A stretch of DNA of 55,972 nt from Myxococcales bacterium. GTDB taxonomy: Bacteria > Myxococcota_A > Polyangia > GCA-2747355. How positions within the stretch are numbered: position 1 is the first letter of the stretch; the number at the start of each line of letters is the position of its first letter. Location of the stretch: the NCBI GenBank assembly GCA_020431405.1, contig JAGQIK010000002.1:1-55972 (forward strand). The letters run 5' to 3'. The translations under genes and the position numbers were made by a program. Shown in pieces: positions 1 to 55,972 of the stretch. The notes under the pieces were generated by a model. It worked only from the letters and a program-made list of their open reading frames with translations, did not search any database and had not been told where the DNA came from.

Positions 1-397
1 GCGCCCGCGCCGACAGCGCCGCGCCCTCGATCAGCGAAAGCTCGCGCGCCCCCGCCGCCAGCGCCCGCGCGCGCAGCGCCTCGAGCGCCTCGCGCTCGTC
101 CTCCTCGACGGCGACGATCAGCTTGCCGCAGCGCCGGTGCGGCAACGACAGCCGCGCGCAGGTCTCGTAGCACAGCTCGAGCCCGCGCAGACAAAGCTCG
201 GCCTTGAGCGATCCCGCGGGGTAGTAGATCCCGGCGTGCAGCACCTCGCTGTTGCGGCTCGTCGTCTCGCGCCCAGCCCCCGCGTGGCGCTCGAGCAGCA
301 GCACCTCGCGCCCCGCTCGCGCCAGCTCGCGCGCGCAGGCCATGCCCACCACGCCTCCGCCGATGACGACGATCTCGACCTCCAGCATCATCGCCAT
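1..397 (-). CDS. FAD-dependent oxidoreductase, L-2-hydroxyglutarate dehydrogenase/oxidase-like (partial)
   Basis: Only the N-terminal ~132 residues are in the window; the gene runs off the left edge. The protein opens with a dinucleotide-binding fold (IVVIGGGVVGMACARELA) followed by an acidic strand end (LLLERH), typical of FAD-binding DAO-superfamily enzymes. The stretch SRNSEVLHAGIYYPAGSLKA is the signature I associate with the L-2-hydroxyglutarate oxidase (LhgO/L2HGDH) subgroup, which oxidises L-2-hydroxyglutarate to 2-oxoglutarate. The start ATG (395-397) overlaps the TGA of the upstream NDH-2 gene by one base (TGATG), so the two are probably translationally coupled. Internal ATGs at 391 and 388 are possible alternatives. 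Coupling to a quinone-reducing dehydrogenase fits an enzyme feeding electrons to the respiratory chain, but that link is inference. Confidence 0.8.
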   Translation of the reverse strand, partial: MAMMLEVEIVVIGGGVVGMACARELARAGREVLLLERHAGAGRETTSRNSEVLHAGIYYPAGSLKAELCLRGLELCYETCARLSLPHRRCGKLIVAVEEDEREALEALRARALAAGARELSLIEGAALSARA

Positions 398-1770
398 CAG
401 CTGCGCCTGACGCGTGCGCGCTCGGCGGCCTCGCGGCTCGGCCGGCTCCAGTCGGCGTCGAGCCGCGGCTCGCTGTTGTGCTCGACCACCTGCTGCTCGG
501 TGCCGCGCGGCAGCGCTTCGAGCCGATGTCCGGTGATAAGCCGCGCGCCACGCTGAAACGAGTAGTACTGCCAGGTCCAGTTGAACAGCACGCTGGCGCG
601 ATTGCGAAAGCCGATCAGAAACAGCACGTGGATGAAGAGCCACATCATCCAGGCGAAAAGCCCCGTGACCGCGAGCCGCTTGGTCTGCACCACCGCCGAG
701 CGGCGCCCGATGGTCGCCATCTGGCCTTTGTCGCGGTAGCGAAAGCCGTCCTTCTGCTGGCCGTCGAGGCGCGCGCCGATCAGCGCGCCGACGTAGGCGC
801 CCTGCTGCAGCGCCACCTGCGCCACGCCGGCGAGCGCCGCACCCTCGGTCTGCGGGTCGTGGGTAAAGCACGCCAGATCGCCGATGACGAACACGTCCGG
901 GTGGCCCGGCACGCTGCAGTCCTCGCCGACGATCACGCGCCCGCCGCGGTCGAGCGGCACGCCGAGCTTGCGCCCCAGCGGCGAGCCTGCCACGCCGGCC
1001 GCCCACAGCACCGTCGTCGTCGCCACGCGCTGCTCGCCGAGATAGATCTCGCCGTCGCCCACCCGCGTGACGAAGGTGCTCGTGCGCACCTCGACGCCGA
1101 GCCGCTCCAACCCGCGCGTCGCCGCCTCGCTCAGTGCGGGCGAAAAGCTCGAGAGGATGCGCTCGCCGCCCTCGAGCAGCAGCACCTTGGCGGCGGCCGG
1201 ATCGATGCGGCGAAAGTCCTTCAGCAACGCGTGGCGTGACAGCTCCGCGATAGCGCCGGCGAGCTCGACGCCCGTCGGCCCACCGCCGACCACCACGAAG
1301 GTCAGCAGCTGTCTCCGCAGCGCCGCGTCGCTCTCGCGCTCGGCGGCCTCGAAGGCGAGCAAGATCTTGCGCCGGATCTCGAGCGCGTCGTCGACGTCCT
1401 TGAGGCCGGGCGCGTTGCGCGCCCACTCGTCGTGACCGAAGTAGTTGGTGCGCGCGCCGGCGGCGAGCACCAACATGTCGAAGTCGAGCGGCCCCTGCCG
1501 CGTCTCGAGCCGCTTGCCGTCGAGGTCGATGTCGGTGACCTCGGCGAGCAGCACCTCGACGTTGCGCTGCTTGGCCAGCACGGCGCGGATCGGCGAGGCG
1601 ATGTCGGCCGGCGATAGCCCGCTGGTGGCCACCTGGTAGAGCAACGGCTGAAAGAGGTGATGGTTGGTGCGGTCGACCAACGTCACGTCCACGGGCGCGT
1701 CAGCCAGCGCCTTGGCTGTTTGCAGCCCGCCGAAGCCACCGCCGACGATCACCACGCGCGGTCTCGCCAT
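397..1770 (-). CDS. ndh: Type II NADH dehydrogenase (NDH-2)
   Basis: 457 aa, the normal NDH-2 length. These single-subunit FAD enzymes oxidise NADH and reduce quinone at the cytoplasmic membrane without pumping protons. The N-terminal FAD fold is VVIVGGGFGGLQTAKALA, followed by the NDH-2 signature HHLFQPLLYQVATSGLSP. The NADH-binding fold is FVVVGGGPTGVELAGAIAEL near residue 170, and the second FAD motif is HPDVFVIGDLA near residue 300. The hydrophobic C-terminal stretch (WMMWLFIHVLFLIGF) is the expected membrane anchor. ATG 1770 is chosen because it starts right before the FAD fold; an in-frame GTG at 1788 would add six residues. It is the first gene of a two-gene unit with the L2HGDH-like oxidase. 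Confidence 0.92.
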   Translation of the reverse strand: MARPRVVIVGGGFGGLQTAKALADAPVDVTLVDRTNHHLFQPLLYQVATSGLSPADIASPIRAVLAKQRNVEVLLAEVTDIDLDGKRLETRQGPLDFDMLVLAAGARTNYFGHDEWARNAPGLKDVDDALEIRRKILLAFEAAERESDAALRRQLLTFVVVGGGPTGVELAGAIAELSRHALLKDFRRIDPAAAKVLLLEGGERILSSFSPALSEAATRGLERLGVEVRTSTFVTRVGDGEIYLGEQRVATTTVLWAAGVAGSPLGRKLGVPLDRGGRVIVGEDCSVPGHPDVFVIGDLACFTHDPQTEGAALAGVAQVALQQGAYVGALIGARLDGQQKDGFRYRDKGQMATIGRRSAVVQTKRLAVTGLFAWMMWLFIHVLFLIGFRNRASVLFNWTWQYYSFQRGARLITGHRLEALPRGTEQQVVEHNSEPRLDADWSRPSREAAERARVRRS

Positions 1771-1896
1771 CGCCACTGACGCTACCACGGACCGCTGGTG
1801 ATCTCGCGGTCCGCGGTGATTTCAACGCCGCAGCACGCGCGCCCGAAAACCCGTTGCACCGCTACGCCGCTTTCGTTATCTCGGAAGGCGCACCTC

Positions 1897-4011
1897 ATGC
1901 CCCCGCGCTCGTCACCCGCAAGTAAATCGCAGCCTCGCTCGCGCCGCGCCGCCGTCGGCGGCCGCTGGCTCGCGCACCTCAACGACGAGCAGCGCGAGGC
2001 CGTCGCCACCATCGAAGGTCCGCTGCTCGTGCTCGCCGGTGCCGGCAGCGGCAAGACGCGCGTCATCACCCATCGCGTGGCGCACATGCTCGACCAGGGC
2101 ATCGCCGCCGCCAGCATCCTCGCCGTCACCTTCACCAACAAAGCCGCCGCCGAGATGCGCGAGCGCCTCGCCGCGATGGTCGGCGCCGGCGCCGCGCGCG
2201 CCGTCACGCTCTCGACCTTCCATTCGCTGGGGCTGCATTTCCTCAAGGAGGAGGCCAAGCGTAAAAAGCGCGGCGGTCGCTTCGTCATCTTCGACACCGG
2301 CGATCAGATCGCTTGTCTGCGCGAGCTCTGCTCGCGGCTCGACTTCGGCCGCCGCTTCGACTTCGGCGCCATCCTCTCGCGCATCTCGACCTTCAAGAAC
2401 GACTTCATCGCCCCCGAAAACGTGCCCGAGAGCGACGACGAGTACGACGAGGCGGCCAGGCTGCTCTACCCGCGCTACCTCGAGCAGATGCAGGCCTACG
2501 CCGCCGTCGACTTCGACGATCTGATCATCAAGCCAGCGCAGATGATGATGGCCTCCAAGGCCTGCCGCGCGCGCTGGCGCGAGCACTACCGCTACATCCT
2601 CGTCGACGAGTATCAGGACACCAACGGCGCGCAGCTGGCGATGCTCAAGCAGCTCGCCTCCGACACGCCGTCGAACCTCTGCGTCGTCGGCGACGACGAC
2701 CAGGCGATCTACGGCTGGCGCGGCGCCGAGGTGCGCCACATCCTCGGCTTCGAAGAGGCCTTCCCCGGCGCCAAGGTGATCTACCTCGAGAAGAACTACC
2801 GCTCGGTCCCCGCGGTGCTCGATCTCGCCAATCACGTCATCGGCCACAACAACGCGCGTCACGAAAAGAAGCTCGTCGCCACGCGCTCGCCCGGCCCGCA
2901 GCAGTGCGTGCGCATGCTCGTCGCGCCCGACGGCGACGCCGAGGCGACCTGGGTCGCGCAGACCATCGCGCGCGCCGTGCGCAAGGGGCGCTATCAGCCC
3001 GGCGACATCGCCGTGCTCTATCGCTCCAACATCCTCTCGCGCGGCGTCGAGATGGCGCTGCGCGAAGAGGGCGTCAACTACCGCGTGCTCGGCGGCGCGA
3101 TGTTCTTCGACCGCAAGGAGGTCAAAGACGTCGCCGCCTACCTCAAGCTGATCAACAACACCGCCGACGAGCTGAGCCTGCGCCGCGTCATCAACATGCC
3201 CTCGCGCGGCATCGGCCCGCGCACGCTGCAGAAGCTCGCCGACTGGGCCGAGGCGCAAGACAAGACGCTGTACACCGCGCTTCGCCACGCGCCCGAGATC
3301 CTCGGCGACAGCGACCGCGCGCTCGAGCCCATCGCCGGCTTCGTCGAGCTCGTGCGCGAAAGCGGCGCGCGCATGCGCAAGGGCCGCGCCTTCGCCGAGG
3401 CCGCCACCGCGCTCGTCGACACCCTCGGCCTGCGCGCGGAGCTCGAGCGCACCTCGAGCTCGCCGAGCCAGCTCGATCGCCGCTGGGGCAACGTGCGCGC
3501 CTTCATCAAAGGCCTCGAGACCTACTGCCAGCGCGCCGAGCGCCCGACCCTCGGCGAGTACCTCACGCGCATGGCGCTCGCCGGCGCCGACGAAGACGTC
3601 AGCCAGAGCGCCGGCGATCTCGTCACGCTCTCGACGCTGCACGGCAGCAAGGGCCTCGAGTTTCCGCTCGTGATCCTGATCGGCCTCGAGGAAGGCATCT
3701 TGCCGCACGACCGCACGCTCAACCCGCAGGCCACCGACCACGTCAGCACCGAGATCGACGAGGAGCGGCGCTTGCTCTACGTCGGCATCACGCGCGCCAA
3801 AGACGAGCTCGTGCTGACGCGCTCGGCCGAGCGCCTGATGCGCGGCAGGATGCAGCCGCGCCCGCCGAGCCGCTTCCTCGAGGGCATCCCCGAGACGCTG
3901 CTCAGCGAGGACGATCTCTCGGCGCCGCCGTCGATGTCAGACGTCAAGCAGATGATGGCCGAGCTGCGCGCGCGCTTCGCCGGCGCCGAAGCGCAGAGCG
4001 CAGACCACTAG
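1897..4011 (+). CDS. Superfamily I DNA helicase, Rep/UvrD family
   Basis: 704 aa ATP-dependent 3'-5' DNA helicase. All SF1A motifs are visible in order: motif I GAGSGKT, Ia TNKAAAEMRERL, II LVDEYQDTN, III VVGDDDQAIYGWRGA, IV EKNYRS, V TLHGSKGLEFP, VI EERRLLYVGITRAKDEL. The C-terminus (PPSRFLEGIPE) and overall length resemble E. coli Rep more than UvrD/PcrA, so a replication-restart role is likely. ATG 1897 is chosen because GGAAGG (1883-1888) sits eight bases upstream; the frame stays open back to 1798, but that extension has no helicase homology. The TAG stop (4009-4011) shares the palindrome CTAG with the stop of the convergent serpin gene. Confidence 0.93.
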   Translation: MPPRSSPASKSQPRSRRAAVGGRWLAHLNDEQREAVATIEGPLLVLAGAGSGKTRVITHRVAHMLDQGIAAASILAVTFTNKAAAEMRERLAAMVGAGAARAVTLSTFHSLGLHFLKEEAKRKKRGGRFVIFDTGDQIACLRELCSRLDFGRRFDFGAILSRISTFKNDFIAPENVPESDDEYDEAARLLYPRYLEQMQAYAAVDFDDLIIKPAQMMMASKACRARWREHYRYILVDEYQDTNGAQLAMLKQLASDTPSNLCVVGDDDQAIYGWRGAEVRHILGFEEAFPGAKVIYLEKNYRSVPAVLDLANHVIGHNNARHEKKLVATRSPGPQQCVRMLVAPDGDAEATWVAQTIARAVRKGRYQPGDIAVLYRSNILSRGVEMALREEGVNYRVLGGAMFFDRKEVKDVAAYLKLINNTADELSLRRVINMPSRGIGPRTLQKLADWAEAQDKTLYTALRHAPEILGDSDRALEPIAGFVELVRESGARMRKGRAFAEAATALVDTLGLRAELERTSSSPSQLDRRWGNVRAFIKGLETYCQRAERPTLGEYLTRMALAGADEDVSQSAGDLVTLSTLHGSKGLEFPLVILIGLEEGILPHDRTLNPQATDHVSTEIDEERRLLYVGITRAKDELVLTRSAERLMRGRMQPRPPSRFLEGIPETLLSEDDLSAPPSMSDVKQMMAELRARFAGAEAQSADH

Positions 4012-5300
4012 GAGCGCGGGCCGTACTTGCTGGGGTCGGTGATCTGACCGGCGAAGAGGATCGCGCCCGTCGCGTCGTGGCGGATGAACAGCAGGAACGG
4101 CCGGTCGACGGTCAGCGAGACCGTCTCCTCGGGCGGGGCGGACGAGGCGTCCACCGTGATGCCCGTCGCGGCCGCGGCTTCGCTGCCCGTCTCGTCGACC
4201 TTGAGGAAGGTCTTGTGCACGATCTGCGCGACAGCGACGTTGCGGCTGGTGAGGCCGGAGAAGTCGGCGCCAGCGGTGAACGGCGCGAGCAGGCCCATCG
4301 CCTGCAAGGTCTCGTGCAGCGGGTAGCTGCTACGCACCTCGAGGCTCGGCAGCGAAAGGCGCGCGCGCTCGTCCTTGAGGCCGTCGACGATACCGGCGAG
4401 CACGTTCTCGTCGAGACGCTGGCGCAGCGCGGAGAGCTTGCCGGTCTCGGGCACCAGCACCAGCATCGAGAAGCGGCCGCCCTGATAGGGCAACGTGATC
4501 GCCTCGTAGTCGGCGCCCTTGCCGTAGCGCGTGTTGAACGTGCCGGTCATCATCTGAACCGTGGTGCTGCCCTTGGGCGTGGAAAACGGCGCCGGCTGCG
4601 TGCCGTAGCGGCTGAACTGCGTCGCCCACTTCGCCTTGAAGTAGACCGCGTTGGTCAACACGGCGAGCGTGCTCTGGTTGATGGCGCCCTTTTCGAACAG
4701 CTGCGGAATGCGCTCGTGCGTCTGTTGGCTGATCCAGGCGTTGATCGTCTCGCGGCTCTTTTCGGGCTGCTTGTTGAAGTCGAGCAGGTGCACGCCGGCG
4801 TCGTAGCTGGTGGCGAGCCGGTCGAGGTAGGACGTCTCGAGCGGCAGGTCGAGCTGCGCCCACAGCGCGTTGGCGCTCGACAGCTCGATGTCGGAGTCGG
4901 CCGCGTCCTTGGCGATCGCCAGGTCGAGCCGATTGAACGACGCGTGCAGCGCGTCGTCGTCGAGCACGAAGCGCAGCGTCTTGTTGATCTCGTTGCGCGT
5001 CTCGCTGCGCGCGCCGGCCTGCAGCATCGCGAGCGCCGAGCTGATGCTGTGCGGCCCGACGAAGCCGCCCTCGTCCGCGCTGGTGACGCGCTTGAGGATC
5101 TCGAGCGCCAGGCCGTTGCTGGCGCTGACCTGCTTGGCGAAGTCGCCGTCGCTGACGCTCGGCTGCGTCTGGCGCGGCTGCTGAGAGCGCGCGATCTTGT
5201 GCTCGGCCGCGTCCTGCTGCTGGCTGTTGCACGCGACGACGGCCGCGAAGCTCGTGGCGACGAGCGCGGCGGCGAGCGCCACTGGGTAGCGATGGCTCAT
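4008..5300 (-). CDS. Serpin-family protease inhibitor, predicted lipoprotein
   Basis: 430 aa serpin, secreted and lipid-anchored: signal peptide MSHRYPVALAAALV with a lipobox ending VVAC. Serpins are single-use suicide inhibitors of serine or cysteine proteases. Conserved core elements include NAVYFKAKWATQF and the C-terminal VDRPFLLFIRHDATGAILFAG. The reactive-loop hinge DETGSEAAAATG matches the small-residue consensus of inhibitory serpins (Gly at P15, Ser at P14, Ala at P12-P9). By spacing, the scissile bond falls around DASSAPP, which would suggest an elastase- or subtilisin-like target; the loop looks a few residues longer than in alpha-1-antitrypsin, so P1 is uncertain. The start is the ATG just before the signal peptide; the longer frame to 5420 lacks export features. 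The hybrid kinase lies 79 bp upstream on the same strand. Confidence 0.92.
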   Translation of the reverse strand: MSHRYPVALAAALVATSFAAVVACNSQQQDAAEHKIARSQQPRQTQPSVSDGDFAKQVSASNGLALEILKRVTSADEGGFVGPHSISSALAMLQAGARSETRNEINKTLRFVLDDDALHASFNRLDLAIAKDAADSDIELSSANALWAQLDLPLETSYLDRLATSYDAGVHLLDFNKQPEKSRETINAWISQQTHERIPQLFEKGAINQSTLAVLTNAVYFKAKWATQFSRYGTQPAPFSTPKGSTTVQMMTGTFNTRYGKGADYEAITLPYQGGRFSMLVLVPETGKLSALRQRLDENVLAGIVDGLKDERARLSLPSLEVRSSYPLHETLQAMGLLAPFTAGADFSGLTSRNVAVAQIVHKTFLKVDETGSEAAAATGITVDASSAPPEETVSLTVDRPFLLFIRHDATGAILFAGQITDPSKYGPRS

Positions 5301-5379
5301 AGTGTGACTCCTTGGCAAGCGTTCCCCGGTGCTCGTGTACAGAGCAACGGTCGCGCCAGGAGCCAAGTCCTCGAAGAGA

Positions 5380-7902
5380 CTAGTTCTGTGCCAGATCCGG
5401 TGCGGCAGCTGTGACGGCATGTGCCAAGTCCACCGCCGACGTGTGGCACATGTCGGTGCTGAGCAGCTGGCGCAGCATCTGCTCGATCTGCGCGCGCCGG
5501 AAGGGCTTGGACATCAGCGCCACGCCGCGTGGCAGCTTGTCGGCCGAGCAGGCGTCGTCGCCGGTGTGTCCCGAGACGAGCAGCACCTTGGGCGCGCGCT
5601 CGAGCCCCTGCAACGCGTTGGCGAGCTGCGGCCCACCCATCTGCGGCATCACCACGTCGCTGACGACCACCGCGAAATCGGCGCCCTCGCGACACAGCGC
5701 GAGCGCCTCGACGCCGTTTTCCGCGGTGATGACCTCGTAGCCGAGCCGCGTGAGCATGCGCGCGGTGGCTTTGCGCACCAGCGGCTCGTCCTCGACGAGC
5801 AGCAGCTTGTGGCGCGTGGCGCGATCGTTGTCGTTGGCCGGCGGTGTGACGGCGGGCGCCTCGAGGGTCGACTTACCGCGCGCCAGCGGCTCGCCGGTAT
5901 CGAGCGTTGGCAGCTTGGCGATCGGCGCCGAGGGCGTCGCCACGCGCGCCCCCGACATGGCGCTCGCGCGCGCTGCGACGCTCGGTGCCAGCGGCAGGTA
6001 GACGCTGATCGTCGTGCCGTGCCCGAGCCGGCTGTCGATGCCGAGGTGGCCGCCGTGCTGGCGTACGATGCCGTAGACGGTGGCGAGCCCGAGGCCGGTG
6101 CCGTGGCTTGGACCCTTGGTCGTAAAGAACGGCTCGCACGCACGCGCGCGCGCCGCCTCGCTCATGCCGCAGCCGTCGTCGTGCACGCGCAGGCGCACGT
6201 ACTTGCCCGCCTCGCCGGCCGCCGGCTCGACCAGCGTGTCGAAGCTCGTCTCGTCGAGCTCGGCGTGCTCGAGCGCGATCTCGATGCTGCCGCTGGTCGC
6301 GATCGCGTCGCGGGCGTTGAGCACTAGGTTGACCACCACCTGCTCGAACTGGCTGGCGTCGACCACGGCGAAAGCCGCGTCGCTGCACGCCGTGACCTCG
6401 AGCTGGATGTCGGCGCGCACCAGCCGGCGCAGGATGCGCTGCATCTCGCCGAGCAGATGGCGCAGATCGCGGCGCTTGGACTGCAGCGGCTGGCGACGCG
6501 AGAAGGCGAGCAGCTTGCGCGTCAGGCGTTTGGCGCTGCGCGCCGCCTCGAAGATGTCGCGCGCGTCGGCGCGTGACGGCGAGCGCGTGTCGAGCGAATC
6601 GAGCAGCGACTCGCTCGCCGACTGCATCACGAGCAGCAGGTTGTTGAAGTCGTGCGCGATGCCGCCGGCGAGCTTGCCCACCGCGTCCATCTTCTGCGAC
6701 TGCAGAAGCTGTTGCTGCAGCTGCACCTCGCGCGTGACGTCGCGCGCGACGGCGACGAAGTGTGCGATCTCGCCGTGCGCGTCGCGCACCGGAGAGATCA
6801 CCGCCTGCTGCTCGTAGCGCGAGCCGTCTTTGCGGCGGTTGATCATCCGGCCGTGCCAGGTCTCCCCGGCGCAGATCGCGCCCCACAGGGCGGCATAGAA
6901 CTCGGCGTCCTGCTCGCCGCTTTGCAACACGCGCGGCGTCTGGCCGCGCACCTGCTCGCGCGCGTAGCCGGTGATGCGCTCGAAGGCCGAGTTGGTGTAC
7001 TCGATGTGGCCTTCGGGGTCGGTGATCATCACCGCCTCGTCGCTCTGCTCGATGGCGATCGCGAGCAGCCGTCGTTCGGCGGCCGCGTGCTGGCGCTCGC
7101 TGATGTCGCGCGCCATCAACAGCACGTGTGACTCGTCGTCAGCGCCGGCGAGCCGCTGCAGCGTCAGCTCCACGGGCAGCTCGCCGGCAGGCTGCGCTAG
7201 GCTGGTCTCGATGCTCACCAGCTCGCCATCGAGCGCGCGGCGACAGGCACGCCGCAGCAGGCTGGCTGACAGCCGCGGCAAGATCGCGGACAACGGCGTG
7301 CGCATCAGCACGTCGCGCGCGCGCCCGGCATAGCGCGTGGCGCTGCCGTTGACGTCGACAAAGCCGACAAAGCGGCCGACATCGTCGACCTCGGCGATCA
7401 ACATCGCGTCGGCGCTGGCCTCGAAGATGCTCGCCAGCCGCGCCTCGCGTCGCGCGAAGCTCGCCTCGCGCTCGAGCTGACCGAGCACGCGCCCGACCAC
7501 GTGCGGCAGCACCTCGAGGAACGTGCGGTCCTTGACGATGAAGTCGCGCGCGCCGAGCTTCATCATCTCGACGGCGAGCCGGCTCTCGCCGTCGCCGGTG
7601 ATGACGATGAAAGGCGGCGTCGTTTCGAGGGCCTCGAGCACCGCGGGCGCGTCGCGGTCGTCGAGGTGGTAGTCGATGAGCAAAAGCGCGTGTGGGTTGT
7701 CGCGCGCGGCGCGCACGCCGTCGCGTGCCGTGCTGGCGATGACCGAGGTGAAGCCGAACCTGTGCAGCACCGCGCGCGCCATCTGTGCGAAGAGCCGGTC
7801 GTCATCGATGACGATGACCTGCGACCGCTCCGCGGGCGCCGAATTCGCCGCGGACGACCGCTCCGCCAGCGAGTTGCCGTCTCGGATCTTCACGTCCTTC
7901 AC
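5380..7902 (-). CDS. Hybrid sensor histidine kinase, REC-PAS-PAS-HisKA-HATPase-REC
   Basis: 840 aa, no membrane segment, so a cytoplasmic phosphorelay kinase. Order: receiver 1 (about 28-140; acidic pocket VIDDD, phospho-acceptor Asp77 in LLIDYHLDD, Lys in FIVKD); PAS 1 (about 150-270); PAS 2 (about 278-395; ITDPEGHIEYTNSAFERITG); dimerisation/phosphoacceptor helix GGIAHDFNNLL; ATPase domain with N box NLVLNARDAI, G1 DDGCGMS, F box CEPFFTTK and G2 GTGLGLATVYGIV; then receiver 2 (about 705-820; LLLVEDEP and SDVVMPQMGG). The N-terminal receiver suggests it is gated by another kinase. The start is a GTG at 7902 with no obvious Shine-Dalgarno sequence. The serpin is the next gene downstream on the same strand (79 bp), so co-expression is possible. 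No dedicated output regulator is adjacent. Confidence 0.93.
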   Translation of the reverse strand: MKDVKIRDGNSLAERSSAANSAPAERSQVIVIDDDRLFAQMARAVLHRFGFTSVIASTARDGVRAARDNPHALLLIDYHLDDRDAPAVLEALETTPPFIVITGDGESRLAVEMMKLGARDFIVKDRTFLEVLPHVVGRVLGQLEREASFARREARLASIFEASADAMLIAEVDDVGRFVGFVDVNGSATRYAGRARDVLMRTPLSAILPRLSASLLRRACRRALDGELVSIETSLAQPAGELPVELTLQRLAGADDESHVLLMARDISERQHAAAERRLLAIAIEQSDEAVMITDPEGHIEYTNSAFERITGYAREQVRGQTPRVLQSGEQDAEFYAALWGAICAGETWHGRMINRRKDGSRYEQQAVISPVRDAHGEIAHFVAVARDVTREVQLQQQLLQSQKMDAVGKLAGGIAHDFNNLLLVMQSASESLLDSLDTRSPSRADARDIFEAARSAKRLTRKLLAFSRRQPLQSKRRDLRHLLGEMQRILRRLVRADIQLEVTACSDAAFAVVDASQFEQVVVNLVLNARDAIATSGSIEIALEHAELDETSFDTLVEPAAGEAGKYVRLRVHDDGCGMSEAARARACEPFFTTKGPSHGTGLGLATVYGIVRQHGGHLGIDSRLGHGTTISVYLPLAPSVAARASAMSGARVATPSAPIAKLPTLDTGEPLARGKSTLEAPAVTPPANDNDRATRHKLLLVEDEPLVRKATARMLTRLGYEVITAENGVEALALCREGADFAVVVSDVVMPQMGGPQLANALQGLERAPKVLLVSGHTGDDACSADKLPRGVALMSKPFRRAQIEQMLRQLLSTDMCHTSAVDLAHAVTAAAPDLAQN

Positions 7903-8055
7903 ATCGGCGCGATCACGCGCCGCTTGAGCCGAGACCGCACCGGTTGCTCGCCGGTAGGCGGCGCGCCGCGTCAGAGGCGCTCAGGACTTGCGCAATGCGC
8001 CTCTTAATGCGTAAGTTCACGCCGCTTTTTCTGCCCGGCCGTACTTGGGGGACTC

Positions 8056-11000
8056 ATGGGCTTCGTCGATCTCTTCCGACCGAAATGGAAACACAGCGAT
8101 GCGACCGTCCGCGCGACGGCCGTACGCAACCTGGGCTCCGAGGAGCTCGCGACCCTCGAGCAGGTGGCGCGCAACGACCGCGACGCCGACATCAGGCGCA
8201 TCGCCGTCAAGAAGATCAATGATGTCGACGTGCTGCTGGACCTGAGCGACTCGGATCCAGACGACTCGGTCCGCGAGCTGGCGCGCCAGCGCGGCAGCAC
8301 CTTGATTCTAGGTGACGCCACGTCGGGCGACGACGAGCTGGCGCTGTCGGCCGTCTCGCGCATCGCCGACGTCGACGCGCTGGCCACGGTCGCCAAGAGC
8401 GGCGAGTCGGGCTCGGCGCGGCGCAGCGCCCTCGAGCGCATCGCCGACGCCAAAGTGCTCGCCGACATCGCGCGCAACGCCAGCAACCAGGAGCTGCAGC
8501 TCGAGGCGCTCGGCCGCATCGACGACCAGGCCACGCTGCGCGCCATCGCGATGGCCGAGCCCGAGCGCGTCATCGCGCTGGCGGCGCTCGACCGCGTCGA
8601 CGACGTCGAGGCGCTCGCCGACATCGCGCGCAAGGGCAAGAACAAGGCGGTGCGCAAGCGCGCCAAGACGCGTGTGCACGAGTCGGCGCCCGAAGCCGAC
8701 GACGAGGCGCAGCAGCAGGCGGCGCCGGCGCAGCAGGCAGCGTCCGTGGCCAAGGCGGCGCCCAAAGCGCGCAAGCAGCGCCTCAGCAAGCAAGAGCGCA
8801 GCTCGCAGGCGCGCGAAAAGAAGATGCAGAGTCGGCAGCTCTCGCTGTGCCGGCAGATCGAGGCGATGGTCGACGATCCCGATCTGCTCTCGCGCATCGA
8901 CACGCTCGAAGAGAAGCGCAACGCCATGCGCGAGCTCGAGGGCGACGACCACGCCGATCCCAAGCTCACCACGCGCTTCGGCAAGGCGATGGCGGCCGCC
9001 GAAAAGCAGATCGCGCGGCTGCGCGACGCGCTGCAGGCGGCCGAGCAAGCCGAGGCCGAGGCCGAAGCGGCGGCGGCGCAGTGGGTCACGATGATCGAAG
9101 AGGTCTCCGAGCTGTCGGCCGAGGAGGCCACCCGCGAGCGGCTCGACGCGGCGCGCGAGGCGTTCGCCGCGCTCGGCGCCCTCGAGGACGAGGAGCGTCA
9201 GGCCGGGCTCGAGCGGCGCTTCGAGCGTGCCTGCCGCGAGGCCGAGAAGCGCAATCGCGAGAAGGACCGCGCCCAGAACGACGCCGAGCGCGCGCAGCAG
9301 ATCGTCGCGCGCGCGCAAGAGATCGCCAGCTCCGCGCGCATCGAGCGCGCCGGCGAGAAGCTCGACGGCCTGCAGAGGGATCTCGACCGGCTCGGCGAGG
9401 CGGTCGACGACGAGATGCGCGGCAAGCTCGAGGCGGCGCGCAAAGCGCTCGCCGCGCGCGTGGCCGAGGCCGACGCCAAGAAGGCAGAGCGCGAGCAGCA
9501 GAACGAGCAGCGCGTGCAGTCGGTGCTCGACAAGGTCGACAAGATCGTCAAGGGCGACAGCCTGCGCGACACCGATCGGCTGCTCAAAGACGTCACGCAG
9601 GCGCTCAAGAAGATGGGCCCGATGCCGAGCAAGGAGCGCGCTGACGAGCTCGCGGGCGCGCTCGAGGCCGCCAAGACCACGCTCTACAACCGCCTGCAGG
9701 AGCTGCGGCAGCAGGAGGACTGGAAGCGCTGGTCCAACGTGCCCAAGCGCGAGGCGCTCTGCGAGCGCGCTGAAAAGCTGCTCGAGCTGGAGGACCTCGG
9801 CGAGGCGGCCAAGCAGCTCAGGCAGCTGCAGACGGACTGGAAGAAGGTCGGCCCCGTGCCGCGCGAGAAGTCCGACTCGCTGTGGGAGCGCTTCAAGGCG
9901 GCCTGCGACAAGGTGCGCGACAAGTGCTCGGGCTATTTCGCCGAGCGCGAGGCCGAGCGCGACGACAACCTCAAGGCCAAAGAAGCGCTCTGCGAGCAGG
10001 CCGAGGCGCTGTCGACCTCCACCGAGTGGAACGAGACGGCCGAGCGCTTCAAGGAGCTTCAGGCCGACTGGAAGAAGGTCGGGCCGGTGCCGCGCAAGCA
10101 GTCCGACGCGATCTGGAAGCGCTTCCGCGCCGCGTGCGACGCGTTCTTCAACGCGCGCAAGTCGCACCTCGAAGAGCGCGACGAGACGCGCGTGGCCAAC
10201 CTCGAAAAGAAAGAGGCGCTCTGCGAGCAGGCCGAGGCGCTGGCGGGCTCCACCGACTGGGACGCCACCGCCAAGAAGCTCAAGTCGCTGCAGGGGCAGT
10301 GGAAGAAGATCGGCCCGGTGCCGCGCAGCCAGTCCGACGCGATCTGGAAGCGCTTCCGCGGCGCCTGCGACCAGTTCTTCGACGCGCGTCAGGCCGCCTT
10401 CGAGGGCGAGCGGCAGCACAACCTCGACGCCAAGCAGGCGATCTGCGCCGAGCTCGAAGCGCTCGCCGGCCAGGGCGACGCCCAAGGCGATCACGCCGCG
10501 GTAGTGCTCGAGGCCAAGCAGCGCTTCTTCGACATCGGCCCGGCGCCACGCGACGAGCAAGACGAGGTCTGGGAGCGCTTCGTCAAGGCCAGCGAGGCGG
10601 TAGTGCTGGCGCACCCCGATGCCTTCAAGGGCACCGAGCTCGATCCCGTGGGCAACCTCAAGAAGCTCGAGGGTGCCGTCAAGCGCGCCGAGAAGATCGT
10701 CGCCGACCTGGCGCAGAAGAAGGACGAGGAGCCGACCATCAGCGCCGAGGACGACGCCGCGGCGCTCGCCGAGAAGCTGCGGGCGGCGATGGCGAGCAAC
10801 ACTTTCGCCGAGCGCGAAGACCCCGAGGCGCTGCGCGCGCGCGCCATCGAGGACCTGACGGAGCTCGCCGGGCGCGTCGCGCGGCTGGGACCGATGCAAG
10901 CCGAGCAGGCCGCGCCGCTGCGCGCGCGCTTCGACGAGCTGACGCGCGAGTTTCTGCCCAAGCCGAAGAAGCGCAAGCCGCGCAAGCGCAAAGGCAAGGG

Positions 11001-11508
11001 CGACGCGCCGAAGGTCGAGGCCGACGCGCCGAAGGTCGAGGCCGACGCGCCGAAGGTCGACGCGCCGAAGGTCGAGGCCGACGCGCCGAAGGCCGACGCG
11101 CCGGCCGACGCGCCGAAGGCCGACGCGCCGCTCGCCGCCGCACCGAAGGCCGACGACGTGCCCGTGGTCGCGCCGCCGGTGAAGGTCGCCGCGGTCGAAA
11201 AGCCCGCGGTGGTGGTGCAGCCCGAGCCGGTCGCGCCACCGGTGGCGGTGGCCGAGGTGACGCCGGCCGCGACGCCCGCCACCACCGCCGCCGCCGCCAG
11301 CGCGGACGACGAGGAAGACCCCTTCGCCGAGGACGACGACGACCAGCGGCCGTCGACGCCGTCGGTGGAGGTCGCCGCGGTGGCGCCGCCGTCGCGCAAG
11401 CTGTCGATCAGCGACCGGCTCAAGGCGCTCGGCAGCAAGCTCAACAAGGTCCCCGCGCCCGGCGACGAGCAGGCCGACGCCTCGAAAGACGACGAAGGCA
11501 GCGCCTAG
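8056..11508 (+). CDS. Large DUF349 repeat protein with N-terminal HEAT-like repeats
   Basis: 1150 aa cytoplasmic protein, start supported by GGGGGA just upstream of ATG 8056. Residues about 1-220 hold short alpha-helical repeats of the kind ALERIADAKVLADIARNA, resembling HEAT/PBS repeats. A Lys/Arg-rich linker and a long coiled coil (about 240-540) follow. Several DUF349 units then repeat the pattern KEALCEQAEAL...LQADWKKVGPVPRKQSDAIWKRF (about 540-840, at least four copies), which defines the family. The C-terminus (about 980-1065) is a DAPKVEA low-complexity tract, then acidic and Pro/Val-rich sequence. DUF349 proteins are widespread in bacteria without an established biochemical function as far as I know. 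It is divergent from the hybrid kinase (153-bp shared upstream region). Confidence 0.85.
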   Translation: MGFVDLFRPKWKHSDATVRATAVRNLGSEELATLEQVARNDRDADIRRIAVKKINDVDVLLDLSDSDPDDSVRELARQRGSTLILGDATSGDDELALSAVSRIADVDALATVAKSGESGSARRSALERIADAKVLADIARNASNQELQLEALGRIDDQATLRAIAMAEPERVIALAALDRVDDVEALADIARKGKNKAVRKRAKTRVHESAPEADDEAQQQAAPAQQAASVAKAAPKARKQRLSKQERSSQAREKKMQSRQLSLCRQIEAMVDDPDLLSRIDTLEEKRNAMRELEGDDHADPKLTTRFGKAMAAAEKQIARLRDALQAAEQAEAEAEAAAAQWVTMIEEVSELSAEEATRERLDAAREAFAALGALEDEERQAGLERRFERACREAEKRNREKDRAQNDAERAQQIVARAQEIASSARIERAGEKLDGLQRDLDRLGEAVDDEMRGKLEAARKALAARVAEADAKKAEREQQNEQRVQSVLDKVDKIVKGDSLRDTDRLLKDVTQALKKMGPMPSKERADELAGALEAAKTTLYNRLQELRQQEDWKRWSNVPKREALCERAEKLLELEDLGEAAKQLRQLQTDWKKVGPVPREKSDSLWERFKAACDKVRDKCSGYFAEREAERDDNLKAKEALCEQAEALSTSTEWNETAERFKELQADWKKVGPVPRKQSDAIWKRFRAACDAFFNARKSHLEERDETRVANLEKKEALCEQAEALAGSTDWDATAKKLKSLQGQWKKIGPVPRSQSDAIWKRFRGACDQFFDARQAAFEGERQHNLDAKQAICAELEALAGQGDAQGDHAAVVLEAKQRFFDIGPAPRDEQDEVWERFVKASEAVVLAHPDAFKGTELDPVGNLKKLEGAVKRAEKIVADLAQKKDEEPTISAEDDAAALAEKLRAAMASNTFAEREDPEALRARAIEDLTELAGRVARLGPMQAEQAAPLRARFDELTREFLPKPKKRKPRKRKGKGDAPKVEADAPKVEADAPKVDAPKVEADAPKADAPADAPKADAPLAAAPKADDVPVVAPPVKVAAVEKPAVVVQPEPVAPPVAVAEVTPAATPATTAAAASADDEEDPFAEDDDDQRPSTPSVEVAAVAPPSRKLSISDRLKALGSKLNKVPAPGDEQADASKDDEGSA
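11002..11130 (+). repeat. In-frame minisatellite encoding DAPKVEA/DAPKADA repeats
   Basis: Tandem copies of a 21-base unit (GACGCGCCGAAGGTCGAGGCC) and shorter derivatives lie inside the DUF349 gene. They keep the frame and encode a flexible Ala/Pro/Lys/Asp tract. Copy number is likely to vary between strains. Confidence 0.8.
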
Positions 11509-11532
11509 CGGGCGCACGCACAAAAGGTGGGA

Positions 11533-11554
11533 GGCCCGGCGCTGTGGCCGGGCC
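11533..11554 (+). terminator. GC hairpin downstream of the DUF349 gene (candidate terminator)
   Basis: GGCCCGGC and GCCGGGCC form a perfect 8-bp stem with a 6-nt loop, 24 nt after the stop codon. No U-tract follows on the plus strand, so it may only be a 3'-end stabilising hairpin. Confidence 0.35.
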
Positions 11555-11674
11555 CCAAAAGGGGGCGGTTGGGGTCATTGGCGCGGGCGCCTCGCGGCGC
11601 CGCTCGAGACGAGGACCGTTTGCCGGTCCTCTCGCGTGGCGACGAGCGTCACCACGGTAGGTGAAGGGACGATA

Positions 11675-11721
11675 GCGCGCTGCGTCATGAGTGACAAGCG
11701 TCATTTTTGCGCGCTGCGTCA
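11675..11721 (+). promoter_or_regulatory. Paired 13-bp direct repeats upstream of the Ser/Thr kinase gene
   Basis: GCGCGCTGCGTCA occurs at 11675-11687 and again at 11709-11721, 34 bp apart (about three helical turns). Repeats in phase on one DNA face are a common activator or repressor layout. Regulatory function is inferred from position only. Confidence 0.3.
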
Positions 11722-11808
11722 CGACGCCGAAGCCGCCGAAAAGTCCTCGCAATCCGCGCGCTAGAGGTCGGCCTGCGCTTCAGGTATCCTCGTTTGGTGG
11801 GCGAGACG

Positions 11809-12738
11809 ATGCGCGGAACGCTGATCGCCGGGCGCTACGAGCTGCTCGAGCGCGCTGGGCAGGGCGGCATGGCGACGGTGTGGCGCGCCAAGGCGCGCGG
11901 CGCGGCCAACTTCACGCGCACCGTCGCGATCAAGCGCATCCGCCGCGAGCTCGCCGCCAACAGCGAGTTCGTCGCGATGTTCGTCGAAGAGGCGCGCGTC
12001 GGCTCCGAGCTGCATCACCCGCACGTGGTGCAGATCTTCGACTTCGGCATGGACCACGAGGGCCGCTACTTCCTGGTGATGGAGTGGGTCGAGGGCATGG
12101 ACTTCGGCTCGTATCTGCGCTCCTACGAGCGCGCCAAGATCTACGCGCCGTGGCCGCTGGTGGTGGCGATCTGCATCGAGGCGCTGCGCGGGCTCAGCGC
12201 GGCGCACGAGCGCGAGGCCGGCGCGGTGATCCATCGCGACGTCAACCAGCAGAACGTGCTGCTCGGCTACGACGGCATCGCCAAGCTGACCGACTTCGGT
12301 CTGTCGCGCGCGATGGACCGCGCGCGCATGACGCGCCCCGAGATCGTCAAAGGCAAGATCGCCTACCTGGCGCCCGAGATCACTATGGGCGGCTCGCCGA
12401 GCGTGCAGAGCGATCTGTTCGGCATCGGCATCGTCTTGTGGGAGGCGCTCGCCGGCCGCTCGCTGTTCGACGCCGACACCGACGTGCAGGTCATGATCAA
12501 CGTGCGCAACTGCGAGGTGCCGCCGCTATGGCAGGTGCGTCGCGACCTGCCAGGCAAGCTGTGCGAGGCGGTGCACACGGCGCTCGCCAAGGACCCCGAG
12601 CAGCGCTTCGCGACGGCGCACCTGATGGCGCGCGCGCTGGCCAAGGTGCTGCGCGGCGTCGACGAGGATACGCACGCCAAGGTCATCGCCAAGAGCGTGC
12701 GCGAGGCGCGCTGGCGCATCGCCGAGCAAGACGGCTAG
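11809..12738 (+). CDS. Ser/Thr protein kinase with altered catalytic loop
   Basis: 309 aa, essentially only a protein kinase domain with no membrane segment, so cytoplasmic. Visible motifs: glycine loop AGQGGMATVWRA, ATP-anchoring Lys in VAIKRIRREL, catalytic loop HRDVNQQNVLL (residues 142 onward), Mg-binding LTDFGLSRA, activation-segment end YLAPEI, and helix-F Asp in SVQSDLFGIGIVLWEAL. The catalytic-loop Lys of the usual HRDLKPEN is Asn146 here. Myxobacterial kinases often deviate at this position, so activity is not excluded. ATG 11809 starts just before the kinase fold; an in-frame GTG at 11797 is an alternative. The next gene is convergent. Confidence 0.88.
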   Translation: MRGTLIAGRYELLERAGQGGMATVWRAKARGAANFTRTVAIKRIRRELAANSEFVAMFVEEARVGSELHHPHVVQIFDFGMDHEGRYFLVMEWVEGMDFGSYLRSYERAKIYAPWPLVVAICIEALRGLSAAHEREAGAVIHRDVNQQNVLLGYDGIAKLTDFGLSRAMDRARMTRPEIVKGKIAYLAPEITMGGSPSVQSDLFGIGIVLWEALAGRSLFDADTDVQVMINVRNCEVPPLWQVRRDLPGKLCEAVHTALAKDPEQRFATAHLMARALAKVLRGVDEDTHAKVIAKSVREARWRIAEQDG

Positions 12739-12748
12739 CGCGGCGTTC

Positions 12749-14107
12749 CTAGTTACAGGGACAGGGGACGACGTCGACGGAGTTGCTGCCGCCGCAGGCT
12801 GGCGAGGCGTGCACGTAGTCGATGGTGACCTTGCAGCTGCCCGACAGCGCGGCCTTGTCGACCCACACGCCGTACCAGACGTTGTAGATCCAGTTCTCGA
12901 AGCCGGGGCTCGCCTTGTAGTCGTTGAAGGGCGGCGAGTCTTGCGTCAGCGCGTAGCCGAAGGTGTTGAAGTTGACGCCCAGCGAGGTCTGGCAGCCGAG
13001 CACCGCGGCCTTGTCGCCGGCGGTCATCTGGCCGTCGCCGCCCGAGACGCACAGCGTGCCGTAGCCCGACGCGTCGCTGCTGGGGCTGATGTAGTCGATC
13101 TGCGCGCCGATGGTCTTCTTGCCGCCGCAGGTGAAGATCAGCTCCGCCGCGTCGCTGCCCACCAGCTGCTTGAACTGGTGCTCGCCCTTGGCCGGCTTGA
13201 CCGAGGGGTCTTTCCAGCACGGCGACGAGTTGACGCCGTAGGTGTTGTCGTTGAAGCCGGTGCTGAAGGTGACCTGCGCGTAGACGGCGGGCTTTCCGTT
13301 GTAGGTGGTGTCGACGGTGTCGACCACGGCGAGCGGCCCGCCGCCGAGCGCGGTGGCCTTCGATGGATCGCGCGGGCAGAAGCACTCGTGGCTGCCGCCG
13401 CCGAGCGGGGGCACGCCGGGAGGCGTCGTGCTGCCGCCACCGCCGCTGCCGCCGCCGCCCGTGCCGCCGCCGCTGCCACCGCCGCCGCTCGAGGGCGGGC
13501 TGTTCTCGGTGCAGACGATGGCGAACTCGGCGTCGACGACGCAGGTGTAGGAGCCGCCGCCGGGCGGCAGGTTGTTGTCGTGCGTCGAGGTGCAGGTGGT
13601 CTTGCCGTCCTTGCTGATGCAGACCCAGTTGCCGCCGCCGTCGGGGTTGCCGTTGCTGCCGCCGCCCGTGGTGCCGCCGCTGCCGCCGCTGCCGCCACCG
13701 CTGGCGCTGCTGCCGCCGCTGGTGCCCGCGCCGTTGGGGCCGGTGGTGCTCGTACAGGTCGTGACGGCCAGCTCGCCGTTGCTGACGCAGTTCCAGCCGC
13801 CACCGCCGACGGCGTCGGGCGCGTTCTTTACGCAGGTGACGGTGGTGCCGCTGTGCGTGCAGGTCCAGCCGCCGTCGCCGCTCGGCGCGGGGAAGTCCTG
13901 CCGCACGCACTTCTTGGCGGCATTGGGCAGCTGCTCGCAGCTCCACCACTCGCTGCGCGGCTTGCAGATGAGCCCCTTGTCGACGTCGCCGGTGCAGATG
14001 ATCTCGTCACCGGCGTTATCGCCGCCGGGCGCGCCGCTGTTCGAGGCGCCGCAGCCGACGGTCAAGGTCAGCGAGAGGGTCATAGCGATGGCAGTGGACG
14101 GCCGCAT
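12749..14107 (-). CDS. Secreted lipoprotein with Gly-rich linkers and repeated W-x-C hairpin units
   Basis: 452 aa. Signal peptide with lipobox Cys19 (TLTVGC). After it come short two-Cys units beginning with an aromatic-x-Cys and ending with a second Cys 9-12 residues on: W81-C92 (WTCTHSGTTVTC), W105-C118, W161-C172 and Y187-C199, preceded by a looser W55-C67 unit. Gly/Ser-rich linkers separate them, and one at about 207-226 is almost pure Gly/Ser. A Cys-containing C-terminal domain of about 200 residues follows, ending VVPCPCN. I do not recognise the family. ATG 14107 is supported by AGGGAG upstream. Surface exposure and disulfide formation are inferred from the signal and paired Cys residues. 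Confidence 0.75.
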   Translation of the reverse strand: MRPSTAIAMTLSLTLTVGCGASNSGAPGGDNAGDEIICTGDVDKGLICKPRSEWWSCEQLPNAAKKCVRQDFPAPSGDGGWTCTHSGTTVTCVKNAPDAVGGGGWNCVSNGELAVTTCTSTTGPNGAGTSGGSSASGGGSGGSGGTTGGGSNGNPDGGGNWVCISKDGKTTCTSTHDNNLPPGGGSYTCVVDAEFAIVCTENSPPSSGGGGSGGGTGGGGSGGGGSTTPPGVPPLGGGSHECFCPRDPSKATALGGGPLAVVDTVDTTYNGKPAVYAQVTFSTGFNDNTYGVNSSPCWKDPSVKPAKGEHQFKQLVGSDAAELIFTCGGKKTIGAQIDYISPSSDASGYGTLCVSGGDGQMTAGDKAAVLGCQTSLGVNFNTFGYALTQDSPPFNDYKASPGFENWIYNVWYGVWVDKAALSGSCKVTIDYVHASPACGGSNSVDVVPCPCN

Positions 14108-14464
14108 TCGTGTGCTCCCTTTGCGTTCACAGCGATCCAACAGCAAGCGCTACGCCAAGCCATGCCCTACTCAAGCCATCGAAATCACAGTAATGCTCCG
14201 CGACCCGAGGCGGCCGCTAGGCAAGTCGTTGCGTGATCGCGCAACGCCGCGAGTTGCGTTGCCGCGGGAAGTAGTCCCAAGTATGCGGATGTAGGAAGAA
14301 AACCACCTCTAGCGGACCCGTTTTTTTCTTGCGTCCGCAGGCCTCTGCCAGGTAGGTTGAGGTCCTTCCATACAACTGAATACGACGCGGGTCTGGTGGA
14401 GTCCGGAGGGGGGCGTTCCTTATCTACGCGCGCCTTCGCTGACACGTCGCCTTGGCCGACACGT
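14108..14464. other. 357-bp intergenic region
   Basis: No coding frame is convincing. It holds the upstream region of the minus-strand lipoprotein at 12749-14107 and the 3' flank of the next minus-strand gene. Inverted repeats are present at 14228-14245 and GCGGAC/GTCCGC at 14312-14338, the latter with a T-run in its loop. Confidence 0.4.
14228..14245. promoter_or_regulatory. GTTGCG-N6-CGCAAC palindrome, possible operator
   Basis: A perfect 6-6-6 palindrome about 120 bp upstream of the lipoprotein start at 14107, with a third GTTGCG half-site at 14253-14258. The layout fits a dimeric repressor or activator site; no regulator is identified. Confidence 0.3.
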
Positions 14465-16489
14465 CTATTGGCGCTCGTAAGCCCCGCGATCGATCCGTCC
14501 ACCTTGAATGCGCGCGCTGCCATCGCGATCGATGGTGCCGGCCGAGCTCGCGCTGGCGTTGGGATCTCCGCGATCGATGGCCGGCGAGCCGACCTTGACG
14601 CGGTAGTCGCGCATCGGAATGTCCTCGAACATCGGATCGGCGTTTTCGTTGTTGGTGCCGCCGACGCCGCTGGGCGCGATGCTGTTGCTGAACGTGCAGC
14701 CGCTCTGCTCGGGCGTCGCGTTGCCATAGACGATGCTGCTGTCGATGGTCACCGAGCCAACGCACGCCACCGCCGAGCCGCTGCTGCTCTGCGAGATGTT
14801 TCCGTGGAACGTGTTGTTGCGCAGCGTCACCGCGCCCGCCGAGCGCGTCACGCGCAGGCCGCCGAGCGGCGTGACGCCGAGCGCGCCGTTGGCGGCGAAG
14901 ACGTTGTTGCTGACGACGATCTGACCGTCGATGAGATCCGCGCCGCCGCCGCCGTTGGAAAGCAGCGTGCTACGCCGCAGCGTCACGTCGCACTTGTTGC
15001 TGTCGATGCCGACGCCGCTGGTCATGCGGATCGTGCTGTCGAGCACGACGAGCTTGCTCTGACCGGAGCAGATCACGCCCGACGTGCCGCCGCTCACCGT
15101 CACGCCTTGTAGCTGCAGCGTGGCGCCGCCCGAAAGCTGTGCGGCGGGGCTCGCGGCGCCGGGCTCGATGGTCGTCGGACCGTCGGCGATGATGCGCACG
15201 GTGCCGCTGCCGATGTTGAGCGACTCGGCGAACGTGCCGCCGGGGACGCGCAGCACCTGGCGCGTGCCGAGCGCCGCGATGCCCTGCGCCAGCGACTGGC
15301 CGTTGGGCAGCACCAGCACGTCGCTCGCCGCGAGGCACTCGCCGACGTTGCCGTCCAAGCTGTGGGCGTTGCGGCGATCGCAGGCGCCGCCGCTTTCGCA
15401 GTCGGCGACGCTCTGACAGCTGCTCTTGCACACCGACGGTTGCGGCGAGCGGTCCTCGCAGACGTAGGGCGCGCAGGGCGTCGAGCGCTTGATGCAGCCG
15501 CCCTTGCCGTCGCAGACCTCTTCGTCGAGCATGCCGGGCGTCGTGGTCGAGCACTTGGCGTCGCCGCAAGGGGTGCCGGCCGGCGCGTAGGTGCAGTTGC
15601 CATTGGCGTCGCACTCGCCGGCGCCGACGATGCACATCGGGTGGCCGCCGCAGCGCCCGTTGGGCTCGGTGCCCGCCGGATGGTTCTGGCACTTGCCGTC
15701 GGTGCCGCAGAACTTGCACGCGCCGCAGTCCGCCTCCGAGCAGCAGTGCATGTCGGTGCACATGCCGGACAGACAGAGCATGTCGTTGTCGCCGCAGTCG
15801 GCACCGAGCGGCTCCTGGCCGACGCACGTGTTGTTGCTCAGCTCGCAGGTGAACGTGCTCTCGCACTGCGCTGGGCTGCTGCAGGTGGCCAGACACGCTG
15901 CGCGCCCGCTGGTCGCGTCGCAGAGAAACCCGCCGCAGCGCTGCTCGCGCTGCTCGCAGAGCTGATCGACGGTGCAGACCCACGCGTTGATGTAGCCCTC
16001 GCGGCTGGCGCAGCTCGGCAACTTGCTGCTGTCCTGACACGCGCCGCCCGGCGCGACGACCTCGCAGGTGCCCTTCTGACAGCTGCGGCACGGGCCGCCG
16101 CAGCTGGTGTCGCAGCAGCGGCCCTTCTCGCAGAGGCCCGACTCGCACTGGATGCCTTCCGAGCAGGGCATGCCGTTGGTGCGTTTGGTGCCGCCGTCGG
16201 TGCCCGCGCCCTCGCAGGCGCCCTTGGCGTTGCAGATCGGCAGGCTCGGGCTGTAGCCGGGCTTGGTCTCGTCGGCGCAGTAGTCGTTGCCGGTGCAGAC
16301 CTGCGTGCAGAAGTGTCCGATGCGGTGGCAGACGGGGCCGACGTTGGGATCTTTGGCCCTACGCTCGGCGCACACGTCGTCGTCGACGCAGTAGCTCGGA
16401 TTGTCGATGGCGCATCCGAGCGAGCAGACAAGCGGCGCGACGATAAGGGCCAAGCGCAGCGCCGCCGCGCGACAGGCGGCACGATTCAT
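14465..16489 (-). CDS. Large secreted lipoprotein: Cys-rich domain plus right-handed beta-helix
   Basis: 674 aa. Signal peptide with lipobox SLGC, so lipid-anchored. Residues about 20-400 are extremely Cys-rich with EGF-like spacing (for example CETSCGGPCRSC-type clusters, CRSCQKGTCEV and MCTDMHCCSEADCGACKFC), repeatedly built as C-x(2-6)-C-x-G units. Residues about 420-670 form a parallel beta-helix-like region with repeated N-N-x-F and G-G-x-x-V steps (NNVFAANGALG, RNNTFHGNIS), and a C-terminal DP-Asp-rich motif (AIDRGDPNAS) typical of beta-helix 'choice-of-anchor' proteins. Likely cell-surface binding or adhesion; the ligand is unknown. The start ATG is the one immediately preceding the signal peptide; the frame extends to 16543 without export features. 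Confidence 0.75.
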   Translation of the reverse strand: MNRAACRAAALRLALIVAPLVCSLGCAIDNPSYCVDDDVCAERRAKDPNVGPVCHRIGHFCTQVCTGNDYCADETKPGYSPSLPICNAKGACEGAGTDGGTKRTNGMPCSEGIQCESGLCEKGRCCDTSCGGPCRSCQKGTCEVVAPGGACQDSSKLPSCASREGYINAWVCTVDQLCEQREQRCGGFLCDATSGRAACLATCSSPAQCESTFTCELSNNTCVGQEPLGADCGDNDMLCLSGMCTDMHCCSEADCGACKFCGTDGKCQNHPAGTEPNGRCGGHPMCIVGAGECDANGNCTYAPAGTPCGDAKCSTTTPGMLDEEVCDGKGGCIKRSTPCAPYVCEDRSPQPSVCKSSCQSVADCESGGACDRRNAHSLDGNVGECLAASDVLVLPNGQSLAQGIAALGTRQVLRVPGGTFAESLNIGSGTVRIIADGPTTIEPGAASPAAQLSGGATLQLQGVTVSGGTSGVICSGQSKLVVLDSTIRMTSGVGIDSNKCDVTLRRSTLLSNGGGGADLIDGQIVVSNNVFAANGALGVTPLGGLRVTRSAGAVTLRNNTFHGNISQSSSGSAVACVGSVTIDSSIVYGNATPEQSGCTFSNSIAPSGVGGTNNENADPMFEDIPMRDYRVKVGSPAIDRGDPNASASSAGTIDRDGSARIQGGRIDRGAYERQ

Positions 16490-16552
16490 CGCGCAAATGG
16501 TGCGACAAACTGGCCGCCGAAGCCACAAATCCCTCTCGCGCACCTCGAGAGG

Positions 16553-19051
16553 CTAGAGCGTGATCGCCACGCGCTGCTCGGCGGGGTCGAGGCGCGCGCG
16601 CAGCTCGGAGTCGCGCGCCAGCACCCACAGGCTCTGCTCGCGAAGCGCCGGATCGGCGGCGAGCTTGACCGAAAGCGGCGCCACCACGCGCTCTTCGATG
16701 ACGCGCTTGAGCGGGCGCGCGCCATACAGCGCGTGAAAGCCGAGCTCGGCGAGCTGGCTGCGCGCCGCCGGCTCGACGCGCAGCCTCAGCGCGCGGCGAC
16801 GAAGGCCCGCGCGCGCGGAGACCTTGTCGAGCTCGAGCTCGACGATGCGCTCGACGTCGGCGCGCTCGAGCGCGCGAAAGGGCACCACGCGATCGAGCCG
16901 CCCGACCAGCTCGGGGCGAAAGAAGCGCCGCACGTGGCCGACGAAGTCGCTCGCCGCGCCCTCGCTGAAACCCACCGGTCGGCCCTCGCCGGCGCCGAGG
17001 TTGCTCGTCATCACGATCAGCGTCATGCGGAAGTCGACCAGCCGGCCGAGGCTGTCCGAGAGGCGGCCTTCACCGAGCACGCCGAGCAGCAGATCGAAGA
17101 CCTCGGCGTGCGCCTTTTCGATCTCGTCGAGCAGCACCACCGACAGCGGCTGCTCGCGCACCCACTCGGCGAGGCTCTGCTGCCCGTCGCCGACGGCGAG
17201 CAGCCGCTGCGCCGCGCCGGGTGCCAGGTACTCGCTCATGTCGACGCGCACCAGCCGCTGCGCGTCGCCGAACATGTAGCGCGCCAGCTGCTTGCAGAGC
17301 TCGGTCTTGCCGACGCCCGTCGGTCCGACGAACAGCAGCGAGCCTACCGGCCGCTCGGGATCGTTGAGACCGGCCTTGAAGCGCGCGAGCGTCTGCGCCA
17401 CCTCGTCGCAGGCGCGGTCTTGGCCGATGACGCGCTCGGCGAGGCGCGCGGCGATCTCGCTGCGCCCGACGAGCGTCTCGTCGGCGATGAGCTCCACGGG
17501 CAGGCCGGAAAATCGCGCGAAGGCGTGCGAGACGTCGGCGGTGTCGAGCGAGACGCTGCGCGGCGACGCGCTTTCGCCGCCGCCGTTGCCGCCGGCGCTG
17601 CGTTGCGCGGACACGGACACGGACGACGCCGGCGCTGCGGCGCGCTGCGTGGCGAGCCAGCTGCTGAAGCGAAAGGCCTTGCCAGGGAATCGGCTGTGGC
17701 GCTGAAAGACGCTCAGGTAGTGCACCAGCCGCTTGAGCGCCTCGGGACGCAGCGCCATCTCGGGCGCACGCCGCGCGAGGTCCACCGCGATGAGCTCGGG
17801 CACGCGCGCCGGCGTCGTCTCCTGCACGCGGATGATCTGAAACTGCGACAGCAGCGACGGCGCGCGCTGGCGGCAGCGCTCGAGCTCGGGCTCGCTGCAC
17901 TCGGCGATCAGCGCCACCTCGCCCGCCTCCATCGGGCCGACGAGCATCTCGGCGATGGACGCGCCGTCGGGCTGCGACGACAGGATCGACGTCAGCCGAT
18001 CGACGTACAGAAAGTCACCCTCGTGGCGCAGCGCTTTGATGATGTCGAGGATGCGCTTTTGCCACTGGCCGAGGTAGACCATGCCGGCGATGAGGCGATC
18101 GCCGGAGGTGCGGAAGATGCGCGGCACCTGCTCGCCGCGCCGGCGGCGCGCCTTGTCGCGGCGCCGAAGCTCGAGCTTCTGCGCCAGCATCGTGACCCAG
18201 GTGCTCTTGCCCACGCCGGGGCCACCCACCAGCAGGATCGAGGGCAGCGGGTTGCGGTCGAGCAGCAGCAGATCGCGCGACGTGATGGCGCTCTCGCCGA
18301 CGGGCAGCGGGATCTTGCGGCGCGCCACGCGCTCGACGAGGTCTTCGGCCACCGCCTCGATGGCCGGCGCCACGGGTCGCCGCACCTCGTCGTCGGGCGG
18401 TTGCTCGTCGCGCAGCAGGATGTCTGGCATCCAGGCCTCCACGCGCTCGCTGCCCTCGGGGCGAAAGTCGTAGAGCCAGGCCGGCGTCTCGCCGAGCAGC
18501 GCCGCGCTGATCGCGCTCTGCAGCGCGACGTCGGCGTTGTCGAGGCTCTCGAGCGTGATCCACCAGCCGAAGCGCGGCAGCATCACCTTGTAGGGGCCGT
18601 CGTGCTCGTCGTGCTCGGCGCGCTCGTCGCGTGCGGCGCGCCGGCGCGCGCTCGAGCTGCCGCTGCCGCTGTCGCCGCCATCGCCGTCGCCATCGCCGTC
18701 GCCGCCGCTCAGCCGCGTCCACGCGTAGTAGAGCTTGAGCGGGATGCGCCGCGCGCCGATCACGGGGCGCTTGTCGATCATCGACTGCGGGTAGACATCG
18801 ACGGTCACGCGGCGCACCGCGAAGCGCTCGCGCCACAGGTAGCGCTCGAGCGGCTCGGATCCGCCGAGCTGCCGCTCGCGCAGCATCGACAGCAGCTGCG
18901 CTTTGACGTCCTCTTCGTTTTCGCCGTAGGCGGCTGGCTGCGCCACGTCGAAGAGCCGATCCCAGCGGCGCATCAGGATGCCGGTGACGCGTCCGTCGCT
19001 GTGCTCGACGAGGTAGATGCGAAGGCTCTTTTTGGCCACGGCGCGCATCAT
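16553..19051 (-). CDS. ClpA/ClpB-like double AAA+ ATPase with novel N-terminal region
   Basis: 832 aa. Residues about 1-230 are an unfamiliar N-terminal region, split by an Asp/Gly/Ser tract near 120-140. D1 AAA module: Walker A VGGPGVGKS near 275, Walker B FLYVDRL near 347, where Arg replaces the usual catalytic Glu. D2 module: Walker A VGPTGVGKT near 577, Walker B VVLLDEIEKAH near 640, sensor MTSNLGAG, arginine-finger region FRPELVGRLD, and a Clp-type C-terminal domain (GARPLKRVIEERV). The stretch between VDMSEYL and Walker B lacks the aromatic GYVG pore loop of ClpB and is several residues shorter. No ClpB middle-domain coiled coil was seen. It is divergent from the VIT-vWA operon across 130 bp. 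Probably a remodelling or signalling ATPase rather than a classic disaggregase (inference). Confidence 0.85.
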   Translation of the reverse strand: MMRAVAKKSLRIYLVEHSDGRVTGILMRRWDRLFDVAQPAAYGENEEDVKAQLLSMLRERQLGGSEPLERYLWRERFAVRRVTVDVYPQSMIDKRPVIGARRIPLKLYYAWTRLSGGDGDGDGDGGDSGSGSSSARRRAARDERAEHDEHDGPYKVMLPRFGWWITLESLDNADVALQSAISAALLGETPAWLYDFRPEGSERVEAWMPDILLRDEQPPDDEVRRPVAPAIEAVAEDLVERVARRKIPLPVGESAITSRDLLLLDRNPLPSILLVGGPGVGKSTWVTMLAQKLELRRRDKARRRRGEQVPRIFRTSGDRLIAGMVYLGQWQKRILDIIKALRHEGDFLYVDRLTSILSSQPDGASIAEMLVGPMEAGEVALIAECSEPELERCRQRAPSLLSQFQIIRVQETTPARVPELIAVDLARRAPEMALRPEALKRLVHYLSVFQRHSRFPGKAFRFSSWLATQRAAAPASSVSVSAQRSAGGNGGGESASPRSVSLDTADVSHAFARFSGLPVELIADETLVGRSEIAARLAERVIGQDRACDEVAQTLARFKAGLNDPERPVGSLLFVGPTGVGKTELCKQLARYMFGDAQRLVRVDMSEYLAPGAAQRLLAVGDGQQSLAEWVREQPLSVVLLDEIEKAHAEVFDLLLGVLGEGRLSDSLGRLVDFRMTLIVMTSNLGAGEGRPVGFSEGAASDFVGHVRRFFRPELVGRLDRVVPFRALERADVERIVELELDKVSARAGLRRRALRLRVEPAARSQLAELGFHALYGARPLKRVIEERVVAPLSVKLAADPALREQSLWVLARDSELRARLDPAEQRVAITL

Positions 19052-19181
19052 AGCAGCGCCGCCGCGCCTGACTACGCCGCGAAAACCGCTTTCACATCCG
19101 AGTGTTAAAGTAATCCAAAAAAGTCTGTCACCACCGAGGCGCCCGCTGCGTTGGCCCAGCGACCCGCCAAGGAGGCGACAG

Positions 19182-21275
19182 ATGAGCAGCACAGCAGCGA
19201 CCGCACGAGTGATCGACCGAAGCGACGACAGCCAGACGCGAGACGGGGCCGAGCGCGCGCCAGCAGGCGTTGGCGGGCGGCTGGTCAGCCGCGAAGGACG
19301 CGAGCTGCCGCTGCGCGCGGTCAAGCTCGACGTGCGCGCCGGCGGCGGCATCGCGCGCGCCGTCGTCGAGCAGACCTTTGTCAACGACGGCGACGCGCCG
19401 CTGTCGGTGCACTACTTGCTGCCGCTTCCTGCCGACGGCGCGGTGAGCGGCTTTTCGTTCACCATCGACGGCCTGCGCATCGTCGGGCAAGTGCACGGGC
19501 GCGACGAGGCGCGCGAGCGCTTCGAGCAGGCCGTCGCCGACGGCCACAGCGCGGCGCTGCTCGAGCAGCAGCGCACGAGCCTGTTCACGCAGGAGATCGG
19601 AAACATCCCCGCGCGCGCTACGGTCGTCGCGCGCGTCGAGGTCGATCAGAGGCTCGTGTGGGTCGCGGGCGCGTGGGAGCTGCGCTTTCCCACGGTGGTC
19701 GGCCCGCGCTACGTCGGCGAGGCCGGGCGCGTCGTCGACGCCGACGCCATCGCCGTCGACGTCAGCGAGCACGACCTCGGCGCGCGCGGACAGCTCGAGC
19801 TGCTGGTGCTCGACGAGGTGCAGCAGATGGCGTTCGAGTCGCCCTCGCACGCGCTCGACGTCGCCGTCGACGACGGCTACTACCGCCTGCGCCTCGCCGG
19901 CGCCACGCGCCTCGATCGCGACGTGGTCGTGCGCTGGCGCGTGGCGCGGCCCGACGTCGGTGTGTCGCTCGAGATGGCGCGCCCCGAGCGCGACGGCGAC
20001 GAGGCCTTCGGTCTGCTGACGCTCGTGCCGCCCGACATGCAGCGCGTCGACGCCGAGCCGCTGCCGCGCGACCTGACGATCTTGCTCGACACCAGCGGCT
20101 CGATGGACGGCGCGCCGCTCGCGCAGGCCGCGCGCGTCGCCGCGGCGCTGGTCGAGACGCTCGGCGAGCGCGACCGCATCGAGATCATCGCCTTCGGCAA
20201 CGAGCCCGAGCACTTTCGCCCGCAGCCGCTGCCGGCCACCGAAAAGGCGCGCAAGGCGGCGGTGGCCTGGCTGCGCGCGCGCCGCGCCAGCGGCGGCACC
20301 GAGATGCTGAGCGGGCTGCGCGCCGCGCTGGCGCCGCTCGACGCGGCCAGCCAGCGTCAGGTGGTGCTGCTCACCGACGGCTACATCGGCTTCGAGCAGC
20401 AGATCATCGGCGAGCTTCGCGCGTCGCGACCCGAGGGCGTGCGCCTTCATGCCGTCGGCATCGGTCCGGCCGTCAATCGCACGCTAACGGCGGGCATGGC
20501 GCGCGCCGGGCGCGGCGTCGAGATCGTGCTCGGCCTCTCGGAGGACTGCGAGCGCGCCACGTCGCGGCTGCGGGCGGCCACCGAGGCGCCCGTGGTGGTC
20601 GACGTCACGCTGTCAGGCAGCGCGCTGCGCCAGCACGCCCCGCAGGCGGTGCCCGATCTCTACGCCGGCAAGCCGGCGCTCGTCGCTTTGTCGCTCGATG
20701 CGGCCGGCGGCGTGCTCGAGATCGCCGGACGTGTGGCGGGTGGCGAGCGCTTCGCCCGCACGCTGCACGTCGAGGCGGTGGCGCCCGGCGAGGGGCGGCC
20801 CGCCATCGCGGCGCTCTTCGCGCGCGAGCGCGTCGAAGATCTCGAGACCGAGATCAGCGCCACGGCCTACGGCATGGCCGGCGAGCTCGAGGCGCAGATC
20901 GAGGCCATCGGCATCGCGTTTCAGATCGCGACGCGGCTGACGAGCTTCGTCGCCGTCAGCGACGAGCCGACCATCGGCGAAGGTCAGATCGCGCGCCGCG
21001 AGCGCATCCCGCACGAGGTGCCGGCGGGGCTTTCGGTGCAGGGGCTGGGGCTTCGCGCGCCGACCTTCGACGCGTCGATGAAGACCATGGCAGGCCTTGC
21101 TTCGCCGCAGTTGTTCGAGCAGATGCAGGCCCTGATGGCCTCGTCACCGGCGCCGCTTCACGACATGGCGCCGCAGCGGGCGCTGCGCAAGTGCCGCTAC
21201 CCCGTGCTGCGGCTCTTCGTGATCCTGCTCGCGCTGGGCGGTATCGCGCTGCTCTTGTGGTGGCTGCTGTCGTGA
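19182..21275 (+). CDS. VIT- and vWA-domain protein, C-terminal membrane anchor
   Basis: 697 aa. AAGGAGG (19169-19175) precedes ATG 19182. Residues about 30-170 form a VIT domain (VEQTFVNDGDAPLSVHYLLPLP, then DEARERFEQAVADGHSAALLEQ). A von Willebrand A domain follows at about 290-470 with an intact MIDAS motif (LLDTSGSMDG) and LLTDGYIGFE. The last ~25 residues are a single hydrophobic helix (LRLFVILLALGGIALLLWWLL) and no N-terminal signal is present, so it is probably tail-anchored with the folded part in the cytoplasm. VIT-vWA proteins resemble inter-alpha-trypsin inhibitor heavy chains and act as metal-dependent adhesion or scaffold modules. Its stop overlaps the next start (GTGA). Confidence 0.9.
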   Translation: MSSTAATARVIDRSDDSQTRDGAERAPAGVGGRLVSREGRELPLRAVKLDVRAGGGIARAVVEQTFVNDGDAPLSVHYLLPLPADGAVSGFSFTIDGLRIVGQVHGRDEARERFEQAVADGHSAALLEQQRTSLFTQEIGNIPARATVVARVEVDQRLVWVAGAWELRFPTVVGPRYVGEAGRVVDADAIAVDVSEHDLGARGQLELLVLDEVQQMAFESPSHALDVAVDDGYYRLRLAGATRLDRDVVVRWRVARPDVGVSLEMARPERDGDEAFGLLTLVPPDMQRVDAEPLPRDLTILLDTSGSMDGAPLAQAARVAAALVETLGERDRIEIIAFGNEPEHFRPQPLPATEKARKAAVAWLRARRASGGTEMLSGLRAALAPLDAASQRQVVLLTDGYIGFEQQIIGELRASRPEGVRLHAVGIGPAVNRTLTAGMARAGRGVEIVLGLSEDCERATSRLRAATEAPVVVDVTLSGSALRQHAPQAVPDLYAGKPALVALSLDAAGGVLEIAGRVAGGERFARTLHVEAVAPGEGRPAIAALFARERVEDLETEISATAYGMAGELEAQIEAIGIAFQIATRLTSFVAVSDEPTIGEGQIARRERIPHEVPAGLSVQGLGLRAPTFDASMKTMAGLASPQLFEQMQALMASSPAPLHDMAPQRALRKCRYPVLRLFVILLALGGIALLLWWLLS

Positions 21276-21841
21276 ACGAGATGCAGCTCGACGCGCTGCT
21301 CGGCGCGATCCAACAAGGCGACGCGGAGGCTTTCGCGCGCTTCGTGGCGCGCGCCGAAGCGCCGCTTCGCCGCAGCCTGCGCGGCTTCGCCCGCGTGGTG
21401 GACAGCGAAGCGGTGCTGCAAGAGGCGCTGCTCAGGCTGTGGCAGGTGGCGCCGCGCATCGAGCACGACGGGCGCCCCGACGTGCTGATGCGCGTGGCTT
21501 ATCGCATCACGCGCAACCTCGCGATCAGCGAGACGCGACGTCGGCGGCCTGACCTCACCGATCCCGCCGCGCTCGCCGCGTCGGCCGAGGCGCGCTCGCC
21601 GGGGCTGCCCGATCCGCTGCTGCGCCAGATGATCGCGCGCTGCCGCGAGGCGCTGCCCGAAAAGCCCAAGCGCGCCCTCGCCGCGCGCGTCGACAGCGCC
21701 GGCGGCGACGACGACGCCACGCTCGCCGAGCGGCTCGGCATGCGCGTCAACACGTTCCTGCAAAACGTTACCCGCGCGCGCAAGGCGCTCGTCGACTGTC
21801 TCGAGCGCGGCGGCGTGGTGATCTCGGAGGTGCTGTCGTGA
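21272..21841 (+). CDS. ECF sigma factor-like protein
   Basis: 189 aa from GTG 21272, which overlaps the preceding stop as GTGA; ATG 21281 (186 aa) is an alternative. The N-terminal half resembles sigma region 2: AFARFVARAEAPLRRSLRGFARVVDSEAVLQEALLRLW, then VLMRVAYRITRNLAISETRRRR. The C-terminal half resembles region 4 only loosely (TLAERLGMRVNTFLQNVTRARKALVDCL), keeping the helix-turn-helix shape and the final R-A-R/K-A-L. It may be a divergent ECF sigma or a sigma-derived transcription factor. Its place between a VIT-vWA protein and a small protein, all translationally coupled, suggests one functional unit with the divergent AAA+ protein. Confidence 0.7.
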   Translation: MNEMQLDALLGAIQQGDAEAFARFVARAEAPLRRSLRGFARVVDSEAVLQEALLRLWQVAPRIEHDGRPDVLMRVAYRITRNLAISETRRRRPDLTDPAALAASAEARSPGLPDPLLRQMIARCREALPEKPKRALAARVDSAGGDDDATLAERLGMRVNTFLQNVTRARKALVDCLERGGVVISEVLS

Positions 21842-22080
21842 CCGAGCGCGAAGCCCGCGAGCTGCTCGTGGAGCGTGTCGTCAGCGCTTGGCGCCCGCCG
21901 CCCACGCGCGACGGCACGCTCGCGTTTCATCCGTCGTGGCACGACCTCGACGAGCAGGGCCGCGACGAGGCCTTCGTCGCGGCCGAGCTGGCGCGCGCGC
22001 TCGAGGCGGCGATGGACGGCGAGTCGCTCAGCAGCACGGGCCGCGCCGTGATGGCGCGCATCCGCGCAGCTCAGCGCTAG
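21838..22080 (+). CDS. Small 80-aa protein coupled to the sigma-like gene
   Basis: 80 aa, GTG start overlapping the preceding TGA (GTGA), so translationally coupled to the sigma-like gene. Predicted mostly helical and acidic, with no Cys, signal peptide or membrane segment. Visible core: REARELLVERVVSAW, then FHPSWHDLDEQGRDEAFVAAEL. I do not recognise it. The position resembles that of anti-sigma or regulatory partners, but it lacks the zinc motif of ZAS anti-sigmas. It ends 11 bp before the convergent Nudix gene. Confidence 0.7.
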   Translation: MTEREARELLVERVVSAWRPPPTRDGTLAFHPSWHDLDEQGRDEAFVAAELARALEAAMDGESLSSTGRAVMARIRAAQR

Positions 22081-22091
22081 ACGCTCGGCGC

Positions 22092-22742
22092 TCAGCGGCG
22101 AGCGCGCAGCAGCTCGCGCAGCGTGGTGTGGCGCGCGCGTTCGCCCGACGCCAGCGCCAGAAGCTCGCGCAAGATGTCGTAGGTCAGGCCCCAGATGGTG
22201 CGCTGCTCGTAGCGCCAGCAACCGAGGCGCAGCGTCAACGGACCGAGGCGAAACGGATAGATGTCGTCGAGCTCGCCGCTGGCGGCGCGTTCGAGCGGAA
22301 ACCAAAACGCCTCGGCGATCTCGGGGCCGGGCGCCGGCGGCGGCAGCGCGTCGCCGCCTTCGAAGGCGCGAAAGACAAACGGCGTGATGCTCATCGGCAG
22401 GTAGCGGCCGCGCGCCACGGCGCGTCGCGCGTCGAGCCGCCCGACCAGCTCGGCGCCGCGCGCGATGTCGAGCGCCACCTCCTCGCGCGTCTCGCGCCGC
22501 GCCGTCTCCACGAGGTCGACGTCGTGCGGCTCCTCGCGCCCGCCGGGCAGCGCCACGTGACCAGACCAGCGATCACCCGGGTGCGGCGCGCGTTGTACCA
22601 GCAGCACCTCGGCCCCTCCGCGACCGCGCGGCCAGCGCAGGATCAGCGCCACGGCGGCGCGACGCGGCGCGAAGAGGCGCATCATGCGCCGCGCGCGGTG
22701 CGCGGCGAGCTTCTCGGTCAGGCTCGGCGCCGAGAGGTCCAC
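22092..22742 (-). CDS. Nudix hydrolase, CoA pyrophosphatase-like (NudL type)
   Basis: 216 aa from GTG 22742. The Nudix box is visible as PGGREEPHD...ETARRETREEVAL, carrying the REXXEE metal-binding core. The N-terminal LSAPSLTEKLAAHRARR followed by RRAAVALIL matches the leader helix of NudL-type CoA/acyl-CoA diphosphatases, which supports starting upstream of the first ATG (22685). The enzyme would cleave CoA-like substrates to 3',5'-ADP and phosphopantetheine. The start lies 25 bases inside the end of the upstream patatin gene, so the two are coupled; pairing a phospholipase-like protein with CoA turnover is suggestive, but the link is inference. Confidence 0.85.
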   Translation of the reverse strand: MDLSAPSLTEKLAAHRARRMMRLFAPRRAAVALILRWPRGRGGAEVLLVQRAPHPGDRWSGHVALPGGREEPHDVDLVETARRETREEVALDIARGAELVGRLDARRAVARGRYLPMSITPFVFRAFEGGDALPPPAPGPEIAEAFWFPLERAASGELDDIYPFRLGPLTLRLGCWRYEQRTIWGLTYDILRELLALASGERARHTTLRELLRARR

Positions 22743-23611
22743 GACGCGCTCTGCGTCTCGTGTTTTGCGAAGCGCTCGCCGTCGCGCAGGCCGAGCTCGA
22801 AGGTGGCGGCGAGCTTGTCGGGGCTGGTGTAGTCCCACTTGACCACCGGGATCGGCTCCGACGGCTGCGCGACGACGTGCTCGCCGGCGTGCTGGCTGCC
22901 GCTGTGCAGCTTCTCGGGCGGGTAGCGCCGCGTCAGCAGCACCAGCGTGCGCTCGCAGTGCTCGGGCACGGCGAAGATCGGCACGTTGTCGACGAGCCCG
23001 CCGTCGAGCGAGAGGCGGCTGCCGAAGCGGTAGATCGGCGTGAACGGCGGCGTGCACGACGAGGCGAGCACCAGATCGGCGATGGCGTCGGCGCGCTCGG
23101 CAGCTGGCGCCGCCGCGGCGTGCTGCTGCATGGTGTAGAGCTCGCCGCGAAAGCCGATCGCGCGCGGCCACTGCGGATGCACGCGGGCGTGCACGCGCCG
23201 CTCGAGCAGGTAGCTGACGTAGCCGGCGAGCAGCGCGGCGGGCGCGGGCAGCGCCGGCGGGCGCGCCACCAGCACGTCGATGGGCGGCGCCTCGGCGAGC
23301 ACGTCGAGCGCGCGCGCGTCGAGCGTCTCGACGATGGCGCGCCGATACATCGCCGCGTGCGGAAAGACGCGCGCCTTGCCGAGCAGGTTGGCCGGGTAAA
23401 CGTTCTTCGGGTTGGCCGCGGTCAGCCGCCGAAAGGTCTCGATGCCGGCCTGCACGCGGTCGGCGAAGATCATCGCCGCCATCGCCGAGCCGGCGCTGAC
23501 ACTCGTCACCGCGCGCGGCGCGAGCGGCACGCGCTGGCGCAGCGCCTCGATAAACCCAACCTGCCAGAGGCAGCGGCAGCCGCCGCCGGCGAAGACGATC
23601 GCGTCGAACAT
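22718..23611 (-). CDS. Patatin-like phospholipase
   Basis: 297 aa cytoplasmic protein. The oxyanion motif GGGCRCLWQVGF lies at residues 8-19, the nucleophile elbow is SVSAGSAMA (Ser replaces the first Gly of G-x-S-x-G), and the catalytic Asp motif is LDGGLVDNVP near residue 200. These form the Ser-Asp dyad of patatins, which hydrolyse acyl esters of phospholipids or lipids. No signal peptide. ATG 23611 begins right before the fold; the frame extends to 23827, but that extension antisense-overlaps the divergent lipoprotein gene. It overlaps the Nudix gene by 25 bases. Confidence 0.87.
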   Translation of the reverse strand: MFDAIVFAGGGCRCLWQVGFIEALRQRVPLAPRAVTSVSAGSAMAAMIFADRVQAGIETFRRLTAANPKNVYPANLLGKARVFPHAAMYRRAIVETLDARALDVLAEAPPIDVLVARPPALPAPAALLAGYVSYLLERRVHARVHPQWPRAIGFRGELYTMQQHAAAAPAAERADAIADLVLASSCTPPFTPIYRFGSRLSLDGGLVDNVPIFAVPEHCERTLVLLTRRYPPEKLHSGSQHAGEHVVAQPSEPIPVVKWDYTSPDKLAATFELGLRDGERFAKHETQSASWTSRRRA

Positions 23612-23675
23612 CGAGCAAGGCCGTAGCACGGCGCGCGGGCGCCGGCGAGCGCTTTGTGCCATGCTGCCCGCCGAG

Positions 23676-24704
23676 ATGCGGGTCTGGTCAAAGCTGCCGC
23701 TGCTCGTCGCGCTCGCCTCGTGCGCGAGCGCTTGCGGCGACGATCCGACGTTCGCGATCCCGGGCGGCTTCAGCGCGCTGACATTCAACGTCGGCACCAC
23801 CGTCGGCCTCGGCCACGACGCCAACACCGCCGACGGCTACACCAGCGTCGAGGCCAAGATCGCCGACGCGCTCTACGAAAACAGCCTCTCCTGGAATCCC
23901 GCCGAGGCGGCGGCCAAGGCCTTCCTCTCCCGAAAAGAGCCCGATATCGCCGGATTTCAAGAGCTGTACTACGACCCGTGGTGCGAGCAGATCACCGTCG
24001 ACCCGGCGCTCGACTTCGTCTGCAAGCAGTATGCGAAGCAGCGGCCGCTGCAGATCCGGCGCCTGCTCGGGGCCAGCTACCAGATCGCGTGTCTGCGCGA
24101 GCAGCTCGACAACTGCGTCGGCGTGCACGAGCGCCTCGGCCGCATCCGCGGCTGCGACGCGCAGGGCGACGATGTCTGTATCGGCGCGCTCGACGGCCTC
24201 GCGCCGCCGAGCGGCTGCAGCAGCCGCCCGCGCATCGGCAGCCTCGTCATCGAGCTCGCCGGCGGCGGCGAGCTGACGGTGGTGCTCGTCCACGGCACCA
24301 GCGGCATCGGCCAGGACGACATGGCCTGCCGCGCCGAGCAGATGCGCCAGATCTTCGTCGATCGCGGCGACGGTCAGCCGGCGGTGGGTAGCGGCGCGCG
24401 CGTGCTGGTGCTCGGCGATCTCAACACCGACCCCTTCAAGCTCGCTGGCACCGATCCGAGCGCCGACGAATGGAACGCGCACGTCGGCAAGGACAAGCCC
24501 TTTCAGTACATCTCGTCCGACGATCCGAAGGCGCCGCCGACCTACACGGGGCTCTTTCGCATCGACCACATGGCCGCACGCGGGCTGCTCGGCGGCGCGT
24601 GTGTCGTGCCGGGTCAGACGCCGGGCGAGCCGGCGGTGCTCGACGTGACCTACTGGGATCACCTGCCGCTGCTCTGCCAGGTGCAAGACGCGACGCCGCG
24701 CTAG
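23676..24704 (+). CDS. Endonuclease/exonuclease/phosphatase-family lipoprotein
   Basis: 342 aa. Signal peptide (MRVWSKLPLLVALASCASAC) with lipobox ASAC. EEP-fold motifs: LTFNVGTT at the start of the mature protein, metal-binding Glu in AGFQEL, VLVHGTSG, the Asp-x-Asn motif VLGDLNTDP, and the final IDHM and YWDHLPLL with the catalytic Asp-His. The family includes DNase I-like nucleases, sphingomyelinases and inositol phosphatases; three internal Cys-rich loops are unusual. Substrate cannot be told from sequence. An ATG at 23661 would add five residues; neither start has a strong Shine-Dalgarno. It is divergent from the patatin gene. Confidence 0.82.
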   Translation: MRVWSKLPLLVALASCASACGDDPTFAIPGGFSALTFNVGTTVGLGHDANTADGYTSVEAKIADALYENSLSWNPAEAAAKAFLSRKEPDIAGFQELYYDPWCEQITVDPALDFVCKQYAKQRPLQIRRLLGASYQIACLREQLDNCVGVHERLGRIRGCDAQGDDVCIGALDGLAPPSGCSSRPRIGSLVIELAGGGELTVVLVHGTSGIGQDDMACRAEQMRQIFVDRGDGQPAVGSGARVLVLGDLNTDPFKLAGTDPSADEWNAHVGKDKPFQYISSDDPKAPPTYTGLFRIDHMAARGLLGGACVVPGQTPGEPAVLDVTYWDHLPLLCQVQDATPR

Positions 24705-24724
24705 AGACCTTCGCCGCGCCGCGA

Positions 24725-26050
24725 TCAGGGCACGGACTGCATGCAGCTGGTCGCCGAGCAGATTTCGATCGCCGCGTCGAGCCCCAGCGTGCCGACCAGC
24801 ACGAGACGCTCGCCAGGCAACGCGTCGATGCCGTGCAGCGCGCCGAGCGACTTGCTGCGCTGCGAGAGCACATACGTCGACCCCGTGCGATCGGTACGCA
24901 TGATCGACGGCGTGCCGTCGGTGCCTACGCCGTAGACGAGGTTGCTGCGGATCAAGAGCCCGTTGACCGTCTTGAGCCCGGCAAGCGAGAGCGTGTAGCC
25001 GCTGCCGCCGTCGCGCAGCAACAGGCGCGGCGAGCTGCCGCCGCCGGCCCAGACGTAGGTATCGAAGCTGTACGTGAAGGCGGTCATCGCGCCGCCGGTC
25101 CAGGTCTCTTGGCCGCCGCCTGCCGTACACGACGCGGGCGCGGTGCAGCTGGCGGGCACAGCTTCGCGCGCGACCTCGCGCGTGCCGTTGAAGTCCTTGG
25201 CGTAACCGATGATCAGGTTGCCGTTGGCGTTGATGGCGCCTGCTACGTCGACGTTGTCGTGATACGCGCTCGAGTACTCGAGCTGGCCGCTGCCCAGATT
25301 GAAGAACGTGCGCGACAGCATGCCGTTTTGTCGATCGCGCGCGGCGACCAGCAGCAGCGTGTCGCCAGCGGCCAGATAAGCGGGCGGCGAGGCGGAGGTG
25401 ATGTCCTTCTGCCAGAGCGGGTTGGCCGAGACCGTGCCGCTGGGGTCGATGCCGAAGCAGGCGACATAGACGGTGTCGAAGGCGTCGACAAGACGCTGCT
25501 GCAGCGCCGTCAGGCAGAGCAGCGTGCCGCTGCTGATCTTCGTGATCGTCATCGATCGTGCGGTGAGGTTGCCCAGCGGCGACGGCCGATAGGTCACCAG
25601 CGGCCTGGTGCCTGTCGGTTGGCCGCAGACATTGAACGTCGAGATGATCAGCCGGCGCCCGATCACCACACGCTCGCTGCCGACCGCGTAGATGCGCCCC
25701 AGCGAGGGAACGTACTCGACGTCGCGGTAGTCGGCGTTGTTGCGCACGGCGGTCAGCGGCCGCTGGCAAAGCAGGCCCGCGTCGGCGCCGGGGGCGTCGA
25801 CGGACAGGTCGCCGACGGGGCCGTCGATGCTCCCATCCGGCCCGTCGTGGCCCAGGTCGACGAGCTGTCCCGGGCGCTCGGTGGCCACCTGCTCGCGCAG
25901 CACGTCGGATGGCGGCAGCACGTCGAACGGCGCGTCGCGCGGCGCGTCGGCGGGCGCGCCATCGCCGCCGTGGTAGGTGGCGACGAAGTTGCACCCGCAG
26001 CAGGCAAACACGCCCAGACAAACAAGGTATCGAGACGCTTTAAGGCACAT
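24725..26050 (-). CDS. Predicted lipoprotein, propeller-like, unknown function
   Basis: 441 aa. Signal peptide with a Cys-rich lipobox region (GVFACCGC). A Pro/Asp-rich linker of about 60 residues (DAPRDAPFDVLPPSDV) precedes the folded part, a pattern repeated in other lipoproteins of this window. The folded part has recurrent strand motifs such as EYVPSLGRIYAVGSE, LYGVGTDGTPSIMR and GERLVLVGTL, resembling a beta-propeller, and about six Cys. I do not recognise a family. It is divergent from asnS (50-bp gap). Confidence 0.7.
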   Translation of the reverse strand: MCLKASRYLVCLGVFACCGCNFVATYHGGDGAPADAPRDAPFDVLPPSDVLREQVATERPGQLVDLGHDGPDGSIDGPVGDLSVDAPGADAGLLCQRPLTAVRNNADYRDVEYVPSLGRIYAVGSERVVIGRRLIISTFNVCGQPTGTRPLVTYRPSPLGNLTARSMTITKISSGTLLCLTALQQRLVDAFDTVYVACFGIDPSGTVSANPLWQKDITSASPPAYLAAGDTLLLVAARDRQNGMLSRTFFNLGSGQLEYSSAYHDNVDVAGAINANGNLIIGYAKDFNGTREVAREAVPASCTAPASCTAGGGQETWTGGAMTAFTYSFDTYVWAGGGSSPRLLLRDGGSGYTLSLAGLKTVNGLLIRSNLVYGVGTDGTPSIMRTDRTGSTYVLSQRSKSLGALHGIDALPGERLVLVGTLGLDAAIEICSATSCMQSVP

Positions 26051-26099
26051 CAGACATGAAGTATACGTGATGGCCTAACCCGCGAGAGGACGCTGCGAG

Positions 26100-27506
<1,407 letters not shown>

Positions 27507-27542
27507 CCGCCTATCAAGTGAGCAGTTAGTCGTCGTTAGCCG

Positions 27543-29516
27543 CTAGTAGCAGCTGGGGCGATCCTGCGCGTTCTCTGCGGGCGGGCCGCCGCGCAGCAGG
27601 CCGCGCAGGTACTGGTAGCCCTGAAAGCAGAACAGCGCCGGGCCTTCGCCGTCGAGCTCGGCGCGCTCGCCGAAGGGCCGCAGCTCGGCGCGGTCCATCA
27701 GCCGCCGCGGTACGTCGCCGGCGTTGTGAACGGCGTCGGCGGCGCCGTAGGGATCGGCGAGGCCGAGCGCGTGGCCGAGCTGGTGGCTGACGGCGTGGCC
27801 GACCAGGTTGGCCAGCGCGCGCGCGGCGCAGGCGACCTGCAGCGCGCGGTCGGCGCTGGCGGCGAGACAGCCCGCCGTGTCCGACAGCAGCGGCGCGGCG
27901 ACGAGCTCGGCAGCGCTCGCCGGCACGCCGCGGTCGCGGCGCACGGCGTCGAAGATCACGTCGAAGCGCGCGTCGCTGAGCGCCGGCGACGACGCCACGC
28001 CGGCCGGCGGGTGCTTCGAGAAGCCCAGCAGCGACTCGACGAACAGGCCGCCGTAGCCGGGGCGCCCGTCGGCGAGGCGCAGCGCGTGCGCGCCGCCCAG
28101 GTGCTCGTGCACGTGCGCGTTGTCCTTGTCCTTGACGGCGGCCTTGTCGTAGCCGTCGAGCCCGAGGCCTGCCGGATCGCGGCCGGCGACGTCGACGCGC
28201 GTGTAGCGCGCGAACTGCTTCGGCTCCTCGAGGCTGATCTCGATGTTGAGGCCTTGATAATCACGGCGCACGATCTCGAGCACGCGGCGCCGAATGCGCT
28301 CGTCGGCGAGGCGCAGCCCGAACGGGCGCAGGCTCTCGGCGAAGTCGTCGGCGAAGGCGAGCCACACGACCTGCTTGAAGAGGCCGATCTCGAGGCCCAG
28401 CACCATGCCGTCGCCCTCGACGCTCTCGCCGCCGTAGCGCACGGTGGGTGTCCACTTGCCGCGCAAGATGCCCGACTCGCTGCGCGGGTCGACCACCGAC
28501 GCGATGCCGCTCTGCCCTTCGAGCACCGTCTCGATGAGATGCCCGCTGCGCAGCGTGCCGACGATCTCGAACGAGACGGCGCGGCTACTCCCCGCGGCCG
28601 ATTCGAACTGGCCGTCGAAGCGCACGACCGTCACGCCGTCGCGCACGTCGCCGATGAAGCCGTCGCCGCGCATGGCGAGGCGCTGGCCGTAGCTCAGCTT
28701 GACCTGGTCGAAGCCGACGAGGCGGCTTCGCTGTAGATCGAACTGCACCAGCAGCGGTTGGCTGCGCGTCACCACGCCGCTGGCGTGGTTGTTGGCTAGC
28801 GTGAGGGTGCCGCGAAAGCGCCCCGGCTTGATGCCGGCGATGGACGGCGCGAAGGCAAAACGCGCCACGCTGCGCGTGACCAGGTCAGCCTTGCCAGGGT
28901 CGGGCTCGAGCGGAAGCTGCGCGCTGACCGTGCGCGCGCCGGCGCCGCTGCAGTCGCCGCGCGGATCGTTCTGCCCGGCGGGTACGAAGCAGCCGCTCAG
29001 CTCGGCGCTGGCGCTGCCCTCGCTGCTTCCCACCAAAAGGTCGGCGCCTTCGACGCGCACGCCGTCGTTGAGAAAGACCACGCCGTCGCCAGCGGCTTGC
29101 AGCGCGGGCCGAAGAAAGCTCGTCAGCGACAGCGTCAGCGCGAGCGCTGGCCCGCGCGACTGCGCGGCGCCGTTGCTCGAGATCACCGACGCGCTGCCGC
29201 TGAAGCTGCCCGCGCCGAAAGCCGCGAAGGCGCCTTCGGTGAGCGTGAAGCGCGCGCGTCGCTCGTCGAGGCGCTCGAGGGGCACGGTCTGCGAGACGAC
29301 GCCGTTGGCCGCGCGCCCGCTGAGCACCAGCATGTGCGTGGCGTCGCGCGCGAGGTTGACGCCTTCGACGATGACCACCGAGCGCGGCAGCAACACCGTC
29401 GGCGCCACGCGCGTGAGCGTCACCGCCGCGGGCGCGCCACCAGCGACGCCGCTGTCGCTGCCCGTGGCGCAGCTTGCCGCGACCAGCAGCGCCGAGGAGA
29501 TCGCGAGACGTTGCAT
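27543..29516 (-). CDS. Zincin-like lipoprotein with a degenerate active site
   Basis: 657 aa. Signal peptide with lipobox VAASC. Residues about 35-330 look like repeated Ig/IPT-like beta domains (TVLLPRSVVIVEGVNLARDATH). The C-terminal ~300 residues resemble a metzincin protease: VSHQLGHALGLADP occupies the place of the HExxHxxGxxH/D zinc motif near residue 580, but Gln replaces the catalytic Glu. The fold and zinc site may be kept while proteolysis is lost. ATG 29516 is chosen; a GTG at 29528 would overlap the upstream gene's stop (GTGA) and adds four residues. It follows the Fn3-like lipoprotein gene by about 8 bp, so the two form one operon. Confidence 0.75.
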   Translation of the reverse strand: MQRLAISSALLVAASCATGSDSGVAGGAPAAVTLTRVAPTVLLPRSVVIVEGVNLARDATHMLVLSGRAANGVVSQTVPLERLDERRARFTLTEGAFAAFGAGSFSGSASVISSNGAAQSRGPALALTLSLTSFLRPALQAAGDGVVFLNDGVRVEGADLLVGSSEGSASAELSGCFVPAGQNDPRGDCSGAGARTVSAQLPLEPDPGKADLVTRSVARFAFAPSIAGIKPGRFRGTLTLANNHASGVVTRSQPLLVQFDLQRSRLVGFDQVKLSYGQRLAMRGDGFIGDVRDGVTVVRFDGQFESAAGSSRAVSFEIVGTLRSGHLIETVLEGQSGIASVVDPRSESGILRGKWTPTVRYGGESVEGDGMVLGLEIGLFKQVVWLAFADDFAESLRPFGLRLADERIRRRVLEIVRRDYQGLNIEISLEEPKQFARYTRVDVAGRDPAGLGLDGYDKAAVKDKDNAHVHEHLGGAHALRLADGRPGYGGLFVESLLGFSKHPPAGVASSPALSDARFDVIFDAVRRDRGVPASAAELVAAPLLSDTAGCLAASADRALQVACAARALANLVGHAVSHQLGHALGLADPYGAADAVHNAGDVPRRLMDRAELRPFGERAELDGEGPALFCFQGYQYLRGLLRGGPPAENAQDRPSCY

Positions 29517-29524
29517 CACGGCGA

Positions 29525-30070
29525 TCACGGCTTGCAGGCGCCGATGGTCTTTTCGGCGCTGTTGGACTTATCGCTCTCTTCGTTGAGCTTGTTGTAGACC
29601 GTCGCCGCGAAGGTCCAGGTGCCCACCGGAAGATCGGTGAAGCGATAGGCGCAGTACGGCTGCGGGATCTGCTTGCCCTCGCTGCCGCAAGACAAGAGCG
29701 GCCCGTCGCGGCAGGGAAGCCCCGCCTCGTGCATGTTGTCGAGCTGGTCGACGCTGGGACCCCACCACAGCCGATAGCCGGCGAGGTCTTCGGCGCAGCT
29801 GCCGTCGACGTTCTGCACCGGGCCCTTCCAGCGCACGAGCACCTCGCCGCAGGCGGCGCGACGCACGCAGCGGCGCGCGGCGCATACGCCGTCGCAGCTG
29901 CAGTCGCTGTCCTCCATGCAGACCTGCTGTCCGTTGCAGACCTCGGCGTCCTTGCTGACGCCGGCGTCGCTGTTGTTGAGGGTCGGCCCGTCGAGCACGC
30001 CCGAGCAGCCGCCGAGCGTCACCATCGTCAGAGCCGCGCACAAGACGCTCCCGCATCGTCTCTGCAGCAT
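29525..30070 (-). CDS. Small lipoprotein with Cys cluster and Fn3-like domain
   Basis: 181 aa. GGGAG precedes ATG 30070. Signal peptide with lipobox TLGGC. A short Asp/Asn linker leads to a Cys cluster (VCMEDSDCSCDGVCAARRC) and then a domain with the fibronectin III-like pattern LAGYRLWWGPSVDQLDN ... YRFTDLPVGTWTFAATVYN, common in extracytoplasmic proteins that bind polymers or partner proteins. It is directly upstream of the zincin-like gene on the same strand and probably works with it at the outer surface. No enzyme activity is suggested. Confidence 0.75.
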   Translation of the reverse strand: MLQRRCGSVLCAALTMVTLGGCSGVLDGPTLNNSDAGVSKDAEVCNGQQVCMEDSDCSCDGVCAARRCVRRAACGEVLVRWKGPVQNVDGSCAEDLAGYRLWWGPSVDQLDNMHEAGLPCRDGPLLSCGSEGKQIPQPYCAYRFTDLPVGTWTFAATVYNKLNEESDKSNSAEKTIGACKP

Positions 30071-30139
30071 GTTGTTCTCCCAGCTGCAAACGACAGTGAG
30101 CAACGCATGTGCCACGGCGCATTACACTCGCTGCGCGTA

Positions 30140-30151
30140 TGCCACGTGGCA
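30140..30151. promoter_or_regulatory. 12-bp perfect palindrome TGCCACGTGGCA
   Basis: It lies 70 bp upstream of the small lipoprotein start, within the 238-bp gap to the glutathione enzyme gene; a related GTGCCACGGC lies about 30 bp away. Perfect symmetry fits a dimeric regulator site; the function is not established. Confidence 0.25.
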
Positions 30152-30308
30152 CGCAAGCTCGCGGAAGCCGGGACCGATCGCGCGAGGCGTCGTCAGCTGG
30201 CCACGTTCGAGAATCGATGGATCGCGCCACTGCGCCGCGCGCGCGCGCTGTGTGGGTTCTTGAATCGAGAGAGCGGCGTTGTTCGGATCTAGGAGAGTGT
30301 TCGCTCGG

Positions 30309-31277
30309 TCACGGTGTGGTGCCGGAGGCGCGATCGTGCGGCGCCTCGAAGTCGATCGCTGGTCCCTTGGGGATGATCCCGCTCGGGTTGAGCCGAGGGC
30401 TGCGACCGTAGTAGCCCTGCTTGTAGAGGTCGATGCGCACCGTCTCGGCAAAGCCTGACGTCTGGTAGAGGTCGCGCAGATAGCCCCACATGGCGGGGTA
30501 GTCGACGATGCGCCGCAGGTTGCACTTGAAGTGGCCGTGGTAGACGCAGTCGAAGCGGATCAACGTCGGAAACAGCCGCACGTCGGCTTCGGTGAGGCGA
30601 TCGCCGGCGAGGTAGCGCTGACGCTCGAGGAGGCGCTCGGCGCGGTCGAGCGCGGCGAACAGGGCGTCGAACGCCTCATCGTAGGCTTGCTGCGAGCGCG
30701 CGAAGCCGCAGCGATAGACGCCGTTGTTGATGTCGCGATAGACCCAAGTGTTGATCTCGTCGATGGTGGCGGCGAGCTCGTCGGGATAGAGCGAGATCGC
30801 GCGCGTGCTCAGCGCGTCGAAGTGCTGATCGAACATTCGGACGATCTCAGCCGACTCGTTGTTGACGATGCAGCCGAGCGCGCGGTCCCACAGCACCGGC
30901 ACCGTCGCGCTGCCGGTGTAGTCGCTCGCCGAGCGCGAGTAGAGCACGTGCAGCGGCAGGCGTCCGTCGTCGCCGGGCTGTAGATCGTCGAGGCCCTCGG
31001 CGTACCACCAGCCCTCTTCGCTGCGGCGGACGTTGGCGTAGCTGATGCCGATGACGTCCTCGAGGCCGAGCAGCCGCCTCGCGATCATCGTGCGATGGGC
31101 CCAGGGGCAGTTGTAGGCGGCGAAGAGGTGATAGCGCCCCGGCTCGGGCGCGAAGCGCGAGGCGTCAGCGCGCACGCTGTGGCGAAACTTGGTCGTGCCG
31201 CGCACGAAGGCGCCGCGGGTGTCGGTGCGCGCGACCTCGTCGCTTCGAACCCACTTCCCATCGATGAGCTTACCCAT
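30309..31277 (-). CDS. Glutathionyl-hydroquinone reductase (Xi-class GST)
   Basis: 322 aa. The thioredoxin-like N-domain carries the Cys-type motif YNCPWAHRT, the hallmark of YqjG/ECM4 glutathionyl-hydroquinone reductases, which reduce glutathionyl-hydroquinones with glutathione. Further family features are DYTGSATVPVLWD, NNESAEIVRMF and WVYRDINNGVYRCGFA in the helical domain, and the C-terminal NPSGIIPKGP. Cytoplasmic, no signal peptide. The presence of this enzyme implies glutathione chemistry in the cell. It is 19 bp upstream of the GGCT-like gene's distal end; both lie on the minus strand. Confidence 0.9.
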   Translation of the reverse strand: MGKLIDGKWVRSDEVARTDTRGAFVRGTTKFRHSVRADASRFAPEPGRYHLFAAYNCPWAHRTMIARRLLGLEDVIGISYANVRRSEEGWWYAEGLDDLQPGDDGRLPLHVLYSRSASDYTGSATVPVLWDRALGCIVNNESAEIVRMFDQHFDALSTRAISLYPDELAATIDEINTWVYRDINNGVYRCGFARSQQAYDEAFDALFAALDRAERLLERQRYLAGDRLTEADVRLFPTLIRFDCVYHGHFKCNLRRIVDYPAMWGYLRDLYQTSGFAETVRIDLYKQGYYGRSPRLNPSGIIPKGPAIDFEAPHDRASGTTP

Positions 31278-31296
31278 GGCGCGAGCATAGCGCGCG

Positions 31297-31905
31297 CTAG
31301 TCGCCGTGCTTGCCGGTCATGCGATGGTAGGCGTTGACCACGCGCACGATGGCGTGCTCGTGGCGCAGTCCGATGCTGCGCAGAAAGATCGCCGGCCGCA
31401 AGACGACCCACTCGAAGGCCTCGGAGAGCAGCGGCACGTAGGCCACCGGCTCGGCGGCGAGGCGTGCGAGGTAGGGCTCGGGCAGATCGTGCTCGCGCGC
31501 GCCGCGCAGCAGCAGGTCGCGATAGCGCCGCGAAGGCTTGCCCGCGTCGCGGCGGCGCTCGTCGCAGAAAGCGAGCGCGAGCACTGGGCCGCTCTCGGCG
31601 CCCTCGACCTCCACCTCGAGCAGCGAGTAGGCGCCCGACTCGAGCTCGACCAGATCGTCGAGGTCGCGCTGCGGCATCTGGTAGAGCACCCCCCAACACT
31701 CGGCGCCGGGGTCGGGCTCGATGTTGGCGAAGGCCGGCTCGATCAGCGGCAAGCCGGGCGCCGAAAAGCGCATCGCGTAACCGCGCAGGCGCGCCGGCTC
31801 GGCGCCGCTGATGCGCAGCCCGCGCCGCTTGCACAGCACGTCGCTCGCCATGTTGGCGCCGAAAGCAAAGTAGCGCACGGCGTCGCCGCCGTCGTCGCGG
31901 CTCAT
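31297..31905 (-). CDS. Gamma-glutamylcyclotransferase-like (GGCT/AIG2) protein
   Basis: 202 aa. N-terminal YFAFGANMASDVL is the family's substrate-loop motif (usually YGSN-M). WGVLYQMPQRDLDDLVELESGAY contains the expected acidic residue just before G-x-Y. Family members convert gamma-glutamyl amino acids or gamma-glutamylamines to 5-oxoproline; the exact substrate is unknown. ATG 31905 overlaps the TGA of the DksA-like gene (ATGA). It is the last gene of a probable five-gene operon with a neutral-lipid synthase at its head. Confidence 0.8.
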   Translation of the reverse strand: MSRDDGGDAVRYFAFGANMASDVLCKRRGLRISGAEPARLRGYAMRFSAPGLPLIEPAFANIEPDPGAECWGVLYQMPQRDLDDLVELESGAYSLLEVEVEGAESGPVLALAFCDERRRDAGKPSRRYRDLLLRGAREHDLPEPYLARLAAEPVAYVPLLSEAFEWVVLRPAIFLRSIGLRHEHAIVRVVNAYHRMTGKHGD

Positions 31906-32249
31906 CGCTCGCGCTGCCTCTGACAGTCGAGACACAGCGGCGACTCGGGCCGCGCGCGCAGTCGCGCCGCGGCGATCGGCTCCTCGCAGAGGCGGCAGAC
32001 GCCGTACTCGTCGTTTTCGATCGCCTCGAGCGCGGCGCGCACCTGCGACAGCCGCAGCGTCTGCGCGCGTCGCGCGGCCTGCGCCATCTGTTGCTGCTGG
32101 ATGGCGTCGATGCGCGAGACGCGGCCGAAGGCCTGTTGATCGAGCTCGACCGGCTCGTGCGCGCGCGACGATGCGAGGGCTTCGGAGAGCTCGCGCTCGA
32201 GCGCGCGCAGCGCGACCTCGGCGGCCGCGAGATCGGGCGCGTCGGTCAT
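31902..32249 (-). CDS. DksA/TraR-family zinc-finger protein
   Basis: 115 aa. An N-terminal coiled coil with the conserved VSRIDAIQQQQMAQAARR is followed by EYGVCRLC and LCLDCQ, a C-x2-C-x17-C-x2-C zinc finger as in DksA/TraR. These proteins insert their coiled coil into the RNA polymerase secondary channel and change promoter use, often with ppGpp. This short form lacks the long DksA N-terminus. Start and stop both overlap neighbours by ATGA, so it is translationally coupled to the lipoprotein before and the GGCT-like gene after it. Confidence 0.88.
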   Translation of the reverse strand: MTDAPDLAAAEVALRALERELSEALASSRAHEPVELDQQAFGRVSRIDAIQQQQMAQAARRAQTLRLSQVRAALEAIENDEYGVCRLCEEPIAAARLRARPESPLCLDCQRQRER

Positions 32250-33508
32250 TTTGGAAAGGTCTGACAGCCCCCGAGCGGGCAGCGGTAGACCACGCCCGTG
32301 GTGCTGCTGTCGAAGGTGCCGCTATAGAGCAGCTGCTGGCGGTAGAGGTCGGTGATGCCGACCAGCTCGCCGGTCTCGCCGGTGCCGTCCCAGTCGTCGT
32401 CTTCGACGTTGGCGGGGTCCTGCGTGTCGAAGCGCACGACCACGAACGACCCCGCATCGGTGGTGCCGACAGCGTGTACGACATCATTGACCGCGTGGGC
32501 GGCGTAGATCTCGCCGTTGACCTTGAACGGCTCGTGCGAGAGGCCACCCGACGCGCCGCCGTAGTAGGCCGTGATGCGGCCCGTAGCGCTTTCCGAGCCG
32601 ATCCACACCGAGTGGCTGCTCGTGAGGGCGAGCGCGCCAACGTCGAGGGCCGGGTTGGCGGGGTACTCCTTGGGCATGGCGCAGCTGAAGGTGACGCAGC
32701 CACCTGCAAAGGTCGCGTGACCGAGGGTCGCCCCGCTGCCTTTGGCGTAGCCGACCAACATGTCGCCGCCGCGTGCTGCCAGCCCGGCGAAGCGGTAGCC
32801 CGAGCCAGGGTCGAAGCTCGGCGGCTGCTCGAAGCCGACCACCAGCGGCGTGGCTGGCGCTCCCTGAGCCAGCAGGGCGAGCTGCCCGCCGCTCGCCTGC
32901 ATGTCGATACGCTCGACGGGCGAAGCGTACTTGCGCGGCGTGCGGCTGCCGACGTCGCCGACGCCGCCACCGACTCTGATCGGCAGGCACATCGTATAGA
33001 GCACCTGCTTGGACTGATCGTCACGCGCGCCGCCCGCGATGCAAAGGCGACGCGCACCGGGTCCGCCGGTGACGGCGACGTCGTTGCGGCGCCCGTACCC
33101 GTTGGGCAACAGCCCCTGCGGCTTGAACGGCGCCTTGTCGATCACGAGGAGGTCCTGCGAGCAGCCGTCGATGGCGTAGATAAACAGCTCGCCGGCGACG
33201 GACTGGCCCGCTACGTAGGCGTAGGCGGTGTCCGGATCGACCGCGATGCCGCCGAGCGCGTAGCCGGTAAGATCGCGCCGCGCCTCGTCGGTGGCGCAGT
33301 TCGCAGGCGCTTGCATGTCAGATACCGCGACGCCGGCCTCGACGCTGCCCGCCTCGCGTGTCGTGGTGGGCGGCGTGCCGTCGATGGTGGCGTCTCGCAC
33401 GGCGATGAGGCCATCGACCGGGTCGCCGGCGACGAAGGACGCGATGCGGTCGCACGCGCCGACAAGCAGCACGAAGCTAGCGAGCAGCGCGAGGCGAGCC
33501 ACCACCAT
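32246..33508 (-). CDS. Predicted lipoprotein, propeller-like, unknown function
   Basis: 420 aa. Signal peptide (MVVARLALLASFVLLVGAC) with lipobox VGAC, then a Thr/Glu/Ala linker. The folded part has repeated strand-turn motifs (GGIAVDPDTAYAYVAG, RFAGLAARGGDMLVGYA, GALALTSSHSVWIGSE), suggestive of a beta-propeller, plus several Cys. No family is recognised. ATG 33508 lies 4 bp after the EXPERA gene's stop; its own stop overlaps the DksA-like start (ATGA). It sits between membrane and regulatory genes of one operon; its surface role is unknown. Confidence 0.72.
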   Translation of the reverse strand: MVVARLALLASFVLLVGACDRIASFVAGDPVDGLIAVRDATIDGTPPTTTREAGSVEAGVAVSDMQAPANCATDEARRDLTGYALGGIAVDPDTAYAYVAGQSVAGELFIYAIDGCSQDLLVIDKAPFKPQGLLPNGYGRRNDVAVTGGPGARRLCIAGGARDDQSKQVLYTMCLPIRVGGGVGDVGSRTPRKYASPVERIDMQASGGQLALLAQGAPATPLVVGFEQPPSFDPGSGYRFAGLAARGGDMLVGYAKGSGATLGHATFAGGCVTFSCAMPKEYPANPALDVGALALTSSHSVWIGSESATGRITAYYGGASGGLSHEPFKVNGEIYAAHAVNDVVHAVGTTDAGSFVVVRFDTQDPANVEDDDWDGTGETGELVGITDLYRQQLLYSGTFDSSTTGVVYRCPLGGCQTFPK

Positions 33509-33512
33509 GGAT

Positions 33513-34040
33513 TTATGATGGCACACCCTCGCGGCTGAAGGGGTGCTCTCCGCCGCGCCACATGCGCGCGATGATCACGATCGGAAAGATCAGCCACGCC
33601 GCGTTGGCCAGCAGCACGATGCCCGCGCGTGGCGTGGCGTGTTTGCCGACGAGCTCTTCGAAGAGGATGATCGTCACGTTGGTCCACAGCACCGAGCCGT
33701 AGATGATGCTCGGGATGCGAATCCACTCCTTGCCCTTGATGTAGGCGTAGATCGCGACGATGTAGAACGGCCCGAAGAGCAGCGCGTCGATCCAGATCGT
33801 GGCACGCCACCAGGCCGGCCGCGCGATCAGGGGCGGGTCGTAGTTGCGCCCGTACCAGTGCACGAGATCGACCAGCACGCGCGGCGGCCACAGCGGGTAG
33901 TCGAACTTGTTGGGGTCGTCGATGACGAGCTGCTCGATGTCGACGATGTAGGTGATGAAGAGGATGTTGACGAAGAAGAAGACGAGGATAGCGATGTCGA
34001 GCGGGCGCTGCTTGAGCGGGATGATCTGGCGCGAGCTCAT
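33513..34040 (-). CDS. TMEM97/EXPERA-like four-helix membrane protein
   Basis: 175 aa with four hydrophobic segments. It aligns by eye with the eukaryotic TMEM97 (sigma-2 receptor)/EXPERA fold: WYGRNYDPPL, RPAWW, AIYAYIKGKEWIRIPSIIYG and LFEEL match human WYAKEFKDPL, PPAWF, ATYAFLKGSCKWIRTPAIIYS and LFEDF as I remember them. Asp34, Asp68 and Asp85 fall where TMEM97 has Asp29, Asp56 and Glu73, its ligand-pocket acidic residues. EXPERA proteins include sterol isomerases and sterol-handling proteins. Its place 9 bp after a wax ester/DGAT gene supports a lipid role. ATG 34040 starts before the first helix. Confidence 0.8.
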   Translation of the reverse strand: MSSRQIIPLKQRPLDIAILVFFFVNILFITYIVDIEQLVIDDPNKFDYPLWPPRVLVDLVHWYGRNYDPPLIARPAWWRATIWIDALLFGPFYIVAIYAYIKGKEWIRIPSIIYGSVLWTNVTIILFEELVGKHATPRAGIVLLANAAWLIFPIVIIARMWRGGEHPFSREGVPS

Positions 34041-34049
34041 GACGCGGTG

Positions 34050-35474
34050 TCAGTCGGCGGCGGCGACGCCGGCGGCGGCGCACAGCTCTTCGAAGGCCTC
34101 GTCGACGTGCACGACAAAGTCGTGCAGATCGGGCACGACGTCCCAGTCAGCGTTGAAGCCCCAGTAGATCTTGCCGGCGTACGAGAACAACGCGATGCCG
34201 AGCGCGTGGTTCTGATAGAGCGGCACCAGCGGATAGGTCTCGGTCATGCGTGCGCCGAGCAGATAGAGCGGCACCTGCGGCCCGGGCACGTTGGTGACGA
34301 CGAGGTTGGCGCGGTTGCCGTAGCCGATGCGCGCGGCGACGGTGATCAGCGTCGCCGGCGTCCACTCGCCGACCTCGACGAGCAGCTTGGCGCCGAGCAG
34401 GCCCTTTTCGTCTTTCTGCTCGGACGTGCTGGCGCTGATGATCGCCTGGCGCGCGGCGACGTCGGCCTCGCCGATGGGCAGATCGACGATGATCATCACC
34501 ACCTGGTTGCCGAGCGAGCCGCGCTGGCCCTTGGCGCGCACGCTCACCGGACAGTAGATGCGGTAGTTCAGCTCGGCGAGCCGCTCGGGCGATACGCCGC
34601 GTCCGGCAAAAAAGCGCCGCAGCGCGCCGGCGACGATGTTGAGCACCACGTCGTTGACCGTGCCGCCGAGCTTGTTCTTGACGGCCTTGATGCGGCGCAG
34701 CTCGTGCGCGTGCCAGTCGAAGCGGCGATGCGGTCCGATCTTGGTGTTGAGCGGCGTCGGCGAGGCGGTCTTGCTCCAGTGGCTCAGCGTGTCGCGCAGC
34801 ACCGGCAGCGTGTCGCCGAGCTTGTCGGCGACGGCCTGCGGATCGCGCACGGCGTCGCGCAGCGCGCGCCACAGCGCGGCGGGGCGCTGGCTGTGCTCTA
34901 CAACGGCGTCGCGGATCAGCTCGTCGGCACCGGGCGGCGAGGCGGGCATCCACGGATCGACCTTCGGCGTGGGCGGCAGCGCCGGCGTCGGGCTGAGCAG
35001 CACCTGCATCAGCTCGGCGCCCGAGACGCCGTCGATCATGCAGTGGTGCACCTTGCTGACGAGCGCGAAGACGCCGCCCTCGATGCCCTCGATGACCCAC
35101 ATCTCCCACAGCGGCTTGCCGCGGTCGAGGCGCTGCGAGACGAGCCGCCCACACATGCGCTTGAGCTGGCGCAGCGAGCCCGGCGCCGGCAGCGCGGCGT
35201 GACGCAGGTGGTAGTTGAGGTTGAACTGCTCGTCGTCGACCCACACCGGCGCGCCTTCGATCGGCACGTGCTCGATGCGCTGGCGATAGCGCGGGATCCA
35301 CGACAGCCGCGGCTCGATGAAGTCGCGGATGCGCTTGATGTCGACGCCGCCGTGCTTGTTTTGCAGCGGCTCGGCGTCGAACAGACAGACCGACGCGACG
35401 TGCATGTGCATCGCGTGGTCTTCGAGATCGAGGAAGCTGCGATCGAGCGCGCTGAGGCGTTGGTAGCTGCTCAC
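34050..35474 (-). CDS. Wax ester synthase/diacylglycerol O-acyltransferase (WS/DGAT)
   Basis: 474 aa, normal family length. The N-terminus LSALDRSFLDLED and the active-site motif HHCMIDG (His143-His144, Asp148) define bacterial WS/DGAT, which transfers acyl groups from acyl-CoA to fatty alcohols or diacylglycerol to make storage wax esters or triacylglycerol. C-terminal NLVVTNVPGPQVPLYLLG is the second family signature. The GTG start at 35474 has no Shine-Dalgarno; a TAAACT hexamer (35484-35489, minus strand) 10-15 nt upstream could give a leaderless transcript. It heads a five-gene unit with EXPERA, lipoprotein, DksA-like and GGCT-like genes, and an inverted repeat overlaps its likely promoter. 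Confidence 0.93.
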   Translation of the reverse strand: MSSYQRLSALDRSFLDLEDHAMHMHVASVCLFDAEPLQNKHGGVDIKRIRDFIEPRLSWIPRYRQRIEHVPIEGAPVWVDDEQFNLNYHLRHAALPAPGSLRQLKRMCGRLVSQRLDRGKPLWEMWVIEGIEGGVFALVSKVHHCMIDGVSGAELMQVLLSPTPALPPTPKVDPWMPASPPGADELIRDAVVEHSQRPAALWRALRDAVRDPQAVADKLGDTLPVLRDTLSHWSKTASPTPLNTKIGPHRRFDWHAHELRRIKAVKNKLGGTVNDVVLNIVAGALRRFFAGRGVSPERLAELNYRIYCPVSVRAKGQRGSLGNQVVMIIVDLPIGEADVAARQAIISASTSEQKDEKGLLGAKLLVEVGEWTPATLITVAARIGYGNRANLVVTNVPGPQVPLYLLGARMTETYPLVPLYQNHALGIALFSYAGKIYWGFNADWDVVPDLHDFVVHVDEAFEELCAAAGVAAAD

Positions 35475-35477
35475 GAT

Positions 35478-35503
35478 TGCGCCAGTTTACCGACACTGGC
35501 GCA
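35478..35503. promoter_or_regulatory. Perfect 9-bp inverted repeat over the WS/DGAT promoter (operator candidate)
   Basis: TGCGCCAGT-N8-ACTGGCGCA, immediately upstream of the WS/DGAT GTG start and covering the candidate -10 hexamer. The spacing and symmetry are typical of TetR-family operators, which often control lipid genes. No cognate regulator lies in the window. Confidence 0.5.
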
Positions 35504-35536
35504 CCCGGCGCCACGCAACTTCTGCGTCTCGGCCAA

Positions 35537-35553
35537 GGTGCAGAACGTGCACC
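35537..35553. promoter_or_regulatory. GGTGCA-N5-TGCACC inverted repeat in the divergent promoter region
   Basis: A second palindrome between the WS/DGAT gene (minus) and the export operon (plus), about 90 bp from the MacA-like start. It could control either operon; no experimental basis. Confidence 0.3.
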
Positions 35554-35644
35554 GCTTGCCAGCCAAGTCGTGGAAATGACGCTGCCGAGCCCCATGGCAC
35601 GGCGCTCGCTCTAGCTGCGGGCACCGGATGACTTGGAGGCTGAC

Positions 35645-37033
35645 ATGGCTGAGACGACAAAGACCCCCGCGGGCACGACCCCCGCCGAAGACCTTCTCTT
35701 CGACCCCCCCGCTCCCCGCCGCTGGCGCCGCCGCGCGATCGTCGCGCTGGCCCTCGGCGCCATCGCCGCCGGCTCGGTGCTCGGCTACCAGCACTACAGC
35801 GCGGCCAACCAACCCAAGACCACCTACAAGACCAGCCCCGCCAGCAAAGGCGCCATCGAAAAGACCGTCACCGCGACCGGCACCCTCTCGCCGCGCGTGA
35901 CGGTCTCCGTTGGCAGCCAGGTCTCTGGCCGCATCCTCGCGCTGCACGCCGACTACAACTCGCGCGTCAAGAAGGGGCAGGTCATCGCCAAGCTCGACCC
36001 GACCTCGATCCGCGCCGACTACGCCCGCGTGCAGGCTGACCTGCAGGCGGCGCGCGCGCGTCTGACCAAGGCCATCGCCGCGCAGAGCGAGGCGCTCGCC
36101 AAGTACAAGCGCGACAAGCAGCTCGCCGGCCAGAAGATCGTCGCGACCGCCGAGGTCGAGACGCGCCTGGCGGCCTACCGCGCCGCGCAGGCCGAGGTCG
36201 TCTCGGCGCGCGCTGGCGTGGCGCAGACCAAGGCCTCGCTGGACAAGGTCAAAGACAGCCTCGCCAACACCACGATCATCTCGCCCATCGACGGCATCGT
36301 CGTGTCGCGCTCGGTCGACGTCGGCCAGACCGTCGCCGCGTCGCTGTCGGCGCCGACGCTGTTTTCCATCGCGCAGGACCTGTCGAAGATGGAAGTGCAC
36401 ACCAGCGTTGCCGAGTCCGACGTCGGTCAGCTGCGCCCCGGCATGCCCGTGCGCTTCTCCGTCGACGCCTACCCGAACCAGAAGTTCGAGGGCGTGGTCA
36501 AGCAGGTGCGCTACGAGCCGCAGACCGTGCAGAACGTCGTGACCTACGACGCCGTGGTCAGCGTCGACAACGGCGAGCTCAAGCTGCGCCCCGGCATGAC
36601 GACCAACGTCACGTTCATCATCGACGCCCGCGAAGACGTGATGCGCGTGCCCAACGCGGCGCTGCGCTTCCGCCCCGCGGGTGCTGCGCCTGCTGGCTCG
36701 AAGACGAGCGGCAAGGGCCAGAGCGGCGCCAAGGCCAAGACCAACGCCAACGCCAAGGGCAGCAACGCCAAGGGCAGCAAGGCCGCTAAGGGTTCGCGTC
36801 CGCGCTCGCTGTTCGTGCTGCGCGACGGCAAGCCGGTGCGCCTGCGCGTGACGACGGGCCTTTCGGACGGCTCGCAGATCGAGGTCAAGAGCAGCGAGCT
36901 TCGCGAGGGCGACAAGGTCATCACCTCGGCGAGCACCACCGGCGGCGCGAGCGACAAGGCCGCCGCGTCGAAGAAGCCTCGCGGCAACAACGCCCAGCGT
37001 GGCGGCGCCTCTCGCCGTCGCGGTGTGTTCTAG
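35645..37033 (+). CDS. MacA-like periplasmic adaptor (membrane fusion protein)
   Basis: 462 aa. GGAGG precedes ATG 35645. One N-terminal membrane helix (RAIVALALGAIAAGSVLGY) is followed by the lipoyl-like half motif TVTATGTLSPRVTVSVGSQVSG, a coiled-coil hairpin (about 120-200), the second lipoyl half TIISPIDGIVVSRSVDVGQT and a beta-barrel domain. This is the HlyD/MacA architecture linking an inner-membrane transporter to a TolC channel. Unusual: residues about 348-388 contain an inserted Lys/Asn/Gly/Ala-rich tract with KGSNAKGSKAAKGS-type repeats, flanking the last beta-barrel strands. It is first in a four-gene export operon. Confidence 0.9.
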   Translation: MAETTKTPAGTTPAEDLLFDPPAPRRWRRRAIVALALGAIAAGSVLGYQHYSAANQPKTTYKTSPASKGAIEKTVTATGTLSPRVTVSVGSQVSGRILALHADYNSRVKKGQVIAKLDPTSIRADYARVQADLQAARARLTKAIAAQSEALAKYKRDKQLAGQKIVATAEVETRLAAYRAAQAEVVSARAGVAQTKASLDKVKDSLANTTIISPIDGIVVSRSVDVGQTVAASLSAPTLFSIAQDLSKMEVHTSVAESDVGQLRPGMPVRFSVDAYPNQKFEGVVKQVRYEPQTVQNVVTYDAVVSVDNGELKLRPGMTTNVTFIIDAREDVMRVPNAALRFRPAGAAPAGSKTSGKGQSGAKAKTNANAKGSNAKGSKAAKGSRPRSLFVLRDGKPVRLRVTTGLSDGSQIEVKSSELREGDKVITSASTTGGASDKAAASKKPRGNNAQRGGASRRRGVF

Positions 37034-37044
37034 AGGAGGCCGCC

Positions 37045-37809
37045 ATGACGACCCTGATCAAAGCCACCGATCTGATGAAGGTCTACACCATGGGCGATAG
37101 CCAAGTGCGCGCGCTCGACGGCGTCAGCGTCGAGATCGGCAGCGGCGAGTTTGTCGCCATCATGGGCGCCTCCGGCTCGGGCAAGTCGACGCTGATGAAC
37201 GTGCTCGGCTGTCTCGACCGCCCCACGGCGGGAAGCTACGCGCTCGCTAGCCACGAGGTCTCGCGGCTCAACCGCAAGATGCTCGCCAGCGTTCGCAACA
37301 AGCTCATCGGTTTTGTCTTCCAGAGCTTCAACCTGCTGCCGCGCACCACGGCCGTCGACAATGTCTCGCTGCCGCTGCTCTACGCCGGCGTCTACGGCCG
37401 CGAGGCCGAGCGCCGCGCGGTGGCCGCCCTCGAGACGGTCGGTCTCGGCAAGCGCCTCGACCACAAGCCGTCCGAGCTTTCGGGTGGCCAGCAGCAGCGC
37501 GTCGCCATCGCGCGCGCGCTGATCACCGAGCCGCGACTGATCCTCGCCGACGAGCCCACGGGCAACCTCGACTCGCGCACCACGCTCGAGATCATGGCGC
37601 TCTTCCAGTCGCTCGGCGCGCGCGGCATCACCATCGTGTTCGTCACGCACGAGCCCGAGATCGCGCAGTTCGCCTCGCGGCTGATCGTGATGCGCGACGG
37701 CAAGGTCATCGCCGACAAGAAGCAGACGCCTGCGGTCGCCGATCCCGACGCCGACGCGCACGCGGCCGCCCCGCTCAAGCTCGTCGCCAGCGCTGGAGGT
37801 GCAGCATGA
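37045..37809 (+). CDS. MacB-type ABC transporter ATP-binding protein
   Basis: 254 aa. GAGGAGG is just upstream of ATG 37045. Walker A GASGSGKST, Q-loop FVFQSFNLLP, signature LSGGQQQRVAIARAL, Walker B LILADEPTGNLD and H-loop VFVTHEP are all intact. The GNLDS and Q-S-F-N-L-L-P features place it in the LolD/MacB/FtsE group. It powers the adjacent permease. In E. coli MacB the ATPase and permease are one polypeptide; here they are separate, as in many bacteria. The stop overlaps the permease start (ATGA). Confidence 0.95.
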   Translation: MTTLIKATDLMKVYTMGDSQVRALDGVSVEIGSGEFVAIMGASGSGKSTLMNVLGCLDRPTAGSYALASHEVSRLNRKMLASVRNKLIGFVFQSFNLLPRTTAVDNVSLPLLYAGVYGREAERRAVAALETVGLGKRLDHKPSELSGGQQQRVAIARALITEPRLILADEPTGNLDSRTTLEIMALFQSLGARGITIVFVTHEPEIAQFASRLIVMRDGKVIADKKQTPAVADPDADAHAAAPLKLVASAGGAA

Positions 37810-39032
37810 CGCTCCTACGCACCATACCCGTCGCGCTCTCGGCGCTGACGCGCAACAAGCTGCGCTCGCTGCTGACGGTGCTCGGCATCGTCATCGGCGT
37901 CGGCGCGGTCATCGCGATGGTCTCCATCGGCGAAGGCGCCAAGGCGCGCGTGGCCAAGACGTTCGAGAACATCGGCACCAACATGCTCGTGCTGCGCTCC
38001 GGCTCGTCGAGCCGCGGCGGTGTGCGCGGCGGCGCCGGCTCGCGCCAATCGATCACGTGGGACGACCTCGAGGCCGTTCGCCGCGTGGCCGCCGTCAAGT
38101 ACGCCGCCCCGGTCCAGTCGTCGAGCGCGCAAGCACAGAGCGAAGACCAGAACTGGCAGACCAGCGTGCAGGGCACCTCGCCCGAGCTGTTCGAGATCCG
38201 CAACTGGCCGGCCAAGAGCGGCCGCGTGCTGACCGACGTCGACGTGGCCAACAAGGCCAAGGTCGCCGTGCTCGGCACCACCGTCGTCGAGAACCTCTTC
38301 GGCGCTGGCGCCGACCCCATCGGCCAGACCGTGCGCATCAACCGCGTCCCGTTCGTGGTGGTGGGCGTGGCCTCGTCGAAGGGCACGTCGGGCTTCGGCG
38401 GCGACAACGACGACGTCGTCTTCGTGCCGATCACCACGTTCAACGCCAAGATCCAGGGCGGCCTGGGGCGCTACATCCGCGGCAGCATCTACATCGGCGC
38501 GACGTCGCCCGACGCGACCAAGGCGGCGCAGTCCGGCATCGAGCAGGTGCTGCGCCAGCGCCACCGCATCAAGGCCGGCCAGGACGACGACTTCCGTGTG
38601 CGCGACCTCGCCGACCTGGCCAGCGCGCAGCAGCAGAGCGCCGAGACGATCACGTCGCTTCTGCTCGGCGTGGCGCTCGTCAGCCTCGTCGTCGGCGGTA
38701 TCGGCATCATGAACATCATGCTCGTCAGCGTGACCGAGCGTACGCGCGAGATCGGCCTGCGTATGGCCATCGGCGCCACGCCGCGCAACGTGTTGACGCA
38801 GTTTCTGGTCGAGGCCGTCGCGTTGTCGGTCATCGGCGGGTTGCTCGGCGTCGCCTGCGGTATGGGCGTGGCGAGCTACCTGGCGGGACAGTTCGGCTTC
38901 GAATTTGTCATGCGCGCCGACATCACGGTCATCGCCGTGATCTTCAGCGCCCTGGTTGGCGTGGTCTTCGGGCTCTACCCGGCTCGCAAGGCGGCGCTTC
39001 TCGACCCGATCCAAGCACTGAGGTACGAATAA
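37806..39032 (+). CDS. MacB-type ABC transporter permease (FtsX-like)
   Basis: 408 aa with the MacB/FtsX topology: an N-terminal membrane helix (LRSLLTVLGIVIGVGAVIAMVSIGEGA), a ~220-residue periplasmic domain, and three C-terminal helices including the FtsX motif IGIMNIMLVSVTERTREIGL and AVALSVIGGLLGVACGM. This family does not transport through the membrane but transmits ATP-driven motion to the periplasmic adaptor and TolC (mechanotransmission). Coupled by ATGA to the ATPase and by TAATG to the TolC-like gene. Substrate is not predictable. Confidence 0.93.
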   Translation: MTLLRTIPVALSALTRNKLRSLLTVLGIVIGVGAVIAMVSIGEGAKARVAKTFENIGTNMLVLRSGSSSRGGVRGGAGSRQSITWDDLEAVRRVAAVKYAAPVQSSSAQAQSEDQNWQTSVQGTSPELFEIRNWPAKSGRVLTDVDVANKAKVAVLGTTVVENLFGAGADPIGQTVRINRVPFVVVGVASSKGTSGFGGDNDDVVFVPITTFNAKIQGGLGRYIRGSIYIGATSPDATKAAQSGIEQVLRQRHRIKAGQDDDFRVRDLADLASAQQQSAETITSLLLGVALVSLVVGGIGIMNIMLVSVTERTREIGLRMAIGATPRNVLTQFLVEAVALSVIGGLLGVACGMGVASYLAGQFGFEFVMRADITVIAVIFSALVGVVFGLYPARKAALLDPIQALRYE

Positions 39033-40591
39033 TGGAAAATCTCAGCAAATATAGCCTTCGTGGCATCAAGAAGATCGCGTTCATCCTCCTTCTGACCCTC
39101 GTCCTCGCGCCGATGACGGCTTTCGCCGGCGCGAGCAAGCCCGAGGCCGTGAAGCTCACGGCCGAGCAGGCGGTGGCGCGCGCGCTGCGCCACAACCTGA
39201 GCCTCGAGGTCGAGCGCCTGCAGGCGGCGCTGTCGGACGCGCCCGAGCGCGCGGCCAACGCAGCCTTCGCGCCGACGCTGTTCGGCGACGCCAGCATCTC
39301 GTCGTCGCCGGGCCAGGTCTCGGCCTCGCGCGCCGGCGTGGCACCGGTCAGCAACCTCAGCGTGGGCGGTGGTATCGGCATGCGCAAGACGTTCAGCACC
39401 GGCACCAGCGTCGACGTCTCGCTGTCGAGCACGGCGCTGATCGCGACGCAGGGTACGCTGAGCAGCCAGAACGGCGTCGACAAGCTCTACCAGAGCAGCG
39501 CCAAGCTCTCGGCGTCGCAGTCGCTACTCAACGGCATCAGCAAGTCGGCCAACGAGATCGGAATCACCGAAGCGCGCATGCAGCGCGACGCGGCCAAGCG
39601 CGCGCTGGCGCGCAAGGCGGAGCAGGTCAGCGCGCAGGTGCTGGCGGCCTACTTCGATCTCGACGCCGCGCTGCGCAAGGACGCCGCGCAGGCGCTGGCG
39701 GTCAAGACCGCCGAGCGTGCCTACGACGACACCAAGAAGCTCGTCGCCGCCGGCAAGAGCGCGCCGCCCGACCTGCTGACGGTCGAGCTCTCGCTCGCGC
39801 AGCAGCGCCGCCAGCGCGTGACGACCACGCAGGCCATCTCCGACGCGCGCGACAAGCTCTCGCGGCTGATCGGCCTCTCGGCCCCCGGCGCGCTGACGAC
39901 GCCCGAGATCATCACCAGCGGCGAGACGCCGAGCCTGCCCGGCGCGGTGGCCATCGACGCGATGCTCTCGTCGGCTTTCGAGCGGCGCGGCGACTACCAG
40001 GCGGCGGTCGAGCAGATCGACCTCAACAAGAAGAAGCTCTCGGCGGCCAAGCACAAGCTGCTGCCCAAGCTCGACCTCGTCGGCAGCGTGTTTGTCACCG
40101 GCATCGGCGCTGACGGCGGCGACGCGGGCGCGGCCGGCAGCAACATCAGCCAGGGCTACGCCTCGAGCTTCGAGATGAACCGCGTCGGTTGGTCGGCTGG
40201 GCTCGTGTTCTCGATGCCGCTCGGCAACGACGCGGCCAAGGCGCAGACCAAGCTGGCCGACCTCGCGCTCAGCCGCGCCACCACGCAGGCGGCGCTGGTC
40301 AAGCAGCAGATCGCGCAGGAGCTGCTCGTCGCGCGCCGCGCGGTGCAGGCCGCCAAGTCGCAGCTCGAGCTGCGCGAGCTGGCGGCCAAGGTCGCCGAGC
40401 GCAAGCTCTCCGACCACCGCGCGCTGTATGCCGCCGGCAAGATCGCCGCTGCGTTGCTCGCCAGCGTGCAGGCCGAAGCGGCCAGCGAGGCGCTCGGCGC
40501 GGCCGAGGCGCGCGCGGCGCTCAGCAAGGCGGTGGTGTCGCTGCACAGCGCGGCCGGCTCGCTGCTGTCGGGCATGAAGCTTTCGATCTAG
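39032..40591 (+). CDS. TolC-like outer-membrane efflux protein
   Basis: 519 aa. A Sec signal peptide (IAFILLLTLVLAPMTAFA) is followed by the two-fold repeated OEP architecture: long amphipathic helices (QAVARALRHNLSLEVERLQAALS; second repeat AMLSSAFERRGDYQAAVEQIDL) and beta-strand segments. No lipobox Cys. It would form the trimeric channel-tunnel that completes the MacAB-type exporter encoded by the three preceding genes. ATG 39032 shares one base with the permease stop (TAATG). Confidence 0.9.
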   Translation: MENLSKYSLRGIKKIAFILLLTLVLAPMTAFAGASKPEAVKLTAEQAVARALRHNLSLEVERLQAALSDAPERAANAAFAPTLFGDASISSSPGQVSASRAGVAPVSNLSVGGGIGMRKTFSTGTSVDVSLSSTALIATQGTLSSQNGVDKLYQSSAKLSASQSLLNGISKSANEIGITEARMQRDAAKRALARKAEQVSAQVLAAYFDLDAALRKDAAQALAVKTAERAYDDTKKLVAAGKSAPPDLLTVELSLAQQRRQRVTTTQAISDARDKLSRLIGLSAPGALTTPEIITSGETPSLPGAVAIDAMLSSAFERRGDYQAAVEQIDLNKKKLSAAKHKLLPKLDLVGSVFVTGIGADGGDAGAAGSNISQGYASSFEMNRVGWSAGLVFSMPLGNDAAKAQTKLADLALSRATTQAALVKQQIAQELLVARRAVQAAKSQLELRELAAKVAERKLSDHRALYAAGKIAAALLASVQAEAASEALGAAEARAALSKAVVSLHSAAGSLLSGMKLSI

Positions 40592-40599
40592 CGCGGCTG

Positions 40600-40988
40600 C
40601 TACTCGAGCAAAGGCACCACGAAGAGCCCCGCCGCACCGCGCCTCGTTCGCTCGAAGCTGAGGTTTCGTACCTGCAGCAGGATGCAGTCGGTCAGCGTCA
40701 CGGCCAGCGTGTCATCCTCGAGCTCGGCGAATACAACCTCCCCGCTTGGCATCACCACCATATCGACACGCACCTGACGTCGTCCCTTCGGCGGCTTGCC
40801 GCACTTGTGCGCCGTCTATCCGCCCTCTGCTGGGCTAGCTGCGACGATGGGTTCTCGAGTTGTTCGATCATCGCCCGCAGTGCCGCGACTTCGGCGGCCT
40901 GGTCGACGTCCTCACGCGCCATATCGGCAAGCTCGCGCTCGAGTTGGGCCACGCGGGCGTGGGCAGCGGCGAGGTCGTCTCGGTGCAT
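40600..40988 (-). pseudogene. Frameshifted coiled-coil protein with AgmX/PglI-like C-terminal domain
   Basis: Two overlapping minus-strand frames look like one broken gene. Frame 1 (40752-40988) encodes a coiled coil (HARVAQLERELADMA, then EVAALRAMIEQLEN) and then loses sense. Frame 2 (stop at 40600; open from about 40820; a GTG at 40773) encodes VRVDMVVMPSGEVVF, LTDCILLQVRN and a final hydrophobic strand LFVVPLLE, the pattern of the AgmX/PglI or TonB-like C-terminal domain common in myxobacterial gliding and envelope proteins. A single +/-1 shift between 40790 and 40830 would fuse them. It could be a pseudogene, a sequencing error or programmed frameshifting. The genes on either side are on the plus strand. 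Confidence 0.5.
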
Positions 40989-41122
40989 GATGACTAGATG
41001 CTCGCCCGAGAGGGCGGTCGCAGCCAGCTGTTCTACAAACTAGCCACGTTGCCCCGGCGACCGTTAACCTTGGGGATTGGAGCGCTCGAGCGCTGCCCCC
41101 AGGAAGGTCGACGGTCGCCGCC

Positions 41123-42916
41123 ATGCCAGACGACGCCGAAAGCAAAAAGAAGGCGAAGGCCCCGGCCAAGAAGGCCCCGGCCAAGAAGGCTTCGACAAAG
41201 AAGTCGAAGGCCCCGGCCAAGAAGGCTTCGACAAAGAAGTCGAAGGCCCCGGACGCCGTCCCGGACGCCGTCGCGGCCGAGCCGGATGTCGAGGTCGTGG
41301 CGGCCGAAGTACCCGCCAAGGCCAAGGCCAAGGCCGCGGCTGGGGCGGCGCTTCCCGAGCGCGGGCCTACCGACGCCGAGCTCGCCGAGCTCGAAGCCGA
41401 GCTCGATGAAGCCGAAGAAGACGGCGACGACGAAGACGACGACGAGGGCCGCTACGAGCCCGAGGTCGGCGTCGAGCACAGCATCGAGTCGGCGCGCAGC
41501 GGGCGCGCGCGCTGTCGCGCCTGCAAAAAGAAGATCGAAAGGGGCGAGCTCAGGCTGCGCGAGGTCTTCGGCAGCCAGTACAGCCAGGACGTGATCTCGC
41601 GCTTCTACCACCTCGGCTGCGGCGCTGACCGCAAGCCGATCGTCTTGCGCCAGGCGCTCGACCGCTACACCGGGCCGCTCGATCGGCGTGACGAGCTCGA
41701 GGCGCGCATCGAGGCGGCGCTCAAGGTGCGTGACCTGGCGCAGGCGACGCCGACGACGAGCACGCAGTACCTCGAGTTTCGCGACAGCATGGCCAAGGGC
41801 GAGGACGAGCAGGCGCGGCTGGTGTTCGCCGACTGGCTGCAGTCGGTGGGCGATCCGCGCGGCGAGCTGATCGCCGCGCAGACGCAGAAGGAGCAGGCCG
41901 ACGACCCCAAGGCGCGCGCTGCCGCTGAAAAGCACGAGCGCGAGCTGATGCGCGACAACAGCGAGCAGTTCGTGCCGAAGCCGTTTCCCGGGCGGGCGAT
42001 TTGGCAGCGCGGCTTCATCGAGCGGCTCGAGATCGACTCGCGCAGCGACGTGATCAAAGACGTGCTCGCTTCGCTGTTCACGCACCCGTCGCTGTTGCTC
42101 TTGCGCGAGCTGTCGGTGCGGCTCGAGGCGCTCGACCGGCTGCTGGTCGGTGCCAACCTGCCCGAGATGCCCGACACGCTGCACGTGCTCGAGCTCGGCG
42201 TGAGCAAGCCGCCGCAGCACTACGAGGAGCGGGTCACGCAGCAGCTCGGTCGCGTGAGCGCGCTGGTCAAGAGCGCGGCGAACTTGCGGCGGCTGTGGCT
42301 CGAGGGTGTCGCCGATATCGAAGCGCTCTCGCATCCGACGCTCGCCGAGCTCGAGCTGGTGGTGGTCGATCCGAGCGCCGAGGAGGCGTGCGAGCCGGGC
42401 GCCCCGGCGCTGTCTCTGCTCTCGCGGCTGGCCAAGCTCTCGCGCGAAGCGCTGCCCTCGCTGGTCTCGCTGGCGATCCACGTCGAGAAGGACCTGCAGG
42501 CGGTGTGCGGTGCGCTGGCGACGAGCGCGATCTTTGGCGGGTTGCGTCGGCTGCGCCTGCAGGGCGAGCTAACCATCGCGGCCGGCGAGGCGCTGGTCAG
42601 CGCGCGCGCCGGGCTCGACAAGCTCGAGACGCTCGATGTCAGCGAGTGCCGCGTGGAGTATCAGGCGCGCGCGCCGCTGGCGTCGATCTGCGAGCAGCTG
42701 CTGGCGCCGCCCGATCCGGTGGCGGCCGCCATCGGCCCCGACGAAGAGGAGCCGAGCAAGGCGCCGCAAGGCGACTGGCTGGTGCGCAACACGCGCAAGC
42801 CCGAGTGGGGCGTCGGTCGCGTGATCGACGAGCGCGATGACGGCGGGCTCGAGGTCGAGTTCGAAAACGCGGGGCTGAAGATCATCCGCGCCGTCGAGCT
42901 GCTCGAGGACGCCTAG
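41123..42916 (+). CDS. PARP-type zinc-finger protein with histone H1-like tail, TIGR02996-like and LRR-like regions
   Basis: 597 aa, probably nucleoid-associated. Residues 8-42 are a Lys/Ala/Pro tail resembling histone H1 (KKAPAKKASTKKSKAPAKK), followed by an acidic stretch (90-110). Residues about 121-170 match the PARP-type zinc finger: SARSGRARCRACKKKIERGE with Cys131, Cys134, then His163 and Cys166 in FYHLGC (CCHC); in eukaryotes this binds DNA breaks. Residues about 213-252 (DEQARLVFADWLQSVGDPRGE) match the TIGR02996 repeat-companion domain. About 310-540 has leucine-rich-repeat-like LRRLWLEG/LRRLRLQG units. The C-terminus (PEWGVGRVIDERDDGGLEVEFENAG) resembles DUF3553. No PARP catalytic domain is present. 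This combination is unusual. Confidence 0.8.
   Translation: MPDDAESKKKAKAPAKKAPAKKASTKKSKAPAKKASTKKSKAPDAVPDAVAAEPDVEVVAAEVPAKAKAKAAAGAALPERGPTDAELAELEAELDEAEEDGDDEDDDEGRYEPEVGVEHSIESARSGRARCRACKKKIERGELRLREVFGSQYSQDVISRFYHLGCGADRKPIVLRQALDRYTGPLDRRDELEARIEAALKVRDLAQATPTTSTQYLEFRDSMAKGEDEQARLVFADWLQSVGDPRGELIAAQTQKEQADDPKARAAAEKHERELMRDNSEQFVPKPFPGRAIWQRGFIERLEIDSRSDVIKDVLASLFTHPSLLLLRELSVRLEALDRLLVGANLPEMPDTLHVLELGVSKPPQHYEERVTQQLGRVSALVKSAANLRRLWLEGVADIEALSHPTLAELELVVVDPSAEEACEPGAPALSLLSRLAKLSREALPSLVSLAIHVEKDLQAVCGALATSAIFGGLRRLRLQGELTIAAGEALVSARAGLDKLETLDVSECRVEYQARAPLASICEQLLAPPDPVAAAIGPDEEEPSKAPQGDWLVRNTRKPEWGVGRVIDERDDGGLEVEFENAGLKIIRAVELLEDA
41174..41245 (+). repeat. Two tandem 36-bp copies in the Lys-rich tail
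   Basis: A 36-base unit, starting GGCCCCGGCCAAGAAGGC, occurs twice head to tail (41174-41209, 41210-41245). It encodes the KAPAKKASTKKS repeat and stays in frame, so the tail length may vary between strains. Confidence 0.85.
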
Positions 42917-42925
42917 CGCGCCGAC

Positions 42926-42965
42926 AAAAAAGAAACGCCGCGGACCCGATGAGGTCGCGCGGCGT
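42926..42965 (-). terminator. Intrinsic terminator, minus strand
   Basis: A 12-bp GC hairpin (ACGCCGCG with CGCGGCGT, plus inner GACC/GGTC, loop CGATGA) is followed on the minus strand by TTTCTTTTTT. It faces the plus-strand PARP-finger gene, so it ends a minus-strand transcript coming from the noncoding region or from the P-ATPase gene about 400 bp upstream. Confidence 0.75.
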
Positions 42966-43036
42966 ACTAGAAGAACAGCTCAGCGTGCGAGTTGGACGAG
43001 CGCTTGGCTTTCGCCGGTGGCTTGTACCTCAAACAA

Positions 43037-43064
43037 GTTTGTAGGCTCTTCGCGTGGGGCACGC
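43037..43064 (-). repeat. 28-bp direct repeat, copy 1 (with copy 2 at 43248-43275)
   Basis: GCGTGCCCCACGNGNAGAGC-type sequence followed by CTACAAAC occurs twice with only two mismatches, 211 bp apart, flanking the long hairpin and tRNA-like arms. A second shared motif AACTCGCACGC (42983-42993 and 43098-43108) repeats in the same region. The repeats suggest internal duplication of the noncoding locus. Confidence 0.75.
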
Positions 43065-43141
43065 TGATCTGATTTTCGAAGGCAAAGACCGAGCGCGGCG
43101 TGCGAGTTAGCGGAGCACGTATACGGCCTTCCACAAGGCGT

Positions 43142-43210
43142 ATCCCTCCAGAGTTTCCCCGCCGGCGCGACGGACATCGCCGCGACGCCGACGGGGAATG
43201 AGGGAGGGAT
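43142..43210. other. Long imperfect hairpin (ATCCCTCC/GGAGGGAT outer stem, 13-bp inner stem)
   Basis: The outer 8-bp stem is 43142-43149 with 43203-43210; the inner 13-bp stem (one wobble) is 43155-43167 with 43186-43198. In the minus-strand RNA the outer stem joins the tRNA-like 3' part to the downstream D-arm-like hairpin. Confidence 0.6.
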
Positions 43211-43247
43211 CTAGGAGTCGAACCTAGTGACCAGTTAACAGCTGGTT

Positions 43248-43275
43248 GTTTGTAGGCTCTGCTCGTGGGGCACGC
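43248..43275 (-). repeat. 28-bp direct repeat, copy 2
   Basis: Partner of the repeat at 43037-43064 (two mismatches). Copy 2 lies directly upstream of the anticodon-like arm on the minus strand. Confidence 0.75.
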
Positions 43276-43363
43276 CGCCCTCGGTCTTTTGGTGGGCCGC
43301 CGGGGCGACCCCGCCGTCGCTCTCGCGACGACGAGGGGGCTTCTGATCGCTGCCCGCGCGCTG

Positions 43364-46042
<2,679 letters not shown>

Positions 46043-46052
46043 GGTCTCGACA

Positions 46053-46535
46053 CTAATGACAGTGTCTGCAGCGACCGACGAGCGTGCCCGCGAGGAAGTA
46101 GCTCGGCGGGGAGGCACGCGCCGCTTCGGCGGCTGCGTTCGCCGTGCGGCGCAGATCCTTCAAGCCACGCGCCATCCATGGATGGTTGCTCGCCAGGTGA
46201 CTCGGGTCAATCGACTCGACGGCCTTTTGCAGTCGCTCGAGGCTCGCGGCGATGCGCTTCTGCAGGTGCTCGCGGCCGAGCGTGCCGCCCTTCAGAACAC
46301 CCAGCGGCATGCTCGTCGGTGGCGCTGCCGCCGCGCGCATCAGCGACTCGACCTCGAGCACCTCGCGCGCGATGCGCCCCATGGCGGTGCGGATCTGTTG
46401 GCGCTCGAGGTAGCGAAACTCCGGCGCGTAGGTGGCGCCGCGCACTTTCTCTCTCGCGCCGCGGCTGCAGGCGGCGACCGAGAGCGCGGCGACGACGACG
46501 ACGGCGAGCAAGCCGCAGTGGATCCGGCGAAACAT
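46053..46535 (-). CDS. Lipoprotein with C-terminal c-type heme motif, cytochrome c'-like
   Basis: 160 aa. Signal peptide with lipobox SVAAC. The mature part is predicted all helical (RYLERQQIRTAMGRIAREVLEVESLMRAA, LQKRIAASLERLQKAVESI, MARGLKDLRRTANAAAEAA). The last residues are GRCRHCH, a CxxCH heme c-binding motif at the extreme C-terminus, immediately before the stop. Cytochrome c'/c556-type four-helix bundles carry their CxxCH near the C-terminus, so this is a plausible lipid-anchored heme protein for gas binding or electron transfer. It is just upstream of the Ca2+-ATPase gene on the same strand. Confidence 0.75.
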   Translation of the reverse strand: MFRRIHCGLLAVVVVAALSVAACSRGAREKVRGATYAPEFRYLERQQIRTAMGRIAREVLEVESLMRAAAAPPTSMPLGVLKGGTLGREHLQKRIAASLERLQKAVESIDPSHLASNHPWMARGLKDLRRTANAAAEAARASPPSYFLAGTLVGRCRHCH

Positions 46536-46695
46536 ACGCCTGACGGGATCTGCAAGCGGCGCGCCACGAAGGCGTCGCGCGCGGCGCCGAAAATCCCACG
46601 CGAAGGTGGAGGCGGTCTCGGCGGGGTCGGGTCGCTCTGGCGCGGCGGGCTCGCCGGAGGTCGCAGGCGGCTATCGATCTGACCCGGCCCCCACT

Positions 46696-47970
46696 ATGAT
46701 GCGCACCATGTCGCGCACCATACCGCTTGCCTTCGCCCTGTCGCTGCTCGGTTGTTTCGGGCCGTTCCCTCAAGAGACGCAGACGCCGCGCGCCAAGGGC
46801 TCGGGCAGCGGCAGCGGCAGCGGCAGCGCCGCGCAGACGTCGAAGCAAGCCAGCAACAAGAAGAAGAACAACAACGCCACGAGCACGGCCAAAGCCAAAA
46901 CACAGGCGAGCAAGGGCGGTGTACCGGGTCCGACCGACGGCTATCTTTCCGGCGCGCACATTCTGATCTCGTACAAGGGCGCCAAGCGCGCCAAGGACGA
47001 GGTCACGCGCAGCAAGGCCGAGGCCGAGGCGCTGGCCAAGAAGCTGGCGGCCACGCTGGGCGCCAAGGCGACGCGCGAACAGTTCGCCGCGCTCGCCAAG
47101 AAGCACTCCGACGGCCCGTCGTCAGTGCAGGGCGGCGACCTCGGCGTGTGGAAGCAGGGGCGCATGGTGCCGGCGTTCGACCGCGCGATCCTCACGCTGC
47201 CCTTCGGCGGTGTGACGCGCGATCCCGTGCAGACGCCCTTCGGCTATCACGTGATCATGCGCTACGAGGTGCTGCCGCCGCAGACGCTGCACGCCGCGCA
47301 CGTGCTCGTCGCGCACGCTGGCGCGCTGCGCGCGCAGACCTCGGTGACGCGCAGTCAGAGCGAAGCGCGCGCGCTGTGCCAGAAGATCGCCAAGCAAGCG
47401 CAGGGCAAGGACAAGGCGGGCTTCAAGAAGCTCGTCGAGGCGCACTCGGACGCACCCGACAAGGCGCGCGGCGGCATCCTCGGCGTCTGGAACACGCGCA
47501 GCCCCGGCATGCCGAGCGCGATCTCCAAGGCGGTGCGCGACCTCGCCATCGGCAAGACGTCGGCGCCGGTGACGTCGCCCTTCGGCTGTCACGTGCTGAT
47601 GCGCCTGAAGCTGCCGCCGATGTTTGCCGGCTCGCACATCCTCATCGCCTACGACGGCGCGCAGCGCGCCAAGGCGACCGTGACGCGCAGCAAGGACGAA
47701 GCGCGCAAGCTGGCCGAGCAGCTCATCGCCGAGCTATCCAAGGTCAAGGCTGACGATCTGCCCGACCGCTTCGCCGAGCTGGCCAAGAAGCACTCCGACG
47801 GCCCGTCGGCGACGCTCGGCGGCAAGCTCGGGACGTGGCCCAAGGGGCGCATGGTGCCGGCCTTCGACGCGGCGATCGAAAAGACGGCCATCAACTCGGT
47901 GGTCAAAAAACCGGTGGAGACGCCCTTCGGCTATCACGTGATCCTGCGCTCCAAGCCGAGCATCAAGTAG
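46696..47970 (+). CDS. Triple parvulin-domain peptidyl-prolyl isomerase lipoprotein
   Basis: 424 aa from ATG 46696 (alternatives at 46699 and 46708). Signal peptide with lipobox LLGC. A Gly/Ser and Lys/Asn-rich linker (about 30-70) is followed by three PpiC-type parvulin domains: each begins with a HILIS/HVLVA/HILIA strand, then KHSDGPSS-type loop and GG-x-LG-x-W, and ends with FGYHVI-type strands. The middle copy departs most (AHSDAPDKARGGILGVW, FGCHVL) and may be inactive. Parvulins speed cis-trans isomerisation at prolines and help fold exported proteins. The linker would let it reach across the periplasm. No signal for a SurA N-domain is seen. Confidence 0.9.
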   Translation: MMRTMSRTIPLAFALSLLGCFGPFPQETQTPRAKGSGSGSGSGSAAQTSKQASNKKKNNNATSTAKAKTQASKGGVPGPTDGYLSGAHILISYKGAKRAKDEVTRSKAEAEALAKKLAATLGAKATREQFAALAKKHSDGPSSVQGGDLGVWKQGRMVPAFDRAILTLPFGGVTRDPVQTPFGYHVIMRYEVLPPQTLHAAHVLVAHAGALRAQTSVTRSQSEARALCQKIAKQAQGKDKAGFKKLVEAHSDAPDKARGGILGVWNTRSPGMPSAISKAVRDLAIGKTSAPVTSPFGCHVLMRLKLPPMFAGSHILIAYDGAQRAKATVTRSKDEARKLAEQLIAELSKVKADDLPDRFAELAKKHSDGPSATLGGKLGTWPKGRMVPAFDAAIEKTAINSVVKKPVETPFGYHVILRSKPSIK

Positions 47971-47984
47971 CGCATCGCGCTACC

Positions 47985-48290
47985 ATGCGGGTGATGCTAA
48001 GGCCTCGACGATCGCGCACCGTCATCACGCTGCTGGCCACGCTCGCGCTGCTCGTGCTGGCGGCGCCCGAGGCCGTGGCCTTCTGCAACAGGACGCTCGT
48101 CTGTCGCCACAAAGGTGACGTCAAGAGCTGCCGCTTTGTCACGCGCTGTGACTACACCTTCAAGCGGATCCCACGCTGCACCTGGGTGCGCCGCTGCTAC
48201 AAGCGCTACTACTGCGCTGGCGCCAGCCGCTGGGGCTCGCGCTGGTGCGGCTACCGTACGTACTGCAAACGCTACAAGAGCTGCATGTGA
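47985..48290 (+). CDS. Small secreted Cys-rich basic protein
   Basis: 101 aa from ATG 47985 (an ATG at 47994 is possible). The signal peptide (VITLLATLALLVLAAPEAVA) predicts cleavage near AVA/F. The mature ~68 residues contain ten Cys, evenly spaced (FC, VC, SC, RC, RC, RC, YC, WC, YC, SC), and are rich in Arg, Lys and Tyr. Ten Cys allow five disulfides. No family is recognised; composition resembles cationic secreted toxins or antimicrobial peptides, but the function is unknown. Its TGA overlaps the GTG of the next lipoprotein gene (GTGA), so the two are translationally coupled. Confidence 0.75.
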   Translation: MRVMLRPRRSRTVITLLATLALLVLAAPEAVAFCNRTLVCRHKGDVKSCRFVTRCDYTFKRIPRCTWVRRCYKRYYCAGASRWGSRWCGYRTYCKRYKSCM

Positions 48291-49831
48291 AGCCGCCTAG
48301 ATGTTCGATCCGGCAGCGGCCCGTGCTGTGGGCTGCTGCGCTTGGCGCCTTGCTTATCGTCGGCTGCTCGGATAGCGCGCCCTCTGGACCGGACGCGACC
48401 ACCGACGCCTGTGCTTGCTTGGACGCGCCCTACCGCGTCGACGCGGCAGACGGTCCGATCGCGCCCGATGGCGGCGATGGCCCCGCTGGCGATGGGCCTA
48501 TGGGCGACAGCGCGCCACCAGCACCCAAGACGCTGCGCTTGACCGCCGTCGGCGGCGATGGCCACGACTACGTCGGCTGCTTTGCCGCCAACGCGAGCGG
48601 CGTGGCGGTGCTCGCCTCGTCAGCGACGTCGGCGCGCACGGTGGCCGGCACGACGATCACGCCGGCAGGCACCAGCGACGCCTACGTCGTGCGCCTCGAC
48701 GCGAGCGGCGCGGTCAGCTGGGTGGTGCAGGTGGGCGGCGCTGGTGTCGAGCGCATCGGCGCTTGCGCGGTGGACGCCGCGGGCAACGTGTATCTCGGCG
48801 GTCAGCATGACAGCGGGCTCTCGGTGGGCGGCCAGAGCGCCACGTCGCAGGGCTTTCTCGACGGCTTCGCGCTCAAGCTCAACGCGACCGACGGCAGCGT
48901 GGCGTGGCTCAAGGCGCTCGGCGAAGCCAAGAGCGACCGCGTTGGCGGCCTGGCGCTCGACAGCAGCGGCGACGTGATCGTCAGCGGCGTGATGCGCATC
49001 GGCATCGTCGTCGACGGCGTCACGATCTCGGCCACCGGCGGCAACAACTACGTGCTGCGCCTCGACGCGGCCAGCGGCGCGCGCAAGGCGCACGGCACCT
49101 TCGGCAAGGGACTGGTCGAGCCACTGCACGTCTCGACGGGGGCCAGCGGCGCCATCGCCGTTGGCGGTTTCTTCGGCGGCGTGGCGACCTTCGGCACGAA
49201 GAGCTACACGGCCGCCGGCATCTATGACCTCTACGTCGCCAAGCTCGACACGTCGCTGCAGCTCAGCTGGCACGCGGTGGGCACGGGCGACGGCACACAC
49301 AATGCGATCACGACCGCGATCACCTCGAGCGGCCGCGTCGTCGCGTGCGGCGGCTACACGATGAAGCTCGGCTGGGGCAGCAAGTCGCTGACGCAGGGCA
49401 CGCCGCTGCGCGAGGCCTTCATCGTCGGCTTCGACAGCAGCGGCGCCGCCAGCTGGCTCACCAAGGTGCCGGGCGGCGGCAACAGCTACAACACCTGCGA
49501 CGCCCTGGCGCCGACAGCCAGCGGCGACCGCGTGATCACCGGCGGGTCGTTCACCGGCGGGCTGACCGCCTTCGGCAGCACGCAGCTCGACGAGGGCGAC
49601 GGGCCCTATCTCGCTGCCGTCGACGCGCAGACCGGAAACTACCTGTGGGCCTTCAACAACCGCAGCGGCTCGACGGCGAGTAACTCGATCAACGGCGTGG
49701 CGTTGACCACCAGCGGCAACGCGATCGTCGGCGGCTCGTTCGCGTCGACGTTGATGGTCGGCACCAAGCGCGTCACCGCGACCGCCGCCGAAGAGACGCA
49801 GATGTACCTGCTCGAGACCGAGCTTCCGTAG
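48287..49831 (+). CDS. Lipoprotein with beta-propeller-type repeats, unknown function
   Basis: 514 aa from GTG 48287 (GTGA overlap with the Cys-rich peptide gene). Signal peptide with lipobox LIVGC, then a Cys-containing Asp/Pro/Gly linker. The folded part repeats D-A-Y-V-V-R-L-D-A-S-G / G-F-A-L-K-L-N-A-T-D-G-type units (YVVRLDASGAVSW, NYVLRLDAASGA, LYVAKLDTSLQLSW, FIVGFDSSGAAS), which is the SBBP/propeller-type pattern of repeated ~55-residue blades. Likely a surface or periplasmic scaffold. Coupling to a secreted Cys-rich peptide gene suggests they act together (inference). Confidence 0.75.
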   Translation: MKPPRCSIRQRPVLWAAALGALLIVGCSDSAPSGPDATTDACACLDAPYRVDAADGPIAPDGGDGPAGDGPMGDSAPPAPKTLRLTAVGGDGHDYVGCFAANASGVAVLASSATSARTVAGTTITPAGTSDAYVVRLDASGAVSWVVQVGGAGVERIGACAVDAAGNVYLGGQHDSGLSVGGQSATSQGFLDGFALKLNATDGSVAWLKALGEAKSDRVGGLALDSSGDVIVSGVMRIGIVVDGVTISATGGNNYVLRLDAASGARKAHGTFGKGLVEPLHVSTGASGAIAVGGFFGGVATFGTKSYTAAGIYDLYVAKLDTSLQLSWHAVGTGDGTHNAITTAITSSGRVVACGGYTMKLGWGSKSLTQGTPLREAFIVGFDSSGAASWLTKVPGGGNSYNTCDALAPTASGDRVITGGSFTGGLTAFGSTQLDEGDGPYLAAVDAQTGNYLWAFNNRSGSTASNSINGVALTTSGNAIVGGSFASTLMVGTKRVTATAAEETQMYLLETELP

Positions 49832-49839
49832 CGCGATCG

Positions 49840-50478
49840 ATGCTCGAGCTCGTGCCTTACGCCGAGCAGCGCGCGCGCTGGCCGGCCAGCGGGCGGCACG
49901 TGATGGCCGCCTACGACGAGACGTCGATCGTCGTCTACCAGGCCTACAAGCCGAGCATCGCGCGGCACGCCGTCAAGCACGCGCGGCTTGGCGGCGCCGA
50001 GTTTTCGCGCGAGCGCATGAGCTGGATCAAGCCAGGCTTTCTGTGGATGATGTTTCGCTCGGGCTGGGCCAGCAAGGTCAACCAAGAGCGCGTGCTCGCC
50101 GTGCGGATCGCGCGCGCCGGTTTCGACGCGCTGCTCGCCGCTGCCGTGCACTCGAGCTACGTCGAGGCGGTCTACGGCGCGCACGCCGAGTGGAAACAGG
50201 CGCTGTCGGGATCGGACGTGCGCCTGCAGTGGGACCCGGACCACGATCCGCACGGAAACAAGCTCGAACGGCGTGCGATCCAGCTCGGGCTGCGCGGCGA
50301 GACGCTGGCGCGCTACGTCGACGAGTGGACGCTCGGCATCGAAGACATTACCGAGCGGGTGCACGCCGAGCGCGCGCGCGTCGGCAGCGACGCGCTCTGC
50401 ACGCCGCGCGAGCGCGTCTATCCGGTCAGCGACGCGGCTGTGGCGGCGCGGCTCGGCGTCGCGCCCAGCGAGCGCTGA
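49840..50478 (+). CDS. DUF4291-family protein
   Basis: 212 aa, no signal. Conserved family blocks are visible: AAYDETSIVVYQAYKPSIA, SRERMSWIKPGFLWMMFRSG, WASKVNQERVLAVRI, and LQWDPDHDPHGNKLERRAIQLG. These uncharacterised proteins are scattered through bacteria and eukaryotes. The Asp/His cluster (DPDHDPHGN) could bind a metal or phosphate, but no function is known to me. It begins 8 bp after the lipoprotein stop, so it may belong to the same transcript. Confidence 0.85.
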   Translation: MLELVPYAEQRARWPASGRHVMAAYDETSIVVYQAYKPSIARHAVKHARLGGAEFSRERMSWIKPGFLWMMFRSGWASKVNQERVLAVRIARAGFDALLAAAVHSSYVEAVYGAHAEWKQALSGSDVRLQWDPDHDPHGNKLERRAIQLGLRGETLARYVDEWTLGIEDITERVHAERARVGSDALCTPRERVYPVSDAAVAARLGVAPSER

Positions 50479-50525
50479 CGTTCTCGCGCCGGCCGTAGGC
50501 TCGACAAACCCTCTCTTCGTGCGGT

Positions 50526-52004
50526 ATGTCGCCACGCATGCGACGCACGATGATCCTCGTTCCGCTAGCCCTGACGTTCCTCCTGGTCACCGCGTGCTCG
50601 AGCGATCCCGCAGCGCCAGCTGCCGACGCGGGCACCGCTGACAGCGCGCCGTCGCCAGACAGCTCGGCGCCGGCGTTCGAGCTGCCTGCGCTGTGGGGCG
50701 CGCCGGTGCTCGCCGACAGCGACGACGCGCCCGACGTGGTCTCGGTCAAGCTCGTCGCCGAGAAGACCAAGTGGACGCTCGACGGCGTCGAGTACGACAT
50801 GCTCGGCTACAACGGCAAGCTGCCGGGGCCGATCCTGCAGGCCAAGGTCGGCGACGAGATCGTCGTCGAGCTCACCAACAAGCTCGACGAGCCGACCACG
50901 ATCCACTGGCACGGGCTGCGCATCTCCGATCAGATGGACGGCAACCCGCGCATCCAGAACCCGGTCAAGCCGGGCGAGACGTTCACCTATCGCTTCCGCG
51001 CGCGCGAGGCGGGCACCTACTGGTATCACCCGCACGTCAACAGCAACCAGCAGGTCGAGCGCGGCCTCTACGGCGCGATCGTGATCCACTCGCCGGACGC
51101 GCCGCGCTACGACCGCGAGCGCGTGCTGCTGCTCGACGACGTGCTGGTCGACGACAAGAACGGCGTGCTGCCGCCTTTTCTCGGCTCGCACCCCGAGATC
51201 ATGCACGGGCGCTGGGGCAACCGCCTGCTGACCAACGGCCAGGCCAGCTCGCGCGTCACGCACACCGCCAAGCAGGGCAACGTCGAGCGCTGGCGCATCG
51301 TTAACACGGCCAACGCGCGCACCATGGAGCTCGAGATCAAAGGCGCGACGTTTCGCGTGATCGGCACCGACGGTGGGCCGCTCGAGAAGCCCTACACCAC
51401 CACGCGCTTGCTGGTGCCGGTGGGCCAGCGCTACGACCTCGAGGTCAGCTTCGAGCAAGCAGGCAAGGTCGAGCTGATCTCGGTGACCCAGTCGGTCGAC
51501 GCCAACAACCAGCTCGTCGAGGTGCCCTACGCGGTCTTGTCGCTCGACGTCGCCGCCGGCGAGGCGCCGCGCGCGGTCGAGTGGCCGGCCTTCACGCCGC
51601 CGATCGGCGAGCGACAGGCGACACGCACGGTGACCGTCGAGCTCAACGGCCAGCAAGTCAGCACCGGCGTGGGCATCGCCTGGACCATGAACGGCCAGGC
51701 CAACGCCAAGGACCCGCTCTTCACGTTCGACGAGGGCGAGACGGTGCGCATCAAGCTGATCAACAAGGCCGGCCCCGAACACCCGTTTCACCTGCACGGA
51801 CAGTTCTTCCGCATCGTCAGCGACGGCAACCCGTGGACCGATCAGCCCGGGCTCAAGGACACCGTGCTGGTGCCGGGGCTTTCGACGGTCGAGATCATCG
51901 CCTATCTCGACAACCCCGGGCGCTGGATGGCGCACTGCCACATCCTGGCGCACGCCGAGCTGGGCATGATGAGCGAGATGGTCGTCAAGCCGGCGCAGAA
52001 GTAA
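50526..52004 (+). CDS. Multicopper oxidase (laccase-like), predicted lipoprotein
   Basis: 492 aa. Signal peptide with lipobox LVTAC. The four copper-ligand blocks are present in order: TIHWHGLRI, YWYHPHVNS, HPFHLHGQFFRI and the C-terminal MAHCHILAHAELGMMSEM. This is the three-cupredoxin laccase/CueO-type layout, with the T1 axial Met in the last block. It would oxidise metal ions or phenols and reduce O2 to water outside the cytoplasm. The lipid anchor suggests activity at the membrane. ATG 50526 fits the frame; an ATG at 50538 would shorten the signal by four residues. Confidence 0.92.
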   Translation: MSPRMRRTMILVPLALTFLLVTACSSDPAAPAADAGTADSAPSPDSSAPAFELPALWGAPVLADSDDAPDVVSVKLVAEKTKWTLDGVEYDMLGYNGKLPGPILQAKVGDEIVVELTNKLDEPTTIHWHGLRISDQMDGNPRIQNPVKPGETFTYRFRAREAGTYWYHPHVNSNQQVERGLYGAIVIHSPDAPRYDRERVLLLDDVLVDDKNGVLPPFLGSHPEIMHGRWGNRLLTNGQASSRVTHTAKQGNVERWRIVNTANARTMELEIKGATFRVIGTDGGPLEKPYTTTRLLVPVGQRYDLEVSFEQAGKVELISVTQSVDANNQLVEVPYAVLSLDVAAGEAPRAVEWPAFTPPIGERQATRTVTVELNGQQVSTGVGIAWTMNGQANAKDPLFTFDEGETVRIKLINKAGPEHPFHLHGQFFRIVSDGNPWTDQPGLKDTVLVPGLSTVEIIAYLDNPGRWMAHCHILAHAELGMMSEMVVKPAQK

Positions 52005-52058
52005 GTAGCGCCGGCGTGGCGCGCGTCGGCGCGGCGCGCGCGCCGGTGGGCGCTACTT
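52003..52058. terminator. Inverted repeat shared by two convergent genes (bidirectional terminator candidate)
   Basis: AAGTAGCGCC at 52003-52012 pairs with GGCGCTACTT at 52049-52058, and CCGGCG/CGCCGG continue the stem inward. It contains the last bases of the oxidase stop and the MsrB stop. There is no long U-tract. Confidence 0.4.
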
Positions 52059-52679
52059 GAAGAGCGAGAGGTACTTGCCGTAGCCCTCGGCGCGCAGCTG
52101 CGCCTTGGGCACGAAGCGCAGCGAGGCGCTGTTGATGCAGTAGCGCAGCCCGGTGGGGCGCGGGCCGTCGTTGAAGAGGTGGCCGAGGTGGCTGTCGCCG
52201 TGCTTGGAGCGCACCTCGACGCGCGTCATGAAGAGCCGGTTGTCGGTCTTGCGCACGATGTTCTTCGACTCCAGCGGGCGATAGAAGCTCGGCCAGCCGG
52301 TGCCGCTCTTGAACTTGTGCACCGAGGCGAACAGCGGCTCGCCGCTGACGATGTCGACGTAGATGCCGGCGGCCTTGTTGTTCCAGTAGGCGTTGGAGAA
52401 GGGGCGCTCGGTGCCTTCCTTCTGCGTGACGTAGAAGGCCAGCGGGCTGAGCACCTGCTTGATCTTCGCCGCGGCGGGCTTCTTGTAGGGCTTGCCGACC
52501 GTATAGCGCGGCAGCTTTTTGGCGGCCGCGTTGGCGTTTTGGTGGTGCGCGCTCGACGGCACGCTGGCCTTCTTGCTGGCGCCCGCGGCGCCGGCGCGCT
52601 CGGCGCAGGCGACGGCGAGCGTCGCGGCGAGGGCGACGCAGAGGCTGGAGATCAGGCGGCGTGGGCGTTGGCTCTTCAT
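52053..52679 (-). CDS. msrB: Peptide-methionine (R)-S-oxide reductase MsrB, lipoprotein
   Basis: 208 aa. GAGGAGG precedes ATG 52679. Signal peptide with lipobox LAVAC places it in the envelope. Family blocks: [55 protein letters not shown] and the catalytic Cys in [10 protein letters not shown]. The zinc-binding CxxC pairs of many MsrBs are absent ([10 protein letters not shown] has no Cys), as in non-zinc MsrBs. It reduces methionine-R-sulfoxide in proteins. A lipoprotein MsrA is encoded ~2.2 kb away, so the cell has a matching pair for envelope proteins. Confidence 0.92.
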
Positions 52680-52754
52680 GGGCGCCTCCTCGGGCGGCGG
52701 GTCGTCGTGAGACTCTGACTGCTGCTCGAGAGAACGTCGACGCCCGCCCAGCGG

Positions 52755-53255
52755 TTACCCTTCGCCGCCGAAGGCCTTGAGAAGCTTGTTGATTCCCTTG
52801 CCCTTGAGGTCGCTCTTGGCGCGGTCGGCGACGACCATGGCCACCGCGCCGCGCACGCGCACGGCGCCGGTGGTGGCCGAGCCGACGAAGGCCTGCAGCT
52901 TGGCCTTGGCGCCCTTGGCGCTGCCGGCCTCGGCGTAGCGGCAGATCAGCACGTCGAGCTTTTCGATCTCGCCGCGCTCGCATTGCGTGGCGCCGTAGGG
53001 GCGCGCGGCGGCCTTCTCGAAGCTGCCCTGGCGAAGGCCGGCCTGCTTGGCGGCCATCAGCGCCGTGTGCGTCAGCGAGGCGCTCGGATCGTCGCCGGTC
53101 GCGTTGTGCTCGGTGGCGCCGCCGCCGCTGCCTCGCGCCTTCTTCTTCTTGTCGTGCTCGGCGAGCGCCTTGGCGAGCTGCTCGTCGAGCTCGTCTTTGC
53201 AGCCGCTGGTCACGACGGCGGCGCCCAGCAGCGCGATCATCAACACGCGCTTCAT
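52755..53255 (-). CDS. Small predicted lipoprotein, unknown function
   Basis: 166 aa. GGAGG precedes ATG 53255. Lipobox VVTSGC. A Lys/Gly-rich linker (HDKKKKARGSGGG) leads to a small domain with two Cys (QCERGEIEKLDVLICRY) and C-terminal VRGAVAMVVADRAKSD. No known family. It starts 2 bp after the His-rich protein gene ends and is followed 75 bp later by msrB, so these three may be co-transcribed. Confidence 0.75.
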   Translation of the reverse strand: MKRVLMIALLGAAVVTSGCKDELDEQLAKALAEHDKKKKARGSGGGATEHNATGDDPSASLTHTALMAAKQAGLRQGSFEKAAARPYGATQCERGEIEKLDVLICRYAEAGSAKGAKAKLQAFVGSATTGAVRVRGAVAMVVADRAKSDLKGKGINKLLKAFGGEG

Positions 53256-53257
53256 GG

Positions 53258-54046
53258 CTACCTCCACTTGCGCTTCTTGCGCTTCTTGTAGTGTCCCCAG
53301 CCGTGGCCGCGGCCGCGGTGACCGCGCCGATAGTAGCGGTGGCGGCGATGACCCCAGGCGCGACCGTAGGGCGGGCCGCCGCGGCGATAGACGCGCCGGC
53401 CGCGCCGGCCGCCGCCGAAGAACACGCCCACGCTGGGCACGCGGATGCCGACGCCGACGTGCACGCCGCCGCCCACGTGTGGCGGTGGCGGCGGCGCGAG
53501 GCCCCACAGGTTGACCTCGACGTAGCCCACCGGTGGGTGCACCACCACCACGGGCCGCGGCAGGTGCACGGCGACGTAATACGCCGCCAGCGGCCGATAG
53601 TGCGCGTAGCGGGCGCGGTACCAGGTCGGCTTGGGTCCGACGTAGAAGGCCACGTCGCTCTTGATCTTGAACGCCACGCCCGCCGGCGGCGCCTGCCAGT
53701 GATAGTGCGGGCCGCGGATGTAGCAGTAGTGCTCGATGGCGACGGCGGGGTCGTCGTCGATCCAGAACACGGGGTGATGGCCGTGATAGGCGTGGCGCGG
53801 CCCGCTGGGCTCGAACTCCACCGGGTCGCCGACGAAGGTGTAGCCGCCGGCGCGCTTGATGTAGAGCACCGTCTTGTGCGGCTGGTAGGCGTGCACGTGC
53901 GGGCCTTCGATGAAGCACATGCCTTTGTGCAGCTGCGGCGGCAGCGGGTGCGGATCGATGTAGTGCACCACCACATCGGCGCGCGCTGCCGCTGGCGCGG
54001 CCAGTAGGCAGGCCATCGTCAGCAGCGACAGGAGCCCTCTCTTCAT
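53258..54046 (-). CDS. Secreted His/Arg-rich protein, unknown function
   Basis: 262 aa. AGGAGG precedes ATG 54046. Sec signal peptide (LLSLLTMACLLAAPAAARA), no lipobox at the cleavage site. The mature N-terminal half is rich in His and aromatic residues (HVHAYQPHKT, RHAYHGHHPVFW, EHYCYIRGPHYHW), then PPPPPHVGGG. The C-terminal ~50 residues are Arg/Gly/His-rich (GRRGRRVYRR, RRGHRGRGHGWGHY), ending in Lys. The His clusters could bind metal and the basic tail could bind nucleic acid or acidic polymers; both are inference. Linked to msrB through the small lipoprotein gene. Confidence 0.72.
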   Translation of the reverse strand: MKRGLLSLLTMACLLAAPAAARADVVVHYIDPHPLPPQLHKGMCFIEGPHVHAYQPHKTVLYIKRAGGYTFVGDPVEFEPSGPRHAYHGHHPVFWIDDDPAVAIEHYCYIRGPHYHWQAPPAGVAFKIKSDVAFYVGPKPTWYRARYAHYRPLAAYYVAVHLPRPVVVVHPPVGYVEVNLWGLAPPPPPHVGGGVHVGVGIRVPSVGVFFGGGRRGRRVYRRGGPPYGRAWGHRRHRYYRRGHRGRGHGWGHYKKRKKRKWR

Positions 54047-54128
54047 CGCAGCACCTCCTGATGCTTGGCGAGCGACCATTGTATAGTGGGACGATGTAGG
54101 CGCCTTCGTAAGCCGCCTTACGTGCATC

Positions 54129-54863
54129 ATGTCCAAGCTCCGACTGGTTATTGGCAACAAGAACTACTCTTCGTGGTCGCTGCGCGCGTGGCTGTACCTC
54201 GAGCTGTCGGGCGTATCGTTCGAGGAGGAGCGCATCGCGTTGTTTCGCGGCGACTTTCGCGAGCGCATCGCGCGCTACTCGCCGGCGGGTCGCGTGCCGG
54301 TGCTCGTCGAGCTGCCCGAGGGCGAGGGCGGCGGCGGCGACGTCGACGGCGACGACGCACCGATCTGCGTCTGGGACTCGTGGGCGATCATCGAGCACGT
54401 GCGCGAGCGCTTCGAGGGCATGGCGCTCGACTGGCCGCGCGCGCCGGCGGCGCGGGCCGAGGCGCGCGCCATCGCCGCCGAGATGCACGCGGGCTTCGGC
54501 GCGCTGCGCCAGCAGATGCCGTTCAACGTGCGCGCGCGGCGCAAGATCGACCCGCGCGGCGACGCGGCGCTGTGGCGCGATGTCGAGCGGGTGCGCGAGA
54601 TCGTGGTCGGCTGCCGCGAGCGGCACCTGCACCAGGGGCGCTGGCTGTATGGCGATCTCTCCATCGCCGACGTGATGTACGCGCCGGTGGCGCTGCGGCT
54701 GCTGAGCTACCAGGTGGAGCTGCGCGGCGTGCTGGCCGACTGGGTGCACGCGATCAACCTGCTGCCGGCGGTCGCGCGCTGGGTCGCGGCGGCCGAGGCG
54801 GAGCGCGAGCAGATCCCCGAGATCGACGAGCTTCGCGCCGACGCGCTGGTCAGCCTCGGGTAA
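54129..54863 (+). CDS. Glutathione S-transferase family protein
   Basis: 244 aa, cytoplasmic. The N-terminus LVIGNKNYSSWSLRAWLYLE has the catalytic-region NYSSWSLR typical of YfcF/YghU-like and myxobacterial GSTs (Ser-type). GRVPVLVELPEG is the cis-Pro loop. A short Gly/Asp-rich insertion follows (EGEGGGGDVDGDD), and the helical domain contains LYGDLSIADVMYAPVALRL. It conjugates glutathione to electrophiles or reduces peroxides; substrate unknown. ATG 54129 is the first Met before the fold. It is 50 bp upstream of msrA, so likely one oxidative-defence transcript. Confidence 0.88.
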   Translation: MSKLRLVIGNKNYSSWSLRAWLYLELSGVSFEEERIALFRGDFRERIARYSPAGRVPVLVELPEGEGGGGDVDGDDAPICVWDSWAIIEHVRERFEGMALDWPRAPAARAEARAIAAEMHAGFGALRQQMPFNVRARRKIDPRGDAALWRDVERVREIVVGCRERHLHQGRWLYGDLSIADVMYAPVALRLLSYQVELRGVLADWVHAINLLPAVARWVAAAEAEREQIPEIDELRADALVSLG

Positions 54864-54913
54864 CCGTGACGCGCTGGCAGCGTAGGGGCTTGGTGCTTGC
54901 CGAGGAGGCTCCC

Positions 54914-55594
54914 ATGACAACGACATCGATGACCCGCCGCGTGCTTCTCGTCGCCATCGCGACGATGCTGACCCTCGGCTGCACCAACGGCGCCGGCGCG
55001 CGCACCACCTCGAAGAAGTCGTCGTCGTCGGGCGCGGCCGTCAAGCCGCTGCCCAAGGGCGCCAAGGTGGCGATCTTCGCCGGCGGCTGCTTCTGGTGCA
55101 TGCAGCCGCCCTTCGACAAGCTGGCCGGCGTGATCTCGACCAGCGTGGGCTACTGCGGCGGCAAAGAGCAGAACCCCACCTACCACCAGGTCGGCTACGG
55201 GCGCACCGGACACACCGAATCGATCAAGGTCGTCTACGACCCCAAGAAGGTCAGCTACAAGAAGCTGCTCGACGTGTTCTGGCGCAACATGGATCCGACC
55301 GACGCCGGCGGCCAGTTCGTCGACCGCGGCAAGCAGTACCGTCCGGCGATCTTCTACGTCAACGCGCGGCAGAAAAAGATCGCCGAGGCCTCGAAGAAGG
55401 CGCTCGGCGCGTCGGGCCGCTTCAAGAAGCCCATCGTCGTCGAGATCACCAAGGCGACGCGCTTCTGGGACGGCGAGGGCTATCACCAGCAGTTCTACAA
55501 GAAGAACCCCACGCGCTACTACAGCTACCGCCGCGGCTCGGGGCGCGACCAGTTCATCGCCAAGCACTGGGGCGCGGCGGCCGCCAAGCACTAG
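54914..55594 (+). CDS. msrA: Peptide-methionine (S)-S-oxide reductase MsrA, lipoprotein
   Basis: 226 aa. GAGGAGG precedes ATG 54914. Signal peptide with lipobox TLGC, then a Lys/Ser linker. The catalytic motif GGCFWC and downstream VGYCGG, HTESIKVVYDPKKVSYKKLL and DPTDAGGQFVDRGKQYRPAIFY are all diagnostic of MsrA, which reduces methionine-S-sulfoxide in proteins. Being lipid-anchored, it would act in the periplasm or on the outer membrane, complementing the nearby lipoprotein MsrB. Confidence 0.95.
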   Translation: MTTTSMTRRVLLVAIATMLTLGCTNGAGARTTSKKSSSSGAAVKPLPKGAKVAIFAGGCFWCMQPPFDKLAGVISTSVGYCGGKEQNPTYHQVGYGRTGHTESIKVVYDPKKVSYKKLLDVFWRNMDPTDAGGQFVDRGKQYRPAIFYVNARQKKIAEASKKALGASGRFKKPIVVEITKATRFWDGEGYHQQFYKKNPTRYYSYRRGSGRDQFIAKHWGAAAAKH

Positions 55595-55597
55595 CTG

Positions 55598-55972
55598 CTA
55601 GCGCGGCAAGCCGCCGGGCAGCTGCACGAGGATGGGCTTTCTGCGCGGGTCGAGCCAGCCGAGCAGCCCGCGCAGCGCGTGCAGCCGAATCGTCGTGCAG
55701 CCTGGCGTGGCGTTCATCTGGGCGTCGGCGGCGTGGATGAAGATCGCGCTGCCGGCGCCCTTTTTGATCGGTGCGTCGTTGTGGCGCACGACGATGGCGA
55801 GCTTGTAGCTCGAGAGCTTCTCGGCCGAGCGCCAGGCGGGCCGCGCGCCGCGCGCGAGCTGACGCCAGCGGTTGTAGTGCGGCGAGGTCGGATCGTCGAC
55901 CCACACGTCGCGGCGCGTGGCGCGCCGGTAGGGCCAGCGGCCGCGATAGGGGCGCGCGCGGGCGGGGCTGAA
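55598..55972 (-). CDS. L,D-transpeptidase catalytic domain (partial)
   Basis: Open to the right edge (125 codons visible, including the stop). The visible part contains RWPYRRATRRDVWVDDP, then SPHYNRW, SSYKLAIVVRHND, and the catalytic His and Cys in AIFIHAAD and ATPGCTTI. This is the YkuD-like L,D-transpeptidase pattern, which forms 3-3 cross-links or attaches proteins to peptidoglycan. The N-terminus is outside the window. It is convergent with msrA. Confidence 0.85.
   Translation of the reverse strand, partial: FSPARARPYRGRWPYRRATRRDVWVDDPTSPHYNRWRQLARGARPAWRSAEKLSSYKLAIVVRHNDAPIKKGAGSAIFIHAADAQMNATPGCTTIRLHALRGLLGWLDPRRKPILVQLPGGLPR

Follow-up and report, generated by a model that had tools for sequence, protein, structure and literature searches.

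A PARP-type zinc finger joined to TIGR02996, leucine-rich repeat-like and Tudor-like DUF3553 parts in a protein encoded by a Myxococcales bacterium

The window analysed here, a stretch of 55,972 nucleotides from a Myxococcales bacterium, contains an open reading frame at 41123..42916 (+) that begins with ATG and encodes a protein of 597 amino acids. Its GC3 of 0.91 is comparable to that of the other genes of the window. From the N-terminus onward, the protein consists of a lysine-rich tail, an acidic stretch, a PARP-type zinc finger, a TIGR02996 domain, a leucine-rich repeat (LRR)-like region, and a DUF3553 domain, all described below with coordinates on the same strand. The adjoining genes encode an efflux pump and a P-type ATPase, none is a repair gene, and these neighbors are uninformative on the function of the protein.

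The first 42 residues (41123..41248, +) form a low-complexity tail of lysine, alanine, and proline with a net charge of +13 and a lysine content of 38%. A perfect 36-bp tandem repeat in 2.3 copies (window positions 41170-41252) encodes the lysine-rich tail, which therefore resembles a recent expansion and not a conserved H1-like function. Residues 80-110 (41360..41452, +) are acidic by composition, with a net charge of -15. A preliminary description of this DNA had likened the tail to histone H1 and considered the product a possible chromatin or DNA-damage protein. The lysine-rich stretch is real, but it is N-terminal low complexity and not a histone H1 domain, and the Pfam scan returned no linker-histone match to the protein.

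Fingers of the PARP1 type, which sense DNA breaks, are best known in eukaryotic enzymes. Residues 122-194 (41486..41704, +) match the zf-PARP family, PF00645, with 41.3 bits and an E-value of 2.7e-10, above the Pfam cut-off of 39.3, and the zinc ligands are C131, C134, H163, and C166, in the arrangement C-x2-C ... H-x2-C. Both the family and the exact positions of the four ligands had been given in the preliminary description, which named this profile as a check on its claim, and both hold. The closest PDB sequences are PARP1 chains, with the second finger (Zn2) scoring higher than the first (Zn1) and DNA ligase III matching more weakly. Residue R128 aligns with Arg18 and Arg122 of PARP1, which insert into the minor groove in Zn1 and Zn2, respectively (PMC4678113). 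The terminal bases are contacted in PARP1 by Phe44 and Val48 of Zn1 and by Leu151 and Ile154 of Zn2 (PMC4678113); I158, the hydrophobic residue five positions before the histidine, aligns with Val48/Ile154, and the second base-stacking residue, Phe44/Leu151, lacks an exact counterpart. The ligands and the minor-groove arginine are present in 36 of 38 loci found with the profile, a count that includes overlapping loci. A single-sequence AF2 model of the isolated finger reached a pLDDT of only 50 and was not used.

The finger had also been described as lacking the PARP catalytic domain, which is borne out: the Pfam scan gave no match of the protein to the ADP-ribosyltransferase catalytic domain, PF00644. 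A profile search found PF00644 nowhere in the genome, a result to be read alongside the control genomes, which likewise gave no match. In one survey, bacterial PARPs are described as consisting mostly of a WGR domain and a catalytic domain (PMC4245714). WGR was considered as a companion module of the finger and rejected, as none of its 10 places in the genome shares a frame with a zf-PARP or TIGR02996 match.

The middle of the protein comprises a TIGR02996 repeat-companion domain at residues 227-255 (41801..41887, +; 33.3 bits, NCBIfam cut-off 29.05) and an LRR-like region at residues 300-530 (42020..42712, +). The LRR-like assignment, proposed earlier from the letters alone, is supported by an excess of the motif L-x2-L-x-[LVI], which occurs 8 times in residues 300-530 compared with 2.7 times in shuffled sequences (p = 0.004); the LxxLxL motifs span residues ∼327-507. 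Residues 439-507 additionally show a weak match to the STM4015 family (E = 2.8e-4), at 20 bits far below the family cut-off of 275.

The C-terminal residues 553-590 (42779..42892, +) match DUF3553 (PF12073) with 25.4 bits, above the Pfam cut-off of 20.3, and this Tudor-like domain is related to the RNA polymerase interaction domain of the helicases PcrA and UvrD. A two-sequence profile of the domain, compared with 177,635 PDB sequences at E<=10, matched only the C-terminal tails of UvrD (7egt) and PcrA (5dma), both weakly, with E-values of about 0.5. In related genomes, PF12073 and PF21196 (PcrA_UvrD_tudor) both fall on one stretch at the C-terminal end of UvrD helicases. For the window domain itself, PF21196 gives 14.5 bits, under its cut-off of 23.9, yet this is the third-best place for the profile in the genome, the best being a 799-aa frame of UvrD size. 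A single-sequence AF2 model of the domain shows four strands at a pLDDT of 72, and fold searches with this model returned weak matches, mostly to Tudor or Tudor-like domains (best Foldseek E-value 0.42, best VIA Z-score 5.7); PcrA (5DMA) is absent among the matches listed, an absence that carries no weight. The DUF3553 domain of the polymerase DinX was likewise described as Tudor-like and closest to the RNA polymerase-binding tail of PcrA/UvrD (PMC6511836). Work on RNA polymerase binding by PcrA mutated W684, K712, and L714, and H681 is also counted among the interface residues (PMC5397179). Residues H681, W684, K712, and L714 correspond to K559, W562, K586, and I588 of the window protein, with two identical, one conservative, and one different; the last two pairs are putative, having been mapped by eye. 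Judged by this sequence kinship with the polymerase-binding Tudor domain of PcrA/UvrD, DUF3553 is the most informative part of the protein, a meaning that the preliminary description missed.

A relative of the protein, L042, is encoded in a genome from the same taxonomic family and is 43% identical over 439 amino acids. It retains all four zinc ligands, the minor-groove arginine, the TIGR02996 domain (44 bits), and the LxxLxL motifs. Neither outcome that the preliminary description named as refuting it, a poor PF00645 match or loss of the ligands in orthologues, was thus observed. The finger core of the relative is nearly identical to that of the window protein (LRLREVFGSQYS), the finger being one of the segments best conserved in the pair, and the finger of the relative scores 34.2 bits on PF00645 (E = 4.4e-8), under the cut-off of 39.3. 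The lysine tail is missing from the relative, and only a short acidic run is found in place of the acidic stretch. An in-frame TGA lies at L042:1559-1561, after GDWLV and just upstream of a DUF3553-like domain that is 61% identical to that of the window protein and into which the frame continues; this codon may be a sequencing error or a real truncation. The complete architecture was seen in these two genomes only. Every part of it belongs to a known family, and the unusual combination noted earlier stands, with zf-PARP, TIGR02996, LRR-like, and DUF3553 parts in one frame and both TIGR02996 and DUF3553 above their curated cut-offs. The combination was not found described in the literature searched, which covered few subscription journals, and neither was any account of bacterial zf-PARP/TIGR02996 proteins.

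The genome of the window encodes four zf-PARP genes, three of which also encode TIGR02996, in one case just below the cut-off, and two of these three additionally encode DUF4132. The latter two, L035:1642-4995 (C168 of this genome) and L036:4200-6479 (C217 of this genome), combine TIGR02996 and DUF4132 with a C-terminal finger. DUF4132 is also found in a Deinococcus gene upregulated on depletion of the DNA-damage repressor DdrO (PMC8533742). An association between TIGR02996 and zf-PARP (hypergeometric, ∼5e-7) was dropped as evidence because the calculation used a guessed number of genes and took no account of the close paralogy between two of the three. L037:6166-6726 (C495 of this genome) encodes a small protein that is hardly more than two PARP-type fingers, comparable to an isolated PARP1 Zn1-Zn2 pair, and adjoins a frame that by eye resembles a PhoH/PIN ATPase. 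Of the 377 genomes sampled across the phylum, 30 encode PARP-type fingers, most often as part of small two-finger proteins. Other arrangements include a frame of 937 amino acids in which two C-terminal fingers accompany ankyrin repeats (L088:4348-7158) and two long proteins, L086:4511-7732 and L043:365-3289, with one or two N-terminal fingers followed by ∼900 residues that have no other Pfam match; these two appear alike at their C-termini by eye. In a tree of the fingers, that of the window protein clusters with the first fingers of two-finger proteins and those of the DUF4132 proteins cluster with the second, a split of moderate support (0.62-0.94).

The presence of a PARP-type finger and a polymerase-binding-like domain in one protein suggests, as far as sequence can tell, that the sensing of breaks may be linked to transcription in bacteria. 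Our tentative reading, which we place somewhat short of an even chance, is that the protein is a non-enzymatic DNA-break adaptor. The finger would recognize base pairs exposed at nicks or ends, with R128 inserted into the minor groove like Arg18 and Arg122 of PARP1, and the TIGR02996/LRR-like middle would bind a partner protein. The Tudor-like tail would dock on RNA polymerase as the tail of PcrA/UvrD does, thereby coupling break recognition to transcription. This reading is built on the domains and the zinc ligands, both of which a relative conserves, and on the kinship of DUF3553 with Tudor domains; from these we infer binding to DNA, binding to the polymerase, and the coupling of both, and a role in DNA damage is plausible. 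Several observations count against it. One of the four interface residues differs, with K559 at the position of PcrA H681, the Phe44/Leu151 stacking residue has no exact match, and the relative carries an in-frame TGA. No repair genes are adjacent, and the full architecture was seen in just two genomes. Tudor folds are also not specific to RNA polymerase and bind many other ligands. A more specific version, in which the protein is a dedicated transcription-coupled break sensor, with the finger locating nicks in transcribed DNA, the PcrA-type tail holding RNA polymerase, and the LRR-like part recruiting an effector, all without ADP-ribosylation, is unlikely.

The main rival of the adaptor reading, possible and clearly below an even chance, has the finger as one interchangeable recognition module among several within a large family of TIGR02996/repeat proteins specific to the lineage. 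Such a finger may bind DNA, but the proteins would act outside repair, for example in regulation or in telling self from non-self, with some other partner bound by the Tudor-like tail. This explanation stays viable because of the 42 TIGR02996 matches in the genome and the fusions to DUF4132 and ankyrin repeats; TIGR02996 accompanies three of the four zf-PARP genes, and in other genomes fingers are found next to ankyrin repeats or in long proteins that otherwise lack Pfam matches. However, the finger conserves features linked to nick binding, the Tudor-like domain belongs to the PcrA/UvrD type and is not a generic one, and searches of defense and phage libraries gave zero matches to the window protein.

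It is improbable that the finger has given up DNA binding for a role as a zinc module that contacts proteins or RNA. Of the two base-stacking residues, one is off its PARP1 position, and the isolated finger yielded no usable predicted structure, both in keeping with such a change, but all ligands, the minor-groove arginine, and the hydrophobic residue five positions ahead of the histidine are retained, in a stretch that is among the most conserved between the window protein and its relative. Very improbable is a nucleoid or chromatin-like protein in which the lysine-rich tail would coat DNA like histone H1 and the finger would add affinity, as only the lysine content of residues 1-42 speaks for it, and it is left unsupported because the tail is missing from the relative and encoded by a perfect tandem repeat, with the acidic stretch that follows and the lack of a linker-histone match also against it.

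A PARP1-type finger is used here without PARP, joined to the kind of domain by which PcrA/UvrD engage RNA polymerase. If the adaptor reading is true, it would add a further bacterial design for transcription-coupled break detection, and the phylum's many small two-finger proteins would allow an origin of the finger outside PARP to be tested. Were the transcription-coupled sensor true, it would be one among several uses of PARP1-type fingers in PARP-less bacteria.

Compared with known systems, the window protein shares with the fingers of PARP1 (Zn1/Zn2) and of DNA ligase III the CCHC ligands, the arginine of the SGR..C motif, and a valine or isoleucine in the base-stacking loop. Unlike those enzymes, it has a single finger, fused to TIGR02996/LRR-like and DUF3553 parts, and no WGR, BRCT, or catalytic domain. 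The small two-finger proteins of the phylum contain a homologous finger, and it is with their first that the window finger groups; they consist of scarcely more than a pair of fingers, as in PARP1 Zn1-Zn2 taken alone, whereas the window protein is multidomain with one finger. As in TIGR02996/STM4015-like repeat proteins, TIGR02996 scores above its cut-off and is followed by LxxLxL repeats, but here a PARP-type finger lies ahead and a Tudor-like tail behind, and the STM4015 score, 20 bits, stays far under the 275 bits set for that family. The domain differs from the PcrA/UvrD Tudor in its sub-cut-off PF21196 score and in the lysine at PcrA H681, and the protein differs from PcrA/UvrD and DinX in having no attached helicase or polymerase. 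The DUF3553 domain shares the motif WG.G.V ... V.FE..G.K with the PcrA/UvrD Tudor (PF21196) and the DUF3553 of DinX, and the sole PDB matches of its profile, weak as they are, fall on the tails of UvrD and PcrA.
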